Positions 1 to 64,000 of a stretch of DNA of 64,000 nt are shown here, piece after piece. The notes beneath the pieces were generated by a model. The model was not told the DNA's origin. It saw only the letters and a list, made by a program, of their open reading frames with translations, and ran no database searches. Both the position numbers and the translations under genes were made by a program. Source of the stretch: an uncultured Winogradskyella sp. Its GTDB lineage: Bacteria; Bacteroidota; Bacteroidia; Flavobacteriales; Flavobacteriaceae. Position 1 is the stretch's first letter. Each line of letters begins with the position of its first letter. The stretch lies in assembly GCF_947496485.1 (NCBI RefSeq), contig NZ_CANMCZ010000001.1, positions 1,759,384 to 1,823,383 on the forward strand, read 5' to 3'.

Positions 1-2057
1 TCAATGCATACTTAAATAGTAAAGCTTTTGATCCTAATACAACCGTAAAAACAAGACAAGGAAGTGATAAAGCAGTAATGCAATTAGTTTCTGATATGAA
101 TGCGGGTAATGTTGGAGCTATCATCACAAATGGTGTGAACCCAATGTATAGCTTACCAAATGCTTCAGCGTTTAAGGAAGGTCTAGAAAAAGTTGATTTA
201 TCTGTTGCATTTTCTATGAAACAAGATGAAACATCAACTAACTTTCAATATATAGCTGCGGCTCCTCACAATTTGGAATCTTGGGGTGATTTTGAATTTA
301 AGTCTGGTCATTATTCAATGATGCAACCTACAATTCGTCCTTTATTTGATACTAAGCAATTTCAGGAAGTTTTATTAGCTTGGAATGGAAATAGTACTTC
401 TTACAGAGATTATTTAAAATCAGTTTGGACAGCAGACATCTTAAATGGAGCTTCATTTAACAAAGCAGTTCAAGATGGTGTTTTTGTGTCATCAACATTA
501 AGTGTTGAAGATGTAAATACGGTGTCCAATGAATCATCAACAGAGGCTGACCCAGATGCAGAAATAGCTACTACAGCTTCTGTTCTAACAGGTGTTACAG
601 CTGCAAGAGCTTTAGCTAATTCTGTAATGTCTGAAGGTGGTATGGAATTATCACTTTATACCAAAATAGGTATGGGTGATGGCCAACAAGCTAATAATCC
701 ATGGTTGCAAGAATTTCCAGATCCAATAACAAGAACAACTTGGGATAATTATTTGACAGTTTCTCAAGCTGATGCTGAAAAATTAGATTTAAAAAACTGG
801 AATGTTGCTAACGGTGGATTAAATGGTAGCTATGCTAATGTTACTGTTAATGGTGTAACTGTCGAAAATGTACCAGTAATTATTCAGCCAGGACAAGCTA
901 AAGGTTCTGTTGGTATGGCATTTGGTTTCGGTAGGTCTTCTGAAGCACTGAAAGAAGAGATGAAAACTGGTGTTAACGCTTACCCGTTATACCAAAATTT
1001 CAACTCAGTACAAAATGTAACTATTGAAAAAGCTACTGGTGAGCATGAGTTTGCTTGTGTACAGTTGCACAACACTTTGATGGGTCGTGGCGACATAATC
1101 AAAGAAACTAATTTAGTAATTTTCAACACTGAGGATAAACGTGTTTGGAACAAAGTTCCAGAAGTATCCTTAAATCATATAGAAACTCCTGTAACATCTT
1201 CAGATGTAGATTTATGGGATGAATTTGATCGTTCAATAGGGCATCATTTTAATTTATCGATTGACTTAAACGCTTGTACGGGTTGTGGAGCATGTGTAAT
1301 TGCATGTCACGCTGAAAATAACGTTCCTGTTGTTGGTAAAACAGAAATGAGACGCAGTAGAGATATGCACTGGTTGCGTATTGATAGATACTATTCTTCT
1401 GAAGAATCCTTTGAAGGAGACAATGAAAAGAAAAAGAATATTTCGGGCTTAAGTAGTTCATTGAGTGAGTTTGGCGAGATGGAACATCCAGCTGATAATC
1501 CTCAAGTAGCATTTCAACCAGTAATGTGTCAGCATTGTAACCATGCTCCTTGTGAAACGGTTTGTCCTGTTGCTGCAACAGCTCATGGTCGTCAAGGTCA
1601 AAACCATATGGCATATAACCGATGTGTAGGTACACGTTACTGTGCTAATAACTGTCCTTATAAAGTGCGTCGTTTTAACTGGTTCTTATATAACAATAAC
1701 GAAGAGTTTGATTTTAATTACGCAATGAACGACGATTTGGGTAAAATGGTATTAAACCCAGATGTTACTGTTAGATCTCGTGGAGTGATGGAAAAATGTT
1801 CTATGTGTATTCAAAAAACACAAAAAACAATTCTTGATGCTAAGCGTGATGGACGTGAAGTTAAGGATGGAGAATTCCAAACAGCTTGTTCCGCAGCATG
1901 TGGAAACGGAGCAATGGTATTTGGCGATATTAATGACAAAGGCAGCAAGATTGCTGAATTAAAAGAAGATGATCGTATGTATCACTTATTAGAAAGCGTT
2001 GGCACAAAACCTAACGTAATCTATCAAACAAAAGTGAGAAATACATCGAAAGCATAA
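1..2057 (+). CDS. actB: Alternative complex III iron-sulfur/molybdopterin-like subunit ActB (5' truncated by window edge)
   Basis: Frame is open from position 3 through the listed ATG at 78. Ferredoxin-type Cys motifs (CTGCGACVIACH, CQHCNHAPCETVCP, CVGTRYCANNCPY, CSMCIQKT). First gene of the actBCDEF-cox order. Confidence 0.93.
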   Translation, partial: NAYLNSKAFDPNTTVKTRQGSDKAVMQLVSDMNAGNVGAIITNGVNPMYSLPNASAFKEGLEKVDLSVAFSMKQDETSTNFQYIAAAPHNLESWGDFEFKSGHYSMMQPTIRPLFDTKQFQEVLLAWNGNSTSYRDYLKSVWTADILNGASFNKAVQDGVFVSSTLSVEDVNTVSNESSTEADPDAEIATTASVLTGVTAARALANSVMSEGGMELSLYTKIGMGDGQQANNPWLQEFPDPITRTTWDNYLTVSQADAEKLDLKNWNVANGGLNGSYANVTVNGVTVENVPVIIQPGQAKGSVGMAFGFGRSSEALKEEMKTGVNAYPLYQNFNSVQNVTIEKATGEHEFACVQLHNTLMGRGDIIKETNLVIFNTEDKRVWNKVPEVSLNHIETPVTSSDVDLWDEFDRSIGHHFNLSIDLNACTGCGACVIACHAENNVPVVGKTEMRRSRDMHWLRIDRYYSSEESFEGDNEKKKNISGLSSSLSEFGEMEHPADNPQVAFQPVMCQHCNHAPCETVCPVAATAHGRQGQNHMAYNRCVGTRYCANNCPYKVRRFNWFLYNNNEEFDFNYAMNDDLGKMVLNPDVTVRSRGVMEKCSMCIQKTQKTILDAKRDGREVKDGEFQTACSAACGNGAMVFGDINDKGSKIAELKEDDRMYHLLESVGTKPNVIYQTKVRNTSKA

Positions 2058-2084
2058 ATAAATTAAAGAAACAAGTATATAATT

Positions 2085-3824
2085 ATGGCGTCTCATTACG
2101 AAGCACCTATTAGAAGACCTTTAGTTACTGGAGAAAAATCCTATCACGATGTTACTGTTGATGTAGCAAGACCAGTTGAAGGCAAAGCCAATAGAGCATG
2201 GTGGATTGTTTTCAGCATTGCTTTGGTTGCATTCCTTTGGGGAATAGGTTGTATTATTTATACCATTTCTACTGGTATTGGAGTTTGGGGTCTTAATAAG
2301 ACTGTAAACTGGGCTTGGGATATTACTAACTTCGTTTGGTGGGTTGGTATTGGTCACGCAGGAACACTAATTTCTGCAGTACTTTTACTCTTCCGTCAAA
2401 AATGGAGAATGGCAATTAACCGTTCTGCGGAAGCCATGACAATTTTCTCGGTAGTCCAAGCAGGTTTATTTCCAATTATACACATGGGTCGTCCGTGGTT
2501 AGCATATTGGGTACTACCAATACCTAACCAATTTGGTTCGTTATGGGTAAATTTTAACTCGCCATTACTTTGGGATGTATTTGCTATTTCTACTTATTTA
2601 TCTGTATCGTTAGTTTTCTGGTGGACAGGTTTATTACCAGATTTTGCAATGATTAGAGATAGAGCGGTTAGACCTTTCCAAAAGAAAATATATTCTTTAT
2701 TAAGTTTCGGATGGTCTGGTAGAGCAAAAGATTGGCAACGTTTTGAAGAAGTTTCTTTGGTACTTGCTGGTTTGGCAACGCCTTTAGTACTTTCGGTTCA
2801 CACAATTGTATCTTTTGACTTCGCAACATCGGTTATTCCGGGTTGGCATACAACAATATTCCCACCTTACTTCGTTGCAGGTGCAATTTTCTCAGGATTT
2901 GCTATGGTGAATACACTTCTTATCATCATGAGAAAGGTTTGTAATCTTGAAGATTATATTACAGTACAGCACATCGAGTTAATGAATATTGTAATCATGA
3001 TTACAGGTTCAATTGTAGGTGTAGCTTATATTACTGAGTTATTTATTGCTTGGTATTCTGGTGTAGAATACGAACAATATGCGTTCTTAAACAGAGCAAC
3101 AGGACCTTACTGGTGGGCATATTGGGCAATGATGTCTTGTAACGTATTCTCTCCACAATTCATGTGGTTTAAAAGATTACGAACTAGCATTATGTTCTCA
3201 TTCTTTATTTCAATTGTTGTTAATATTGGAATGTGGTTTGAACGTTTTGTTATTATTGTAACATCATTACATAGAGATTATTTACCATCATCTTGGACAA
3301 TGTTCTCTCCTACATTTGTAGACATAGGTATCTTCATCGGAACGATAGGTTTCTTCTTTGTGTTATTTTTATTGTATGCACGGACATTCCCAGTAATTGC
3401 ACAAGCAGAAGTTAAGACCATTTTAAAATCATCTGGTGAACGTTACAAAAAAATCAGAGAGCGTGGTGATAGTTTGGTTGGCACAGGTGCAGATGCAAGA
3501 ACTTCTAACCCAATTGCTTTTACTGCAACTGCTTCAACAAAACCAGCTGCATTACCAAGTAATAATGATGAAAAACTGAATAGCTTGTTTGAAGGTATAG
3601 GTAAATTTGATGCTACAACACAAACTGCAGACGATTTAAAAGTCATCAGTGGTATTGGCCCTAAAATGGAAGAAGTACTTAACAGTATAGGTATTTTTAC
3701 CTTCCTTCAGGTCAGTAAGATGACTAAAAAAGAATATGACTTGTTAGATTCAATCACAGGTTCTTTCCCAGGAAGAGCAGAACGTGATGATTGGGCTGGG
3801 CAAGCTAAAAATTTATTAAACTAA
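2085..3824 (+). CDS. actC: ACIII NrfD/PsrC-like membrane subunit ActC with C-terminal helix-hairpin-helix-like extension
   Basis: Multi-TM NrfD-type sequence following actB. C-terminal DDLKVISGIGPKMEEVLNSIGIFTFLQVSKM resembles an HHH_5-like domain. Confidence 0.92.
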   Translation: MASHYEAPIRRPLVTGEKSYHDVTVDVARPVEGKANRAWWIVFSIALVAFLWGIGCIIYTISTGIGVWGLNKTVNWAWDITNFVWWVGIGHAGTLISAVLLLFRQKWRMAINRSAEAMTIFSVVQAGLFPIIHMGRPWLAYWVLPIPNQFGSLWVNFNSPLLWDVFAISTYLSVSLVFWWTGLLPDFAMIRDRAVRPFQKKIYSLLSFGWSGRAKDWQRFEEVSLVLAGLATPLVLSVHTIVSFDFATSVIPGWHTTIFPPYFVAGAIFSGFAMVNTLLIIMRKVCNLEDYITVQHIELMNIVIMITGSIVGVAYITELFIAWYSGVEYEQYAFLNRATGPYWWAYWAMMSCNVFSPQFMWFKRLRTSIMFSFFISIVVNIGMWFERFVIIVTSLHRDYLPSSWTMFSPTFVDIGIFIGTIGFFFVLFLLYARTFPVIAQAEVKTILKSSGERYKKIRERGDSLVGTGADARTSNPIAFTATASTKPAALPSNNDEKLNSLFEGIGKFDATTQTADDLKVISGIGPKMEEVLNSIGIFTFLQVSKMTKKEYDLLDSITGSFPGRAERDDWAGQAKNLLN

Positions 3825-3832
3825 TATAGTCT

Positions 3833-4372
3833 ATGGAAGCTTCGAAAGTAATTCATGCTATTTATACAGATGATGATGTACTAATGTCTGCCGTTAAAAA
3901 GGTAAAGGCAGAGAAACATCACATTGAAGAAATATATACACCTTTTCCGGTTCACGGACTAGACAAGGCAATGGGACTTGCTCCAACACGTATAGCAATT
4001 ACAGCATTTATGTATGGTTGTGTTGGTCTTACAGTAGCAATTGTAATGATGAATTTTATAATGATTGAAGATTGGCCACAAGATATTGGTGGTAAACCAA
4101 GCTTTAGTTATATAGAAAATATGCCAGCTTTTGTACCAATTATGTTTGAGCTTACCGTATTTTTCGCTGCCCATTTAATGGTAATTACGTTTTATCTAAG
4201 AAGTAGAATGTGGCCATTTAAAAAAGCAGAGAATCCAGATCCGAGAACAACAGACGATCATTTCTTAATGGAGATTGCAATACATGATAACGAACAATCA
4301 TTAACATCGCTTTTAAAGGAAACGGGAGCTGTTGAAATAAATATTGTAGATAAAGAAGAAGATGCACATTAA
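3833..4372 (+). CDS. actD: ACIII subunit ActD (DUF3341)
   Basis: Two TM segments, YTPFPVHGLDKAMGL motif, operon position. Confidence 0.9.
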   Translation: MEASKVIHAIYTDDDVLMSAVKKVKAEKHHIEEIYTPFPVHGLDKAMGLAPTRIAITAFMYGCVGLTVAIVMMNFIMIEDWPQDIGGKPSFSYIENMPAFVPIMFELTVFFAAHLMVITFYLRSRMWPFKKAENPDPRTTDDHFLMEIAIHDNEQSLTSLLKETGAVEINIVDKEEDAH

Positions 4373-4934
4373 TATGAAGATAGTCGCAAAATATATCGTA
4401 GTATTAGTACTTTTAGTAAGCTTTATGTCTTGCCAAAAGAACTCAAGACCTAACTATCAGTACATGCCCAATATGTATGAACCTATAGGTTATGAAGCAT
4501 ATCAGGAATCAGATGCATTTGAAAATGGTTATGAAGCACAGTTACCTGCTGAAGGTTCTATTCCAAGAGGTGATTTTATGCCTTACGAAATTGATAACAC
4601 TAATGAGGGTTATGATATGGCAAAAGCTTCACTGAAAAGTCCTTTGGATTCTACACAAGTAAACTATGAAGAGGGTAAGGTATTATACGACATTTATTGT
4701 GGTATTTGTCACGGAACAAAAGGTAATGGCCAAGGAAAGTTGATGCAACGTGAAAAAATATTAGGTGTTCCTAGTTACGATGATGCTGGTAGAGCAATTA
4801 CAACAGGTAGTATTTACCATGTTATATATTATGGTAAAAACACAATGGGTTCTTATGCAAACCAATTGAACGAAACAGAGCGTTGGCAAGTTGTAGCTTA
4901 TGTTGAAAAACTAAAGGCTGATTTAGAAAAGTAA
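4362..4934 (+). CDS. actE: ACIII cytochrome c subunit ActE (lipoprotein, CxxCH)
   Basis: Lipoprotein signal (LLVSFMSC) and haem motif CGICH. Overlaps actD by 11 nt. Confidence 0.9.
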   Translation: MHINMKIVAKYIVVLVLLVSFMSCQKNSRPNYQYMPNMYEPIGYEAYQESDAFENGYEAQLPAEGSIPRGDFMPYEIDNTNEGYDMAKASLKSPLDSTQVNYEEGKVLYDIYCGICHGTKGNGQGKLMQREKILGVPSYDDAGRAITTGSIYHVIYYGKNTMGSYANQLNETERWQVVAYVEKLKADLEK

Positions 4935-4956
4935 GATTTAGATAAAGATTATATAA

Positions 4957-6315
4957 ATGGAATATAAAATTTCAAATCGATTAAAAATAGGAGCTATCGT
5001 CTTAATAATTTTAGGATTGTTTGGTGTTGGTTACGGCTTTGTAGATTCTCATAGTTATACTGAAGAGAATATTACTAAGCGTTTAGCTGAAGAGCATGAT
5101 GCACATGGTGATGGACATGCCGAAGAAGCACATGGAGCCTCTCACGATGAAGCTGCCCCTCATGTAGAAGACAATCATAGTGGTGAAGCACATAGTGAGC
5201 AAGCTGAAGGCCATGAAATGAGTCATGAAGAGCATGTTTTACATCAAATACATAATAGACCATATTCAGCATTATATGTTGCAGCATTCTTTTTCTTCAT
5301 GATAGCATTAGGAGTACTTGCATTTTATGCAATTCAGTATGCAGCTCAAGCGGGTTGGTCGCCTGTGTTATTTAGGGTTATGGAAGGTATTACTTCTTAT
5401 GTATTACCAGGTGGATTAATTGTATTGGCTATTGCCTTTGTTGCTGACAAACATTTATTTATATGGATGGATCCAGATGTTGTTGCACATGATGCGCTTA
5501 TACAAGGTAAATCAGGTTGGTTAAATAAGACAGGATTCATGATTAGAGGCCTTATTTTCTTAGGAGGATGGTCTTTATATAGATGTTTTTCTAGAAAATT
5601 CTCAATTGCACAAGATAGTGCTGATGATAACAGAAACTTTAAAAAGAACTTTAGAATTTCAGCTGCATTCTTAGTATTCTATATTTATACCGAGTCTATG
5701 ATGTCTTGGGATTGGATAATGAGTGTAGATCCACACTGGTTTAGTACATTATTTGGCTGGTATGTGTTTGCCAGTATGTTTGTAAGTGGAATTACCGTAA
5801 TTGCTATGGTTACCATTTACTTAAAATCTAAAGGATTATTAGAATTTGTGAATGATAGTCATATTCATGACCTAGCTAAGTTTATGTTTGGTATTAGTAT
5901 TTTCTGGACGTATTTATGGTTTTCACAATTCATGCTAATATGGTATTCAAATATACCAGAAGAGGTAACTTATTTTGTAACTCGTATTGAAGATTATAAA
6001 CTACCATTCTTTGGTATGGTAGCTATGAACTTTATTTTCCCACTATTACTATTAATGAATAGTGATTACAAGCGAATTAACTGGTTTGTCATAATGGCAG
6101 GTATTGTAATACTTTGTGGACACTACGTTGATATATTCAATATGATAATGCCAGCAACAGTTGGCGACAGATGGTTTATTGGAATTCCAGAAATCGGTTC
6201 TATATTGCTATTTGGTGGTATATTCTTATTTATAGTCTTTACGGCTTTAGGAAAAGCACCGCTTTTGGCAAAAAGAAACCCTTTTATGAAGGAAAGTGAA
6301 CATTTCCATTATTAA
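4957..6315 (+). CDS. actF: ACIII membrane subunit ActF with His-rich N-terminal loop
   Basis: Multi-TM protein in operon position; about 13 His within an approximately 55-residue segment. Confidence 0.9.
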   Translation: MEYKISNRLKIGAIVLIILGLFGVGYGFVDSHSYTEENITKRLAEEHDAHGDGHAEEAHGASHDEAAPHVEDNHSGEAHSEQAEGHEMSHEEHVLHQIHNRPYSALYVAAFFFFMIALGVLAFYAIQYAAQAGWSPVLFRVMEGITSYVLPGGLIVLAIAFVADKHLFIWMDPDVVAHDALIQGKSGWLNKTGFMIRGLIFLGGWSLYRCFSRKFSIAQDSADDNRNFKKNFRISAAFLVFYIYTESMMSWDWIMSVDPHWFSTLFGWYVFASMFVSGITVIAMVTIYLKSKGLLEFVNDSHIHDLAKFMFGISIFWTYLWFSQFMLIWYSNIPEEVTYFVTRIEDYKLPFFGMVAMNFIFPLLLLMNSDYKRINWFVIMAGIVILCGHYVDIFNMIMPATVGDRWFIGIPEIGSILLFGGIFLFIVFTALGKAPLLAKRNPFMKESEHFHY

Positions 6316-6342
6316 TATTATTAAAAAAGAACAGAAACGATA

Positions 6343-7407
6343 ATGACTGCTTTATTAACTATTATAATTGTACTCTTTGTAGCCGTCGCCTTATGGCAAA
6401 TGGTAAAGATTTTTGATTTGGCTCAAGTAGGTAGTTCAAACTCACAAATAGCCGATGACAAAGACAATAGAATAAATGGCTATTTAATGATGGCGTTTTT
6501 AGTATTTATCTACGCTATAACTATTGCTAGTTTTTATTATTTAGGAGATTTACCATTAGTATCAAATTCGGCGTCAGAGCATGGCCCAGGATTAGATAGT
6601 CTTATGATTATTTCCATGGTAGTAATATTCATAGTTCAGATTGTAACACAGTTTATATTACATTATTTTGCTTTTAAATATAAAGGTGAGAAAGGTAGAA
6701 AAGCATTGTTTTACGCTGATAACAATACCTTAGAAGCTATTTGGACAATTATTCCTGTTATTGTTTTAGCGGGTCTAATTATTTACGGATTATTTACGTG
6801 GAATGATATAATGAATATCAACGAAGATGACGATCCATTAGTAGTTGAATTGTATGCACAACAGTTTAACTGGAAAGCAAGATATGGAGGAGCGGATAAT
6901 GTCCTTGGTCAAGCAAATGTAAGGTTAATCGATTTAGATAAAGCTAATATATTAGGTGTCGCAGAAGATGACCCAAATGCTCAAGATGACGTTATTGTAA
7001 CAGAGCTGCATCTGCCAAAAGGAAGACCAGTGTTGTTTAAAATGCGCTCACAGGATGTATTACACTCCGCATACATGCCTCACTTTAGAGCTCAAATGAA
7101 CTGTGTGCCTGGTATGGTAACGCAGTTTGGGTTTACTCCGTCGGTGACCACAGAAGAAATGCGTCAGAATCCTGATATTCAAGATAAAGTTCAGAATATC
7201 AATAATATAAGAGTAGAGAAAAGCAAAGAATTAGTTGCAAATGGTGAAGAAGCTTTAGAGCTTTATGAGTTTGATTACTTATTATTATGCAATAAAATTT
7301 GTGGAAAATCGCACTACAACATGCAAATGAAGATTATTGTAGAAACTCAAGAAGAGTATGATGCCTGGATGAAAGAGCAAAAAACATTTGCAAATTCATT
7401 AAATTAG
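6343..7407 (+). CDS. coxB: Cytochrome c oxidase subunit II
   Basis: Two N-terminal TMs; CuA-type region ending CNKICGKSHYNM. Confidence 0.92.
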   Translation: MTALLTIIIVLFVAVALWQMVKIFDLAQVGSSNSQIADDKDNRINGYLMMAFLVFIYAITIASFYYLGDLPLVSNSASEHGPGLDSLMIISMVVIFIVQIVTQFILHYFAFKYKGEKGRKALFYADNNTLEAIWTIIPVIVLAGLIIYGLFTWNDIMNINEDDDPLVVELYAQQFNWKARYGGADNVLGQANVRLIDLDKANILGVAEDDPNAQDDVIVTELHLPKGRPVLFKMRSQDVLHSAYMPHFRAQMNCVPGMVTQFGFTPSVTTEEMRQNPDIQDKVQNINNIRVEKSKELVANGEEALELYEFDYLLLCNKICGKSHYNMQMKIIVETQEEYDAWMKEQKTFANSLN

Positions 7408-7443
7408 TAGAAAAAATTGTTTTAAGAAAAAGATAAAGAGATT

Positions 7444-9240
7444 ATGTCAGCAACAGCAGAAACACACGTTCACGACGATCACGACGTACATCATCACAAA
7501 GAAACTTTTGTGACTAAATATATATTTAGTCAAGATCATAAAATGATTGCTAAGCAGTATTTAATTACTGGTGTAATCATCATGGGTATTATAGGGATTT
7601 TTATGTCCTTAATGATACGTATGCAAATTGCATGGCCAGAGAAGTCTAATGTAATTTTTGAAACTTTTCTAGGGAAATGGGCACCAGAAGGTGTAATGGA
7701 CGCAGATATTTATTTGGCATTAGTGACTATACATGGTACAATTATGGTTTTCTTTGTCCTTACTGCAGGGCTTAGTGGAACATTTAGTAACCTTTTAATC
7801 CCATTACAGATTGGCGCGCGAGATATGGCTTCGGGATTTCTTAATATGATATCTTATTGGTTATTCTTTGTGTCTTGTGTAATTATGATTCTGTCATTTT
7901 TTGTTGAAGCAGGACCAGCTGCAGCAGGTTGGACTATCTATCCTCCACTTTCAGCACTACCAATGGCTCAAGGTGGCTCAGGCATGGGTATGACACTTTG
8001 GTTAGTGTCTATGGCAATATTTATTGCATCCTCTTTATTAGGTTCGCTTAATTATATCGTTACAGTTATAAACTTACGTACGAAGGGGATGTCTATGACA
8101 AGACTACCGCTTACGATTTGGGCATTTTTTGTAACTGCTATAATCGGTGTAATATCATTCCCAGTATTATTATCTGCGGCTTTATTGTTAATAATGGATA
8201 GAAGTTTTGGAACGTCATTCTTCTTATCGGATATATTTATACAAGGTGAAGTACTGCATTACCAAGGAGGATCTCCAGTATTGTTTGAACATTTGTTTTG
8301 GTTCTTAGGTCACCCAGAGGTATATATTGTATTATTGCCAGCATTAGGAATTACATCAGAAATTATTGCAACAAACTCACGTAAGCCAATCTTTGGTTAC
8401 AGAGCTATGGTTGCTTCAATTTTGGCGATTGCATTCTTATCTACTATTGTTTGGGGACACCATATGTTTATTTCTGGTATGAATCCATTCTTAGGGTCAG
8501 TATTTACATTTACGACTTTACTAATTGCGATTCCGTCAGCGGTTAAAGCATTTAACTATATAACCACACTCTGGAAAGGTAATTTACAGATGAATCCCGC
8601 CATGTTGTTTTCAATTGGATTGGTTTCAACTTTTATCACTGGTGGTTTAACAGGAATTATTTTAGGAGATAGTGCTTTAGATATCAACGTACATGATACT
8701 TATTTTGTCGTTGCGCATTTCCATTTGGTTATGGGTATCTCAGCGTTATATGGTGTATTTGCTGGTGTTTATCACTGGTTCCCTAGAATGTTTGGACGTA
8801 TGATGAATAAAAACTTGGGGTATTTACATTTCTGGGTCACTGCGGTTTGTGCTTACGGAGTATTTTTCCCAATGCACTTTATAGGTATGGCAGGTCTACC
8901 AAGGCGTTATTATACCAACTCAAATTTCCCATTATTTGATGATACAACAAATACACAATTAGTTATCACTATGTTCGCACTTGTTGGTGGTCTTATACAA
9001 TTAGTATTTTTGTACAATTTCTTTAGTAGTATTTTCTACGGTAAGAAAGCACCTCAAAACCCATGGAGATCTAATACATTGGAATGGACAGCACCAGTTA
9101 AGCATATGCACGGGAACTGGCCAGGAGCAATTCCTCATGTTTACCGCTGGTCTTATGACTATAGTAAACCAGGACATGATGAAGATTTTGTACCTCAAAA
9201 TATTCCAATGAAAGAAGGTGAAGAAGAATTACAGCATTAA
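7444..9240 (+). CDS. coxA: Cytochrome c oxidase subunit I
   Basis: Haem-copper oxidase motifs WFLGHPEVYI, HHMF, HDTYFVVAHFHLVM. Confidence 0.97.
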   Translation: MSATAETHVHDDHDVHHHKETFVTKYIFSQDHKMIAKQYLITGVIIMGIIGIFMSLMIRMQIAWPEKSNVIFETFLGKWAPEGVMDADIYLALVTIHGTIMVFFVLTAGLSGTFSNLLIPLQIGARDMASGFLNMISYWLFFVSCVIMILSFFVEAGPAAAGWTIYPPLSALPMAQGGSGMGMTLWLVSMAIFIASSLLGSLNYIVTVINLRTKGMSMTRLPLTIWAFFVTAIIGVISFPVLLSAALLLIMDRSFGTSFFLSDIFIQGEVLHYQGGSPVLFEHLFWFLGHPEVYIVLLPALGITSEIIATNSRKPIFGYRAMVASILAIAFLSTIVWGHHMFISGMNPFLGSVFTFTTLLIAIPSAVKAFNYITTLWKGNLQMNPAMLFSIGLVSTFITGGLTGIILGDSALDINVHDTYFVVAHFHLVMGISALYGVFAGVYHWFPRMFGRMMNKNLGYLHFWVTAVCAYGVFFPMHFIGMAGLPRRYYTNSNFPLFDDTTNTQLVITMFALVGGLIQLVFLYNFFSSIFYGKKAPQNPWRSNTLEWTAPVKHMHGNWPGAIPHVYRWSYDYSKPGHDEDFVPQNIPMKEGEEELQH

Positions 9241-9270
9241 CGCTGAAAGTATTATAGATTAAAGTAAAAG

Positions 9271-9298
9271 GCCTTTCTAATTTAGAAAGGCTTTTTCT
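9271..9298 (+). terminator. Rho-independent terminator of the ACIII/cox operon
   Basis: GCCTTTCTA-ATT-TAGAAAGGC stem followed by TTTTTCTTT. Confidence 0.85.
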
Positions 9299-9299
9299 T

Positions 9300-9307
9300 T
9301 ATATTTG
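9300..9307 (+). promoter_or_regulatory. Candidate Bacteroidota -7 element (TATATTTG) for ruvB
   Basis: Matches TAnnTTTG; 7 nt before the ruvB ATG and directly after the cox terminator. Confidence 0.5.
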
Positions 9308-9314
9308 TTTAACC

Positions 9315-10337
9315 ATGAATGAGAATTTAAATCCATCCAGTGATAATTTTACACCAGAAGAACTTGATGTCGAAAAGAAGTTGAGACCTTTGACTTTTGA
9401 TGACTTTACAGGTCAAGATCAGGTGTTAGAAAATTTATTGGTTTTTGTTCAAGCTGCGAATTTACGGGAAGAAGCATTAGATCACACTTTGTTTCACGGT
9501 CCTCCAGGATTGGGTAAAACGACTTTAGCACATATTCTATCTAATGAGCTAGATGTTGGTATAAAAGTTACGTCAGGACCTGTTTTAGATAAACCAGGTG
9601 ATTTAGCTGGTTTGCTAACTAATCTAGAAGATCGCGATGTTCTTTTTATTGATGAGATTCATCGATTGAGCCCAATTGTTGAGGAGTATTTGTACTCAGC
9701 AATGGAAGATTACAAAATTGATATTATGATTGAGTCTGGTCCAAATGCCAGAACCGTTCAAATTAATTTAAATCCATTTACTCTAATTGGTGCCACCACG
9801 CGTTCAGGCTTGTTAACAGCTCCTATGCGAGCACGTTTCGGAATTCAAAGTCGATTACAATATTATAATACAGAATTGCTAACCACAATAGTGCAACGAA
9901 GCGCTTCAATTTTGAATATGCCAATTACTATGGAAGCTGCAATAGAAATTGCAGGTCGTAGTAGAGGAACGCCACGTATTGCAAATGCATTGTTGAGGCG
10001 TGTACGAGATTTTGCACAGATAAAAGGAAATGGTAGCATAGATATTAAGATTGCAAAGTTTGCCTTAAAGGCACTAAATGTCGATGCCTATGGTTTAGAC
10101 GAAATGGATAACAAAATTCTAACTACTATTATAGATAAATTTAAAGGTGGACCAGTTGGTATTAGTACAATTGCTACAGCAGTAAGTGAAAGCACAGAAA
10201 CGATTGAAGAAGTTTATGAGCCGTTTTTAATCCAGCAAGGATTTATTATGCGAACTCCTCGTGGTCGTGAAGTAACAGAACAAGCCTATAAACATTTAGG
10301 AAAAATAAAAGGACCTACTCAAGGAGGTTTATTTTAG
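9315..10337 (+). CDS. ruvB: Holliday junction branch migration DNA helicase RuvB
   Basis: [30 protein letters not shown], winged-helix C terminus. Confidence 0.98.
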
Positions 10338-10348
10338 CATCTATGGTT

Positions 10349-10369
10349 ATTCTGAACTTGATTCAGAAT
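10349..10369. repeat. Short intergenic inverted repeat ATTCTGAA-CTTGA-TTCAGAAT
   Basis: Perfect 8-bp arms with a 5-nt loop between ruvB and queG. Confidence 0.6.
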
Positions 10370-10377
10370 CTCACAAA

Positions 10378-11304
10378 ATGATAAACAACAAATCAAAACA
10401 TACCGAACTCATTAAAACCGAAGCAAAACGCCTCGGTTTTTTGTCTTGTGGTGTTAGTAAGGCCGAATTCTTAGAAACTGAAGCACCTCGACTTGAAAAA
10501 TGGCTTCAAAATAATGCACATGGCGAAATGCGTTATATGGAAAATCATTTCGATAAGCGTTTAGATCCAACATTACTTGTTGAAGGTTCAAAAAGTGTGG
10601 TGTCCTTATTGTTGAATTACTATCCTTCAGAGCTTCAAAATGAAGATTCTTATAAGCTATCTAAATATGCCTACGGAACCGATTATCATTTCGTAATAAA
10701 AGATAAACTAAAATCATTATTACATTTTATTCAAAAAGAAATTGGAGAAGTGAATGGCCGTGCTTTTGTTGATTCCGCACCAGTTTTAGATAAAGCTTGG
10801 GCTGCTAAGTCTGGTTTAGGTTGGATAGGGAAACATTCTAATTTACTAACACAACAAGTAGGTTCTTTCTATTTTATTGCAGAATTAATTATCGATTTAG
10901 AATTAGACTACGATACGCCAGTAACTGATCATTGCGGTACTTGCACAGCTTGCATTGACGCTTGCCCAACTGAGGCTATTACGGAGCCTTATGTTGTAGA
11001 TGGTAGTAAATGCATTTCATATTTCACTATAGAACTAAAAGAGAATATTCCAGTAGAATTTAAAGGCAAGTTCGATGATTGGATGTTTGGTTGCGATGTT
11101 TGCCAAGATGTTTGTCCTTGGAATCGATTTTCTAAATCACATAAAGAGCCTTTGTTTAATCCACATCCAGAATTATTAGATATGACTAAAAAAGATTGGG
11201 AGGAGATTACAGAAGATACCTTTAGAAATGTGTTTAAAAAATCTGCGGTTAAGCGGACTAAATTTTCAGGTTTGGAAAGAAATATTAAGTTTCTTAAGGA
11301 TTAA
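10378..11304 (+). CDS. queG: Epoxyqueuosine reductase QueG
   Basis: Two 4Fe-4S motifs ([27 protein letters not shown]) and [23 protein letters not shown]. Confidence 0.97.
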
Positions 11305-11305
11305 T

Positions 11306-12958
11306 TTACTTTTTCTTAGAGATGCTATCTGCCATAATTAAAGCATTATATGCATTAATAACTTTACCAGATTTAGAGAGTTGATTAAAAGGTAGTAGAG
11401 TATCATTTACTCTTACATCATATGTGTACTCTAATCCACTGTCCATGAGGATATGTTTAACTTGAGAAGCTGTAAGGTTTGGATAATGAGAACGTACCAG
11501 CGCTGCTACTCCCGAAGTTACAGCACATGATAAAGAAGTCCCACCATCAATAAGTTCGTACTTTTCTTTAGTTACTGAAGTTGTATATATTTCCACACCA
11601 GGTGCAAATACATCTACATTACTGGAACCGTAATTTGAAAAAGAAGGTATCATATTTTTGTTAATGTAGTAATTGGTGGCACCTACCATTAGGAAATTAT
11701 CAGCAACTTCTTCTCGATTGAAATAATTATTATCATTTGGGTAAACCTCAAAGTATTCTAAATCTTTACCATTGTTTCCAGCTGATTTAACAATTAATAC
11801 ATCATTTTGTTCAGCATATTTGATAGCGTCAAACACCCATTTTTTATATAATGAAAACTCTTTACCAAAACTCATATTAATTACTCTGGCTCCATTATCT
11901 ACTGCATAACGAATTGCTAAAGCTATATCTTTGTCGTGCTCATCACCAAATGCAGAGATAGAAAGAGGCATGATTTTAATATTGTCTGAGATTCCTTTAG
12001 TGCCTATATTATTATCTCTTCTTGCTGCTATTAATCCTGCTATGAGAGTCCCATGGTCAAAAAAACCATTATAAATATTTATTTCAGGGCTACCATAATT
12101 TTTCTCATTTAAACTATCAGAATTATCGCCAATTATTATACGATCATTGTAATCTTTATTCAGTAATTTATCTAATCGTTCATCAGCTTTGAGTTTATAC
12201 AAGTCAATATATTCATCTGTAAATTCATATTTGATTAAAGCTTTCATCCACCTTGTATGTAATTTAATAATAGAATCTTTAGGATGAAGATTTTTTAAAC
12301 TGTCTAAATCTTTAATTGAATAGTTGTCATCAATAAAAAATTTTGATAATGTCTCTTTAGCTAAACTTTTACCACGCTTTTGAATATTTATATAGCTAGT
12401 GTCTTCAATTGCATATTGAAGCCTTTTTTCATATTTATCTCTAGCCCTAAGATAAGTCTTATAAAGCAAAGAATCAGTTATCAAATTATTTTCAAAATCG
12501 CTATCATACTTCTTTAAAATTCTTGTGTATTCGTAATTAACAAATTTTGATGTTTCACCATTTACATTACCGATAAAATTCCATCCATTTATGTCATCTA
12601 TGTAACCGTTGTTATCATCATCTAGACCGTTATTAGAAATTTCTTTCTTATTAATCCAAATGTTTTGTCTTAAATCTTCATGATAGATGTTTAACGGCAT
12701 GTCTATGATAGCAACAATAACCTCTTCTGAGTTATTTCTATTATTAATAATACTATCGTAAGCTTTATCTAAACTTATACCCGGTAGATTGTCTAATTCT
12801 AAATCTTTTAAATGCCAAGATTTCAGATTTTCCTCTGATATTTTTTTTTGTGGAATGGAGTCATTCGTCCCGTTAATATATGATAGATTTAATTTTTTAT
12901 CGCAACAATGTAAACAAGCAAAAAAGATTAAAATTATAAAGAGAAGATTTTTTAACAT
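11306..12958 (-). CDS. S8 (subtilisin-like) serine peptidase, predicted lipoprotein; RiPP-locus protease candidate
   Basis: Lipobox-like N terminus (FFACLHCC); catalytic blocks VAIIDM, DHGTLIAGLIAA, GGTSLSCAVTSGVAAL. Confidence 0.88.
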   Translation of the reverse strand: MLKNLLFIILIFFACLHCCDKKLNLSYINGTNDSIPQKKISEENLKSWHLKDLELDNLPGISLDKAYDSIINNRNNSEEVIVAIIDMPLNIYHEDLRQNIWINKKEISNNGLDDDNNGYIDDINGWNFIGNVNGETSKFVNYEYTRILKKYDSDFENNLITDSLLYKTYLRARDKYEKRLQYAIEDTSYINIQKRGKSLAKETLSKFFIDDNYSIKDLDSLKNLHPKDSIIKLHTRWMKALIKYEFTDEYIDLYKLKADERLDKLLNKDYNDRIIIGDNSDSLNEKNYGSPEINIYNGFFDHGTLIAGLIAARRDNNIGTKGISDNIKIMPLSISAFGDEHDKDIALAIRYAVDNGARVINMSFGKEFSLYKKWVFDAIKYAEQNDVLIVKSAGNNGKDLEYFEVYPNDNNYFNREEVADNFLMVGATNYYINKNMIPSFSNYGSSNVDVFAPGVEIYTTSVTKEKYELIDGGTSLSCAVTSGVAALVRSHYPNLTASQVKHILMDSGLEYTYDVRVNDTLLPFNQLSKSGKVINAYNALIMADSISKKK

Positions 12959-12961
12959 AGA

Positions 12962-12998
12962 TAAAAAAATACCACTAAGATAATAGTTTTCTTAGCGG
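12962..12998 (-). terminator. Hairpin with T-tract between the precursor and the S8 peptidase gene (attenuator/terminator)
   Basis: Minus strand: CCGCTAAGA-loop-TCTTAGTGG (one G-U) then TATTTTTTTA. T-tract ends 4 nt before the S8 start codon. Confidence 0.7.
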
Positions 12999-13024
12999 CA
13001 CTTGAATTAATTTTTGATTAATAC

Positions 13025-13195
13025 TTAATCGCCAGTATCAGTATCGTCATCAGGTGGGCAAATTATAGTGCTTTTTTTTGGTCTTTTCCCTCTAGTGTCT
13101 GTACCATCATCATCACCGAGTCCAGTACCCCCATAAATTACTTTTGGATTACTGAGCTTTGCAATCTTAAAAGATTCTAATTTCAATTTTTTCAT
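13025..13195 (-). CDS. RiPP precursor peptide (56 aa), GG-type leader, class I lanthipeptide-like; absent from the supplied ORF track
   Basis: Translated from the sequence: MKKLKLESFKIAKLSNPKVIYGG/TGLGDDDGTDTRGKRPKKSTIICPPDDDTDTGD*. KLKLxxFKIAKL leader and GG boundary; next to split LanB genes. Confidence 0.85.
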   Translation of the reverse strand: MKKLKLESFKIAKLSNPKVIYGGTGLGDDDGTDTRGKRPKKSTIICPPDDDTDTGD

Positions 13196-13263
13196 AGATA
13201 TAAATATTAAGTTCGAAACTTAAATATATTGGTAATTTTGCATTCAATACAAATAAATCATAT

Positions 13264-13281
13264 CCAAATTCATGAATTTGG
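13264..13281. promoter_or_regulatory. Perfect 18-bp palindrome CCAAATTCATGAATTTGG upstream of the precursor (operator candidate)
   Basis: Exact self-reverse-complement; near-identical copies in the 18.1-kb divergent promoter. Confidence 0.75.
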
Positions 13282-13307
13282 GTATTTGAATATGTTTTAG
13301 GGTAGTA

Positions 13308-14978
13308 TTAGGAATTTTTCAACAATTGTTTTATGAAAAAATTTGGAGAAATATTAGTTTGTCTTTTAAAAGCTCTAGTAAATGATTCTGCTTTTTTAAA
13401 TCCAACTTCATTTGCAATTGCAATTAAAGTATATTTTTTAAAATTTTCATCTGTTTTTAATTTTTCCATAACGTATTCGATTCTAAGGTCATTAATATAA
13501 TGTGTAAAAGATTTGTTTTTATAGTGATTCACAACCTTAGACAGATATCTGACGTTTGTATTAATTTTTTTTGCAAGAACACTAGAAGTTAAGTCCGAAG
13601 ATAGAAATTGATGTTGTTCTTCAAATTCATTTAATTGTTCTAGTATATCACTAATAACCTTGTCGGAAATCTCAAGAGAAGATTTTATTTCATTATCTAA
13701 AACAGGTATCTCTTTATGGGATTGAATTTGTAGGCCATTATTTGTTAACTCTAGGAAACGCTTTTTATAGAGTTTTCTTTTATTGTATTGATAGTATACT
13801 ATTATCAATAAAATAATGGAGACAAAGCCGAGTAGAGATAAATACAATGTTTTATTTTTTTCTTTCTGCTTTATAGCACTTATAATTTTTTCTTTTTCAG
13901 TTATGAGTTTAGGAATATCATATTTTTTTATTAAATTTTTATTTATATAGAGTTCATTAGAATGCAAGGTGCTATCTAACTTAATTAATTGATTAATATA
14001 AACCAATTCTTGTTTAAAGTCCTTTTTGGTTTTATAATGATTTATAAGTATTTCATAAGACTCTCTGATTTTAGGATGCAAATCATAATTTTCTCTAAAA
14101 ATACTATCAACTTTTTTTAGGTTTGATATTTTTTTTATTTCATTTCCAAAAGCTTCATTAATTTTTGCCAAATAATAATAGCTTACAGCCAGATTTGGTT
14201 TATCGTCTATTTGCAATAATATTGGTATGGATTTTTTGATGCTATCTTGGGCAAAGGAATATTGATTTCTAGAGTATTTAACAACACCTTCGTTTAAACG
14301 AAAATAGTTTTTGTAAATATCATCATCAAATGATTTTTTAAATCCAAGATTATTGAAGTGTGAAGCAGAATCTAGCTTCATATCTTCTTGGTATGCAGTT
14401 GATAATGCAAAAAGTGTCGGTAAAATAATATCCTCAAGATTATTTTTTTCTATATAGTAATAATTATCCTTTAGAATTTTTACAGCATTATTGTTTTCCC
14501 CTATTCTAGATTTTAAAAGCCCGATTAGTAGATTACATGCAGCAATATTATCTTTATCGTTATGTTTTTTAGAATAAAATAGTGACTCAAGTACATTATC
14601 CATTGCTTTTTTAAAATCTCTCTTTTCGTAATAAAAATTAGCTTTACTGTAATATGCCAAAGTGGGAAAATATTTATTACTATTTTCTCTTGAAAGGGAA
14701 ATAATACTATCTGCATATACAAGTGCTTTTTCATCATTATAGATATTTACTTTCATGTAATAACCTTCTAAAAGATAATGAGCGTTATTTTCATTTTTTG
14801 ATTTTAATAAAAATGCATTGGTATATATATTTTGTAAATTTTCATCGTCAGTATTCCAATAACCGTTATATAAATCTTTATAGGATTTATCTTTTAAGGA
14901 ATCTACAACTTTTTGTGCTATAACAGGTTGTATATAACTGAATAGGATTATAAAAATAATTGATAATTTTATTTTCAC
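13308..14978 (-). CDS. TPR-containing, membrane-spanning AraC-family HTH regulator
   Basis: Signal/TPR-like N terminus, one TM (LYLSLLGFVSIILLIIVYY), C-terminal AraC HTH (YTLIAIANEVGFKKAESFTRAFKRQTNISPNFF). Confidence 0.88.
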   Translation of the reverse strand: MKIKLSIIFIILFSYIQPVIAQKVVDSLKDKSYKDLYNGYWNTDDENLQNIYTNAFLLKSKNENNAHYLLEGYYMKVNIYNDEKALVYADSIISLSRENSNKYFPTLAYYSKANFYYEKRDFKKAMDNVLESLFYSKKHNDKDNIAACNLLIGLLKSRIGENNNAVKILKDNYYYIEKNNLEDIILPTLFALSTAYQEDMKLDSASHFNNLGFKKSFDDDIYKNYFRLNEGVVKYSRNQYSFAQDSIKKSIPILLQIDDKPNLAVSYYYLAKINEAFGNEIKKISNLKKVDSIFRENYDLHPKIRESYEILINHYKTKKDFKQELVYINQLIKLDSTLHSNELYINKNLIKKYDIPKLITEKEKIISAIKQKEKNKTLYLSLLGFVSIILLIIVYYQYNKRKLYKKRFLELTNNGLQIQSHKEIPVLDNEIKSSLEISDKVISDILEQLNEFEEQHQFLSSDLTSSVLAKKINTNVRYLSKVVNHYKNKSFTHYINDLRIEYVMEKLKTDENFKKYTLIAIANEVGFKKAESFTRAFKRQTNISPNFFIKQLLKNS

Positions 14979-15829
14979 TTTAATGAAGGTTTAAATAAAT
15001 CAGTCTTATATTCTTTATATAAAACATCATAAATTAAGAATTCGTATAATCTTTGGTTAGAATTAAAGTATCTGTTAATAGTCATGTGTATGATACTACT
15101 CGTAAGATTATTTAAACTAACTTCTACATTACCACTATTATAAAGCTCGTTAATTTTTGTAAAAGTCTGATTAGTATTTTCAGAATAAGTTTTAAGTAAC
15201 TGCAATAAATTAGTTTTTCTAAAGCTTTCTTTTTGTGAAAGAATTTTTCTGCTTCTTTCACTAAGATCTTTCATAGTTATTTTGTTTGCGTTGAATTCTG
15301 ACTTAAAAGCATTTCTACCTTTTTCAGCAAATTTAAATTTGCTCTCTTTTGAAAATTTAAACTGAGATAATATTATAGAAATAAGTTTTACAATAAAGAT
15401 AATACTCTCTTCTTCTGTAAGCTGTTTTTCCTTTGCTTTTAAAATTGTTTCACTATCCCAGAAGAAAAGATTTTCAATATAAGTAATTGTAGATGAGCCA
15501 TAACGTTCAATTTCTCGTTTGTATTGGTGCAATTGAACATCCCAAATAAATCCTGAATTTAAGTGAGGTATTAGTAATTTTTTTAACTCAGAAATAATAA
15601 TACCAGTATGTGTTTCGCAGATAAGTTTAAATCTAATTCTAAGATGAAAATCAGGATCATTATAACGAATAAAAAACCATGATGAAATAATATTATTATC
15701 TAACTGTTTTTTAGTAAATGGTACAATAGCATCAATTAATATATCATCTGCTACATTTACACCACAGTATAGTTTATAATACATCCATTGGTCCCCTATT
15801 ACAAAATTTCTTTTAATACTATTTTCCAC
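14975..15829 (-). CDS. Thiopeptide-type bacteriocin biosynthesis domain protein (LanB C-terminal elimination half)
   Basis: DQWMYYKLYCGVNVADDILIDAI...SSWFFIRYNDPDFHLRIRFK is typical of the SpaB_C/elimination domain. Overlaps the upstream LanB N-half. Confidence 0.88.
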   Translation of the reverse strand: MENSIKRNFVIGDQWMYYKLYCGVNVADDILIDAIVPFTKKQLDNNIISSWFFIRYNDPDFHLRIRFKLICETHTGIIISELKKLLIPHLNSGFIWDVQLHQYKREIERYGSSTITYIENLFFWDSETILKAKEKQLTEEESIIFIVKLISIILSQFKFSKESKFKFAEKGRNAFKSEFNANKITMKDLSERSRKILSQKESFRKTNLLQLLKTYSENTNQTFTKINELYNSGNVEVSLNNLTSSIIHMTINRYFNSNQRLYEFLIYDVLYKEYKTDLFKPSLK

Positions 15830-18044
15830 CTTGTATCTTGTTTAATTTTTCTTCATTATATAATGAAACAATAAATTGATTACAAAATGAATTACTATTT
15901 TGTTTAACAACACTTTCTTTGTCAAATAAAAACTCTTTTAGTTTGAATAGCTTTAAATTTTTAATAGTTTTAAATAGCATTCTTATTGAGGTAGCATTCT
16001 TCATGTTAATTAATAATAAGTTATCACCTTCTACTAGTTGTACTAATTCTGGCATTTGTATAGCAGTTCTCCATATTCTCATTTTTTCCACCAAATCGTC
16101 ATTATCTAGTTGAAAGTACTTAACAATATTTTCTGTCTTAATATTCCATTGCGCTTTAGAAAATATTACAGAATTATGTTCTACTCTTGGTAAGAAAGAT
16201 AAATTCTCTAAAATAGGATGCCATTGAAATCCAATACCATTTCGCTTATCTTGATATTGCATATCGCAAAGGAAATAATAAATAGGTAACGCATTTGCGT
16301 AGTTATGAGCATTGGTTAAGCGAGGTAAAATTTCTATATCTAGACGTTTTGAGCGTAAAACAATTTTATTGTTTTTTACTGAAATCATTATATCACTTAT
16401 AGGAATCTGATTTTTATATGGCAATCCCGATTTTCCTAAGAATGGAATTTCATAATCTCTAACTGATGGACGCCTTAATATGTTTCCTGTTCTCGATTGA
16501 GGCAGATGTATAATTTCTGAGAGTACCTTATTTGGATTCATTTTCTTTTCAACTTGAGTAATTTCTTCAACTTGTTTGAAAATTTTAGCATGCCCATGAC
16601 TAAATCTTGCTAAAATATTCGCCGCGCTAGAACCTCCAAGCCAATTAAAGACTAATCTTTCTACATTATCAATAATAACAACCTCAATCATTGAAGCCAT
16701 AGTGTCTGGTAAATCATTCCATTCGCATCCTAAATCTTTAAAATCATTTTCGTTTAACTTTAAAGTATACTTTTGATTACTTAGACAATTAGTAATTTTC
16801 TCAAGAAGAATAGAATCAACTGTTGTCCATTTGATATTTTTGCTTTGTGTGCTTTTATTAGGTAAATGTATATTTTCCAAAAGAGGATTATTATCATCTA
16901 GGGAATGAGAATATCCGATACCTATTTCAGTATCTAATACCTCATAAAGCGGTAACTCTCTTGTTTCATATCTTTTTTTAAAAGCTATTTTAAAGTTTTC
17001 TATTTTCGAGTTTTTTTGAAATAGAGTTATTTTATTTAGAATTATCATACTTTGTCTAATAGACTTTATATGATTTTTATTGAGCGTGTTTTTATAAGCT
17101 GAAGCAAATAAATCAACTTGTAGAATATGTTTTTTTATATGTTTTGTTTCTTTAAACTCATTTTCTATCCAATTATAAAATTCATAGTAATTATTTGGCT
17201 TTTTAGTATCTAATATTTTAATTTTATTATTTAACTCTTTAATTGATTTAAGGTGCTTTTTAGGAATAGATAATAACTCTAATTGTTCTATAAGAAATGA
17301 TAGATTATTAGAATTGGTGATAATTATTTGAAGTTCAGATACTAAAATTTGTTTTTCTACAAGCTCATTTATAAAACTTAATGCCTCTGTTTTATCAATA
17401 TCTTTAGAAATTAATAATGAAGCGAAATCATCCAATGTTTTTCCTCTTATAGCTTCACTTAAAATTATTTCCAAATAATCGGAATATAAAGCCCCATCCA
17501 AATAATAAATTCTATTATTATCATTATATATGTAACCTATATAACGATATTGATTACCAACTTTATATAAACTAGAATTTACAACATATTGAATTTTATT
17601 TTTAACCCCATTAAGTTTAGATATTCTATCAATTAATGCGGATAAGAAGGACATGTCTAACCGAGTAAAAGTTTTATATGAACTCAAACCTTTTAATTCT
17701 ATTTCTGTATCATTAGAAAATGAGCCTTCAACACAATTTGCAAATAACCCAAAAGGGGTTGCTCTAGTCGTAATTCTAGTTAAGTACTTTAAAATTGAAA
17801 GCTTAATCTGCTCAATCTTTTTGCTATTTTCAATTTTATTATTCTGCCAATAACCAAACTGTTTTACAAGTTCAGGAGATGCTAAGGTTAGTGCTTTTAT
17901 AAAGAAATCATCCTCAAATAGCTTTTTAAAGCATGCATCGGTAATTTCATAACTTTCAGTTATGCTATTATATAATTGTACTGAACGTGTTGGAGTTCTT
18001 AGGCAATAGAATGGAAATGCTTTATAAGGACTTTTAAATTTCAA
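15819..18044 (-). CDS. Lantibiotic dehydratase LanB N-terminal (glutamylation) half
   Basis: RTPTRSVQLYNSI, TRATPFGLFANC, LPQSRTGNILRRPSVRDYEIPFLGKSG motifs of LanB N-domains. Confidence 0.9.
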   Translation of the reverse strand: MKFKSPYKAFPFYCLRTPTRSVQLYNSITESYEITDACFKKLFEDDFFIKALTLASPELVKQFGYWQNNKIENSKKIEQIKLSILKYLTRITTRATPFGLFANCVEGSFSNDTEIELKGLSSYKTFTRLDMSFLSALIDRISKLNGVKNKIQYVVNSSLYKVGNQYRYIGYIYNDNNRIYYLDGALYSDYLEIILSEAIRGKTLDDFASLLISKDIDKTEALSFINELVEKQILVSELQIIITNSNNLSFLIEQLELLSIPKKHLKSIKELNNKIKILDTKKPNNYYEFYNWIENEFKETKHIKKHILQVDLFASAYKNTLNKNHIKSIRQSMIILNKITLFQKNSKIENFKIAFKKRYETRELPLYEVLDTEIGIGYSHSLDDNNPLLENIHLPNKSTQSKNIKWTTVDSILLEKITNCLSNQKYTLKLNENDFKDLGCEWNDLPDTMASMIEVVIIDNVERLVFNWLGGSSAANILARFSHGHAKIFKQVEEITQVEKKMNPNKVLSEIIHLPQSRTGNILRRPSVRDYEIPFLGKSGLPYKNQIPISDIMISVKNNKIVLRSKRLDIEILPRLTNAHNYANALPIYYFLCDMQYQDKRNGIGFQWHPILENLSFLPRVEHNSVIFSKAQWNIKTENIVKYFQLDNDDLVEKMRIWRTAIQMPELVQLVEGDNLLLINMKNATSIRMLFKTIKNLKLFKLKEFLFDKESVVKQNSNSFCNQFIVSLYNEEKLNKIQGGK

Positions 18045-18091
18045 GTTTAAATCATTTGAAGCTAAAATACATTATTAGGTATACTTTTCAC

Positions 18092-18109
18092 CCAATTTCG
18101 CGAATTTGG
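18092..18109. promoter_or_regulatory. Imperfect 18-bp palindrome CCAATTTCGCGAATTTGG (one mismatched pair)
   Basis: In the lanB/gws divergent intergenic region; centre 21 bp from the next palindrome. Confidence 0.7.
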
Positions 18110-18112
18110 CAC

Positions 18113-18130
18113 CCAAATTCATGAATATGG
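18113..18130. promoter_or_regulatory. Imperfect 18-bp palindrome CCAAATTCATGAATATGG
   Basis: One mismatched pair; flanks match the 13264-13281 site on the opposite strand (ACCCAAATTCATGAATwTGGATAT). Confidence 0.72.
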
Positions 18131-18257
18131 ATATAGATTTATTTTTTTATAGGAATTTTATTTCGAGCTTGGGGAATGAAATTAGTTGCAACTTTTTCTG
18201 GCGGATACTGAAAAGCCAATATAATAGAGTAGGTAAATCAAAATAATTACATTCAAT

Positions 18258-18443
18258 ATGGAAAGTTTAAAAAAATTTGAGAATTTATCCTTAGCAAATA
18301 CAAAAGATATATTTGGAGGAAAGGAGCTTAAGACAGAACAGAGAAATGATGCAAATGAAGTGTTGTATACAGACTCTCATCATGACAATGATAATGATGG
18401 TAAATGGAGTTGCGGTGATACTTTTACACTGACTAAAGTTTAA
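18258..18443 (+). CDS. RiPP precursor 1 (61 aa) with FGG leader end and EF-hand-like loop
   Basis: MESLKKFENLSLANTKDIFGG leader; core contains DNDNDGKWSCGD. Confidence 0.83.
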   Translation: MESLKKFENLSLANTKDIFGGKELKTEQRNDANEVLYTDSHHDNDNDGKWSCGDTFTLTKV

Positions 18444-18463
18444 TAATCTAATAAATTAATAAA

Positions 18464-18676
18464 ATGAAAAGCATAGAAAATTTTAAGGATGAGCAATTTG
18501 TTTGCTCAAACATATTTGGTTCATGGGATGGTATACATGGAACACCTGGTGGTACTTTTCAAGGTATGGAATACTCATCAGATGTATTTATTGATAAGAA
18601 CGGAGATGGCAAATGGGGCAGTGGTGAAAGTGTAATCATGCATTTTTGTGATCCTCCTACCGTACAACAAGGATAA
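18464..18676 (+). CDS. RiPP precursor 2 (70 aa) with EF-hand-like loop
   Basis: MKSIENFKDEQFVCSNIFGSWDG leader-like start; core contains DKNGDGKWGSGE. Tandem with precursor 1. Confidence 0.78.
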   Translation: MKSIENFKDEQFVCSNIFGSWDGIHGTPGGTFQGMEYSSDVFIDKNGDGKWGSGESVIMHFCDPPTVQQG

Positions 18677-18692
18677 AACTTATAGAATAAGA

Positions 18693-18747
18693 ATAAGCAT
18701 TGTTAAAATGTTTAAGGCTACAGCAATGCTTATACTATTGATTTTTT
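18693..18747 (+). terminator. Hairpin plus T-tract after precursors 1 and 2
   Basis: Perfect 10-bp arms ATAAGCATTG/CAATGCTTAT with a 21-nt loop, followed by ACTATTGATTTTTT. Confidence 0.6.
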
Positions 18748-18768
18748 AAAACAATAAGGATTGAAATT

Positions 18769-19248
18769 ATGCATAGGTTAATTATAGTTTTTTCATTGGT
18801 TTTTAACTTCTGTGTTATCAACTCTCAAGAAAAAGTAGAAAAAAAAATACTTCCTGATATCTTAATATTAGAATTAAAATCTATAACTCAAAGTGACCAA
18901 AAATATCGCTCAATAATTGTTGAAAACAGAGAAAGTCTTTCTAAAAAAGATAAAGATAGTTTATGGGTCTTACAAGATGAAATTGATATAAATAATACTA
19001 TAAGAGTTATTGAAATAATTAAAGAATATGGATATATATCAAGTAGTAATTCAAACTCAAATTTTCCCATGCATATAATATTAATGCATACACCGAATAA
19101 TTTAAAAAGTGAAGTTTTAGAATTAATTGAAAAAGAGAATAGAGCTGGGAGAATAGTTAAAAGTTCTTATGGTCTTATTAAGTGGCATTTAGAAGGAAGA
19201 AAAGAAGTCAAGTTAGATTATTTCAAAAAAAATGATTCTACTAATTAG
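18769..19248 (+). CDS. Secreted protein, DUF6624-like; paralogue of 21765-22376; possible immunity/accessory protein
   Basis: N-terminal signal peptide; shares DQKYR...KDSLW.LQ.....NT...IEI...GRI.K..Y..I.WH..GRKE with the 21.8-kb gene. Confidence 0.65.
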   Translation: MHRLIIVFSLVFNFCVINSQEKVEKKILPDILILELKSITQSDQKYRSIIVENRESLSKKDKDSLWVLQDEIDINNTIRVIEIIKEYGYISSSNSNSNFPMHIILMHTPNNLKSEVLELIEKENRAGRIVKSSYGLIKWHLEGRKEVKLDYFKKNDSTN

Positions 19249-20194
19249 CAGTAAATATGATATAACATCACTAAATGTTTCTAGATGGCTAAGCAAACTA
19301 AAAGCGGACTTCTTTAGTTTAAATACTGAAGACTTTAATTCTCTAAACTCTTTCTCATTATTAGATAATGATATTAATGTCAAAATAAATGGAGTTGATT
19401 TTTCTGATGTAGATACAGTTTGGCATAGAAGAGGAAGGTTAAGACATATTCCAAAAGAATTAAATGGATTAGGCAGTTATAGTGAGTATCTAAAAAAGGA
19501 AGAAGATGCTCTTATAAAATCTATAGAGCTTTATTTAAAGAGTTCAACAAACTATATTGGTTCATATATAAAAGAGGTCGAAAATTATAAACTTTACAAT
19601 TTAATTAAAGCAAAAGAAGCTGGTCTAAAAATACCTAAAACTTTGGTGACAACTTCTAAATCTGAATTGTTGGATTTTATAAATAATAGAACCGCAATAT
19701 CAAAAGATATAAGATATTCTGTAAACATAAGAACTCAAAGTAAGTATATATCTTCAATAGGAACTTTTATTGTTCAAAGAGATGACCTTGAATTATTAGA
19801 AGACAATTTTGCGCCAATTCTCGTACAAGAATTAATTCAGAAAGAGTTTGAAATCAGGGTTTTTTTCTTTGACAATACTTTCTATGCAATGGCTATTTTT
19901 TCTCAAGATGATGAAAAAACTAAATTAGACTACAGGAATTATAATGAAGAAAAACAGAATAGATGTGTTCCTTTTATTCTGCCAAACCGAATCAAAAATA
20001 AATTAATTGCTTTCGCGAAAAAAGTAAACATTAGAACAGGTTCTATAGACATTATTTATACAACTTCAGGGGAGTATATTTTTTTAGAAGTTAATCCAAT
20101 GGGACAACTTGATTGGGTGTCAAAAAACTGCAACTACCATATAGAAAAGAACATAGCTAATAATCTATTTAAAAGTAGAAATGAAAGGAATTAA
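19232..20194 (+). CDS. gwsG: Grasp-with-spasm system ATP-grasp peptide maturase
   Basis: ATP-grasp fold sequence (VWHRRGRLRHIP, PILVQELIQKEFEIRVFFFDN, FLEVNPMGQLDW) directly upstream of the SPASM partner. Confidence 0.88.
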   Translation: MILLISSKYDITSLNVSRWLSKLKADFFSLNTEDFNSLNSFSLLDNDINVKINGVDFSDVDTVWHRRGRLRHIPKELNGLGSYSEYLKKEEDALIKSIELYLKSSTNYIGSYIKEVENYKLYNLIKAKEAGLKIPKTLVTTSKSELLDFINNRTAISKDIRYSVNIRTQSKYISSIGTFIVQRDDLELLEDNFAPILVQELIQKEFEIRVFFFDNTFYAMAIFSQDDEKTKLDYRNYNEEKQNRCVPFILPNRIKNKLIAFAKKVNIRTGSIDIIYTTSGEYIFLEVNPMGQLDWVSKNCNYHIEKNIANNLFKSRNERN

Positions 20195-20372
20195 ACAAAA
20201 ATTACCTCTTACGATTCAGAAGGCGAATTCTGAAGACTATATAAATGCTTCGAGTGGAAAGATGAAAGGCACAGAAAAATTTATTTCTATAAAAAAGTTC
20301 AATTCGGAAGTAAAACCTCAAGGTTTTTACAAGCCAATATCTAAAATGATTTCAATTAATGGTACAAAATAA
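20181..20372 (+). CDS. Small basic protein (63 aa) overlapping both gwsG and gwsS; function unknown
   Basis: 14-nt overlaps at both ends, indicating a translationally coupled cistron; Lys-rich. Confidence 0.62.
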   Translation: MKGIKQKLPLTIQKANSEDYINASSGKMKGTEKFISIKKFNSEVKPQGFYKPISKMISINGTK

Positions 20373-21435
20373 AACTTTTAAACTCTTTTCAAATTGCATT
20401 CCGGTTAAAGGAGCTAAAAGAAGTACGATATGCGATCTTCAGAGAAATGAGGTTAAATTAATTCCGAATGATTTAGCTGAAATTTTGATCAAATATGAAG
20501 GAAAAGCTATTGGTGAAATAAAAGTAATTTATCAAAATAAATACGATTCTATTATTGATGAGTATTTTGAGTTTCTGTTAGAAAATGAGTTTATATTCTT
20601 TACAAATCAACCAGAATTATTTCCCAAAATGAGTTTAGATTGGGAAGATCCATCAGTTATAAATAATGCCATTATCGATAGAGATTCAAATTCTAATTAC
20701 GATTTATATAATATACTTGATCAGTTAGACGAGTTGAACTGTAGGCATATTGAATTACGATACTTTAATTCAATTGAATTAACCGAAATCTTAGATATAT
20801 TGAAATATCTTGAAAATGCCCAATCCACAATTATTTCAGTTGATGTTACTATGCCTTATAATGAATCACTTAGAAATTTAAATGATGTTATCATTAAAAA
20901 TAAGCGATTAGCATCATTTAAAATATTTAATTCTTTAGAAGATACTTTTACACCACCTCTTAAGGAAAATATGGGTTTCATAATTTACACTAAAAAACAA
21001 ATTAAGAACAGCTCGTGCTGTGGTCTTATATCTAAAGATTTTTTTGTAGTAAACACGCCTCTTTTCACAGAAAGTGTAAATCATAATAGTTGCCTAAACC
21101 ATAAGGTTGGAATTGATGTAGATGGTAATATCAAAAATTGTCCTTCAATGAAGAAAAGTTTTGGTAATGTTTTGTCACAAACATTGGAAGAATGCTTAAA
21201 TAAGAAGACTTTTAAAAAGTATTGGAAAGTAAAAAAAGACAATATAAATATTTGCAAAGATTGCGAATTCAGGCATATATGTACCGATTGCAGGGCGTTT
21301 ATAGAAGATCCTAACGATATATATTCCAAACCATTAAAATGTGGTTACAATCCTTATACAAACGAATGGAAAGATTGGAGTACTAATAAGCTAAATATAA
21401 AAACAATTCAATCATATCATTTAGATGGAAAATAA
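20359..21435 (+). CDS. gwsS: Grasp-with-spasm system SPASM domain peptide maturase
   Basis: FKLFSNCIPVKGAKRSTICDLQRNEVKLIPNDL N terminus; C-terminal SPASM-type Cys set (GIDVDGNIKNCPSM...CKDCEFRHICTDCRAF...CGYNPYT). No CxxxCxxC. Confidence 0.88.
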   Translation: MVQNKTFKLFSNCIPVKGAKRSTICDLQRNEVKLIPNDLAEILIKYEGKAIGEIKVIYQNKYDSIIDEYFEFLLENEFIFFTNQPELFPKMSLDWEDPSVINNAIIDRDSNSNYDLYNILDQLDELNCRHIELRYFNSIELTEILDILKYLENAQSTIISVDVTMPYNESLRNLNDVIIKNKRLASFKIFNSLEDTFTPPLKENMGFIIYTKKQIKNSSCCGLISKDFFVVNTPLFTESVNHNSCLNHKVGIDVDGNIKNCPSMKKSFGNVLSQTLEECLNKKTFKKYWKVKKDNINICKDCEFRHICTDCRAFIEDPNDIYSKPLKCGYNPYTNEWKDWSTNKLNIKTIQSYHLDGK

Positions 21436-21496
21436 TACTAAAGGTGTAAGCTGAAAAACCTGAATAGAGTAAGCAATAAAATAAATTATTTAAATT

Positions 21497-21700
21497 ATGA
21501 AAAAATTAAGTCAAGTTAATTTCGAAGAAATGAGATTGTCTAACTTACATCAAGTAAGAGGTGGAGATGGTGGTACTACCTATACTGGTAACCAAGGTAG
21601 TTCAGGTACTGATTGTTATTGTGATAATGACGGCGACGGTAAATTGAGTAAAGGTGATGACGTATTACTAGATAATGGTCAATGGATTGTAAAAAAATAG
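21497..21700 (+). CDS. RiPP precursor 3 (67 aa) with RGG leader end and EF-hand loop
   Basis: MKKLSQVNFEEMRLSNLHQVRGG leader; core contains CYCDNDGDGKLSKGDD. Confidence 0.85.
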   Translation: MKKLSQVNFEEMRLSNLHQVRGGDGGTTYTGNQGSSGTDCYCDNDGDGKLSKGDDVLLDNGQWIVKK

Positions 21701-21708
21701 TATTTCAG

Positions 21709-21751
21709 CAATATCTTAAGTATTTCTTATATTTAAGATATTGTTTTATTT
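21709..21751 (+). terminator. Hairpin plus T-tract after precursor 3
   Basis: Perfect 11-bp arms CAATATCTTAA/TTAAGATATTG, then TTTTATTT. Confidence 0.75.
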
Positions 21752-21764
21752 AAAACATAGAAAC

Positions 21765-22376
21765 ATGAAATATTATAGTTTTTTTTTAATGATTTTTTTT
21801 ATTGCATCAAGTTGTAAATCTAACAAGTATGAGGATAATGAAGTTTTGTGCGAAGTATTAGTCAATATATACGATGATGATCAAAAATATAGAGGAAAGG
21901 AAAGTGAGCTAGTCGATCCTTTTTTTAAAATATTAGATTCAATAATGATCTCTGAAGGAATAACTAAGAAAGAATATATAAAATTTGAAAAAAACAAACA
22001 ATTAGTCTATGGAAAAATTGCCAGAGGAGTTGCAGACAAAAGAAACGAAGTATCTAAAAAAGTGAAGGATTCTTTATGGGATTTGCAGAGTAGCTTGGAT
22101 GAAAAGAACACTAAAATACTAATAGAAATAGTTGAGGAAAGAGGTTTTCCTGATATAAAAAAGTTAGAATGTAAGGGATATGCTTCTCCGTTTTTAATTT
22201 TTGTACATTCACCAGAAGAATATTGGGGTGAAATAAAAAATATTCTTGACCAAGAGATTAAAAGTGACAGAATAACAAAAGGCGACTACGATTATATAAT
22301 GTGGCATATTAATGGTCGAAAAGAAGGGCCTTTATCTCCTATACCTATTGAAGATATCCAAATTATAGAAGATTAA
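21765..22376 (+). CDS. Lipoprotein, DUF6624-like, paralogue of 18769-19248 (track start 21741 lies inside the hairpin)
   Basis: ATG at 21765 gives MKYYSFFLMIFFIASSCKS, a lipoprotein signal; homologous C-terminal half to the 18.8-kb protein. Confidence 0.68.
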   Translation: MKYYSFFLMIFFIASSCKSNKYEDNEVLCEVLVNIYDDDQKYRGKESELVDPFFKILDSIMISEGITKKEYIKFEKNKQLVYGKIARGVADKRNEVSKKVKDSLWDLQSSLDEKNTKILIEIVEERGFPDIKKLECKGYASPFLIFVHSPEEYWGEIKNILDQEIKSDRITKGDYDYIMWHINGRKEGPLSPIPIEDIQIIED

Positions 22377-22384
22377 TATATTTT

Positions 22385-24577
22385 GTGTTGAAAAAATTCC
22401 CATTCTACAAGCAACGAGATAACAAAGACTGTGGTCCAACCTGTCTAAAAATAATAACCAAATATTTTAACAAAAGCATTGCTATACAGCAGCTCAGAGA
22501 ATTAAGTGAAACTACAAGAGCAGGTAGCAGTTTACTAGGTTTGAGTGAAGCAGCAGAAAAGATAGGCTTTAGGAGTCTTGGCGTGAAACTTACTTTAAAA
22601 CGCTTATTGGAGGCACCATTACCATGCATTGTACATTGGAATAACAACCACTACACAGTACTTTACAAAATAAAGAAAGAAGTCTTTTATATTTCAGACC
22701 CAGCTCACGGTTTGTTAAAATACAATAAAAAAGAATTTTTAAATCATTGGATTGGTCACAACGCTTCAGACCAAACAGAAGAAGGTATAGCATTATTATT
22801 AGAACCAACAGCAAAATTCTATAATTCAGATTTTGATAAAGGAAAAACAGAATTTGGATTTAAATTTTTATCAAAATACATCTTTAAATACAAGCGCTTT
22901 TTATGGCAACTAATAATTGGTCTAATAGCTGCAAGTTTACTACAGTTAATATTTCCCTTTTTAACCCAAAGTGTAGTAGATGTTGGTATTAAAAACCAAG
23001 ACATCCATTTTATATATTTAATCTTATTTGCACAATTAGCTTTATTTATTGGACGAACAGCTATAGAGGTTATTAGGAGTTGGATTTTATTACATTTAAG
23101 TACACGTATTAATATATCTTTAGTTTCAGATTTCTTTATAAAGCTAATGAATTTGCCAATAGCCTTCTTTGATACGCGCATGACTGGGGACATTTTGCAA
23201 CGTATCAATGATCATAAGCGTATTGAGCGAATTTTAACTACATCGTCACTCAACGTATTGTTTTCAATGGTGAATTTGTTGGTGTTTAGTTTTGTATTGG
23301 CATATTATAACCTAATGCTCTTTGGCATATTTCTTTTAGGTAGCTTTCTCTATTTTTTATGGATCATTATTTTTCTCAAAAAACGAAGAGATTTAGATTA
23401 TAAACGTTTTTCAGAAGTGAGCCAAGAACAAAGCAAAGTAATTGAACTCATTAATGGTATGCAAGAAATAAAATTGCATAATGCAGAAAAGCAAAAAAGG
23501 TGGTCTTGGGAGTTTGTGCAAGCACGTTTATTTAGAGTATCTATTGAGGGTTTAGCTTTAGAACAATACCAAAGTGTAGGTTCTGGTTTCATTAATGAGG
23601 TTAAAAATATTTTAATCACAGTATTGTCTGCTAAATTGGTTATAGATGGTGACATCACTTTAGGTATGATGTTAGCTATTAGCTATATTGTTGGGCAGTT
23701 AAACTCACCAATATCGCAACTTATTAATTTTATAAGAGAAGTACAGGATGCTAAAATATCTTTAGATCGTTTATCGGAAATTCATAATAAAGAAGACGAA
23801 GAACAGCAAGATGTTGAGAAGCTTATGGATATTCCATTAGATGCTAACTTAGAATTATCAAAAGTATCTTTTAGATATGTTGGGTCAGATCAAATGGTAT
23901 TAAAAGATCTGGATTTAACAATACCTGCTAAAAAAGTTACGGCTATTGTTGGTGTAAGTGGAAGTGGAAAAACCACTTTAATGAAATTGTTACTAAAGTT
24001 TTATGATCCAAACAACGGGCAAATAAAAATTGGTCATCACGATTTGCAAAATGTTTCACAAAAAACATGGAGACATCAGTGTGGAGTCGTAATGCAAGAA
24101 GGTTATATATTTAATGATACCATTGCAAATAATATAGCGGTTGGAGAAGATTATGTGGATAAAAAGAAATTAGCGCACGCCGTTGATGTTGCAAATATTA
24201 AAGAGTTTATTGAATCGTTACCATTATCATATAATACCAAAATAGGTATGGAGGGGATTGGTGTCAGCACAGGGCAAAAACAACGTTTGTTAATCGCTAG
24301 ATCAGTTTATAAAAATCCTAATTTCTTATTTTTTGATGAAGCGACCTCTGCATTAGATGCTAATAATGAAAAGGTAATTATGGAAAAACTAAATACCTTT
24401 TTTGAAGATAAAACTGTAGTTGTTATCGCACATAGATTAAGTACTGTGAAAAATGCACATCAGATTGTGGTATTAGATAAAGGGAAGATTGTAGAAGTTG
24501 GCAATCATGAAGCTTTAGTAAAACAAAAAGGAAACTACTTTAATTTGGTTAAGAATCAGTTAGAACTCGGTAAATAG
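22385..24577 (+). CDS. Peptidase C39 domain-containing ABC transporter (leader-cleaving RiPP exporter)
   Basis: C39 residues DCGPTCL, HWNNNHYTV, ISDPAHG; ABC motifs GVSGSGKTTL, VSTGQKQRLLIAR, FLFFDEATSALD. Confidence 0.95.
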   Translation: MLKKFPFYKQRDNKDCGPTCLKIITKYFNKSIAIQQLRELSETTRAGSSLLGLSEAAEKIGFRSLGVKLTLKRLLEAPLPCIVHWNNNHYTVLYKIKKEVFYISDPAHGLLKYNKKEFLNHWIGHNASDQTEEGIALLLEPTAKFYNSDFDKGKTEFGFKFLSKYIFKYKRFLWQLIIGLIAASLLQLIFPFLTQSVVDVGIKNQDIHFIYLILFAQLALFIGRTAIEVIRSWILLHLSTRINISLVSDFFIKLMNLPIAFFDTRMTGDILQRINDHKRIERILTTSSLNVLFSMVNLLVFSFVLAYYNLMLFGIFLLGSFLYFLWIIIFLKKRRDLDYKRFSEVSQEQSKVIELINGMQEIKLHNAEKQKRWSWEFVQARLFRVSIEGLALEQYQSVGSGFINEVKNILITVLSAKLVIDGDITLGMMLAISYIVGQLNSPISQLINFIREVQDAKISLDRLSEIHNKEDEEQQDVEKLMDIPLDANLELSKVSFRYVGSDQMVLKDLDLTIPAKKVTAIVGVSGSGKTTLMKLLLKFYDPNNGQIKIGHHDLQNVSQKTWRHQCGVVMQEGYIFNDTIANNIAVGEDYVDKKKLAHAVDVANIKEFIESLPLSYNTKIGMEGIGVSTGQKQRLLIARSVYKNPNFLFFDEATSALDANNEKVIMEKLNTFFEDKTVVVIAHRLSTVKNAHQIVVLDKGKIVEVGNHEALVKQKGNYFNLVKNQLELGK

Positions 24578-24578
24578 T

Positions 24579-25874
24579 ATGCCAGATAATAATTTAGAAA
24601 ATATAGAACTTCGAAGTGAAGAAGTACAAGAAATACTTACCAAAGTACCACATTGGATGATACGTTGGGGAAATGTCTTGTTTTTGTCTTTAATATTGAT
24701 GCTGCTTTTTTTGTCTTGGTTTGTGAAATATCCAGATATTATTCTTTCTGAAGCAGTTATAACAACTCAAATTCCACCACAAAAAGAGTATGCTAAAATA
24801 ACAGGTAAGTTAAATGCGATTTTAGTAGACGACAACCAAAGTGTTGAGAGTAATCAACCATTGGCAATATTAGAAAATACTGCCAATTATAGAGATGTTT
24901 ATAAATTAAAATCTGTCATTGATACTATAACTGTTAACAGTAAATCATTTCAATTTCCTGTAGATAGTTTGCCAATATTATTTTTAGGTGATATAGAATC
25001 GCAATATGCGTTGTTTGAAAACAACTATAATCAATATTTACTCAATAAAGAGTTACAACCTTTTTCCAATGAAGCACTAGCTAATAAATATTCAATTTCA
25101 GAACTGAATAGACGTTTACAAAGTCTAAAGCGACAACGCGATATTAACAAGACAGAATTAGAGTATGCTCAAATTGGACTAAATAGGCAAAAAAAATTAT
25201 TTAATAAAGGAGTTATTTCTGCTCAAGATTATGAAAACACTCAATTGCAATATGCAAGAGAAGAACGTAATTATAAAAATTTCGAATCATCTATTTCGCA
25301 AATACGAGAAGCCATAAGCAGAGCGCATATGACTTCAAAAGGCACTGAAATAAATAGAACAAAGGAAGAGATGACTTTACTTAAAAACGTTATTCAATCC
25401 TTTAATCAACTAAAAAATGCTATTAAAGACTGGGAAAGAATTTATGTTTTAAAATCAGATATAAATGGCAACGTGTCTTTTTTAAACTTCTGGAATAATA
25501 ATCAAACTGTAAATCAAGGTGATTTAGTGTTTACGATTATTCCAATTGAGAACTCATCATTTATAGCAAAACTTAAAACACCTGCCCAAAATTCTGGAAA
25601 AATTAAAGTTGGGCAAAACGTAAATGTAAAACTAGAAAATTATCCTGATACTGAGTTTGGAGTATTGAATGGCAAAGTGAAAAATATTTCACTCATTCCA
25701 GATAAAGAAGGCTTATACTTTATCGACGTGGAATTACCTAAAAAGCTAATTACTTCTTACAATAAAAACATAGAATTTAAACAAGAAATGAGAGGTTCTG
25801 CAGAAATTATAACAGAAGACTTAAGACTCATTGAACGTTTCTTTTATCAATTTAAGGAAATTGTAAAACGCTAA
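24579..25874 (+). CDS. HlyD family secretion/adaptor protein, partner of the C39 ABC exporter
   Basis: N-terminal TM, coiled coil, HlyD-type barrel region; directly downstream of the exporter. Confidence 0.92.
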   Translation: MPDNNLENIELRSEEVQEILTKVPHWMIRWGNVLFLSLILMLLFLSWFVKYPDIILSEAVITTQIPPQKEYAKITGKLNAILVDDNQSVESNQPLAILENTANYRDVYKLKSVIDTITVNSKSFQFPVDSLPILFLGDIESQYALFENNYNQYLLNKELQPFSNEALANKYSISELNRRLQSLKRQRDINKTELEYAQIGLNRQKKLFNKGVISAQDYENTQLQYAREERNYKNFESSISQIREAISRAHMTSKGTEINRTKEEMTLLKNVIQSFNQLKNAIKDWERIYVLKSDINGNVSFLNFWNNNQTVNQGDLVFTIIPIENSSFIAKLKTPAQNSGKIKVGQNVNVKLENYPDTEFGVLNGKVKNISLIPDKEGLYFIDVELPKKLITSYNKNIEFKQEMRGSAEIITEDLRLIERFFYQFKEIVKR

Positions 25875-25878
25875 TTAC

Positions 25879-28254
25879 CTACTTAAAACTAAAGCCCATC
25901 GAAAACTTAAAGGCAAAGTTGTCACTAGACTTTTCTAAACTATGGTACCCATATCTATAAAAACCTCCTACACCAAGACCTAAATAACCAACATCGAGCC
26001 AAGGTATTTTTATTAGGTTCTGTAATTCTAAACCAGTTTCTAAAAACAATTCTTCTTTAGTTGAGAAATTAATAAGTTGATGATTTTCAGGATCAGATAA
26101 ATCTCCAAAGCCTAAATTATTATGTAATAGAATATCCGGCTGTATATAGCCTTTATTGTTTAAGAGTCTACCAAAATTATGAACTGTAAAAAGATGTAAA
26201 TATTTATCCGATAAGAATTCATATGGAGTTACGGTTTGAAAATAGTTTCTTACCACAAACGGAATTTGTTTGTCAAATGCACCTTCTCCCGTAAACATTA
26301 ATCCATAGGGGAGCGATGTGTCTAAATAGCCCAAATCTAGTCTATAAGTGCTTTTGCCTAAACCTTTTGTAATGAAACTATGGTCTAGAGTAAAGCGAAA
26401 CTTGTTGTAATTGAAGTCACCATTTAGTGTACCTTTTAAACCTCTAGAATATAGGAAGTTTAAAACTGGAGCATCATTAGGTATTCTACTAGTAACACCA
26501 AAGTTATTTACAAGTTGTTCTTTTGCATGGAAACCAATGCCTATGTTCAATTCAGAATTAGAGTAATTAGTAATGCTCATGTTATTATTTGTAAACTCAT
26601 AATCATAAAGTGGAGTAACATCTGCTACATTAAAGCCCAAAGTCCAATTTAGATTTCTGAATAGTTTCATATCCGTTTTTATGCTATAGGCTTCAATAGC
26701 ATCCATTTGGCTTGCAATCCAATTGCGTTGTGAGAAAATATTACCAAATCTATTGTCAGAAAAAGTACCTGTTTCTCGTAAGTCGTTCATATATTTTAAA
26801 CTAATGGAGATTTCTTTTTTTCCAGGTACTTCGACCAAAAGTTCACCTCCATATTTCCAGGCCTTGTCTTTAAACCCGTAACCAGCATACGCACCAATAG
26901 ACACATTTTTTAAAATATCATCATTTGTCCATAGTCCAAGACCAAGCCTTGTACCTTCATATTGATTAAATCGCCCAAGTCTTGCAAGGTCAATATCTAT
27001 ATATTTAAGAGGTAAACGCCCTTTTACCAAACTTGGAAATAGGTTAAAAATTTTATCAAGTTTTATCTTTTCTCCAATACTATCTATAAAAACATAAGTG
27101 CGTTTTTCATTACTATTAAGAGAGTCTCTTCGATTCAGATTCCAAAAAGAATTATCTTTTAAACCTGCATTTTTAGGCAACGTAACTGACACAAAGGGGA
27201 ATTCTTTTTTGCTCAAAGTAGCATTTGGTGTAATTTTAGAAAGGTAACTCTTGCCTTTATAAGTAAGGGCTCCAAAACCTTCACCAACGTTAATTTCAAA
27301 ATTCAATTGCTCAGGAAACCAATAGGTGCTATTGACATGCTTGTACTTTTGCTGAATGGTCACATCTAATTTCCCTGAATTTATAGTGGTTGCATCAACA
27401 CTTTGCACCGCATATTTGTTAGAATTAATGGTTATCAACCCTTTTAAACCCTCAAAATTGCGATTTGCTTTAGGTTCAAAAGAAATAATAAAAATGGTGT
27501 CGGTATCTTGGATGTATTCTTCTTTCAACCTGAATTTATATTTACGTGTACTGCCTTTAGAAATAGGATTCAGATAGTTACTTTCAAAAAGTGGAATATG
27601 ATCATCGTAAAATGAAAAAGGCTGAAAACTATTGGCGAGCATAGCAAATTGTGGGTTCTTAAAACCAGAAGATCTTGTCGCCATGATGCTATCTTCTGAA
27701 AAACGAGGTTTTAGATATTTGTGTTTGGCAATCGTTTCTGTAATGAAAAAATAGGAACCCTTCATAATACTATCCATTTTCTCTCTTATAGTATCTTTTT
27801 CTTTACTCTGCTTACCAAGGGTGATAATAATCTTGTCATAAGACTCATAGGTATATGAGTTTAAGCTTTCAGGGTTATTTAGTTTTTTATTATTAACAGC
27901 GTTTCTAATGATACGATGCGCAGGATTCTCTCCGTCTATTACAACTTCATCTAATGCACTAACTTGTGGTTTTAATCGAATGATTTGATATTCAAAACTG
28001 CTTAGCTTTAGTGTTTTGGTTTCATAACCAACAGAACTAATTGTTATATTTTCTACTGATAGAGGAACATAAAAAACACCGTCAATATCAGTCGAAGTAC
28101 CTTTATGATTATTTTCATTAAAGATAATATTGGCAAAGGGAATTACTTTTTTAATATCTTCATCAATAAGAACAAATTTCTTAGAGGTTTGAGCGAACGT
28201 TTTAAAACTTAAAAAAAGTAGAATTAAGAATAAAAATTTTCTCATTAAAGACAT
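25879..28254 (-). CDS. DUF5686/carboxypeptidase-regulatory-like domain outer membrane protein
   Basis: Signal peptide, CarboxypepD_reg-like N terminus (DIDGVFYVPL...SSVGYETKTLKL), beta-barrel-type C terminus ending GFSFK. Confidence 0.88.
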   Translation of the reverse strand: MSLMRKFLFLILLFLSFKTFAQTSKKFVLIDEDIKKVIPFANIIFNENNHKGTSTDIDGVFYVPLSVENITISSVGYETKTLKLSSFEYQIIRLKPQVSALDEVVIDGENPAHRIIRNAVNNKKLNNPESLNSYTYESYDKIIITLGKQSKEKDTIREKMDSIMKGSYFFITETIAKHKYLKPRFSEDSIMATRSSGFKNPQFAMLANSFQPFSFYDDHIPLFESNYLNPISKGSTRKYKFRLKEEYIQDTDTIFIISFEPKANRNFEGLKGLITINSNKYAVQSVDATTINSGKLDVTIQQKYKHVNSTYWFPEQLNFEINVGEGFGALTYKGKSYLSKITPNATLSKKEFPFVSVTLPKNAGLKDNSFWNLNRRDSLNSNEKRTYVFIDSIGEKIKLDKIFNLFPSLVKGRLPLKYIDIDLARLGRFNQYEGTRLGLGLWTNDDILKNVSIGAYAGYGFKDKAWKYGGELLVEVPGKKEISISLKYMNDLRETGTFSDNRFGNIFSQRNWIASQMDAIEAYSIKTDMKLFRNLNWTLGFNVADVTPLYDYEFTNNNMSITNYSNSELNIGIGFHAKEQLVNNFGVTSRIPNDAPVLNFLYSRGLKGTLNGDFNYNKFRFTLDHSFITKGLGKSTYRLDLGYLDTSLPYGLMFTGEGAFDKQIPFVVRNYFQTVTPYEFLSDKYLHLFTVHNFGRLLNNKGYIQPDILLHNNLGFGDLSDPENHQLINFSTKEELFLETGLELQNLIKIPWLDVGYLGLGVGGFYRYGYHSLEKSSDNFAFKFSMGFSFK

Positions 28255-28324
28255 TGGTTAGCGGTATTGCTAATTAACGCATAATTTTTAAAACTATTGA
28301 ATTTTCAGACCAACTTTCATTGCG

Positions 28325-28332
28325 TATCTTTG
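28325..28332 (+). promoter_or_regulatory. Bacteroidota -7 element TATCTTTG upstream of maeB
   Basis: Exact TAnnTTTG, 20 nt before the ATG. Confidence 0.65.
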
Positions 28333-28352
28333 CGTCTTAATCCATTCAGATT

Positions 28353-30635
28353 ATGAGCAAACAAAGTAAACGTATCGAGGCTTTAGTATATCATGCAAAG
28401 CCAACTCCAGGAAAGATAAAAGTAGTACCTACAAAGAAATACGCGTCTCAACGTGATTTATCTTTAGCGTATTCACCAGGTGTTGCCGAGCCTTGCTTAG
28501 AGATCGAAAAAGATGTCGAAAATGTTTATAAGTATACTGCAAAAGGAAATCTTGTTGCTGTAATTTCTAACGGAACTGCGGTTTTAGGATTAGGAAATAT
28601 TGGTCCTGAAGCATCAAAACCAGTTATGGAAGGAAAAGGGTTACTCTTTAAAATATTTGCTGATATTGATGTGTTTGATATTGAAGTTGATACCGAAGAT
28701 ATTGAGGAATTTATTGCAACTGTAAAAAATATTGCTCCAACATTTGGAGGTATAAATCTTGAAGATATAAAAGCTCCTGAAGCTTTCGAAATAGAACGTC
28801 GTCTTAAGGAAGAATTAGATATTCCTGTAATGCACGATGACCAGCATGGAACGGCCATCATTTCGGCAGCAGCATTATTGAATGCATTAGAATTGGCTGA
28901 AAAAAATATTAGTGAAGTTAAGATTGTAGTCAGTGGAGCTGGTGCCGCCGCAATTTCTTGCACAAGATTATATCAAGCATTTGGGGCAAAACGCGAAAAT
29001 ATTGTAATGCTAGATAGTAAAGGCGTAATTAGAAATGATAGAGACAACTTAACGCCTGAAAAAGCAGAGTTTTCAACACATCGAAAAATTGATACGCTTG
29101 TTGATGCCATGGATAATGCAGATGTGTTTATTGGTTTGTCACAACCAAATATTGTAACTACTGAGATGCTCAAATCTATGGCTGTAAATCCTATCGTTTT
29201 TGCAATGGCGAATCCAGTCCCAGAAATTGACTATCAACTAGCAATAGATACTAGAGATGACATTATTATGGCAACAGGACGTAGCGATCATCCTAACCAA
29301 GTGAATAATGTACTTGGTTTTCCTTTCATTTTTAGAGGGGCTTTAGATGTTAGAGCGACTAAAATTAATGAAGCTATGAAAATGGCCGCAGTAAAGGCCC
29401 TATCTAAATTAGCAAAAGAACCTGTGCCAGAACAGGTTAATCTGGCTTATAATGAAAAACGACTAACGTTTAGTAGAGATTATATAATTCCAAAACCTTT
29501 TGATCCTAGACTAATTGCTGAGGTACCACCTGCAGTGGCAAAAGCTGCTATGGAAAGTGGTGTGGCAAAGGAACCGATTGAAGATTGGGATCGCTATAAA
29601 AACACACTCTTAGAACGCTTAGGTTCGGATAATAAATTAGTGAGACAATTAATTGGTAGAGCACGTACAAACCCTAAACGTGTGGTATTTGCTGAAGCAG
29701 ATCAATTAGATGTATTGAAAGCAGCTCAAATTGCATACGAAGAGGGTGTTGCTTTTCCTATTTTATTGGGTCGAAGAGATACTATTATCGCTTTAATGAA
29801 AGAGATTGAGTTTGACGCAGATGTGCCTATTATTGACCCAAAATCTGACGAAGAATTAGAACGTAAAAATCGTTACGCAAAAGCTTATTGGGAAAAACGA
29901 AAAAGACAAGGTGTTACTATTTATTCGGCTGAAAAGAAAATGAGAGAGCGTAATTATTATGCAGCAATGATGGTAAATGAAGGAGATGCAGATACAGTCC
30001 TTACTGGTTATTCTCGTAGTTACCCTTCTGTGGTTAAACCGATGTTAGAGTTAATTGGAATGGCGCCTGGTATATCTAGAGTAGCAACAACTAATGTTAT
30101 GATGACACAACGAGGACCAATGTTTTTGAGCGATACATCTATAAATATAGATCCTACAGCTAAAGATTTAGCGAGAATAGCACGTATGACCTCTAGAGTT
30201 ACAAAAATGTTTGGAATTGAGCCTGTAACGGCAATGATTTCTTATTCTAATTTTGGGTCTTCGGATAATCCACGTGCCGAGAAAGTTAGAGAAGCTGTGG
30301 CATTACTACATAAAACATATCCAGATATGATTGTAGATGGTGAGTTACAAACAGATTTTGCCTTAAACTCTAAAATGCTTCAGGATATTTTTCCGTTCTC
30401 AAAATTAGCAGGAAGGAAGGTTAATACGCTTATTTTTCCAAGTTTAGATGCTGCCAATATTACCTATAAGCTTCTAAAGGAATTGAATAATTCAGAATCT
30501 ATTGGACCAATTATGATGGGAATGGCTAAACCAGTTCACATATTACAATTAGGCGCAAGCGTAGATGAAATTGTAAATATGACAGCAATTTCTGTTATAG
30601 ATGCTCAAGAGCGAGAAAAAAGACAGCAGAAATAG
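28353..30635 (+). CDS. maeB: NADP-dependent malic enzyme with C-terminal phosphotransacetylase-like domain
   Basis: Malic enzyme motifs (SLAYSPGVAEPC, MHDDQHGTAII) plus a PTA-like C-domain. Confidence 0.96.
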   Translation: MSKQSKRIEALVYHAKPTPGKIKVVPTKKYASQRDLSLAYSPGVAEPCLEIEKDVENVYKYTAKGNLVAVISNGTAVLGLGNIGPEASKPVMEGKGLLFKIFADIDVFDIEVDTEDIEEFIATVKNIAPTFGGINLEDIKAPEAFEIERRLKEELDIPVMHDDQHGTAIISAAALLNALELAEKNISEVKIVVSGAGAAAISCTRLYQAFGAKRENIVMLDSKGVIRNDRDNLTPEKAEFSTHRKIDTLVDAMDNADVFIGLSQPNIVTTEMLKSMAVNPIVFAMANPVPEIDYQLAIDTRDDIIMATGRSDHPNQVNNVLGFPFIFRGALDVRATKINEAMKMAAVKALSKLAKEPVPEQVNLAYNEKRLTFSRDYIIPKPFDPRLIAEVPPAVAKAAMESGVAKEPIEDWDRYKNTLLERLGSDNKLVRQLIGRARTNPKRVVFAEADQLDVLKAAQIAYEEGVAFPILLGRRDTIIALMKEIEFDADVPIIDPKSDEELERKNRYAKAYWEKRKRQGVTIYSAEKKMRERNYYAAMMVNEGDADTVLTGYSRSYPSVVKPMLELIGMAPGISRVATTNVMMTQRGPMFLSDTSINIDPTAKDLARIARMTSRVTKMFGIEPVTAMISYSNFGSSDNPRAEKVREAVALLHKTYPDMIVDGELQTDFALNSKMLQDIFPFSKLAGRKVNTLIFPSLDAANITYKLLKELNNSESIGPIMMGMAKPVHILQLGASVDEIVNMTAISVIDAQEREKRQQK

Positions 30636-30661
30636 TTACTTTCTTAGTGTTTATCTTGTCC

Positions 30662-30690
30662 TTGTAATGTAAATAATTTTATTACATTTG
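30662..30690 (+). promoter_or_regulatory. TTG-N18-TACATTTG promoter for ruvA
   Basis: Bacteroidota -33/-7 pattern upstream of the ruvA ATG. Confidence 0.6.
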
Positions 30691-30712
30691 GTTTTTTAAC
30701 CCTTGGTAGTAA

Positions 30713-31294
30713 ATGATTACACATATAGAAGGCAAACTTGTTGAAAAAAATCCGACTGATGTTGTAATAGATTGCAATGGTGTAGGGTATTTTATTAATA
30801 TATCTCTTCATACTTTTTCTCAGATTCCAGATAAAGAACACTTAAGATTATATACTTATCTTCAAGTTAGAGAAGATTCCCATAGTTTATATGGGTTTTC
30901 ATCTAAGGTTGAACGCGAAATATTCAAATTACTTATTTCTGTAAGTGGCATAGGTGCTAATACAGCACGTACAATGCTATCCTCATTAACACCAGAACAA
31001 GTTAAAGAAGGTATTGCTAGTGAAGACGTAGCACTAATTCAAAGTGTAAAAGGGATTGGACTAAAAACAGCACAGCGTGTTATTATTGATTTAAAGGATA
31101 AAGTGTTAAAAGTTTATGGCATGGACGAACTTTCTTTAATACCAAACAATACTCATAAAGATGAGGCGTTATCTGCTTTAGATGTTTTAGGATTTAACAA
31201 AAAACAATCAGAAAAAGTTGTTGAAAGAATTCTAAAAATCCAACCAGACGCCTTAGTAGAGCAAATTATTAAAGAAGCTCTAAAAAACTTATAA
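30713..31294 (+). CDS. ruvA: Holliday junction branch migration protein RuvA
   Basis: MITHIEGKLVEKNPTDVVIDCNGVGY; SGIGANTARTMLS; VKGIGLKTAQRVIIDLKDK. Confidence 0.97.
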   Translation: MITHIEGKLVEKNPTDVVIDCNGVGYFINISLHTFSQIPDKEHLRLYTYLQVREDSHSLYGFSSKVEREIFKLLISVSGIGANTARTMLSSLTPEQVKEGIASEDVALIQSVKGIGLKTAQRVIIDLKDKVLKVYGMDELSLIPNNTHKDEALSALDVLGFNKKQSEKVVERILKIQPDALVEQIIKEALKNL

Positions 31295-34200
31295 TGCAAT
31301 TGAATATAACTAACGATACTCAACGCTACACATTTAGTTTCTCATGCATATTAGCTTTTTTGATGCTAATAAGTTCTCTTACTTATGCCCAAGAAACTGA
31401 GCAAGAGCAAGACTCTACAAAAACTACATTTGCATTGGGGAAGTTAAAAATGCCAAACCCAAATAGTATTGTTTCAAAATATACATACGATCCTATTTTA
31501 GATCGCTATATCTACACAGAAAAAATAGGAAACTTTAATATTAATTATCCATTAATACTAACACCCGAAGAATTTCAGAAATTGGTGTTACAAGAAAAAT
31601 TGAAGGAATATTATAAAAGAATGGCTGATGCCGCCGCTGGTCAAAAAGATGGATCGGAAGAAGATCAGAAAAATTTGTTGCCAGAGTTCTATGTCGATTC
31701 TGGTTTGTTTGAAACTATTTTTGGAGGAAACACGATTAACGTAGTACCACAAGGTTCGGTTGATGTCGATTTAGGAATACTTTATTCTAAACAAGATAAT
31801 CCATCGTTTTCACCTCGCAATCGATCTAATTTTACATTCGATTTTGACCAAAGAATAAGTTTGAGTTTATTGGGTAAAGTTGGTACCAGACTTCAGGTTA
31901 CGGCACAATATGATACGGAAGCCTCATTCGATTTTCAACAACTCGTAAAATTAGAATACACACCAACCGAAGACGATATTATTCGTAAAATTGAAGTTGG
32001 TAATGTCAATATGCCACTAAATAGTTCCTTAATTACAGGAGCGCAAAGCCTCTTCGGTGTTAAAACCGAATTACAGTTTGGTAAGACCAGAGTTACAGCA
32101 GTGTTTTCAGAACAACAATCACAATCAAAGTCAGTTGTGGCTCAAGGTGGCGGAACTTTAGAAGAGTTTGAGTTTTTTGCCAGAGATTATGATGAAAATC
32201 GACACTTTTATTTAGCCCAATACTTTAGAGATAACTACGATAAAGCCTTATTACAGTATCCTTTTATTGATAATCAAGGTTTGCAAATTACAAGAGTTGA
32301 GGTTTGGGTGACCAATAGAAATAATCAGACTGATAATGTTAGAAACATTATTGCATTTCAAGATTTAGGAGAATCTGAAATTGAAAATATTGGACTTAAT
32401 CCAATACCTGCTGGATTTGTAAATAATCCTGGGGCATTACCAAATAATGAAAATAACGACTTTGATCCAACTAATATTGGTGGTGCAGGTTCTTTATTGA
32501 CTAATGCTGTTAGAGATATTACAATAGTTGAAACTGGAATAAACGTTCCTGTAAACGAAGGATTTGATTATGGCAAATTAGAAGCTGCAAGAAAGCTGAG
32601 AGAAGGTCAGGAATATATTTTAAACACTGAATTAGGTTATATTTCATTAAATCAGCGTTTGCTTAATGACGAAGTATTAGCGGTTGCGTTTCAATATACT
32701 GTTGGTGGTCAGGTGTATCAAGTTGGTGAATTTGCTAATGATGGTGTAGATGCAACAACAGTTGATGATAACGCTGGGAATGAGGTGATTAATAATCAAA
32801 GTTTGGTCTTAAAAATGTTGAAAAGTGCAGTGACCTCTGTAGAACAACCAATTTGGGATTTAATGATGAAAAACATTTATGACACAGGTGCTTTTCAGTT
32901 AAGTCAAGAAGATTTTAGACTAAACATTTTTTATACTGAAGCGTCACCAGTTAACTACATAAGACCTGTGGAAGGAACATCCTTTCCACCTTTTGAGAAT
33001 AACACACCTACCAATACTGCTGATGATACCGAAATAAATGAAACACCATTAATTCGATTATTTCATTTAGATAGACTTAATTTTAATAACGATCCACAAG
33101 AAGGAGGTGATGGTTTCTTTGATTATGTGTCAAATCCAATGATAACCGTTATTCCACAAAACGGTAAAATTATATTTACCAAAGCAGAGCCTTTTGGTCG
33201 CTACTTATTTGATGTATTAGATGATGATGGTAACCCAAATAATAATGACACAGACTATGAGCAAGATACTTACACTAATGCCAATCAAGAAAAGTATGTT
33301 TATGATTTACTATATAAATCAACTAAAACACAGGCTTTAGACGAGGCAGAAAAGAACAAATTTCAAATAAAAGGACGTTTTAAAAGTAGTGGAGGTGGTG
33401 GAGGAATTCCACTTGGTGCTTTTAACGTGCCAAGAGGTTCAGTAAGAGTAACTGCTGGCGGGAGACAACTTGTAGAAGGTATTGATTACACGGTAGACTA
33501 TAATTTAGGGCGTGTTGAGATTTTAGATGAAGCTTTAAAAGCATCAAATACTCCAATTAACGTATCGGTAGAAAATAATGCAGTTTTCGGGCAACAAACG
33601 AGACGTTTTACAGGTATAAATATAGAGCATCAATTCAATGATAATTTTGTATTGGGTGCTACGCTATTAAATCTTAATGAGCGACCAATAACTCAAAAAG
33701 CAAATTTTAATTCTGAGCCTATAAATAATACTATTTTTGGGTTTAATGGAAACTATTCTACGGAAGTTCCTTTTTTAACACGATTAGCAAATAAATTGCC
33801 AAATGTAGATACTGATGTGCCTTCTAATCTTTCGGTTAGAGGTGAATTTGCTTACTTGTTACCAGGAGCACCAAATGGTGCTGATTTTAATGGCGAAGCA
33901 ACAGCTTACATTGATGATTTTGAGGGTACTCAAGGTGCGATAGATTTACTGAGTCCATTATCATGGACTTTATCGAGTCGACCAAAAGAGCTAGGTGAAA
34001 ACTATGAAGTTGAAGGTTTTGACAATGAAGATAAACCAGGAATTCAGAATGGCTTTGATAGAGCAGCATTGAATTGGTACACTATCGATCCGATTTTTTA
34101 TAGTAACCAACGTCCTAATGGTATTACTGATGATGATGTATCTGATTTGTATACCAGACGGGTTTTTATTGAAGAAATATTTCCACAAGTTGATATCGTA

Positions 34201-37200
34201 CAGGGACAAACCTCAGTTATAAATACACTAGATTTAGCTTATTATCCTTCAGAAAGAGGACCTTATAATTTTCAGGAAGAAGCCGCTGATGATGTATTGG
34301 ATAATCCTAGTGATAGTTGGGCAGGTATCACAAGACAAATCACATCAACAGACTTTGAACAAGCCAATGTTGAGTACATTGAATTTTGGGTACAGGATCC
34401 TTTTTTAGATAATCCAACGAGCCAAGGTGGTAAATTATTTTTGAATCTTGGTAATATATCTGAAGACGTTTTAAAAGATGGTAAGAAGCAATACGAAAAT
34501 GGTTTGCCAGAAGATGGTGATATCTCTACACTAAATCCATCAATTTTTGGATCGGTTGTGCCGCAAAATCAATCCTTAATATACACGTTTGGAACGACTG
34601 GAGCGGAACGTGCAAATCAAGATGTTGGTTTTGATGGTTATGATGATAGCGAAGAAACACCTACCATCGCAGATGATGCTCAATTGACAGCGTTGTATGC
34701 TAATTTTTCTGGTTTAGAAGATCCTTCTAAAGATAATTACACCTATTACCTAAATACTAGTGGTAATATTTTTGAACGCTATAAGAAATATAATGGCCAA
34801 GAAGGTAATACACCAGATGTCTTTACAGATACTAATAGAGGTTCTACTACCTTGCCAGATGTTGAGGATATCAATAGAGATAACACAATGAATACCATTG
34901 ATAGTTATTTTGAATATGAAGTTGATATGGTTCCTTCTAGTCTTAATATTAATAACCCTCAAATTAATGATATTAAAGTCAGAAACGTCACCTTGCCAAA
35001 TGGTGATCAGAGAGAAGTGACCTGGTATCAATTTAGATTACCTATTAATGAACCAACGAACGCTATTGGTGGTATTACTGATATTAGATCTGTGCGTTTT
35101 GCACGTTTATATTTAAGAGAGTTTACTCAAAATACAGTACTTCGTTTTGCCTCTTTAGATTTAGTACGTAGCGATTGGAGACGTTATACTTTAGATTTAG
35201 ATAATGATCCTACAAATAATAGTGTTAATGATGAATTTAGTGTTGGTATTATAGGTGTACAAGAAAATGATGGTGATTATGTAATTCCACCAGGTGTAAG
35301 ACGAGAAGAATTGAATAACAATAATACAATTCAGAGACAAAATGAACAGTCTTTAGTGTTACAGGTTTGTGAGTTAGAGCCGACCGACTCAAAAGGTGTA
35401 TTTAAAAATATTAATGTAGATATGCGTCAGTATAAAAACTTACGGATGTTTTTACATGCTGAAGCACAAGAAGGTCAAACCCTTGTGGAAGGTGAACTTA
35501 TCGCCTTTATAAGAATGGGTAATGATTTTACAGAAAATTATTATCAAGTTGAAGTACCATTATTACCATCAGATTTTGCAGATGGCAGTATTGAAGAACG
35601 TATATGGCCAGATGTCAATGAGATTAATCTTCCACTAGAAATTCTTCAACAGATAAAATCAAAAGGAATTTTTGATCAAACTTTAGCGAATGAAGATCCA
35701 ACATTTTATGATGTTGTAGATGGTCAACTTAATGAAAATTCGGTTCCTGAGTTTTCTACTTTACCAATTGGTCAACAACGTGTAGCCATAAAAGGAAATC
35801 CAAATTTTGGAGATATAAGGGTTTTAATGGTTGGTCTCAAAAATTCTGGAATTACAGGTGCTAATTCTTGTGGAGAAGTTTGGTTCAACGAATTACGAAT
35901 GTCTGATTTAGAAAATGAAGGTGGTTGGGCTGCTGTAATGAGTATGGATACTAATATTGCTGATTTTGCTAATGTCAGTGCCACAGGAAGACGAAGTACT
36001 ATAGGTTTTGGTGGGATAGAACAAGGACCTAATGAGCGAAGCAGAGAGGATGTAAAACAATACGATGTAGTAACCAATCTACAACTAGGACAATTGTTAC
36101 CGAAAAAATGGGGAGTTCAGATTCCTTTTAACTACTCGCAAAGTGAAGAAATTATTACGCCAGAATACGATGAGTATTATCAAGATATTGAGTTACAAAC
36201 TCAGCTCGATAATGCTACAGACCAAGATTCTATTCTTAAGGTAAATGAAAACTATACTAAAAGAAAGAGTATCAATTTTATAGGAGTTAGAAAACAAAGA
36301 ACAGGTGATGCCAAACCACGTTTCTATGATGTTGAGAACTTAACTTTCAATTATTCTTATAACAAAGTTGAGCATCGCGATTTTGAAATTGAAAATGCAC
36401 TGGACCAAAATATTAGAGCAGGTGTAAATTACAATTATGCATTTGAACCTCTGAGAGTAGAGCCTTTTAAAAAGAATGATTCTTTATTTACAGGCAATTA
36501 TTGGAAGATTTTGAAAGACTTCAATTTTAACTTGTTACCATCGAGTTTCTCAGTAAACACAGATATTAACAGGCAATTCAGTAAGCAAAAATTTAGAGAG
36601 GTAGAACTAGGAGGAGATAATATTGGTATTGAAGAATTATTCAGGAGAAATTACACCTTCGATTTTCAATATGCTATCAATTATAACTTAACTGATGCGC
36701 TGAGTTTAAACTTTACAGCAGCCAACACAAACATAGTACGTAATTATTTTATTGATGATCGTATAAACGGAAGACAAGATCCAGAACTCAATGTTTGGGA
36801 TGGTTTCTTCGATTTTGGAGATCCTAATTTTCAGACACAACAACTTCAGGTTAATTATGAGTTGCCTTTATATAAAATACCAGCTTTAAGTTTCTTAAGA
36901 ACAACATATGCTTATAACGGAGCTTTTCAGTGGCAAAAGGGTTCTGATTTAAATGCTGGATTAGAGGTAGAAGATCCAGATATGCCTGGTACTTTCAATA
37001 CTTTTGACTTAGGACATTCCATCCAAAATTCTAACACGCACAATATTAATTCTACCCTTAATATGGAGACCTTATACAAAACTCTAGGGTTAGTAAGAAA
37101 AGGAAATCAAAGACGTGGCAGAAATAGAAATACAACGGTAAAAAGTCGTTCAGCTGCTCCTAAAGCGGCATTAGAAAATAAGAATGAACAAGCTAAAGAT

Positions 37201-38661
37201 CCGAATAAGTTAAGTACAGGAAAAAAAGCCTACAATACATTAATTGATATTGTAACTATGGTAAAGCGTATTCAATTTGGTTATACTGAGAATAATGGTA
37301 CATTCTTACCAGGTTATTTACCAACACCAGGTTTCATTGGCACGTTAAGACCGACTTTTGGTTACACTTTTGGGTCTCAACGAGATATTAGAGGTTTAGC
37401 GGCAAGAAATGGATGGTTGACTGATTTCCAAAATTTCAATCAACAATATACAGAAGTAAAAAATACGACTTTAGACTACTCGGTGAACATTGAACCTATG
37501 CGAGATCTAAAGATTGATCTTCAAGGTAATAGAAGTTATGCAGAAAGCTTTACTGAAAATTTTAGGGTAGAAGACTTTTTAGATGCAAATGGAAATATTG
37601 TTGATGTAGCAAATGGTGAATTAGGAGACGGAATAAATGATTATAGATCTTTAACACCAAATACCTTTGGTAATTTTAATATATCAACAGCCCTAATTAA
37701 AACTGCATTTAGTAAAAGTGATGAAAATCAATCTGCAGCTTTTGATGACTTTAGAGCCAATAGGTTAATAATAGCAAACCGCTTAGCAAAAGAGTTTTAT
37801 GGAACAAATACTTTTGCAACAGATACAGAAGGTTATCCATTAGGTTTTGGAAAGAATAGTCAACGTGTATTATTACCAGCATTTTTATCTGCTTATCATG
37901 GTTCTAATCCCGATAAGGTGAGTACTGGTGCGTTTAGAGATATTCCTATTCCTAATTGGCAATTAAAATATACAGGCTTAATGAAAATACCATGGTTTAA
38001 GAAAACATTTAGACGTTTTTCTATTCAACATGGTTACAGGTCTAGATATACTATTAATCAATTCAGAACCAATTTAGATTTTACGGCAGGAAATAATGGT
38101 GAGCTATATATCGATCAACCAGACGAAGCGATAGAAGGTCAATCAGGTAATTTTAAAAATGAAACTCTATATAGCAATATTAATCTAGAAGAACAGTTTA
38201 GTCCATTAATTCGTTTAGACTTTGAAATGAAAAACTCAGTAAAAGTCTTAGCAGAAGTTAAAACAGATAGAACATTATCACTAAGTTTTGATAATAATTT
38301 AATGACCGAAATTCAAGGCAAAGAATATACTTTAGGTTTAGGTTATCGTATCAAGGATTTAAGGATTCGTTCTAAGCTCGCAGGTGCAAAACAAGTTGTT
38401 GTAAGTGATTTAGACATGCGAGCAGATATTTCTGTAAGAGATAACAAAACCATAATTAGATATTTAGATTTAGAGAATAATCAAATTACAGCAGGTCAGA
38501 CAATTTGGGGATTAAAATATACTGCACAATATGCATTTAGTAAGAACTTGTCTGCGATCTTCTATTTTGATTATAATTTCTCTGATTTTGCGATTTCTAC
38601 TTCATTCCCACAAACCTCTGTAAGATCTGGAATAACCTTAAGATATAATTTCGGAAATTAA
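31294..38661 (+). CDS. sprA: Cell surface/T9SS translocon protein SprA
   Basis: 2455-aa outer-membrane protein downstream of ruvA and upstream of gcvH; SprA-like N terminus and C terminus SVRSGITLRYNFGN. Confidence 0.96.
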   Translation: MQLNITNDTQRYTFSFSCILAFLMLISSLTYAQETEQEQDSTKTTFALGKLKMPNPNSIVSKYTYDPILDRYIYTEKIGNFNINYPLILTPEEFQKLVLQEKLKEYYKRMADAAAGQKDGSEEDQKNLLPEFYVDSGLFETIFGGNTINVVPQGSVDVDLGILYSKQDNPSFSPRNRSNFTFDFDQRISLSLLGKVGTRLQVTAQYDTEASFDFQQLVKLEYTPTEDDIIRKIEVGNVNMPLNSSLITGAQSLFGVKTELQFGKTRVTAVFSEQQSQSKSVVAQGGGTLEEFEFFARDYDENRHFYLAQYFRDNYDKALLQYPFIDNQGLQITRVEVWVTNRNNQTDNVRNIIAFQDLGESEIENIGLNPIPAGFVNNPGALPNNENNDFDPTNIGGAGSLLTNAVRDITIVETGINVPVNEGFDYGKLEAARKLREGQEYILNTELGYISLNQRLLNDEVLAVAFQYTVGGQVYQVGEFANDGVDATTVDDNAGNEVINNQSLVLKMLKSAVTSVEQPIWDLMMKNIYDTGAFQLSQEDFRLNIFYTEASPVNYIRPVEGTSFPPFENNTPTNTADDTEINETPLIRLFHLDRLNFNNDPQEGGDGFFDYVSNPMITVIPQNGKIIFTKAEPFGRYLFDVLDDDGNPNNNDTDYEQDTYTNANQEKYVYDLLYKSTKTQALDEAEKNKFQIKGRFKSSGGGGGIPLGAFNVPRGSVRVTAGGRQLVEGIDYTVDYNLGRVEILDEALKASNTPINVSVENNAVFGQQTRRFTGINIEHQFNDNFVLGATLLNLNERPITQKANFNSEPINNTIFGFNGNYSTEVPFLTRLANKLPNVDTDVPSNLSVRGEFAYLLPGAPNGADFNGEATAYIDDFEGTQGAIDLLSPLSWTLSSRPKELGENYEVEGFDNEDKPGIQNGFDRAALNWYTIDPIFYSNQRPNGITDDDVSDLYTRRVFIEEIFPQVDIVQGQTSVINTLDLAYYPSERGPYNFQEEAADDVLDNPSDSWAGITRQITSTDFEQANVEYIEFWVQDPFLDNPTSQGGKLFLNLGNISEDVLKDGKKQYENGLPEDGDISTLNPSIFGSVVPQNQSLIYTFGTTGAERANQDVGFDGYDDSEETPTIADDAQLTALYANFSGLEDPSKDNYTYYLNTSGNIFERYKKYNGQEGNTPDVFTDTNRGSTTLPDVEDINRDNTMNTIDSYFEYEVDMVPSSLNINNPQINDIKVRNVTLPNGDQREVTWYQFRLPINEPTNAIGGITDIRSVRFARLYLREFTQNTVLRFASLDLVRSDWRRYTLDLDNDPTNNSVNDEFSVGIIGVQENDGDYVIPPGVRREELNNNNTIQRQNEQSLVLQVCELEPTDSKGVFKNINVDMRQYKNLRMFLHAEAQEGQTLVEGELIAFIRMGNDFTENYYQVEVPLLPSDFADGSIEERIWPDVNEINLPLEILQQIKSKGIFDQTLANEDPTFYDVVDGQLNENSVPEFSTLPIGQQRVAIKGNPNFGDIRVLMVGLKNSGITGANSCGEVWFNELRMSDLENEGGWAAVMSMDTNIADFANVSATGRRSTIGFGGIEQGPNERSREDVKQYDVVTNLQLGQLLPKKWGVQIPFNYSQSEEIITPEYDEYYQDIELQTQLDNATDQDSILKVNENYTKRKSINFIGVRKQRTGDAKPRFYDVENLTFNYSYNKVEHRDFEIENALDQNIRAGVNYNYAFEPLRVEPFKKNDSLFTGNYWKILKDFNFNLLPSSFSVNTDINRQFSKQKFREVELGGDNIGIEELFRRNYTFDFQYAINYNLTDALSLNFTAANTNIVRNYFIDDRINGRQDPELNVWDGFFDFGDPNFQTQQLQVNYELPLYKIPALSFLRTTYAYNGAFQWQKGSDLNAGLEVEDPDMPGTFNTFDLGHSIQNSNTHNINSTLNMETLYKTLGLVRKGNQRRGRNRNTTVKSRSAAPKAALENKNEQAKDPNKLSTGKKAYNTLIDIVTMVKRIQFGYTENNGTFLPGYLPTPGFIGTLRPTFGYTFGSQRDIRGLAARNGWLTDFQNFNQQYTEVKNTTLDYSVNIEPMRDLKIDLQGNRSYAESFTENFRVEDFLDANGNIVDVANGELGDGINDYRSLTPNTFGNFNISTALIKTAFSKSDENQSAAFDDFRANRLIIANRLAKEFYGTNTFATDTEGYPLGFGKNSQRVLLPAFLSAYHGSNPDKVSTGAFRDIPIPNWQLKYTGLMKIPWFKKTFRRFSIQHGYRSRYTINQFRTNLDFTAGNNGELYIDQPDEAIEGQSGNFKNETLYSNINLEEQFSPLIRLDFEMKNSVKVLAEVKTDRTLSLSFDNNLMTEIQGKEYTLGLGYRIKDLRIRSKLAGAKQVVVSDLDMRADISVRDNKTIIRYLDLENNQITAGQTIWGLKYTAQYAFSKNLSAIFYFDYNFSDFAISTSFPQTSVRSGITLRYNFGN

Positions 38662-38663
38662 TT

Positions 38664-38694
38664 TTGAATGAAAGCAATTAAAAAATTACATTTG
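38664..38694 (+). promoter_or_regulatory. TTG-N20-TACATTTG promoter for gcvH
   Basis: Bacteroidota -33/-7 pattern, 26 nt before the ATG. Confidence 0.6.
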
Positions 38695-38720
38695 CTACAA
38701 TAATATTTACAACATTAAAG

Positions 38721-39101
38721 ATGAATATACCATCAGAATTAAAGTACACTAAAGACCACGAATGGATTAAAATTGAAGATGATATCGCTACAGTAGGTAT
38801 TACAGATTTTGCACAAGGAGAACTTGGTGATATTGTATATGTAGAAGTAGAGACTTTAGATGAAACTTTAGATATCGAAGAGGTTTTTGGGACAGTTGAG
38901 GCTGTAAAAACGGTTTCAGATTTGTTTTTACCATTATCTGGAGAAATTATAGAATTTAATGAAAGTTTAGAAGACGAACCAGAAAAGGTAAACTCTGATC
39001 CTTATGGTGACGGCTGGATGATTAAAATAAAATTCTCTGATGCTTCACAAATAGACAGTTTATTATCTGCAGAAGATTACAAAGCAGTTATAAGTGGTTA
39101 A
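38721..39101 (+). CDS. gcvH: Glycine cleavage system H protein
   Basis: KYTKDHEWI...[21 protein letters not shown] lipoyl motif. Confidence 0.98.
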
Positions 39102-39456
39102 AAAGCTTTTTTTAATAGGTGCATTAGTTTACACCATTTGGTTAACTATTGTTAGCCTTGTTGATTTAAAAAAAGTACCAAGTTTAGGATCATCTTTTGA
39201 TGACAAAATATATCATTTCATTGCTTATTTTATTTTAGCCTATTTATGGGTGACCTATTTTAAAACAAGTCCTAAAAAGTATATTATTTTAATTGTGTTT
39301 GGCTGTACTATCGCCTTTGGTATCATACTCGAGTTAATACAACATCAACTTAATCCAAATAGAACTTACGATAATTACGATCTAATGGCCAACTGTTTTG
39401 GAGTAATTATTGGCACATTAATTGCGAGTATATTAAACATAATTAAGTTAAAATAA
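39094..39456 (+). CDS. VanZ family protein
   Basis: Small multi-TM protein with [16 protein letters not shown] and [24 protein letters not shown]. Confidence 0.85.
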
Positions 39457-39521
39457 CTCTAAGTTTTGCTATATTCACTATTATTTAGTTAAATTAGCGA
39501 CACTATTTTAAAGACAATACT

Positions 39522-40250
39522 ATGGAACCTAAAAAGAACGTAAAATCTGATGTAAGTCGAAACAGTTCACTGTTTTTCGCAGTCGGTCTAGCATTAATGT
39601 TGGGAATAACCTACATGGCTATTAACTATAAGACATATGACAAGAGTGATATTGTTGCAGATTCACTTAATTTAGATGATGAATTAGAAGAAGAAGTGCC
39701 TATTACAGAACAAATCGTTACTCCACCACCTCCACCTCCACCTCCACCAGCTGCACCAGAAGTTATTGAAGTAGTTGAAGATGAAGAAGAAGTTGAAGAA
39801 ACGGTCATAGAATCTACAGAGACTGAAATGGAAACTGAAATTGTAGAAGTTGAGGAAGTAGAAGTAGAAGAAGTTGAAGAAGACATCGAGGTACCATTCT
39901 CAGTAATTGAAAATGTTGCGGTTTTTCCAGGTTGTGAAAAGAAAAAGGGAAATGCAGCCAAGAAAGCTTGTATGAACGAGAAAGTAAATAAGTTCATCGG
40001 TAAAAAGTTTAATACTGAACTAGCTAGTGATTTAGGATTACCTTCAGGTAAACAAAGAATTTTTGTTCAGTTTAAGGTTGACAAATCTGGGAACATTACT
40101 AACATTCTTGCTCGTGGACCACATCCAGGATTAGAAAAAGAAGCAAAAAGAGTTATTGGTCAATTACCTAAGATGAAACCAGGAAGACAAAGAGGTAAGG
40201 CAGTTGTGATGCCATTCTCTATTCCTATTGTATTTTCTGTACAAGACTAA
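39522..40250 (+). CDS. Energy transducer TonB
   Basis: N-terminal TM, PPPPPPPPP and acidic linker, TonB-like C-domain. Confidence 0.92.
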   Translation: MEPKKNVKSDVSRNSSLFFAVGLALMLGITYMAINYKTYDKSDIVADSLNLDDELEEEVPITEQIVTPPPPPPPPPAAPEVIEVVEDEEEVEETVIESTETEMETEIVEVEEVEVEEVEEDIEVPFSVIENVAVFPGCEKKKGNAAKKACMNEKVNKFIGKKFNTELASDLGLPSGKQRIFVQFKVDKSGNITNILARGPHPGLEKEAKRVIGQLPKMKPGRQRGKAVVMPFSIPIVFSVQD

Positions 40251-40274
40251 GAGGCAGATATATTTTAAAATATA

Positions 40275-40314
40275 AAAATCCCGTTCAAAATTAATTGGAC
40301 GGGATTTTCTTTTT
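40275..40314 (+). terminator. Rho-independent terminator
   Basis: AAAATCCCGTTCAA-loop-TTGGACGGGATTTT followed by a T-rich stretch. Confidence 0.85.
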
Positions 40315-40366
40315 GGTATGCTTATTGTGACTTTCTCATAATATTAACATTTAAATAATACGTATT

Positions 40367-41167
40367 ATGAAAAATTTTAAAAAAGACTTCGGTATTGCTG
40401 GTCAGAGCACTACTAAAGCAAAGAAATCACAAAAGCATGATGCAAATTTACAAAAAAACTCAACCCTGTATTTCCAAATAGGGTTGATTCTTTGTTTATT
40501 AGGCACATATGCACTTTTTGAAATGCAATTTCAAGAAAAGAAACTTATTATTGATTCTGTTGGATCTGATGAAGTTGCAACTATCGATGTAGTTGAAAAG
40601 TTTAGAGTAGAACCAGAAGTAATCGAAAAAAAACAAAAAGAAGTTAAACAAACAATTTTGATAGATAAGGTAATAGAAAAGCCAGATGATTATCTTGAGA
40701 AAGATCCTATTGATTTAATTGTATCAGATCCAACTCCTTTGTCGAGCGAACCAGTAGCAGATCCAAATGATATTGTTGATGCAGCGCCAATCGAAAGTCC
40801 TATTACTATGCCTTTTGATAGAATTGAACAAGCGCCTGTTTATCCTGGATGTGAGCGCCATAAAACGAACGACAAACGTAAAAAATGTATGTCTGAGAAA
40901 ATCACTAAGCTTATTAATAAAAAGTTTAATACCGATATCGGTTCTGAGTACGGTATGTCAGGAAGACAGAGAATTAATACACAATTTACTATTGACAAAA
41001 ATGGGGATATTATAGATGTCAAAATTAGAGGTCCACATTTTGCTTTAGAAAATGAAGCAAAACGTGTTATTAATAAAATCCCAAAAATGAAGCCAGGAAT
41101 TCAAGGAAAAAAATCAGTAGGAGTAATTTATACACTTCCTATTGTCTTCGACGTTAGAGATTATTAA
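40367..41167 (+). CDS. TonB-like protein, paralogue of 39522-40250
   Basis: One TM; C-domain YPGCERHK...RINTQFTIDKNGDIIDVKIRGPHFALENEAKRVINKIPKMKPG. Confidence 0.88.
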   Translation: MKNFKKDFGIAGQSTTKAKKSQKHDANLQKNSTLYFQIGLILCLLGTYALFEMQFQEKKLIIDSVGSDEVATIDVVEKFRVEPEVIEKKQKEVKQTILIDKVIEKPDDYLEKDPIDLIVSDPTPLSSEPVADPNDIVDAAPIESPITMPFDRIEQAPVYPGCERHKTNDKRKKCMSEKITKLINKKFNTDIGSEYGMSGRQRINTQFTIDKNGDIIDVKIRGPHFALENEAKRVINKIPKMKPGIQGKKSVGVIYTLPIVFDVRDY

Positions 41168-41188
41168 AAACTAAACTTCATAAAATTT

Positions 41189-41222
41189 TAAAAACCGTTA
41201 TTATACCAATAGCGGTTTTTTT
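41189..41222 (+). terminator. Rho-independent terminator
   Basis: AAAACCGTTATT-loop-AATAGCGGTTTTTTT. Confidence 0.8.
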
Positions 41223-41292
41223 AATGTCTTATTTGAGTTCGGGGTTTCTAAAAAATAAGTATCTTTCACTCGTTAAAAATCCATTTTCTTCT

Positions 41293-43398
41293 ATGAAGCG
41301 TATTTTGCTTTCTGCTATTCTCTCAATGTCGCTATTAGGTTTTACTCAAACATCTTTAACATATGAGAAACCACCAGTATTTAGTGAGTGCGAATCTGAA
41401 GCCATTGACCAATTAAAAGCATGTTTTAATTATACATTGAAAAGTTATATTTACGACAACTTTAATGTACCAAATATTGTTTCTGAAGAATCTTATAATG
41501 GTGATATTCAGATTTTATTTGAAGTTGATAACAAAGGTGAATTTAAAGTTATCTATGCTGATGCTATTTATGATGAATTAAAAGAAGAGGCAAGGCGTGT
41601 TTTCGACTTATTACCAAAGGTAGAACCAGCAAGCTATAATGGTAAGCCAACCTTTGTTCAATACAGTATAGTTATTGCAATACCGTTAACTAAACCTGTT
41701 AGAGAATTAGAAAAAACTGATGAGGTAAAGTTATCTCACAAAGACAGTCTTAATGCGACATTGTCAAATGAGTTCGATGCAATAGCAGATCAACTAAAAC
41801 CTTATGAAAAACTAGAATACACTAGTCAATTAAATATTCCATTTACACATTCTTATTATGCGCGTTTTGATGACGAAATGAATGCCATCGGAACAAATAG
41901 CCATACAGCTGCTAAGCCATTTGTGTATAGTGATGTTAACAGATATTACGATATAGAATCTGAAAAGGAAAGTTTAGCTAAGGATACAGATACTTGGTTT
42001 GGTAGAAAATTATTCAATGAGCATTTAGTAGAAGTACAAGGTAAAGACTATTGGTTTACCGTAGATCCTATATTAGATTTACAAGTGGGAAGAGATGGTG
42101 AAGCAGATTTTAGTTCTACTTGGAATAATACCAGAGGTATTTTTGTACAAGGAGGTTTAGGAGATAAGTTTAACTTTTCTGCCTCGGTTTATGAAAGTCA
42201 AGGTCGCTTTGCAGAATATTTTAATCAATATGCTGAAAGCATTAGGGCTTCAGGACCAGATCCTGCACTAATTCCAGGTCGTGGTATTGCTAAAAGATTC
42301 AAGGATAACTCTTATGATTATCCTGTTGCAGAAGCGTATTTATCATACACACCTTCAAAGTTTTTTAATATTCAGTTTGGTCATGGTAAAAACTTTATAG
42401 GTGATGGTTATCGTTCTTTATTACAGAGCGATGTTGCAAGCCCTTATCCATTTTTAAAAACTAACATTAAATTTTGGAAAATAAAATATACAAGTACATG
42501 GATGTCTTTAAGAGATGTTAGAGGAGAAGTCATCGAAGACAAAACTTTCAGAACAAAATACATGGCTAACCACTACCTAAGTTGGAATGTTTCAAAACGT
42601 TTAAATATCGGTTTATTTGAATCTGTAATGTGGCAAAACTCAAATGACAGAGGTTTTGATCTTAACTATTTAAATCCAATAATATTTTTTAGAGCTATCG
42701 AGTTTCAGACCGGTCAAGGTAATGGAAATGCAATTTTAGGATTATCATCAAAATATAAATTGAATAATAAGTTCAATTTATACGGACAATTTTTAGTAGA
42801 TGAGTTTTCCATTAGTGATATTACGGGTGGCGAAAAAAGCTGGAAAAATAAACTAGGCTTCCAGATAGGAACTAAATATTTTAATGCTTTTGAAGTAGAC
42901 AATTTATTACTACAAGCAGAATACAATCAAGTGCGTCCTTATACCTATGCACACAATACTATTGTATTGAATTATGCACATAACAATCAACCAATGGCAC
43001 ATCTTTGGGGAGCAAATTTCAGAGAATTAGTATTAATTGGTCGTTATAATTATAAGCGTTGGTTTGCAGATGCAAAGTTTATAATTGGGCAACGCGGTTT
43101 TGATTTTAATACTGATGAGGACAGTTTTAATTATGGTGGTGATATATATGGCGACGAGGATTTCAGAGTTGGTGATACTAATATTAAGATCGGTCAAGGA
43201 AATAAAACCAATAGTTTTATGACTGAGCTACAAGCAGGTTACTTGCTAAACCCAACGACAAATTTAAAAGTGTTTACTAATATTATTTTTAGAGATTTTA
43301 ATCCTGAAGCTATAACAGCTTCAACAATGGATTCTAATACGCTTTGGTTTAGTATTGGTGTAAGAACTGATTTATTTAATTGGTATAATGATTTTTAG
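41293..43398 (+). CDS. remB: Gliding motility protein RemB-like outer membrane protein with N-terminal TonB-C-like domain (track start 41224 probably too far upstream)
   Basis: Signal peptide begins at MKRILLSAILSMSLLGFTQ (41293); RemB-like barrel with LNPIIFFRAIEFQTGQGNGNAILGLSSKYK. Confidence 0.8.
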   Translation: MKRILLSAILSMSLLGFTQTSLTYEKPPVFSECESEAIDQLKACFNYTLKSYIYDNFNVPNIVSEESYNGDIQILFEVDNKGEFKVIYADAIYDELKEEARRVFDLLPKVEPASYNGKPTFVQYSIVIAIPLTKPVRELEKTDEVKLSHKDSLNATLSNEFDAIADQLKPYEKLEYTSQLNIPFTHSYYARFDDEMNAIGTNSHTAAKPFVYSDVNRYYDIESEKESLAKDTDTWFGRKLFNEHLVEVQGKDYWFTVDPILDLQVGRDGEADFSSTWNNTRGIFVQGGLGDKFNFSASVYESQGRFAEYFNQYAESIRASGPDPALIPGRGIAKRFKDNSYDYPVAEAYLSYTPSKFFNIQFGHGKNFIGDGYRSLLQSDVASPYPFLKTNIKFWKIKYTSTWMSLRDVRGEVIEDKTFRTKYMANHYLSWNVSKRLNIGLFESVMWQNSNDRGFDLNYLNPIIFFRAIEFQTGQGNGNAILGLSSKYKLNNKFNLYGQFLVDEFSISDITGGEKSWKNKLGFQIGTKYFNAFEVDNLLLQAEYNQVRPYTYAHNTIVLNYAHNNQPMAHLWGANFRELVLIGRYNYKRWFADAKFIIGQRGFDFNTDEDSFNYGGDIYGDEDFRVGDTNIKIGQGNKTNSFMTELQAGYLLNPTTNLKVFTNIIFRDFNPEAITASTMDSNTLWFSIGVRTDLFNWYNDF

Positions 43399-44285
43399 GA
43401 TTTAGGTTCCTTTAGACTCTTATAAAAAGTCAATCGTATACGTTCGCTATTTATAAAACCAGTACCATAATCTAAATCGTCATAAGTTTTTGTAAGACTA
43501 GTATCTGCTTTTACATCGTCTTCCGTTTTTCCTTCATCTATGGCTTTTTGAATCTTAGTTCTCAATGTTTCCAGCATTTCTAAGAAGCTTTTATATTCCT
43601 CTTTATTAGATACTTTACCATGACCAGGAATAATTTTGGTATCATCATCAATAACCATCAAGCCACGTTTTGCTGCTTCAATATAACCATTTACACTTCC
43701 TCCAGAATTTAAATCAATATATGGATAACGTCCATTAAAATAAGTATCACCAGTATGAAGCACGTTACTTTGTGTAAAATACAATAAAGTATCACCATCA
43801 GTATGTGCATTTGCGACATGGAAAACGGCAATACTTTCATCATTTATGGTAATATTAAGTTTATCGTTAAATGTTATTACAGGGAGAGCTTCTTTAGGTT
43901 TAAAGCTGCCATCTCGTTGCTCACCTTCTAAGCGTTTCTTAACATTATCGTGCGCAATAATTGTGGCTCCAGCTTTAGCCATATTTTCATTACCACCAGA
44001 ATGGTCACCATGATAATGTGTGTTTACTAAGAATTTTAGGGGTTTGTCACTTAGTGTTTTTATAGCAGCAAGAATCTTTTCAGATAAAGGAGCAAACTGA
44101 TCGTCAATTAGAAAAACGCCATCATCACCAACAGAAACACCAATATTTCCACCAGCACCTTCTAGCATATAGGTATGGTCTGAAAGTTGAGTTGTTTTTA
44201 TTTCAACGTTGTCAAAACGTCCTTGAGCATAGATTGAAGTTGAGATGAATAATAGAAAAACTGAAAGGTGTTTGATGATTTTCAT
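43395..44285 (-). CDS. MBL-fold metallo-hydrolase, secreted
   Basis: Signal peptide; NTHYHGDHSGGNENM, HTGDTYFNGRYPYID, IPGHGKVS. Confidence 0.93.
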   Translation of the reverse strand: MKIIKHLSVFLLFISTSIYAQGRFDNVEIKTTQLSDHTYMLEGAGGNIGVSVGDDGVFLIDDQFAPLSEKILAAIKTLSDKPLKFLVNTHYHGDHSGGNENMAKAGATIIAHDNVKKRLEGEQRDGSFKPKEALPVITFNDKLNITINDESIAVFHVANAHTDGDTLLYFTQSNVLHTGDTYFNGRYPYIDLNSGGSVNGYIEAAKRGLMVIDDDTKIIPGHGKVSNKEEYKSFLEMLETLRTKIQKAIDEGKTEDDVKADTSLTKTYDDLDYGTGFINSERIRLTFYKSLKEPKS

Positions 44286-44370
44286 GAATAAGTTTTTAGT
44301 ACATTTTGTTTTATAAAAATAAGCAAACTTAGAGTAATGTATAAGGTGAAATTAAAACTAAAGGCTTACG

Positions 44371-44401
44371 TTGTTTAAAACCAATTTTAGAAGTATCTTT
44401 G
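44371..44401 (+). promoter_or_regulatory. TTG-N20-TATCTTTG promoter for ctaB
   Basis: Strong -33/-7 match. The TTG is the start codon used in the ORF track. Confidence 0.7.
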
Positions 44402-44433
44402 CACTCGCTAAGAATAGAACAAAAAAGTACAGT

Positions 44434-45327
44434 TTGAGTAGTACAAAATCTTCGGTATCAACAGCTTCTGTAATTACAGATTTTAAGGAAATTACTAAAA
44501 TGGGATTATCCATTAGTGTAGTGTTTTCTGCTATTGCAGGATATCTTCTTGGTGCTGAGAATATCAACTTTACGACACTTACATTATTGGCTTTTGGTGG
44601 TTACTTTATGGTAGGTGCTTCTAATGCGTACAATCAAATTATTGAGCGCGACTTAGATGCGTTAATGGATCGTACTAAAAACAGGCCAATACCAGCTGGG
44701 CGGATGACCGTTAATACAGCGTTTATAATCGCAACTGCTTTTACGATTTTAGGCTTAATAACGCTGTATATTATCAATCCTAAAACAGCAATGTGGGGAG
44801 CGATATCCATATTTTTATATACAAGTGTTTACACACCTTTAAAAACAAAGACATCTTTAGCGGTTTTTGTTGGCGCTTTGCCTGGCGCAATCCCTTTTAT
44901 GTTAGGTTGGGTGGCTGCGCGTAATGATTTTGGTATAGAGCCAGGTACCTTATTTGCCATTCAGTTTTTCTGGCAATTTCCTCATTTTTGGGCTATAGGC
45001 TGGTTTTTGTATGAAGATTATAAAAAAGGAGGTTTCTTTATGCTGCCTACTGGTAAGCCAGATAAAGGAACTGCAGTACAAATAATAATGTATAGCGTTT
45101 GGACTGTTATTGCATCTATTATTCCAGTATTTGGATTTACGGGTGATCTAAAATTATCTATTGTAGGCGCTGTAATTGTATTTATACTAGGAATGATAAT
45201 GCTGGTGTATGCTTTTAAGTTGTTTCAATTACGAACAGCTAAAGCCGCAAAACAGTTAATGCTATCGAGCGTATTTTATATTACCATGTTGCAGATTATA
45301 TATGTTGCAGATAAATTTTTAAGATAA
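44434..45327 (+). CDS. ctaB: Protoheme IX farnesyltransferase (heme O synthase); likely TTG start at 44434
   Basis: NAYNQIIERDLDALMDRTKNRPIPAGRM motif. The upstream extension overlaps the promoter. Confidence 0.9.
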   Translation: MSSTKSSVSTASVITDFKEITKMGLSISVVFSAIAGYLLGAENINFTTLTLLAFGGYFMVGASNAYNQIIERDLDALMDRTKNRPIPAGRMTVNTAFIIATAFTILGLITLYIINPKTAMWGAISIFLYTSVYTPLKTKTSLAVFVGALPGAIPFMLGWVAARNDFGIEPGTLFAIQFFWQFPHFWAIGWFLYEDYKKGGFFMLPTGKPDKGTAVQIIMYSVWTVIASIIPVFGFTGDLKLSIVGAVIVFILGMIMLVYAFKLFQLRTAKAAKQLMLSSVFYITMLQIIYVADKFLR

Positions 45328-45918
45328 ATGGATTTAACACAAGGAACACCGGAAGAGAAAAAAGCCAGATCCAAAAAGATGATGCTCTGGTTTGGCATTG
45401 GTTCATTAATTATGTCGTTTGCTGCATGGTCTAGTGCATTTATAGTAAGTAAAAAACAACGTATCAATAAAGATTGGTTAATCGATTTTGAATTGCCTAG
45501 TGCCTTTATTATTAGTGTTGTACTTATCTTAATTAGTAGTCTAACATTTATTTTGGCCAAACGCGCATTAAAGCAAAATAAATTAAAGATGGTAACTGTT
45601 TGGTTACTCATAACGTTAGTTCTTGGTATAGCTTTTATTTTTAGTCAATTTGAAGGTTTTAATCAAATTATTAATATGGGACACTTCTTTACTGGGGAAA
45701 GTAGTAATATCACTGTATCTTATATATATTTAATCGCGGCAGTACACATTGCACATGTTGTAGTCGGTCTAATATGTCTTTTAGTAGTAATTTATAACCA
45801 TTTTAAACAAAAGTATGGTCCAGATAATATGCTAGGATTAGAGTTGGCTGCAAGTTTCTGGCATTTTGTTGATATACTGTGGGTTTACCTGTTTTTATTC
45901 TTATATTTTTTTAAATAA
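45328..45918 (+). CDS. Cytochrome c oxidase subunit III-like protein
   Basis: IAAVHIAHVVVGLICLLVVIYNHFKQ...ELAASFWHFVDILWVYLFLFLYFF. Confidence 0.88.
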   Translation: MDLTQGTPEEKKARSKKMMLWFGIGSLIMSFAAWSSAFIVSKKQRINKDWLIDFELPSAFIISVVLILISSLTFILAKRALKQNKLKMVTVWLLITLVLGIAFIFSQFEGFNQIINMGHFFTGESSNITVSYIYLIAAVHIAHVVVGLICLLVVIYNHFKQKYGPDNMLGLELAASFWHFVDILWVYLFLFLYFFK

Positions 45919-46053
45919 TTTATTACATTTTTTTAATGTCTTAAATCGTTTCTAAGTACACGTCACCACTTAGATTCAAAATTTAGACTTTGATGTTTCT
46001 TTAGATAAATAAAATGATTATTTTTGTCCAATCTTAAAATTTAAATAAATTCT

Positions 46054-47055
46054 ATGGATTCTACAGTAGCAAATACTGGTACAGAAGGTAAAACTTGGGG
46101 AGGTGGAAACCGACCTTTAAAGGTGAGTTATGGAAAGATGATGATGTGGTTCTTCATTGTATCAGATGCATTAACTTTTTCAGGCTTCTTGGCTGCTTAT
46201 GGCTTTTCAAGATTTAAGTTCATAAAAGAATGGCCTATCGCGGATGAGGTATTTACTCACGTTCCATTTTTACATGGTCAAGAACTACCAATGATCTATG
46301 TGGCATTCATGACTTTTATTCTTATAATGTCCTCTGTAACTATGGTGCTAGCTGTAGATGCCGGTCATCATATGAACAAGGCTAAAGTAACCTTGTACAT
46401 GTTCTTAACCATTATTGGTGGAGCTATTTTCGTAGGCTCTCAAGCTTGGGAATGGGCCACCTTTATTCAAGGTGATTATGGAGCAGTACAAACTAAAGGT
46501 GGAAATATTCTTCAATTTGGTGAGTATGTTACTGAAGATGGTGAAGAAAAGTTTAAACGTATTTCAATAGACGAATTTGCTGTATCAATACCAGATGCAC
46601 GAGTAGAGCATGAACGTAAAAATGGATTATGGTTTAGAGAAGAAGCTTCATTGCCACCATATACAGTTAACGAAATTTACACTGGATTAGCTGCGAATGA
46701 TAATATTAGGGTAAGAACTCAAATTATAAATGACGAAGGGGAAAAAACAGTTTTATCTAGAGCAGAATCTCTCAAACAAATAAAAGATAATGGAAAGTTA
46801 GTTGTTAAGGGAGCTAATCTTCAAGTCAATGAGTATGGTACATCTTTATTCGCAGATTTCTTTTTCTTTATTACAGGATTTCACGGATTCCACGTATTCT
46901 CTGGAGTTGTGATTAACATTATAATTTTCTTCAATGTTATACTCGGTACTTACGAAAGAAGAGGAAGTTATGAAATGGTTGAAAAAGTGGGATTATACTG
47001 GCACTTTGTCGATTTAGTTTGGGTATTTGTATTTACATTCTTCTACCTAGTTTAA
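46054..47055 (+). CDS. Cytochrome c oxidase subunit III with large loop insertion
   Basis: ITGFHGFHVFSGVVINI...LYWHFVDLVWVFVFTFFYLV; about 100-aa hydrophilic insert before the C-terminal TMs. Confidence 0.9.
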   Translation: MDSTVANTGTEGKTWGGGNRPLKVSYGKMMMWFFIVSDALTFSGFLAAYGFSRFKFIKEWPIADEVFTHVPFLHGQELPMIYVAFMTFILIMSSVTMVLAVDAGHHMNKAKVTLYMFLTIIGGAIFVGSQAWEWATFIQGDYGAVQTKGGNILQFGEYVTEDGEEKFKRISIDEFAVSIPDARVEHERKNGLWFREEASLPPYTVNEIYTGLAANDNIRVRTQIINDEGEKTVLSRAESLKQIKDNGKLVVKGANLQVNEYGTSLFADFFFFITGFHGFHVFSGVVINIIIFFNVILGTYERRGSYEMVEKVGLYWHFVDLVWVFVFTFFYLV

Positions 47056-47074
47056 AAGAAATTAAGATTCAATT

Positions 47075-47521
47075 ATGGCACACGAACATAAATTAGAAAT
47101 ATTTAGAGGCTTAGTTAAATTTAAGTCCAATACGAGTAAGATTTGGGGAGTTTTAGTTTTCCTAACTATAGTAACTTTAATAGAAGTTGTATTAGGTATC
47201 TATAAGCCAGATATGCTTATGCATACTTGGATAGATCCTTTTGAAGGTGGATTTTTAGCAACTTTAGGTAATATTTTATTATCACCTTTTATTTACATGA
47301 AGCCTTTAAACTTCATCTTCATTGTATTAACCCTGGTAAAAGCCTACTACATTACGTGGGACTTCATGCACATGCGTGACGAGACTAAAGCCTTAAGACG
47401 CATGGTAGTTTGGACAGGAGTTTTCTTAATCTGTTATTTAATATTTATCTTGTTACAAGAAGGCGGTTATGTATATGAAGTTTACTTTACTGAAGATCCA
47501 TTAATTAAAAGAGATTTTTAA
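47075..47521 (+). CDS. Cytochrome c oxidase subunit IV-like protein
   Basis: Small three-TM protein in oxidase operon; AYYITWDFMHMRDETKALR. Confidence 0.85.
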   Translation: MAHEHKLEIFRGLVKFKSNTSKIWGVLVFLTIVTLIEVVLGIYKPDMLMHTWIDPFEGGFLATLGNILLSPFIYMKPLNFIFIVLTLVKAYYITWDFMHMRDETKALRRMVVWTGVFLICYLIFILLQEGGYVYEVYFTEDPLIKRDF

Positions 47522-47548
47522 ACTCAGAATTATAAGTTAAATGATATC

Positions 47549-47579
47549 AAAAGGTGGTTTTTTTAAACCACCTTTTTTA
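47549..47579 (+). terminator. Rho-independent terminator after the oxidase genes
   Basis: AAAAGGTGGTTT-loop-AAACCACCTTTTTTAT. Confidence 0.85.
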
Positions 47580-47589
47580 TTTTTGCATT

Positions 47590-48288
47590 ATGGTAGTAAG
47601 CAACAGAAAACGTAACGTAATACTAAGTATTTTATTCTTTTTACCTGTAGCATTTATTATTACGATGCTACTTTCAAAAGACAATTATAATCCACTCGAT
47701 GTGGTTAAAAAAAATATTGTAGAGTTACCAGAAAATAAAGACAGCATTCAATTAAAAGATCATATCACAATATTATCTTTTTTAGGCAAAAAACCTAGTC
47801 AAAATTCTATTGCTGCTCTAAACTTAAAAGAGCTCATTTATGATACTAACAAAGGTTTCAAAACCTTTCAAGTTGTAGTTTTACTTCCTTATGAGGCGAA
47901 AGTTGAAGCCCAAAAATTACTGCAGGAAATTAGGTCATACGAAGATTTAAGATTCTGGCATATGGTATATACTGATGATGCAACAGTTAAAAGAGTGTTC
48001 AACAGTTTAAAATCAGATGCTAAACTAGATAAAAATCTTGCATGTAACTCAGTATATATTATTGACAAAGACATGAATCAAAGAGGGAGGTTGGATGACA
48101 GAACAAAAAAAGAAATAGAGGATAAAAATACGGTTTATGGACTCTATGATTACGACTGTATTAAAGTTGCAGAATTAAAAAATAAAATGGCTGCGGAAGA
48201 TATGCGCGTTTTGTTTAAAGAGTATAGAGATAAGCGTAAAGGTGATTTTGAGGATTCTAATAAAAGACGTGTAAAAGATTTAAAATAG
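47590..48288 (+). CDS. Membrane-anchored protein of unknown function in the oxidase cluster (start corrected from 47554)
   Basis: The 47554 start lies in the terminator; ATG 47590 gives MVVSNRKRNVILSILFFLPVAFIITMLLS. Confidence 0.65.
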   Translation: MVVSNRKRNVILSILFFLPVAFIITMLLSKDNYNPLDVVKKNIVELPENKDSIQLKDHITILSFLGKKPSQNSIAALNLKELIYDTNKGFKTFQVVVLLPYEAKVEAQKLLQEIRSYEDLRFWHMVYTDDATVKRVFNSLKSDAKLDKNLACNSVYIIDKDMNQRGRLDDRTKKEIEDKNTVYGLYDYDCIKVAELKNKMAAEDMRVLFKEYRDKRKGDFEDSNKRRVKDLK

Positions 48289-48291
48289 ACG

Positions 48292-49059
48292 ATGAATAAA
48301 AAACCAAACTATTCGTATGTGGGTATTGCATTAATTATCCTAGTTTTTGGAATCATTTTTATTCCCAAAATTATTGATAGATTGAGTAAGGGAGACATTA
48401 TAAGAGATGAAAGTAGAAGCGAAGATGTATCTACTGCTGTCAAAGAAGATGATAAAAAATCTTATAAAAGTGATCTGGTTTACATTCCTAATGCAGATGG
48501 AGGTAGAAAGAAGGTGCCTAATTTTAGTTTCACGAATCAATTGGGACAAACGATTACTGATAAAGATTATCTCGGTAAAGTCTATGTCATTGAATTCTTT
48601 TTTACAACATGTCCAACAATTTGTCCTAGGATGAATAGAAACCTTGTTGAAATTCAAAATGAGTTTAAAGATTTTGAAAATTTTGGAGTTGCATCATTTA
48701 CGATAACACCAGATATTGATACGCCAGAAGTATTAAAGGCATATGCTGAGAAATATGGGATTACAAATCCGAATTGGAATTTAATGACTGGAAATGAAGA
48801 AGAGATATATAAGTTAGCTAATGAAGGCTTTTATTTATATACTGCAAAAAATGACGAAATTATAGATGGGTTTGAGCATTCAGGTAATTTTGCTTTAATA
48901 GATAAAGAAGGTTTTATTCGTTCAAGATTAAAATCGCCAGACAATCCTTTGATTTATTACAACGGTATTATTTCTGAGGCAGAAGGCGAAGATGATGAAG
49001 GAATTCCTCAGGAAATCACCATTTTAAAAGAAGATATTGCTAAATTATTAAAAGAGTAG
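48292..49059 (+). CDS. SCO family copper chaperone
   Basis: YVIEFFFTTCPTICPRMNRNLVEIQ, conserved CxxxC. Confidence 0.93.
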   Translation: MNKKPNYSYVGIALIILVFGIIFIPKIIDRLSKGDIIRDESRSEDVSTAVKEDDKKSYKSDLVYIPNADGGRKKVPNFSFTNQLGQTITDKDYLGKVYVIEFFFTTCPTICPRMNRNLVEIQNEFKDFENFGVASFTITPDIDTPEVLKAYAEKYGITNPNWNLMTGNEEEIYKLANEGFYLYTAKNDEIIDGFEHSGNFALIDKEGFIRSRLKSPDNPLIYYNGIISEAEGEDDEGIPQEITILKEDIAKLLKE

Positions 49060-49061
49060 TT

Positions 49062-49607
49062 ATGAATTCTCATCAGCTAGACAATGAAAAAAAATACAAC
49101 AAATGGATTGTTGTTTTAGCAGTTATAATTCCATTAGTTGTTGCTATTCTATCTAGAGTGAAGCTACAAGATTTTGGCATAGAAGTAGAGCCTTTAAACT
49201 TTTTGCCACCAATCTATGCTACTATTAACGGATTGACAGCTTTAGTATTAATAACAGCAGTCATAGCGATTAGAAACAAAAATAGAAAGCTACATGAACG
49301 ATTAATGAAGTTTGCCATAATGCTATCTGTTACATTTCTAGTCATGTATGTTGCCTATCATATGACAAGTGATTCAACCAAATTTGGTGGCGAAGGATTT
49401 ATTAAATACATCTACTTTTTTATTTTAGCAACACATATTTTACTGTCCATTGTAATTATTCCATTTGTGTTGATTACTTACGTAAGAGCCATCACCAATA
49501 ATATAGAACGACATAAGAAAATTGCGAAGATTACATTTCCATTGTGGTTATATGTAGCTGTAACAGGTGTTGTGGTCTATTTAATGATTTCACCTTATTA
49601 TGTTTAA
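49062..49607 (+). CDS. DUF420 domain-containing membrane protein
   Basis: LPPIYATINGLTALVLITAVIAIRNKNRKLHERLMKFA, multi-TM, adjacent to SCO. Confidence 0.85.
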   Translation: MNSHQLDNEKKYNKWIVVLAVIIPLVVAILSRVKLQDFGIEVEPLNFLPPIYATINGLTALVLITAVIAIRNKNRKLHERLMKFAIMLSVTFLVMYVAYHMTSDSTKFGGEGFIKYIYFFILATHILLSIVIIPFVLITYVRAITNNIERHKKIAKITFPLWLYVAVTGVVVYLMISPYYV

Positions 49608-49842
49608 TATGAAGCGTAAGATTGTTTTGCTTTTCTTCACTACCCTCTTTTTTGTAAGAAGTAATGCGCAATGTGCTATGTGTAGAGCTGTTTTAGAAAG
49701 TGGAGAGGATCAATCTGCAGCAGAAGGAATCAATGATGGGATTATGTTCCTAATGGCTGTTCCTTATATTTTGGTAGCAACAATTGCCTTTTTTATCTAC
49801 AGAAAATACAGAAATTCAAATAAGACTGAAAATACAAGTTAA
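49600..49842 (+). CDS. Small membrane protein with CAMCRAVLESG motif
   Basis: Signal/TM and C-terminal TM; overlaps the DUF420 gene. Confidence 0.75.
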   Translation: MFNMKRKIVLLFFTTLFFVRSNAQCAMCRAVLESGEDQSAAEGINDGIMFLMAVPYILVATIAFFIYRKYRNSNKTENTS

Positions 49843-49954
49843 AAACTGTAACATTTTAGTGATTTAAGAGTCTTAGTCATGTAGGTATTAACAATTTGTT
49901 GGCATAAAAAACTTACAAATTTCCTTAAAATTGCACTAGCTAACCAGTCGTATT

Positions 49955-50656
49955 ATGATTCGAATAAAAGATTTGCATAAATCTTACCACATGGGGAGCA
50001 ATTCGCTTCATGTACTCAAGGGTATTGATTTTGATGTAAAAGAAGGTGAATTGGTATCCATAATGGGTTCCTCAGGTTCAGGGAAGTCCACATTACTAAA
50101 TATTTTAGGTATGTTAGACGAAGCTGATGAAGGTCAATATATACTCGATAATGTTCCCATTAAAAATCTTAATGAAAAAATAGCTGCAAAATATAGAAAC
50201 GAATTTCTTGGATTCGTTTTTCAATCCTTTAATCTTATTAATTATAAAAGTGCATTAGATAATGTATCAATGCCGCTGTACTATAAAGGCATCAAACGAA
50301 AAGAACGTACGGAAAGAGCAATGCATTATCTAGAAAAAGTTGGCTTAGCAGAATGGTCTCATCATTTGCCGAGTGAATTATCTGGTGGTCAAAAACAGCG
50401 TGTAGCAATTGCAAGAGCTTTAGCTAGTGAGCCTAAAGTTTTATTAGCTGATGAGCCAACAGGCGCATTAGATACTAAAACTTCATATGAAGTTATGGAG
50501 CTCATACAAGGTATTAACGATGAAGGTAAAACGATTCTGGTTGTAACACACGAGCATGATATTGCACAAATGACTAAGCGCATCGTTAATCTTAAAGATG
50601 GTGTCATCATTGACGACAGTAAAGTAGAACAAGTAAGAGCATCAGCAAATGTTTGA
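49955..50656 (+). CDS. ABC transporter ATP-binding protein (MacB/LolD type)
   Basis: GSSGSGKSTLLN, LSGGQKQRVAIARAL, LLADEPTGALD. Confidence 0.95.
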   Translation: MIRIKDLHKSYHMGSNSLHVLKGIDFDVKEGELVSIMGSSGSGKSTLLNILGMLDEADEGQYILDNVPIKNLNEKIAAKYRNEFLGFVFQSFNLINYKSALDNVSMPLYYKGIKRKERTERAMHYLEKVGLAEWSHHLPSELSGGQKQRVAIARALASEPKVLLADEPTGALDTKTSYEVMELIQGINDEGKTILVVTHEHDIAQMTKRIVNLKDGVIIDDSKVEQVRASANV

Positions 50657-51893
50657 TATAGAACGTTGGCAAGAAATATTTGAAACCCTTAGAAAAAATA
50701 AGTTAAGAACGCTCTTAACAGGGCTTTCAGTGGCTTCAGGTATCTTCATTTTAGTAGTTCTACTCGGATTTAGTAAAGGTATAGAAAATGGTGTTAAGTC
50801 AGAGTTCGAACAAGATGCAACTAATAGAGTTTCTGTGTGGACCGGAGTTACAACCAAAGGTTATAAAGGCTTAAATCCTGGAAGATATATTCAGCTAAAA
50901 AATTCTAGCTTTGATGCTATTGAAAATGAATACGATGATTATTTAGAGTACCGATCAAAGGACTATATGATTTGGGGAGGTACAGTAACTTACAACAACG
51001 AAACAGGAAATTATCGTGTTCGAGGCACATTGCCAGACAATCAATTTATTGAAAATGCAGATATTGGTTCTGGTCGTTTTATTAGTCAATCAGATATAGA
51101 AAACAATAAGAAGGTTGCCGTTATTGGTAATAAAATGAAAACTGACCTTTTTAAAGGTGAAGATCCCATTAACAAAAACGTTCAAATCTATGGAATGAAT
51201 TTCAAAGTGGTAGGTGTTTATTTTGATCCTGGTGGAGACAGAGAAGAAAGCCAGGTTTATATTCCCGTGACAACCGCTCAGCAAGTATTTAATGCAGGAG
51301 AAAACATTCGCAACATGGCATTTACGGTTAAAATGGCAGATAATTTTGACGAAGCCGTTGCTATGTCTAACGCTATTGCATTGGGTATTGAGCAAAAAAT
51401 AAAAGAAATTCATACGGTTGCACCAGATGATGTAAGTGCTGTTAGAGTTAATAATACACTTGAAGAAGCACAGAAAATCTATTCATTAGTAGCGACAATT
51501 CAAGCTGTATTTTGGTTTGTAGGTATTGGTACTATCATTGCTGGTATAGTTGGTGTTGGTAATATTATGCTCATTATAGTAAAAGAGCGGACAAAAGAAA
51601 TTGGTATAAGAAAAGCCTTAGGCGCATTACCAATGTCAATTGTTGGAATGATTTTACAAGAAGCTGTTTTTGTAACTATGTTTGCAGGCTTATTCGGGTT
51701 AATCCTTGGACTAGGACTATTAGAACTTGTTGGGCCACAAATAGAAAGTGATTTCATCAAATACCCACAAGTCAACTTCAATATTGCTCTAATTACAGTG
51801 TTCTTGTTGGTGTTTGCTGGTGCTTTGGCAGGATTTATTCCTGCATACAGAGCCGCTAAAATTAAACCAATTGTAGCACTTAGAGACGAATAG
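50649..51893 (+). CDS. ABC transporter permease (MacB type)
   Basis: N-terminal TM, large periplasmic domain, IMLIIVKERTKEIGIRKALGA. Confidence 0.93.
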   Translation: MFDIERWQEIFETLRKNKLRTLLTGLSVASGIFILVVLLGFSKGIENGVKSEFEQDATNRVSVWTGVTTKGYKGLNPGRYIQLKNSSFDAIENEYDDYLEYRSKDYMIWGGTVTYNNETGNYRVRGTLPDNQFIENADIGSGRFISQSDIENNKKVAVIGNKMKTDLFKGEDPINKNVQIYGMNFKVVGVYFDPGGDREESQVYIPVTTAQQVFNAGENIRNMAFTVKMADNFDEAVAMSNAIALGIEQKIKEIHTVAPDDVSAVRVNNTLEEAQKIYSLVATIQAVFWFVGIGTIIAGIVGVGNIMLIIVKERTKEIGIRKALGALPMSIVGMILQEAVFVTMFAGLFGLILGLGLLELVGPQIESDFIKYPQVNFNIALITVFLLVFAGALAGFIPAYRAAKIKPIVALRDE

Positions 51894-51894
51894 T

Positions 51895-53154
51895 ATGTTT
51901 AGCAGAGACCGTTGGAACGAAATACTAGAAGCCTTAAATGCTAATAAGTTTAGAACACTATTAACTGCATTTGGTGTATTTTGGGGTATTACTATTTTGG
52001 TGCTTTTACTAGCATTAACTAATGGACTGAAAAATGGAGTAACTGCCGATTTTGGTGATTTTGCTACTAATTCAATGTTTATGTGGACGCAAGGCACATC
52101 AAAGCCATATAAAGGATTACCTAAAGGACGTAACTTTAGTTATAAAATTGATGATGTTGCCGCGATCAAGGCTGAGATTCCTAATATAAAGTATGTATCT
52201 CCTCGAAATCAATTAGGAGGTTTTAGAGGCGCAAATAACGTAACCAGAGGCACTAAAACAGGCGCGTTCGAGATTTATGGAGATTATCCTGAATACATCA
52301 AACAACAACCAATGGACATTCTTCAAGGGAGATTTATTAGTTATTCAGATATTCAAGCTAAACGAAAAATATGTGTTATAGGAACAGGTGTTGTTAAGGG
52401 ATTGTATGATAAAGGTGAGGAAGCTTTAGGAACTTATATCAAAGTAAATGGAGTCAACTTTTTAGTTGTGGGCACATTTAAAATGAGCAATAGTCAAGGT
52501 GATGACGAACAAGATGCAAGTACAATTTATATCCCATTTACAACATTTGGTCAAGCATTTAATAGAGGAGAGAATGTAGGTTGGATGGCCATTACTGCGG
52601 TGGATGGTATAACGATAACCTCATTAAAACAAAAAGTTTTTGATTTGATGAAGTCTAGGCATAAGGTAGATCCTACAGACGAACGTGCAATAGGTCATTT
52701 TGATTTATCAGAACAGTTTGAACGTATCAATGGTCTATTTTCAATTTTGTCTCTTGTTGGCTATTTTGTTGGTGCTTTGGTGCTAATGTCTGGTATAATA
52801 GGTATTAGCAATATTATGCTTATCGTGGTAAAAGAGCGTACTAAAGAAATAGGTGTAAGACGTGCTTTAGGAGCAAGCCCATGGACAATTAAATCTCAAA
52901 TTTTACAAGAGAGTTTAATATTAACCATATTATCTGGTATGGTTGGTATTTCGTTTGCAGCTTTAGTTATTTGGATAATGAACACGATTTTAGATAATGT
53001 TGGTCCAGTAGAAAACTTTGCAAATCCAAGTGTAAGCATGCAAGTTGTATTTACAGCATTAATTATATTAATAGTATCAGGAGTATTAGCAGGTCTTATT
53101 CCAGCAAACAGTGCAACTAAGATGAAACCCGTAGACGCATTAAGAATAGAATAA
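51895..53154 (+). CDS. ABC transporter permease (MacB type), paralogue of the preceding gene
   Basis: Same architecture; IMLIVVKERTKEIGVRRALGASP. Confidence 0.93.
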   Translation: MFSRDRWNEILEALNANKFRTLLTAFGVFWGITILVLLLALTNGLKNGVTADFGDFATNSMFMWTQGTSKPYKGLPKGRNFSYKIDDVAAIKAEIPNIKYVSPRNQLGGFRGANNVTRGTKTGAFEIYGDYPEYIKQQPMDILQGRFISYSDIQAKRKICVIGTGVVKGLYDKGEEALGTYIKVNGVNFLVVGTFKMSNSQGDDEQDASTIYIPFTTFGQAFNRGENVGWMAITAVDGITITSLKQKVFDLMKSRHKVDPTDERAIGHFDLSEQFERINGLFSILSLVGYFVGALVLMSGIIGISNIMLIVVKERTKEIGVRRALGASPWTIKSQILQESLILTILSGMVGISFAALVIWIMNTILDNVGPVENFANPSVSMQVVFTALIILIVSGVLAGLIPANSATKMKPVDALRIE

Positions 53155-53173
53155 ATTTATATCAATCATAATC

Positions 53174-54334
53174 ATGAAGAGAACCAAAACTGTTATCGCA
53201 TTAATATTAATTGTTGTTGTATTCGGTGCAGCATTATATTATTTATGGGATAAAAATCAAGAAAATCCTATTACCTATACTACGGAGTCTCCAACAGAGG
53301 AAACAATTATTGTTAAAACTGTGGCAACTGGAAGCATTGTTCCAAAAGAAGAAATATTAATAAAACCTAACATTTCTGGGGTTATTGAAGAAGTTTTTAT
53401 TGAAGCAGGCGAATATGTAAAACAAGGGGATCTTATTGCTCAGATTAGAGTTATACCTAACGTTTCAAATTTAACAAGTGCAAAAAACAATATAGCTTCT
53501 AATCGAAATGCTTTGCAGACTGCAGAAATTAATTTTAAAACTCAAAAGGCAATATACGACCGTCAAAAAGAATTATTTGATAAAGGAGTTATAGCAGCAA
53601 ATGAATTCGACCAAGTTAATAATACATATTTACAGGCAAAACAGCGTGTTGAACAGGCAAGAATTGATGTGACGCAATCTCGTCAAAATTATGATATCAT
53701 AAAAACAGGCACCACTTCCGGATTGGGTAGTGCCGCACAAACACAAGTTAGAGCAACAGTTGCAGGTATGGTTTTAGATGTACCAGTAAAAGCAGGAAAT
53801 CAAGTCATTGAAGCTAATAATTTTAATGAAGGCACTTCTATTGCTTCGTTGGCAGACGTAAAGCAAATGATTTTTGAAGGAAAAGTAGATGAAAGCGAAG
53901 TTGGTAAAATAAAAGAAGGTTTACCATTAGAAATTACTGTAGGTGCTATCGAAAACGAGAAGTTTGATGCTACTTTAGATTACATTGCTCCAAAAGGTGT
54001 TGCTGAAAACGGAGCTATTCAATTTGAAATAAAAGGTACCTTAAAAAAAATAGATTCTACTTTTATTAGAGCAGGTTTAAGTGCCAATGCATCTATTATT
54101 TTAGACAAAGTAGAAAAGGTTTTAGCAATCAAAGAAGCCCTAGTACAATATGATAAAGAAACAAAAAAGCCATACGTTGAAGTTGAGATAGGTGATCAAG
54201 AATTTGAAAGAAAAGATGTAGAATTAGGCATTAGTGATGGTATTTTTGTAGAGGTTAAAAGCGGAATAACCAAAGAAGATAAAATCAAAGTTTGGAATCA
54301 AGTACAAGGTATTCCAAAATATGCCCAACAATAA
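53174..54334 (+). CDS. Efflux periplasmic adaptor subunit (MacA/HlyD type)
   Basis: Biotinyl-lipoyl-like and coiled-coil regions; ABC operon context. Confidence 0.9.
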   Translation: MKRTKTVIALILIVVVFGAALYYLWDKNQENPITYTTESPTEETIIVKTVATGSIVPKEEILIKPNISGVIEEVFIEAGEYVKQGDLIAQIRVIPNVSNLTSAKNNIASNRNALQTAEINFKTQKAIYDRQKELFDKGVIAANEFDQVNNTYLQAKQRVEQARIDVTQSRQNYDIIKTGTTSGLGSAAQTQVRATVAGMVLDVPVKAGNQVIEANNFNEGTSIASLADVKQMIFEGKVDESEVGKIKEGLPLEITVGAIENEKFDATLDYIAPKGVAENGAIQFEIKGTLKKIDSTFIRAGLSANASIILDKVEKVLAIKEALVQYDKETKKPYVEVEIGDQEFERKDVELGISDGIFVEVKSGITKEDKIKVWNQVQGIPKYAQQ

Positions 54335-54384
54335 TTACTACCTTTAGTGTAACACTTTAAGATTTATATAGACAAATAGACATC

Positions 54385-55827
54385 ATGAAAAAATCAATCA
54401 TAGTAATATTACTTCTTTTGGGAGTTTTAGTACAAGCTCAAAATAAAAAATGGACTCTCAAAGAATGTGTTCAATATGCTTTAGATAATAATATATCTGT
54501 AAAGCAAAGTGAGTTAGATATAGAACTTGCTGATATTGAAAAATTAACTGCTAAAGGAAATTTTGTACCTAGTATAAATGCTGGTAGTGGTGTTTCAGAA
54601 AATACTGGTTTGAGTTTCAACCCAGTAACAAATAATGCTCAAACTACAACATTTCTTTCAGCTTCAGGTAATATCAATATTGGATATACACTTTTCGACG
54701 GATTAAGAAACTTCAGAAGATTACAGCGTGCAGATATCTCTCGCCTTTCTAGTCAATATCGATTAGACAAAATGAAAGATGATATTTCATTATTTGTTGC
54801 CAATGGATATCTTGCGGTAATTCTTAATAAAGCAAATCTTGAAGTTTTAATTTCTCAGAATGAAGTAACTAAAGAACAAATTCAGAGAACGCAAGAATTG
54901 GTTGATGCGGGCTCATTACCTAGAGGTGATTTGTTAGAAATAAAAGCAACAGATGCTAGTGAGCAACAAGCAATTATCAATGCTGAGAATAGTATTCGAA
55001 TTTCATTAATTAGTTTGGCTCAATTACTTTTGATTAAGGATTATGAAAACTTTGATATTGAGGATGAAGGCTATGACATCATTGATGCTGGCATAGCAGA
55101 TAAGGATGTTACAGAAATAATTACTGCTGCTAAAGAAAGTAGGTCAGAAATTAGAATAGCAGAACAAAATGTTGAGTTAGCAGAAATGGATTTAAAGATT
55201 GCTAAAGGGGCAAACTATCCAACATTATCGGCGTTTTTTGGTTATAATACTAGGTTTGCTAACACAACTTCTTTTATACAACAAGTAGACCCAGATAATC
55301 CAACCATTACACAACAAATAGGTACGGTTCAAGGTACAGGTGAGGCAGTTATAGGTGAATTTCCTAACACATTTCTTTCGGAGGTTGCAGCAGATCCTTT
55401 TATAGATCAGTTATATCAAAATGATGGTATTGGATATGGATTACAATTAAACGTTCCTATTTTAAATGGTTTTAATACAAAAGCGAATGTTCAAAGAAAT
55501 AAAGTTAACTTAGAGCAATCTAAATTTCTATTAGAACAAGCGGAATTAGATTTAGAGTCTACAGTATATCAAGCTTACGTTGATGCTAAAGGCGCTTTGA
55601 AATCTTATGAAGCAGCAAAATTGGCTTTAGAATCTCAACAATTAGCTTACGATTATGCTAAAGAACGTTACGATGTTGGTTTAACAAACGCATTTGATTT
55701 TAGTCAATCTAAGCTTAGATTTGATAATGCCAACATTGAATTAAATCGCGCTAAATACGATTACATTTTTAAATTAAAGGTTCTTGAATTGTATTTTGGA
55801 ATACCAGCAACTGAATTAAAGTTTTAA
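54385..55827 (+). CDS. TolC family outer membrane efflux protein
   Basis: Signal peptide, WTLKECVQYALDNNISVKQSELD, TolC repeats. Confidence 0.94.
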   Translation: MKKSIIVILLLLGVLVQAQNKKWTLKECVQYALDNNISVKQSELDIELADIEKLTAKGNFVPSINAGSGVSENTGLSFNPVTNNAQTTTFLSASGNINIGYTLFDGLRNFRRLQRADISRLSSQYRLDKMKDDISLFVANGYLAVILNKANLEVLISQNEVTKEQIQRTQELVDAGSLPRGDLLEIKATDASEQQAIINAENSIRISLISLAQLLLIKDYENFDIEDEGYDIIDAGIADKDVTEIITAAKESRSEIRIAEQNVELAEMDLKIAKGANYPTLSAFFGYNTRFANTTSFIQQVDPDNPTITQQIGTVQGTGEAVIGEFPNTFLSEVAADPFIDQLYQNDGIGYGLQLNVPILNGFNTKANVQRNKVNLEQSKFLLEQAELDLESTVYQAYVDAKGALKSYEAAKLALESQQLAYDYAKERYDVGLTNAFDFSQSKLRFDNANIELNRAKYDYIFKLKVLELYFGIPATELKF

Positions 55828-55829
55828 TT

Positions 55830-57128
55830 ATGAGCAAAACAGTAAAAATTATCATCGGAGTCGTTGTCCTTCTACTTATCCTTTTAATTGCAGGATCTAA
55901 AATGGGATGGTTCGGTAAAAAAGGAAATTTTAAAGAAGTTACTGTTAAGGAGGTAACACTTCAGGATATTGTAGAAACAGTGTCGGCCACAGGAAAAATC
56001 CAACCAGAAGTTGAGGTTAAAATATCTTCGGAAGTTTCTGGCGAAATTTTAGAATTACCTTTTAAAGAAGGTCAAGAAGTTAAAAAAGGAGACTTATTAG
56101 TAAGAGTTAATCCAGATTTAATTCAGTCTGCCGTAAGTCGTTCTCAGGCATCTTATCAGAATGTAAGAGCAGGATTAGAACAAGCAGAAGCGAACTTAAA
56201 ACAAGCTAAAGCAGACTATGATCGAAATAAGGTGCTTTTTGAGAAAGGTGTAATTTCTAAAGCAGATTGGGATAGAGCAATTGCTGGTTATGAAACGGCC
56301 GAAGCTAATAAAAGCTCTGCTTATTATAGCGTGCAAAGTGCAGCAGCAACAGTAAATGAAGCAAAAGACAATTTAAATAGAACAACGATTTATGCTCCAA
56401 TGAGCGGAACGATTTCAGTTCTAAGTGTAGAGTTAGGTGAACGTGTTGTAGGTACTCAGCAAATGGCAGGTACTGAAATTCTGCGTGTTGCTAACTTAAA
56501 TAATATGGAAGTTGAGGTAGATGTCAACGAAAATGATATTGTAAAGGTTCAAATAGGGGATTCAACTATTGTAGAAGTAGATGCCTATTTAAAGAAAGAA
56601 TTTAAAGGTGTAGTTACGGAAATTGCGAACTCAGCAGCGGGTACATTAGCAGCTGATCAGGTTACTAACTTTAAGGTTAAGGTTAGAATTTTAGAAGAAT
56701 CTTATAAAGATCTAACAGAAGGTAAACCAGAAACCTATTCGCCTTTTAGACCTGGAATGACTGCTACTGTGGACATTATTACCAAAACACAAAAAGATGC
56801 GATTTCTGTACCAATTAGTGCAATTGTTATTAAAACAGATACAAGTTCTACCAAAAAACCATATAGTAAATCAGTAGATGAAAATGAATCTGTTAAAGAG
56901 GAGAAATTTGAATGTGTTTTTGTAAATGAAAATGGTAAAGCAAAATTGAGAGTTGTAGAAACTGGTATTCAAGATGATACTAATATCGAAATTGTTTCGG
57001 GATTGAGTGAAGACGATAAAATTATTACAGGGCCATATAATATGGTTTCTAAGACACTTAAACCTGGAGATTTAGTAGAAGTAAAGAATAAGAAATCTGA
57101 AAACTCAGAAGAAAAAGCAGAAGAATAG
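55830..57128 (+). CDS. Efflux periplasmic adaptor subunit (second adaptor in operon)
   Basis: VSATGKIQPEVEVKISSEVSGEI; YAPMSGTISVLSVELGERV. Confidence 0.92.
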   Translation: MSKTVKIIIGVVVLLLILLIAGSKMGWFGKKGNFKEVTVKEVTLQDIVETVSATGKIQPEVEVKISSEVSGEILELPFKEGQEVKKGDLLVRVNPDLIQSAVSRSQASYQNVRAGLEQAEANLKQAKADYDRNKVLFEKGVISKADWDRAIAGYETAEANKSSAYYSVQSAAATVNEAKDNLNRTTIYAPMSGTISVLSVELGERVVGTQQMAGTEILRVANLNNMEVEVDVNENDIVKVQIGDSTIVEVDAYLKKEFKGVVTEIANSAAGTLAADQVTNFKVKVRILEESYKDLTEGKPETYSPFRPGMTATVDIITKTQKDAISVPISAIVIKTDTSSTKKPYSKSVDENESVKEEKFECVFVNENGKAKLRVVETGIQDDTNIEIVSGLSEDDKIITGPYNMVSKTLKPGDLVEVKNKKSENSEEKAEE

Positions 57129-57146
57129 TATAAAACATATTTACTA

Positions 57147-57818
57147 ATGGCATTAGTGCTAAATATTGAAACAGCAACTACAAATTGTTCAGTCTCTCTA
57201 TCTAAAGATGGAGAGATTTTAGTTTTAAAAGAAGACTATAGTTCTGGTTATTCCCATGCGGAAACTTTACATGTGTTTATAGATGAAGTTTTTAAGGCTA
57301 CAAAACTAAAACTTACTGAAGTTGATGCTGTTGCTGTTAGTAAAGGACCTGGTTCTTATACAGGTTTACGGATTGGTGTATCGTCAGCAAAAGGTTTATG
57401 TTTTGCATCAAATAAGCCGCTAATCGCTATTGATACGTTAGAAAGTTTAGCACACCAACTTCAGATAGAAGAAGGATATATTGTGCCAATGTTAGATGCT
57501 CGTAGAATGGAAGTTTATTCGGCTATTTATAATTCTAAGTTCGAGTTACAAAGAAAGATAGAAGCAGAAATTCTAACAGAAGAAAGTTACAGTTCATTTC
57601 TTAAAACTGATAAGGTATATTTTATTGGTAATGGTGTTGAAAAAACTAAAAGCTTAATTCAGCATCCTAATGCCAGATTTATTGAGGGTAAACTTCCATC
57701 GGCAAACGAAATGGCTGTATTGTCAGAATTAAAATACAAAATAAGCGACACCGAAGATGTCGCTTATTTTGAACCTTATTATTTAAAGGATTTTATTGCT
57801 TTAAAAAAGAAAGCTTAA
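57147..57818 (+). CDS. tsaB: tRNA threonylcarbamoyladenosine biosynthesis protein TsaB
   Basis: LNIETATTNCSVSLS; VSKGPGSYTGLRIGVSSAKGLCFA. Confidence 0.97.
   Translation: MALVLNIETATTNCSVSLSKDGEILVLKEDYSSGYSHAETLHVFIDEVFKATKLKLTEVDAVAVSKGPGSYTGLRIGVSSAKGLCFASNKPLIAIDTLESLAHQLQIEEGYIVPMLDARRMEVYSAIYNSKFELQRKIEAEILTEESYSSFLKTDKVYFIGNGVEKTKSLIQHPNARFIEGKLPSANEMAVLSELKYKISDTEDVAYFEPYYLKDFIALKKKA
57738..57770 (-). terminator. Perfect 13-bp inverted repeat inside tsaB, candidate (bi)directional terminator for the convergent mscS-like gene
   Basis: AAAATAAGCGACA-CCGAAGA-TGTCGCTTATTTT. tsaB and the mscS-like gene overlap by 4 nt, leaving no intergenic space. Confidence 0.6.
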
Positions 57819-58627
57819 GCTTCTTTTTGTATCTCAACAGCGTGTGGATAAGGTATTTCGATTCCAGCAGCATCAAGAGCTATCTTAACATTTTCCTGGG
57901 TTCCAAAGTATACATCCCAGTAATCTGCAACAGTACACCATGGTCTTACAGCAAAATTCACAGAACTATCAGCTAATTCAGAAACATTTACTGACGGAGC
58001 AGGATCTTGTAAAACCTTTGGATTAGAAGTTAGTACTTTCATTAAAACTTCTTTAGTTTGTTTGATGTCAGAATCATAACCAACACCAAACGTAAGATCA
58101 ACTCTAAGTTTTCCTTCAGTAGAATAGTTTACAATATTTCCATTAGATAATGCACCATTAGGAATAATTACCTCTTTATTTGTAGGTGTTAAGAGCTTAG
58201 TTGTAAAAATTTCAATTTCTTTTACAACACCAAGTTCTCCTTGTGCTTCAATTAAGTCTCCTATTTTTATGGGCTTAAAGATCATTAATAAAACTCCACC
58301 GGCAAAATTACCTAGAGAGCCTTGTAGTGCTAGTCCGATAGCTAAACCAGCAGCGGCAAGTATTGCGGCAAAAGAAGTAGTTTCAATACCTACAGTACCT
58401 AAAACGACAACGATTAAGACAATTTTTAAAACCCAGCTCACAAGATTTAATAAGAACTTTTTTAAGCTCTCATCATAATCCGCTTTATTCATTGCTTTTT
58501 TAACGCCCTTAAGCATCATTTTAATAATCCAGCTACCTATAATCCATATCGCAATAGCTGCGATCAATTTTGGGCCAAACTCTACGATTAAGTTATAACC
58601 TGAGTCAATCCATTTTTGTGTATCCAT
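57815..58627 (-). CDS. Small-conductance mechanosensitive channel (MscS family)
   Basis: LAAAGLAIGLALQGSLGNFAGGVLLMIFKPIKIGD. Confidence 0.94.
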   Translation of the reverse strand: MDTQKWIDSGYNLIVEFGPKLIAAIAIWIIGSWIIKMMLKGVKKAMNKADYDESLKKFLLNLVSWVLKIVLIVVVLGTVGIETTSFAAILAAAGLAIGLALQGSLGNFAGGVLLMIFKPIKIGDLIEAQGELGVVKEIEIFTTKLLTPTNKEVIIPNGALSNGNIVNYSTEGKLRVDLTFGVGYDSDIKQTKEVLMKVLTSNPKVLQDPAPSVNVSELADSSVNFAVRPWCTVADYWDVYFGTQENVKIALDAAGIEIPYPHAVEIQKEA

Positions 58628-58652
58628 TTTGGTTTAATTAATTTAATTAAAT

Positions 58653-58686
58653 AAAAAACTCGACTTTCTAGTCGAGTCTTTTATAT
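58653..58686 (-). terminator. Rho-independent terminator of the dodecin gene
   Basis: ACTCGAC-loop-GTCGAGT followed on the minus strand by TTTTTTAT. Confidence 0.8.
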
Positions 58687-58700
58687 TGTTGTTTGTGTTA

Positions 58701-58901
58701 TTATTTAACTTCGAAAGTTAGTTTTAATGCTACTCTAAATTCAGTAACATCATCACCATTAACGATTGCACTTTGATCTTGTACATATACAGAACGAATG
58801 TTCTTTACAGTTTTGGAAGCTTCTTTTACTGCTTTTTTTGTTGCATCTTCCCAACTTTTATCAGAATTAGATAATACTTCAATAACTTTTAATACTGCCA
58901 T
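58701..58901 (-). CDS. Dodecin family protein
   Basis: 66 aa: VIEVLSNSDKSWEDATKKAVKEASKTVKNIRSVYVQDQSAIV. Confidence 0.94.
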   Translation of the reverse strand: MAVLKVIEVLSNSDKSWEDATKKAVKEASKTVKNIRSVYVQDQSAIVNGDDVTEFRVALKLTFEVK

Positions 58902-58976
58902 AATAATTTCAATTTATAGATTTATATAATGTAAGAACCTTAAAGTTAAAAAAAGTCACTCAATTACTTAAACAAT

Positions 58977-59879
58977 TTAACCATTAATAGCATTAACAGT
59001 TATAGAGTTATCATTCAGCATTTCTTTCAACATATTTTCGATTCCATTTTTTAAAGTAAATGTTGAAGAAGGACAACCACTACATGCGCCTTGGAGTAAT
59101 ACTTCTACTTTTTTAGTGTCAGCATCAAAGGATTTAAATTCTATATTTCCACCATCACTTTCTACTGCTGGTTTTATATACTCCTCAAGGATATTTATAA
59201 TATTTTTTGATGTATCGTCTAAGGCTTCAAATTTTTGCTCTATTGCCTCCTCAGTTTTATTGAGTTGCTTTGGTGCGTTATCATCTAAAATGGTTTTACC
59301 ATCTTCTACATATGATTTTATAAATTCACGAAGTTGAAGTGTAATATCTTCCCATTCTACAATATCAAATTTAGTGATGGAAATAAAATTCTTTTCCATA
59401 TATACATTTTTAATAAATGGAAACTGAAATAAAGCAGTGGCCAAAGGCGAAAGTTTTGCCTCTTCTATTGATGTAAACTCATATGAATTTGGAACTAAAA
59501 CTTTATTACATACAAATTTTAAGACACCAGGGTTTGGTGTGCTTTCTGCATATACAGTTACTGCTGCTTTGGGTTTAATGGCTTCTTCAGTGACTACAAC
59601 ACCATCATTTGAGAGATAATCTTCAATTTGCTTAGCCACTTCATCTTGTACGTCTTTCCATTCAACAATATTGTAACGCTCTATTGCTATAAAATTAGAA
59701 GCGATATATACCTTCTTTACAAAAGGGAGATAAAATAATTGCTGAGCTAAAGGGGAGTGTTTTGCATCATCAATGTTGTTGAATTCAAAGCTATTGTGAT
59801 TAGTAATGAAACGATCAGCTTCAAATTTTATAATAGCCTCATTAGAAGTAGGTAATATGGAAATTTTTGTCTTTGACAT
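58977..59879 (-). CDS. NifU family Fe-S scaffold protein with duplicated Nfu N-terminal-like domain
   Basis: C-terminal NifU domain with CSGCPSS; two homologous N-domains (STPNPGVLKF... and PTSNEAIIKF...). Confidence 0.93.
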   Translation of the reverse strand: MSKTKISILPTSNEAIIKFEADRFITNHNSFEFNNIDDAKHSPLAQQLFYLPFVKKVYIASNFIAIERYNIVEWKDVQDEVAKQIEDYLSNDGVVVTEEAIKPKAAVTVYAESTPNPGVLKFVCNKVLVPNSYEFTSIEEAKLSPLATALFQFPFIKNVYMEKNFISITKFDIVEWEDITLQLREFIKSYVEDGKTILDDNAPKQLNKTEEAIEQKFEALDDTSKNIINILEEYIKPAVESDGGNIEFKSFDADTKKVEVLLQGACSGCPSSTFTLKNGIENMLKEMLNDNSITVNAING

Positions 59880-60056
59880 CTTTTTTTTGCAAAAATAGGA
59901 AATATCATTGGGAAACGTTCATCTATGATATTATGTTTTGAACTGAATTTTTCAGTCAATACACATAATTTGTTTAAATTCCATGCTTACAAAAAAACCA
60001 TACCAAATAAATATATCTTGCTAGTGTTTATTTGAGTTAGTTTGAAAAAGCTAGAC

Positions 60057-63000
60057 ATGAAAAAGATACTATTTTTTGTAGTTCTCCTAACGACTACAAT
60101 TTGCTCTTCGCAAGACCTCCCAATGCAAAATGGCACATTTAACCGTTGTGCACCAGATATATTTTACGATTCTGGTGGTGAGTTTGGAAATTATGGTAAT
60201 AATGAAAATTTAGTAACCACTATATGTCCGCAAAATGCAGATGAATTTATTATTTTAAATTTCACACAATTTACAACGCAACTTGGTGCACAACCAGATG
60301 TGATGAATATATATGATGGAGAAGACACAAGCGCTAGCTTAATAGGGAGTTATCAAGGAACCGCTAGTCCAGGTATGGTTTCAGCATCTGCAGGTAATGT
60401 TTCTGGTTGTCTCACAATAGAGTTTATTTCTAATGATAGTGGAAATATTAATGGATGGGAAGCTGAGATATTATGTGCAACTCCTTGTCAGGCTATATTT
60501 GCTTTCATTGATGATACTACACCTGCACCCAATGTTGCTGGAGTCGTAGGTATTTTACCTGGTGAATCTGTTGACTTTTCAGGAAGTGCTACATTTTCGG
60601 GTGATGGATCTAATGCTACATATAATTGGGATTTTGGGGATAGTAATTCTGCAACAGGTGCTAATGTCTCTAATACTTTTCTTTTTCCAGGTACTTATAC
60701 AGTAACATTAACAGTATCAGACGATAATCCTCAAGGCTGTGTTGGTACTGATACAATTACGGTTTTTGTCTTAGGATCTAATGTGGTCATAGACCAAGAT
60801 ACATTTACGCCAGAAGAATTAATAGAAGATGTCTTGGTGAATAGTCCTTGTGCTTCAGTTTCAAACATTACTTGGTCAACAGGAATTAGTTTTGGAGCTA
60901 ATCAACCAAATGGTATAGGATATTTTTATGGTAATGGCCAGAGCTTTCCTTTTGAAGATGGATTATTATTAACGTCAGGTGATGCTAGTGAAGCTAGAGG
61001 ACCTAATAATAATGGTATTTTGGGAGAGGGTACAGCCACTTGGCCTGGTGATTTTGATTTAGACAGTCAGCTAGGTGTGGATTCTCATAACGCTACCTTT
61101 ATTCAATTCGATTTTACTCCTCTTGCGGATAGTATAAGTTTTGAATTTTTAATGGCTTCTGAAGAATATGATATGGGTAGTTTTGAATGTACGTTTTCTG
61201 ATGCATTCGCTTTCTTATTGACGGATTCAGCAGGAAATACAACGAATTTAGCTGTTCTTCCAGGGACAACGACTCCAATTTTAGTTACAAATATCCATCC
61301 AGATAATGGTGCCTCTTGTGGAGGTGCTAATGAGCAATATTTTGGCGCCTATACTCCTAATAATCAACCGCCAATTGCGTTTGATGGAAGAACAGTAGTT
61401 TTCACAGCTCAATCCGCAGTCATACCTGGAGATAATTATACCATAAAATTAGTTATTGCAGATGATAGAGATAATAACTATGATTCAGGTGTGTTTCTAA
61501 AAGCTGGTAGTTTTGATTTAGGTGGTGATTTAGGAGAAGATATTACAATTGCTCAAGGTACTGCAGAATGTGGTGGATCTTCTGTGACTTTGGATACTGA
61601 AGTGCCTTTAGCTGACCATGTTTGGTATTATGCTGCAGATCCTACAATGCCAGATAATAGAGTTGAGCTTACTGGAGAAACAAGCTCCGTACTTACGGTC
61701 TCTGAAACAGGTATATACACTGTAGATGTTATTTTTACAGGTATTTGTCAATCCACAGATTCAATTTTAGTTGAATTTAAACCAAACCCTACAGCAAATC
61801 CAGCAAATAATTTAATCATATGTGACAATTCTGGTACTGCTAATTTTGATTTAAGCCAAAATGATAATGATATTTTAGGAAGTCAAAACGTTGATGATTT
61901 TATAATTAGTTATCACCTCACTGAACAAGATGCAATTGATAATGTTGGTGCTTTGTCGACTAATTATGAAAATATCAATACTCCTCAAGTGATATGGGCA
62001 CGTATAGGAGATGCTACGCAAGAATGTTTTGATACTACATCCTTCACCTTAAACGTAGCAGGTCAACCGACGATCAATCCTGTCATTGATCTGGAGTTGT
62101 GCGATGATGATGGCAATGACGGATTTGAGGAGTTTGATCTGAGCACGCAATCTTTGGCCATATTGGGCATTCAGCCGTCCACGGATTATGCAGTGACGTA
62201 TTACCTGAATTTTGCCGATGCCGATGCAGGCACCAATGCCTTGCCGAATCTATACACCAATACGATCAACCCACAACCCATATTTGTAAGGGTAGAAAAT
62301 GTAGGGGACTCCAACTGCTATAATGCATCAGCGACAGCAGTATTTGATTTGGTGGTCAATACCAGGGCGATAGCCAACACACCAATGGATATGGAAGCTT
62401 GTGATGATGTGAGCAATGATGGTCTGGCAACGTTTGATTTGAGTACACAAGAATCAGATATCTTAGGGGTTCAAGACACAAATATATACATTGTATCCTT
62501 TCATAATAGCCAGTCGGATGCGGATGATAATATAGGTGCCTTACCAAAGAACTATTCAAATACGACACCAAATTTAGAGACAGTCTTTGCAAGAGTGGAA
62601 GACTCTTTACATCCAGACTGTTATGGTACTACGAGTTTCGATTTAGTAGTAGACCCGTTACCTCAGGTTGTTGCAGTGCCCCCTTTACAGGTCTGTGATG
62701 ATGACACGGATGGATTTGTAAGTTTTCCATTAGACACCAAAGTAGCGGAGTTATTAAATGGTCAAACAGGTGTAGAGGTATCGTTCCATGAAACTTTAGT
62801 AGGGGCGGATACAGCTACCGCAGAAGTATTTGATGGTTACACCAATACGGCAATGACGGCCCAAACGCTATTTGTTCGTTTAGAAAACACGACCACCACC
62901 TGTTATAACGTCAATACGCTACAATTGGAAGTATTGGAAAACCCCATAGCTAATGTCACAACACCCTTAGAAGTTTGTGATGATGTTAGCAATGATGGTA

Positions 63001-64000
63001 TAGCCCAATTTGATTTAAGTACCAAAGACGCTCAAGTCATCGGATCACAGACAGGTATGAGCGTAAGTTATTATAGCTCGCCAGAACTTGCTGAGACAGG
63101 AACCAGTGCTGTAGCGACACTCTATACAACGGTCACTAGAGAAATCTATGTGCGTATAGAGAATGATGTGACGGGCTGCTATGCTACAACCACTTTACAA
63201 TTAATTGTTAATCCAACACCAACCACTGTAACAGTAGCACCTTATGAACTTTGTGATTATAATAATCCAGGAGACGAGCAAGAACTATTTGATTTATCAA
63301 CAAAAGACGCAGAGGTTCTAAACGGGCAGGTCAATGTTACAGTAGCGTACTATGAGAATCAAACCGATGCCGATATGGGTATGAATGCCATTATAGGCCT
63401 ATATACCAATACGAGCAATCCACAACCCATAGTAGCAGTACTGACCAATACGATGACCAGTTGCAGATCAAGCACCACTTTCAACTTAGTAGTCAATGCG
63501 TTACCCGTATTAGTCGCACCAACGGCTTTAGAAGTTTGTGACGATGGTACACCAGATGGACTGACGGAGATGGATTTGAGCGTGAAGAACGCAGAAGTTA
63601 CAGCTAGCAATCCTAATTATGAGGTGAGCTATTATGAAACCATAGCAGATGCAGATGCAGAGATGAACCCCTTACCAACACTATATACCAATACAGTCGA
63701 CGGACAGATTATTTTTGTACGTGTAGAAGATATAGGTACAGGTTGTTACGACACCACAACTTTAGAATTAGTGGTAGAACAAGCACCAATAGCCTTTACA
63801 CCAACACCACTAAGATATTGCGACCCAGATAACGATGGATTTGGGTTCTTTACTTTAACAGATGCCGACAATGAGATTACAGGAGGAGCATCAGGTCTTA
63901 CGGTAACCTATCATGAGACTTTGGAGAACGCTGAGAACAATGCAGATGCAATAAACACTAGTGTAGACTTCAGTAATAGTTCAATAGATACACAGACGCT
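60057..64000 (+). CDS. Large secreted protein: CUB-like, PKD and choice-of-anchor L-like domains, then tandem approximately 95-aa repeats (3' truncated by window end; absent from ORF track)
   Basis: ATG 60057 gives MKKILFFVVLLTTTICSSQ signal peptide; NWDFGDSNSATG PKD motif; ISFEFLMASEEYDMG anchor-L-like segment. Repeat Cys positions through 63819 all stay in frame. Confidence 0.85.
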   Translation, partial: MKKILFFVVLLTTTICSSQDLPMQNGTFNRCAPDIFYDSGGEFGNYGNNENLVTTICPQNADEFIILNFTQFTTQLGAQPDVMNIYDGEDTSASLIGSYQGTASPGMVSASAGNVSGCLTIEFISNDSGNINGWEAEILCATPCQAIFAFIDDTTPAPNVAGVVGILPGESVDFSGSATFSGDGSNATYNWDFGDSNSATGANVSNTFLFPGTYTVTLTVSDDNPQGCVGTDTITVFVLGSNVVIDQDTFTPEELIEDVLVNSPCASVSNITWSTGISFGANQPNGIGYFYGNGQSFPFEDGLLLTSGDASEARGPNNNGILGEGTATWPGDFDLDSQLGVDSHNATFIQFDFTPLADSISFEFLMASEEYDMGSFECTFSDAFAFLLTDSAGNTTNLAVLPGTTTPILVTNIHPDNGASCGGANEQYFGAYTPNNQPPIAFDGRTVVFTAQSAVIPGDNYTIKLVIADDRDNNYDSGVFLKAGSFDLGGDLGEDITIAQGTAECGGSSVTLDTEVPLADHVWYYAADPTMPDNRVELTGETSSVLTVSETGIYTVDVIFTGICQSTDSILVEFKPNPTANPANNLIICDNSGTANFDLSQNDNDILGSQNVDDFIISYHLTEQDAIDNVGALSTNYENINTPQVIWARIGDATQECFDTTSFTLNVAGQPTINPVIDLELCDDDGNDGFEEFDLSTQSLAILGIQPSTDYAVTYYLNFADADAGTNALPNLYTNTINPQPIFVRVENVGDSNCYNASATAVFDLVVNTRAIANTPMDMEACDDVSNDGLATFDLSTQESDILGVQDTNIYIVSFHNSQSDADDNIGALPKNYSNTTPNLETVFARVEDSLHPDCYGTTSFDLVVDPLPQVVAVPPLQVCDDDTDGFVSFPLDTKVAELLNGQTGVEVSFHETLVGADTATAEVFDGYTNTAMTAQTLFVRLENTTTTCYNVNTLQLEVLENPIANVTTPLEVCDDVSNDGIAQFDLSTKDAQVIGSQTGMSVSYYSSPELAETGTSAVATLYTTVTREIYVRIENDVTGCYATTTLQLIVNPTPTTVTVAPYELCDYNNPGDEQELFDLSTKDAEVLNGQVNVTVAYYENQTDADMGMNAIIGLYTNTSNPQPIVAVLTNTMTSCRSSTTFNLVVNALPVLVAPTALEVCDDGTPDGLTEMDLSVKNAEVTASNPNYEVSYYETIADADAEMNPLPTLYTNTVDGQIIFVRVEDIGTGCYDTTTLELVVEQAPIAFTPTPLRYCDPDNDGFGFFTLTDADNEITGGASGLTVTYHETLENAENNADAINTSVDFSNSSIDTQT
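61821..64000 (+). repeat. Tandem approximately 276-300 bp coding repeats (C-D-D...DGxxxFDLst...YYxs...DA...LYTNT...IFVRVE...CY.T)
   Basis: Conserved TGY (Cys) codons at 61821, 62100, 62400, 62694, 62976, 63252, 63537 and 63819; continues beyond the window. Confidence 0.8.

Follow-up and report, generated by a model that had tools for sequence, protein, structure and literature searches.

Three copies of an 18-bp palindrome (O1–O3), found in a 64-kb stretch of the genome of an uncultured Winogradskyella sp. (hereafter, the window), are most likely (probability about 0.86) operators of the adjacent TPR-AraC regulator (REG), which would activate the lanA precursor gene and the LanB operon and probably the divergent operon too. 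The evidence is comparative: the site itself, its association with one regulator family, its constant distance from the -7 box, and covariation between operator bases and regulator residues. The three palindromes and the 21-bp distance between the centres of O2 and O3 had been pointed out in a preliminary description of this DNA, and all were recovered exactly there (Table 1). The parts belong to known kinds, namely AraC activators, TPR receptors and RiPP clusters; in open-access papers on grasp-with-SPASM peptides, lanthipeptides, pinensin and TPR/AraC regulators, we found no description of the operator or of the regulator-operator pair.

Table 1. Operators, predicted promoter boxes and genes in the window.
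Feature	Position	Strand	Evidence or remark
Operator O1	13264–13281		perfect palindrome CCAAATTCATGAATTTGG; upstream of lanA
Operator O2	18092–18109		CCAATTTCGCGAATTTGG; 7/8 paired
Operator O3	18113–18130		CCAAATTCATGAATATGG; 7/8 paired
Predicted lanA -7 box	13221–13228	-	TATATTTA; 5/6 of TAnnTTTG; offset 35 from O1
Predicted LanB-operon -7 box	18062–18069	-	TATTTTAG; 5/6; offsets 43 from O3 and 22 from O2
S8 subtilase, conserved neighbour	11306–12958	-	candidate leader/maturation protease
lanA, called as 56-aa GG-leader precursor peptide	13025–13195	-	MKKLKLESFKIAKLSNPKVIYGG/TGLGDDDGTDTRGKRPKKSTIICPPDDDTDTGD
REG, TPR-transmembrane-AraC regulator	13308–14978	-	HTH_18 E=1.6e-14; AF2 model; covariation
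LanB C-terminal domain protein	14975–15829	-	PF14028/TIGR03891
LanB N-terminal dehydratase	15819–18044	-	PF04738
Two graspetide-type precursors	18258–18443, 18464–18676	+	counterpart in L152
ATP-grasp maturase	19232–20194	+	TIGR04192, 220 bits, just below cut-off 230
SPASM maturase	20359–21435	+	TIGR04193, 360 bits, cut-off 175
Further precursor, graspetide side	21497–21700	+	
C39-peptidase ABC exporter and HlyD membrane-fusion protein	22385–25874	+	

The minus-strand and plus-strand gene sets start from one divergent region. The former includes both the N- and C-terminal domains of the LanB dehydratase of a class I lanthipeptide cluster (PF04738 and PF14028/TIGR03891) and the latter the ATP-grasp and SPASM maturase pair of a grasp-with-SPASM graspetide cluster, with the lanthipeptide and graspetide systems using a single promoter region. 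The lanA gene, which is the hidden precursor of the preliminary description, is shorter than the 60-aa cut-off of the open reading frame listing, and its product matched no Pfam or NCBIfam HMM, so the precursor call rests on its leader and position. The split LanB dehydratase (14975–18044) lies in a genome in which no LanC cyclase (PF05147) was detected; the product may be dehydrated without LanC-dependent cyclization. An EF-hand/dockerin-like core, DxDxDGKWSxGD, is common to all three precursors on the graspetide side and suggests either calcium binding or cross-linking through its acidic residues. Two paralogous-looking uncharacterized proteins (18769–19248 and 21741–22376; DQKYR...KDSLW.LQ..ID..NT) are encoded in between the graspetide genes; neither matched a Pfam profile.

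REG consists of a signal-like N-terminus (signal peptide), a TPR solenoid, a transmembrane helix and a C-terminal AraC DNA-binding domain with two HTH motifs (PF12833, 54.4 bits versus a cut-off of 33.6). In the AF2 model (mean pLDDT 86.6), the helices of the AraC domain lie at residues 465–555 and a long helix crosses the predicted membrane segment; a transmembrane segment is present in 109 of 122 regulators of the family. The TPR domain is predicted to be extracytoplasmic (periplasmic) and the AraC domain cytoplasmic. By profile and Foldseek comparison, the TPR part resembles the peptide-binding TPRs of LGN and Rap proteins, the best structural matches being peptide-binding TPRs other than Rap (LGN). 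A REG paralogue in the same genome (L069, 33% identity) has neither such a palindrome nor peptide-maturation neighbours.

The palindromes are rare. Within the window, only O1–O3 match CCAAATTCRYGAATTTGG with up to three mismatches, compared with 0.19 matches expected from dinucleotide shuffles. Pattern searches of the whole 4.11-Mb genome likewise recovered only O1–O3 with 0–1 mismatch to CCAAATTCnnGAATTTGG, against zero-order expectations, at 33% GC, of 0.0015 exact and ~0.07 one-mismatch sites (~0.08 in total). All five sites with two mismatches (1.7 expected) are located within ORFs, the intergenic copies are confined to the peptide cluster, and a softer pattern gained no further sites genome-wide. 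The preliminary description had proposed a scan at up to two mismatches, with many random copies outside promoters counting against an operator; such copies turned out not to be abundant, which favours the operator reading. Although the sequence is AT-rich, the notion that the palindromes arose by chance or represent a dispersed repeat is refuted by the genome-wide counts together with the family-wide enrichment described below, and its probability is negligible. The flanking similarity (GGATAT.GATTTATTT), taken earlier as part of a 35-nt promoter module, can be seen in the sequence, but its conservation does not extend to relatives, and the module was dropped for that reason; nor does it hold up as a core promoter, the shared flank having no -7 box.

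Searches with LanB revealed S8-REG-LanB as a conserved module, and GTDB genomes scanned with a five-sequence regulator alignment yielded 79 further loci, mainly from Aquimarina, Flavobacterium, Tenacibaculum, Polaribacter and Kordia. Across the comparison set of 129 distinct TPR-transmembrane-AraC regulators, the core palindrome, NNNATT[C/T]nn[G/A]AATNNN, is found either directly 3' of the regulator stop codon (41 of 128 loci versus 2.4 in shuffles, maximum 7), as is O1, which lies 27 nt past the stop codon, or 40–320 nt 5' of the regulator start (32 of 127 loci versus 3.4, maximum 8). The corresponding densities are 2.4 and 0.96 palindromes per kb, compared with 0.07 per kb in the remainder of the loci. 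At 87 of the 128 regulators, the core palindrome was undetected 3' of the gene, suggesting that the sites of many family members are of another kind or degenerate.

The outer bases of the operator vary with the group: the window has CCA, Flavobacterium CGA, Tenacibaculum CTT and Kordia AC, and one group of genomes with Chryseobacterium-like gene content has AT. The variant of a given locus is found again at both of its promoters, with sites matching at 3.85 of the five variable positions within loci versus 2.31 between loci, a value reached in none of 10,000 permutations. The tandem arrangement of O2 and O3 also recurs, ±21 bp being the top self-similarity offset among sites 5' of the regulator; L131 carries three sites in 21-bp steps and L090 two. 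In two Tenacibaculum loci (L119 and L123), a second operator-like copy is located at 31–32 bp (three turns) rather than at 21 bp. Another conserved palindrome, TGTTTTGAACTCAAAACA, lies ~107 nt past the regulator stop codon in an Aquimarina-type group (L138, L140, L146, L149, L154 and L162) and might be either a different operator or a terminator. Some loci (L118, L124, L134, L137, L138, L162 and L175) contain two or three regulator genes in tandem, separated in L118 and L175 by short GG peptide genes.

The -7 box of Flavobacterium sigma-A promoters, TAnnTTTG, covers positions -12 to -5 (PMC9723704). Given the boxes in Table 1, transcription is predicted to start at ~13216 (lanA) and ~18057 (LanB), placing the operator centres at approximately -56.5 for O1 relative to lanA, and -43.5 (O2) and -64.5 (O3) relative to LanB. 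Counting against the operator reading, both boxes in the window match at five of six positions only, and LanB would have a TTG start codon and a leader of ~13 nt. In the family, an exact TAnnTTTG is found 43–44 nt past the palindrome at 15 of 43 downstream sites, whereas the mean is 2.5 and the maximum 6 when these regions are rotated at random. Boxes matching at five of six positions concentrate at 34–36 and 43–44 nt from the downstream palindromes and, on the divergent strand, at 34–35 and 54–56 nt from the upstream ones. The sequences between palindrome and box are non-homologous (35% identity versus 31% expected), which indicates that the constraint acts on the distance itself. The predicted spacing is activator geometry: operator centres in the family fall near -55, -65 and -76, in steps of one helical turn.

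This geometry bears on whether REG would activate or repress. AraC itself loops DNA and represses when ligand-free, and O2, at about -43, could overlap the -33 region of the LanB promoter, so the same regulator might act from the same sites as a repressor, or as an AraC-like repressor/activator switch, until freed by the signal. We consider this improbable because nearly all sites lie 5' of the core promoter, in helical register, at the usual activator positions, and no conserved -33 element is present in the downstream-type promoters. The promoter positions also weigh heavily against a role of the palindromes as RNA, that is, as terminator or attenuator hairpins 3' of the regulator or in leaders, to which the proximity of O1 to the regulator stop codon and the ability of the palindromes to fold might point. 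The palindromes precede the -7 box by 34–56 nt and so are not part of the peptide transcript, the tandem ones are within divergent promoters, and the hairpin would have a low-GC stem, a 2-nt loop and no T-run. A terminator hairpin was rejected for its missing T-run and its position external to the peptide transcript, and the RNA reading as a whole is very unlikely.

To identify the protein that binds the palindromes, we compared operators, called blind to protein sequence, with 59 regulators. Position 1 of the half-site is C together with Glu531 in 35 cases and non-C together with non-Glu in 22, leaving two exceptions (57/59). A caveat is that the sequences compared are related; on their tree, seven of the 8–10 changes fall on common branches. 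A scan that took the tree into account ranked this pair first of 760 (p=2.3e-5, uncorrected). The inner position 8 is C with Lys, Asn or Arg at residue 477 in 38 cases and non-C with other residues in 16, with five exceptions; for this pair, the tree-aware signal is only modest (p=4e-3, uncorrected). In the AF2 model, the two recognition helices span residues 476–486 and 530–541, with 477 and 531 each in second place. Covariation with both helices suggests that the 13308–14978 product very probably binds O1–O3, and this protein very probably activates both lanA and the LanB operon; the preliminary description had pointed to the same regulator.

The same data bear on the possibility that an unlinked DNA-binding protein reads the palindromes, their linkage to the TPR-AraC gene being mere cluster synteny. 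AraC-type proteins usually recognize direct repeats rather than palindromes, and palindromic sites are seldom found for them. However, the palindromes accompany the regulator even where LanB is missing from the flanks examined, occur on both sides of the regulator gene and covary in their variable bases with its two recognition helices, making an unlinked reader quite unlikely. As for how REG would sit on DNA, the inner base of one half-site is 10 bp from the outer base of the other, a spacing that would suit the two AraC HTHs on adjacent major grooves. A lone DNA-binding domain on each palindrome, with the dimer forming across the 21-bp tandem, would therefore be no less plausible than a dimer on each; the single dimeric regulator envisaged earlier fits the geometry, but one two-HTH domain per palindrome fits it equally well.

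The gene that follows an operator usually encodes a peptide with a double-glycine (GG) leader. A GG-leader ORF lies within 600 nt of 36 of the 41 regulators with a downstream palindrome and, irrespective of the palindrome, follows 80 of 126 regulators versus 1 of 88 control (other cluster) genes; at many loci, the upstream palindromes face divergent GG-leader peptide genes. The pairing of lanA-side and LanB-side operators is seen again at L075, L119, L122, L123, L131, L152 and L159, in some of them with 2–3 mismatches. There is thus a good case that the regulator of O1–O3 would control both lanA and the LanB operon, and to this extent the earlier proposal of one coordinating regulator stands. 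The graspetide arm, and with it the proposed coordination of both RiPP arms, is less clear-cut: on the gwsA side of the window, there is no -7 box at the canonical distance, the best candidate, GAGCTTGG, being degenerate (4/6). In L152, the Polaribacter counterpart, a 22-bp tandem is accompanied by a -7 box, TTAATTTG, which lies at offset 34 in the direction of a gwsA-like precursor. On balance, we lean towards a single regulator in control of both the lanthipeptide and the graspetide arm.

From these sequence comparisons, we infer that REG binds DNA, activates rather than represses, responds to a signal and also controls the graspetide arm, as follows. A signal would reach the predicted periplasmic TPR domain of REG, upon which the cytoplasmic AraC domain would bind O1, 5' of lanA, as well as the 21-bp tandem O2/O3, 5' of the LanB operon, activating the sigma-A promoters from positions near -43, -56 and -65. 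As the LanB operon includes REG, the circuit would involve positive autoregulation, and O2/O3 would probably govern the divergent grasp-with-SPASM operon as well. The location of a TPR receptor next to an exported-peptide gene hints at autoinduction, which we consider less likely than not. On that reading, the TPR-transmembrane-AraC proteins, as a large family in Bacteroidota, might represent private peptide-signalling circuits, in which the periplasmic TPR domain senses an exported, GG-cleaved, possibly modified peptide encoded by a neighbouring gene. If so, each regulator would turn on its peptide and maturation genes through its own operator variant, in an RRNPP-like autoinduction across the membrane.

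Bacteroidota RiPP clusters are often hard to express, and a likely switch can now be named, with its regulator, operator and promoter spacing. The switch family is represented here by 129 distinct genes, and its apparent role is to turn on secreted-peptide genes across flavobacteria. The two-position rule of base-residue recognition is testable, the operators allow discovery of unannotated precursor genes, and what the TPR sensor detects becomes directly accessible to experiment.

Among known systems, AraC/XylS activators (AraC at araI1-I2, MarA and ToxT) share with REG the two-HTH domain (PF12833) and sites at positions suited to activation. The araI1-I2 units of ~18 bp are repeated at 21 bp, like O2/O3. 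AraC/XylS sites are asymmetric and stand in direct repeat ~21 bp apart; here, 21-bp tandems recur, but each unit is itself palindromic and many sites are single. REG is predicted to be membrane-anchored with a TPR sensor, and its covarying specificity residues are equivalently placed in both recognition helices. With the RRNPP receptors of Firmicutes (Rap, PlcR and NprR), the system shares a TPR solenoid encoded beside a small exported-peptide gene, as seen for the 80 of 126 regulators followed by a GG-leader ORF. RRNPP receptors are cytosolic, with an N-terminal Xre-type HTH or phosphatase-type domain, whereas in REG, from a Gram-negative member of the Bacteroidota, the TPR domain is predicted to be extracytoplasmic and is connected by a transmembrane helix to the AraC domain. 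In lantibiotic autoinduction of the NisRK type, a cluster-encoded sensor controls the precursor and lan genes via common promoter elements; REG, by contrast, would be a one-component transmembrane regulator rather than a kinase/response-regulator pair. Finally, the split LanB, S8 protease, GG leader and C39 exporter are found in class I lanthipeptide clusters of Bacteroidota and the ATP-grasp and SPASM pair in grasp-with-SPASM graspetide clusters, but in the window, both sets of genes share one divergent promoter region, in a genome in which LanC was not detected.

What the first reader, a model, noticed from the sequence alone, without database searches (positions are those of the whole stretch)
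18384..21658. All three plus-strand precursors contain EF-hand Ca2+-loop motifs in the core
Seen: DNDNDGKWSCGD (18384-18419), DKNGDGKWGSGE (18593-18628), DNDGDGKLSKGD (21623-21658). Each fits the 12-residue EF-loop pattern: D at 1, D/N at 3, D at 5, G at 6, hydrophobic at 8, D/E at 12. The rest of the three peptides diverges, so the loop is the conserved core. Inference: the modified product may bind Ca2+ (or a lanthanide), or the loop may pre-organise Asp carboxylates and Ser/Thr/Lys for ATP-grasp macrocyclisation. A RiPP family built on an EF-loop scaffold would be novel.
Basis: partly seen in the sequence, partly recalled or inferred. Interest (0 to 1): 0.9.

Follow-up and report, generated by a model that had tools for sequence, protein, structure and literature searches.

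The report
Graspetide precursors with calcium-loop cores
A bacterial gene cluster for small ring-closed peptides encodes three precursors whose cores each carry a calmodulin-like calcium-binding loop, and relatives in at least eleven other genomes keep this loop, so the secreted peptides probably bind calcium, which no described member of this peptide class that we could find is known to do.

Summary
All three plus-strand precursors carry a full 12-residue EF-type loop at the stated coordinates; they are the only 3 of 149 small ORFs in the window that do. The locus is a grasp-with-spasm graspetide cluster (GwsG TIGR04192, GwsS TIGR04193, C39 exporter, HlyD). Across 88 gws loci the loop is not family-wide: 80 lack it (0 strict hits in 5230 small ORFs). 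It occurs only within one well-supported GwsG subclade of Flavobacteriaceae and Chryseobacterium. I collected 26 intact loop precursors from 12 genomes. Constraint follows metal-ligand logic: D1 26/26; position 3 N19/D7; position 5 D14/N12; G6 25/26; position 12 E16/D10. A profile of these peptides finds EF-hand proteins first in the PDB, aligned on the loop. Asn at positions 3 and 5 cannot be an ATP-grasp acyl donor, so these residues look made for metal, not cross-linking. The likely ring residue is an invariant Asp four residues before the loop plus an upstream Thr/Ser. Best model: GwsG closes a lactone beside the loop; after GG cleavage and export the loop binds Ca2+. Metal binding and ring connectivity are inferred, not shown.

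The parts
18258..18443 (+). precursor 1 (61 aa), GG-type leader, EF loop
   Evidence: ORF; orthologue in L019 keeps 10/12 loop residues, differing only at positions 7 and 10
18384..18419 (+). EF-type loop DNDNDGKWSCGD
   Evidence: translation
18372..18374 (+). codon of the invariant Asp at -4 from the loop of precursor 1 (TD-SHH-D); likely ring acceptor (inferred)
   Evidence: D at -4 in 26/26 precursors
18464..18676 (+). precursor 2 (70 aa), EF loop
   Evidence: ORF; orthologue in L019
18593..18628 (+). EF-type loop DKNGDGKWGSGE
   Evidence: translation
18769..19248 (+). secreted 'cluster 23' protein, divergent relative of DUF6624 (copy a)
   Evidence: 36% to copy b; iterative profile joins it to DUF6624 members
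19232..20194 (+). gwsG, ATP-grasp peptide maturase
   Evidence: TIGR04192 220 bits, just below the 230 cut-off, full length; relatives AMdnB, MdnC, CdnC in the PDB; K158, E207, R209, D233, R235, D273, N288, G291 invariant in 89 rows, E286 99%
20181..20372 (+). small LPL-type helper between gwsG and gwsS (KLPLT motif)
   Evidence: 40% match in the same place in L019; LPL-like motif in 45 of 74 loci with a small ORF at this place; described in PMC8939145
20359..21435 (+). gwsS, SPASM-domain maturase (SPASM Cys kept, no CxxxCxxC)
   Evidence: TIGR04193 360 bits, cut-off 175; no CxxxCxxC in 91/91
21497..21700 (+). precursor 3 (67 aa), RGG leader, EF loop
   Evidence: ORF; orthologue in L019 keeps the ligand pattern while D/N swap at positions 3 and 5
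21623..21658 (+). EF-type loop DNDGDGKLSKGD
   Evidence: translation
21765..22376 (+). 'cluster 23' lipoprotein (copy b), paired with precursor 3
   Evidence: same pairing in L019 and in the orphan pair of L119
22385..24577 (+). C39 peptidase/ABC exporter
   Evidence: NCBIfam peptide cleavage/export ABC family hits
24579..25874 (+). HlyD-type membrane fusion protein
   Evidence: position next to the exporter and matches beside exporters in other loci; no family search was run on it

Best explanation
This is a grasp-with-spasm graspetide cluster of a subclade whose precursors carry an EF-type calcium loop as a fixed module of the core. Shown by sequence: three precursors with intact loops, a complete maturation and export set, and co-inheritance of the loop with one GwsG subclade. 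Inferred: in the cytosol, where free Ca2+ is low, the loop is empty and open; GwsG joins the conserved upstream Thr/Ser to the invariant Asp at -4 as a macrolactone just ahead of the loop; the C39 exporter cuts after the GG-type leader and exports the peptide; outside, in millimolar Ca2+, the loop binds Ca2+ between two short strands and folds the ring-bearing peptide into its active shape. Metal ligands would be D1, D/N3, D/N5, the position 7 backbone, position 9 (directly or through water) and D/E12. The biological target is unknown; by analogy with known graspetides a protease inhibitor or an agent against competitors is likeliest.
For: The strict loop pattern hits only the three precursors in the window, 15 ORFs in 8 loop loci, and 0 of 5230 small ORFs in 80 other gws loci. 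In 26 intact precursors from 12 genomes, conservation falls on D1, [DN]3, [DN]5, G6 and [DE]12, with D/N/G/S at 9 in 25 of 26, while 2 and 10 are free. Profile A1 recovers EF-hand proteins (EhCaBP, calmodulin, troponin C, dockerin) at the top of the PDB, aligned on the loop, best E 1.5e-6. The loop label needs 2 changes on the GwsG tree against 7.8 shuffled, 0 of 500 shuffles as low. Three loci found by precursor profile alone fall in the same GwsG subclade, 98/98. D-4 is invariant in precursors of gws type but absent from two orphan loop peptides without gws genes beside them. Dx[DN]xDG loops bind Ca2+ in at least twelve families, flanked by strands or helices, and a loop placed between two strands of CD2 created a Ca2+ site (PMC3123361). 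A 17-residue peptide derived from calmodulin binds Tb3+ with KD 57 nM on its own (PMC7656248).
Against: No binding data. The AlphaFold model of precursor 2 is poor (mean pLDDT 52; loop blocks 62-65), so the strand-loop-strand shape is only a hint. Single EF loops without flanking helices usually bind Ca2+ weakly (own knowledge); only 4 of 26 fit the recalled PROSITE EF-hand pattern because position 8 is often Trp and 13 is not hydrophobic. One precursor (L072a) has Lys at position 6. Pfam EF-hand models hit only a few members, weakly (best E 0.012). The Thr-Asp(-4) ring rests on conservation and on the link proposed for related precursors in PMC8939145, not on chemistry; the Thr/Ser spacing is variable.
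Confidence: 0.55

Rival explanations
1. The loop acids are the ATP-grasp substrates: GwsG links loop Asp/Glu (D1 and D/E12 above all) to Thr/Ser/Lys, and the EF-like look is a by-product of acceptor spacing, as in other graspetides with repeated acidic motifs.
For: Graspetide cores are defined by conserved acids and Ser/Thr/Lys; D1 and D/E12 are always acidic; GwsG keeps its conserved residues.
Against: Asn at position 3 in 19/26 and at position 5 in 12/26; Gly6 in 25/26 and the D/N/G/S set at position 9 have no role in lactone chemistry; no conserved nucleophile inside the loop (Lys7 13/26); the profile matches EF-hand loops.
Confidence: 0.2
2. The motif is a maturase docking or beta-turn element: a D-x-x-aromatic-x-D...DG hairpin recognised by GwsG or GwsS, with no metal in the product. 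The wider family has shorter D...YxDG elements in the same place.
For: Non-loop precursors of related loci keep [TKR]D-x-Y-D or TD..Y elements; L036 has a half loop YDEDGHLLGTE.
Against: A plain turn or docking site does not explain joint constraint at 1, 3, 5, 6 and 12 with free positions 2 and 10; two orphan peptides keep the loop without any gws enzyme beside them.
Confidence: 0.15
3. Ca2+ binding serves export or folding only (as RTX repeats do), or regulates maturation by closing the core when Ca2+ is present; the final active fragment may lack the metal.
For: C39/HlyD type export; loop placed in the C-terminal half of every precursor.
Against: Other gws precursors use the same kind of exporter without a loop.
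Confidence: 0.1

Closest known systems
Grasp-with-spasm graspetides (Makarova et al. 2022, PMC8939145, branch 5; TIGR04192/TIGR04193; RODEO group 14 of PMC13097080 may correspond)
   Same: GwsG, LPL-type protein, GwsS, cluster 23 protein, C39 ABC exporter, GG-type precursors, conserved Thr/Ser plus Asp/Glu proposed to be linked
   Different: Those precursors are described as highly diverse; no calcium or EF-loop core is mentioned in the text. Here a 12-residue EF-type loop is a core module of one GwsG subclade.
Dx[DN]xDG calcium loops outside helix-loop-helix (Rigden et al. 2011, PMC3123361), including dockerin; SdrD_B-type beta-flanked loops (own knowledge)
   Same: ligand pattern 1/3/5/12 with Gly6; dockerin and calmodulin among the profile's PDB matches
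   Different: Found in folded proteins; here in a peptide core of about 40 residues made for ATP-grasp maturation. Nearly half of the loops have Asn at 5, as some calmodulin loops do (own knowledge).
Lanthanide-binding tags (engineered from a calmodulin loop; PMC7656248)
   Same: single short EF-derived peptide
   Different: Engineered and linear; here natural and probably ring-closed. Ln3+ use is untested.
Microviridin/chryseoviridin graspetides (MdnB/MdnC/CdnC)
   Same: homologous ATP-grasp ligases
   Different: Different core motif; no SPASM protein; no metal loop (own knowledge).

Membership tests
Grasp-with-spasm graspetide cluster | GwsG ATP-grasp maturase (TIGR04192) | tested here: met
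   220 bits over 1-318/318 positions, best family by 78 bits, but 10 bits under the curated cut-off of 230; conserved residues kept
Grasp-with-spasm graspetide cluster | GwsS SPASM protein (TIGR04193) | tested here: met
   360 bits, cut-off 175
Grasp-with-spasm graspetide cluster | GG-type precursors and C39 exporter next to the maturases | tested here: met
   precursor 2 has GSWDG rather than GG
Grasp-with-spasm graspetide cluster | Ester or amide side-chain links in the product | not testable with these tools
   needs mass spectrometry
EF-type / Dx[DN]xDG calcium loop | ligand pattern D1, D/N3, D/N5, G6, D/E12 conserved among homologues | tested here: met
   26/26, 26/26, 26/26, 25/26, 26/26; the members were in part gathered by this pattern, but those came from a profile search
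EF-type / Dx[DN]xDG calcium loop | sequence-profile similarity to proven Ca2+-binding loops | tested here: met
   profile A1 against PDB: EF-hand proteins first, E 1.5e-6, aligned on the loop
Canonical EF-hand domain | helix-loop-helix with hydrophobic position 13 and Pfam EF-hand score | tested here: not met
   4/26 fit the recalled PROSITE pattern; Pfam EF-hand hits weak and few; low-confidence model shows strands, not helices
Canonical radical SAM/SPASM maturase (for GwsS) | CxxxCxxC motif for the SAM-binding cluster | tested here: not met
   absent in 91 of 91 GwsS; SPASM cysteines kept
Calcium-binding product | measured metal binding | not testable with these tools
   needs ITC or Tb3+ luminescence

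The most novel reading that the evidence does not exclude
The matured products are natural metallopeptides: single EF loops stiffened by a GwsG-made lactone so that they bind Ca2+ (or Ln3+) tightly, serving as secreted metal chelators or metal-gated effectors. That would be the first ribosomal natural product family built on an EF loop.
Probability: 0.25. Interest if true: 0.85.

Novelty: new variant of a known kind. Interest (0 to 1): 0.62.

Why it matters
If the loop binds metal in the mature peptide, graspetides gain a metal-dependent branch. Ring closure by an ATP-grasp enzyme next to an EF loop would be a natural solution to a known design problem: making a single short EF loop bind tightly without its helices. 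The conserved split between a ring residue (D-4) and loop ligands makes a clear, testable prediction and gives a sequence handle for finding more of these peptides.

Tried and rejected
Loop as a gws-wide feature: rejected, 80 of 88 loci lack it. Chance acidic runs: rejected by shuffles and background. L073 precursors (DSDADGPGGSTD) set aside: they lack the hydrophobic position 8 and sit near a LanB-like gene. Minus-strand precursor candidate 13025-13195: acid-rich but no EF loop. AlphaFold of the precursor gave a poor model and that of GwsS only a moderate one; Foldseek of GwsS gave no significant match, best SuiB at E 0.1. Literature searches for a calcium- or EF-hand-type graspetide found none.

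Full report
What is there. The window holds a grasp-with-spasm (gws) graspetide cluster on the + strand: two tandem precursors (18258-18443, 18464-18676), a secreted 'cluster 23' protein (18769-19248), gwsG (19232-20194), a small LPL-type gene (20181-20372), gwsS (20359-21435), a third precursor (21497-21700), a second cluster 23 lipoprotein (21765-22376), a C39 peptidase/ABC exporter (22385-24577) and an HlyD-type protein (24579-25874). GwsG scores 220 bits with TIGR04192 (cut-off 230) and GwsS 360 bits with TIGR04193 (cut-off 175). The architecture matches branch 5 of Makarova et al. 2022 (PMC8939145).

The observation. The strict loop pattern occurs in exactly those three of 149 small ORFs and in none of 44 large ORFs of the window; shuffled cores give it with probability 5e-4, 9e-5 and 2e-3.

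Is it family-wide? I fetched 87 further gws loci from Bacteroidota. With the window, 8 loci have loop precursors and 80 do not; the 80 contain 5230 small ORFs and no strict match. On a tree of 89 GwsG proteins the loop label needs 2 changes, against 7.8 for shuffled labels, and 0 of 500 shuffles do as well. All loop loci lie in one supported subclade that also holds six loop-free loci. A profile of the loop precursors (A1), used alone to search 175 Chryseobacterium genomes, brought in three new loop loci, and their GwsG proteins fall in the same subclade (98/98). Two origins, or one origin with losses, are both possible.

What is conserved. Anchored on the loop, 26 intact precursors from 12 genomes show D at -4 in 26/26, D1 26/26, position 3 N19/D7, position 5 D14/N12, G6 25/26, D/E at 12 in 26/26, D/N/G/S at 9 in 25/26, and free positions 2 and 10. 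Some of these were gathered with a pattern that fixes 1, 3, 5 and 12, so those counts are partly circular; the members found by profile and the invariant D-4, which was in no pattern, are not. The orthologous pair for precursor 3 (window and L019) differs at 7 of 12 loop positions, including D/N swaps at 3 and 5, yet keeps the ligand pattern. This looks like selection on ligand chemistry rather than on a fixed sequence. Asn can coordinate Ca2+ but cannot be activated by an ATP-grasp enzyme, so positions 3 and 5 are not obligatory cross-link sites. D1 and D/E12 remain formally possible.

Outside evidence that the loop is an EF loop. A profile of the whole precursors finds EF-hand proteins first among 177,635 distinct PDB sequences (best E 1.5e-6), aligned on profile positions 43-63, followed by calmodulins, troponin C and a dockerin. 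With only 6 sequences the matches are weak but include dockerins and calmodulin. Pfam EF-hand models reach only a few members, weakly, and most members fail the recalled PROSITE EF-hand pattern at positions 8 and 13. So these are EF loops without the EF-hand domain. That context is known to work: Dx[DN]xDG loops bind Ca2+ in at least twelve families with strands or helices on either side, and a loop placed between two strands of CD2 created a Ca2+ site (PMC3123361). AlphaFold puts the loop of precursor 2 between two strands, but at low confidence (mean pLDDT 52, loop region 62-65).

Where is the ring? GwsG keeps its conserved residues (K158, E207, R209, D233, R235, D273, N288 invariant; E286 99%) and is related to MdnB, MdnC and CdnC. 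Makarova et al. propose that a conserved Thr/Ser and an Asp/Glu are linked in precursors of this branch (PMC8939145). In the loop precursors the matching pair would be a Thr/Ser soon after the leader and the invariant Asp at -4. Related loop-free precursors keep a similar pair, for example T...KDLYD in L017 and T...ITD in L003 and L006. Two loop peptides outside any gws locus (L143 and L128) keep the loop but lack D-4. This small comparison fits D-4 as the enzyme's residue and the loop as the metal's. It is inference.

Other anatomy. The cluster 23 proteins form a family present in most gws loci and, by iterative profile, are divergent relatives of DUF6624. Genome G003 has a lone pair of loop precursor and cluster 23 protein near transposase-like genes (L119), mirroring precursor 3 and copy b here. 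Genome G120 has a decayed version of the locus: gwsG is cut and joined to an HlyD-type end, one loop precursor is broken and another has lost position 12. GwsS lacks the CxxxCxxC motif in all 91 members while keeping SPASM cysteines, so calling it a radical SAM enzyme is doubtful.

Verdict. The cluster class is known; an EF loop as its core module was not found in the literature available here. Binding, ring position and biological role are untested.

Noticed in passing
20359-21435 and 91 GwsS proteins: GwsS keeps its SPASM cysteines but has no CxxxCxxC SAM-cluster motif in any member, although the family is often called a radical SAM maturase; it may be a degenerate rSAM acting as a binding or electron-transfer partner.
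   Followed up: partly
11306-18044 (-): A class I lanthipeptide-like system lies divergently next to the gws cluster: split LanB (15819-18044 and 14975-15829), a regulator-like protein (13308-14978), an acid-rich precursor candidate (13025-13195) and a subtilisin-like protease (11306-12958). L019 has a LanB gene in the same place.
   Followed up: partly
18769-19248 and 21765-22376: Two homologous 'cluster 23' proteins (36% identical), each just downstream of a precursor; divergent DUF6624 relatives. They could be enzymes or immunity proteins.
   Followed up: partly
L119:8768-9621: Orphan pair of EF-loop precursor and cluster 23 lipoprotein near transposase-like genes, with no gwsS found in that (80% complete) genome.
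   Followed up: partly
L092 / L120: Decayed EF-type gws locus: gwsG fragment fused by deletion to an HlyD-type C-terminus, loop precursors broken.
   Followed up: partly
L143:1456-1671 (-) and L128:1501-1716 (+): Small peptides with a GG- or GNG-type leader and an EF-type loop (DANNNGEWDAGE, DVNGNGVFDFGD) among unrelated genes, with no gws enzymes beside them and no Asp at -4.
   Followed up: partly
L019:5099-5931 (-): The nearest relative of the locus carries a fourth EF-loop precursor followed by another cluster 23 protein, a pair that the window lacks.
   Followed up: no
L144:1408-2583 (-): A larger protein in a distant genome of the phylum has two loops of the same D-x-N-x-N-G type, probably in a beta-sandwich protein.
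   Followed up: no
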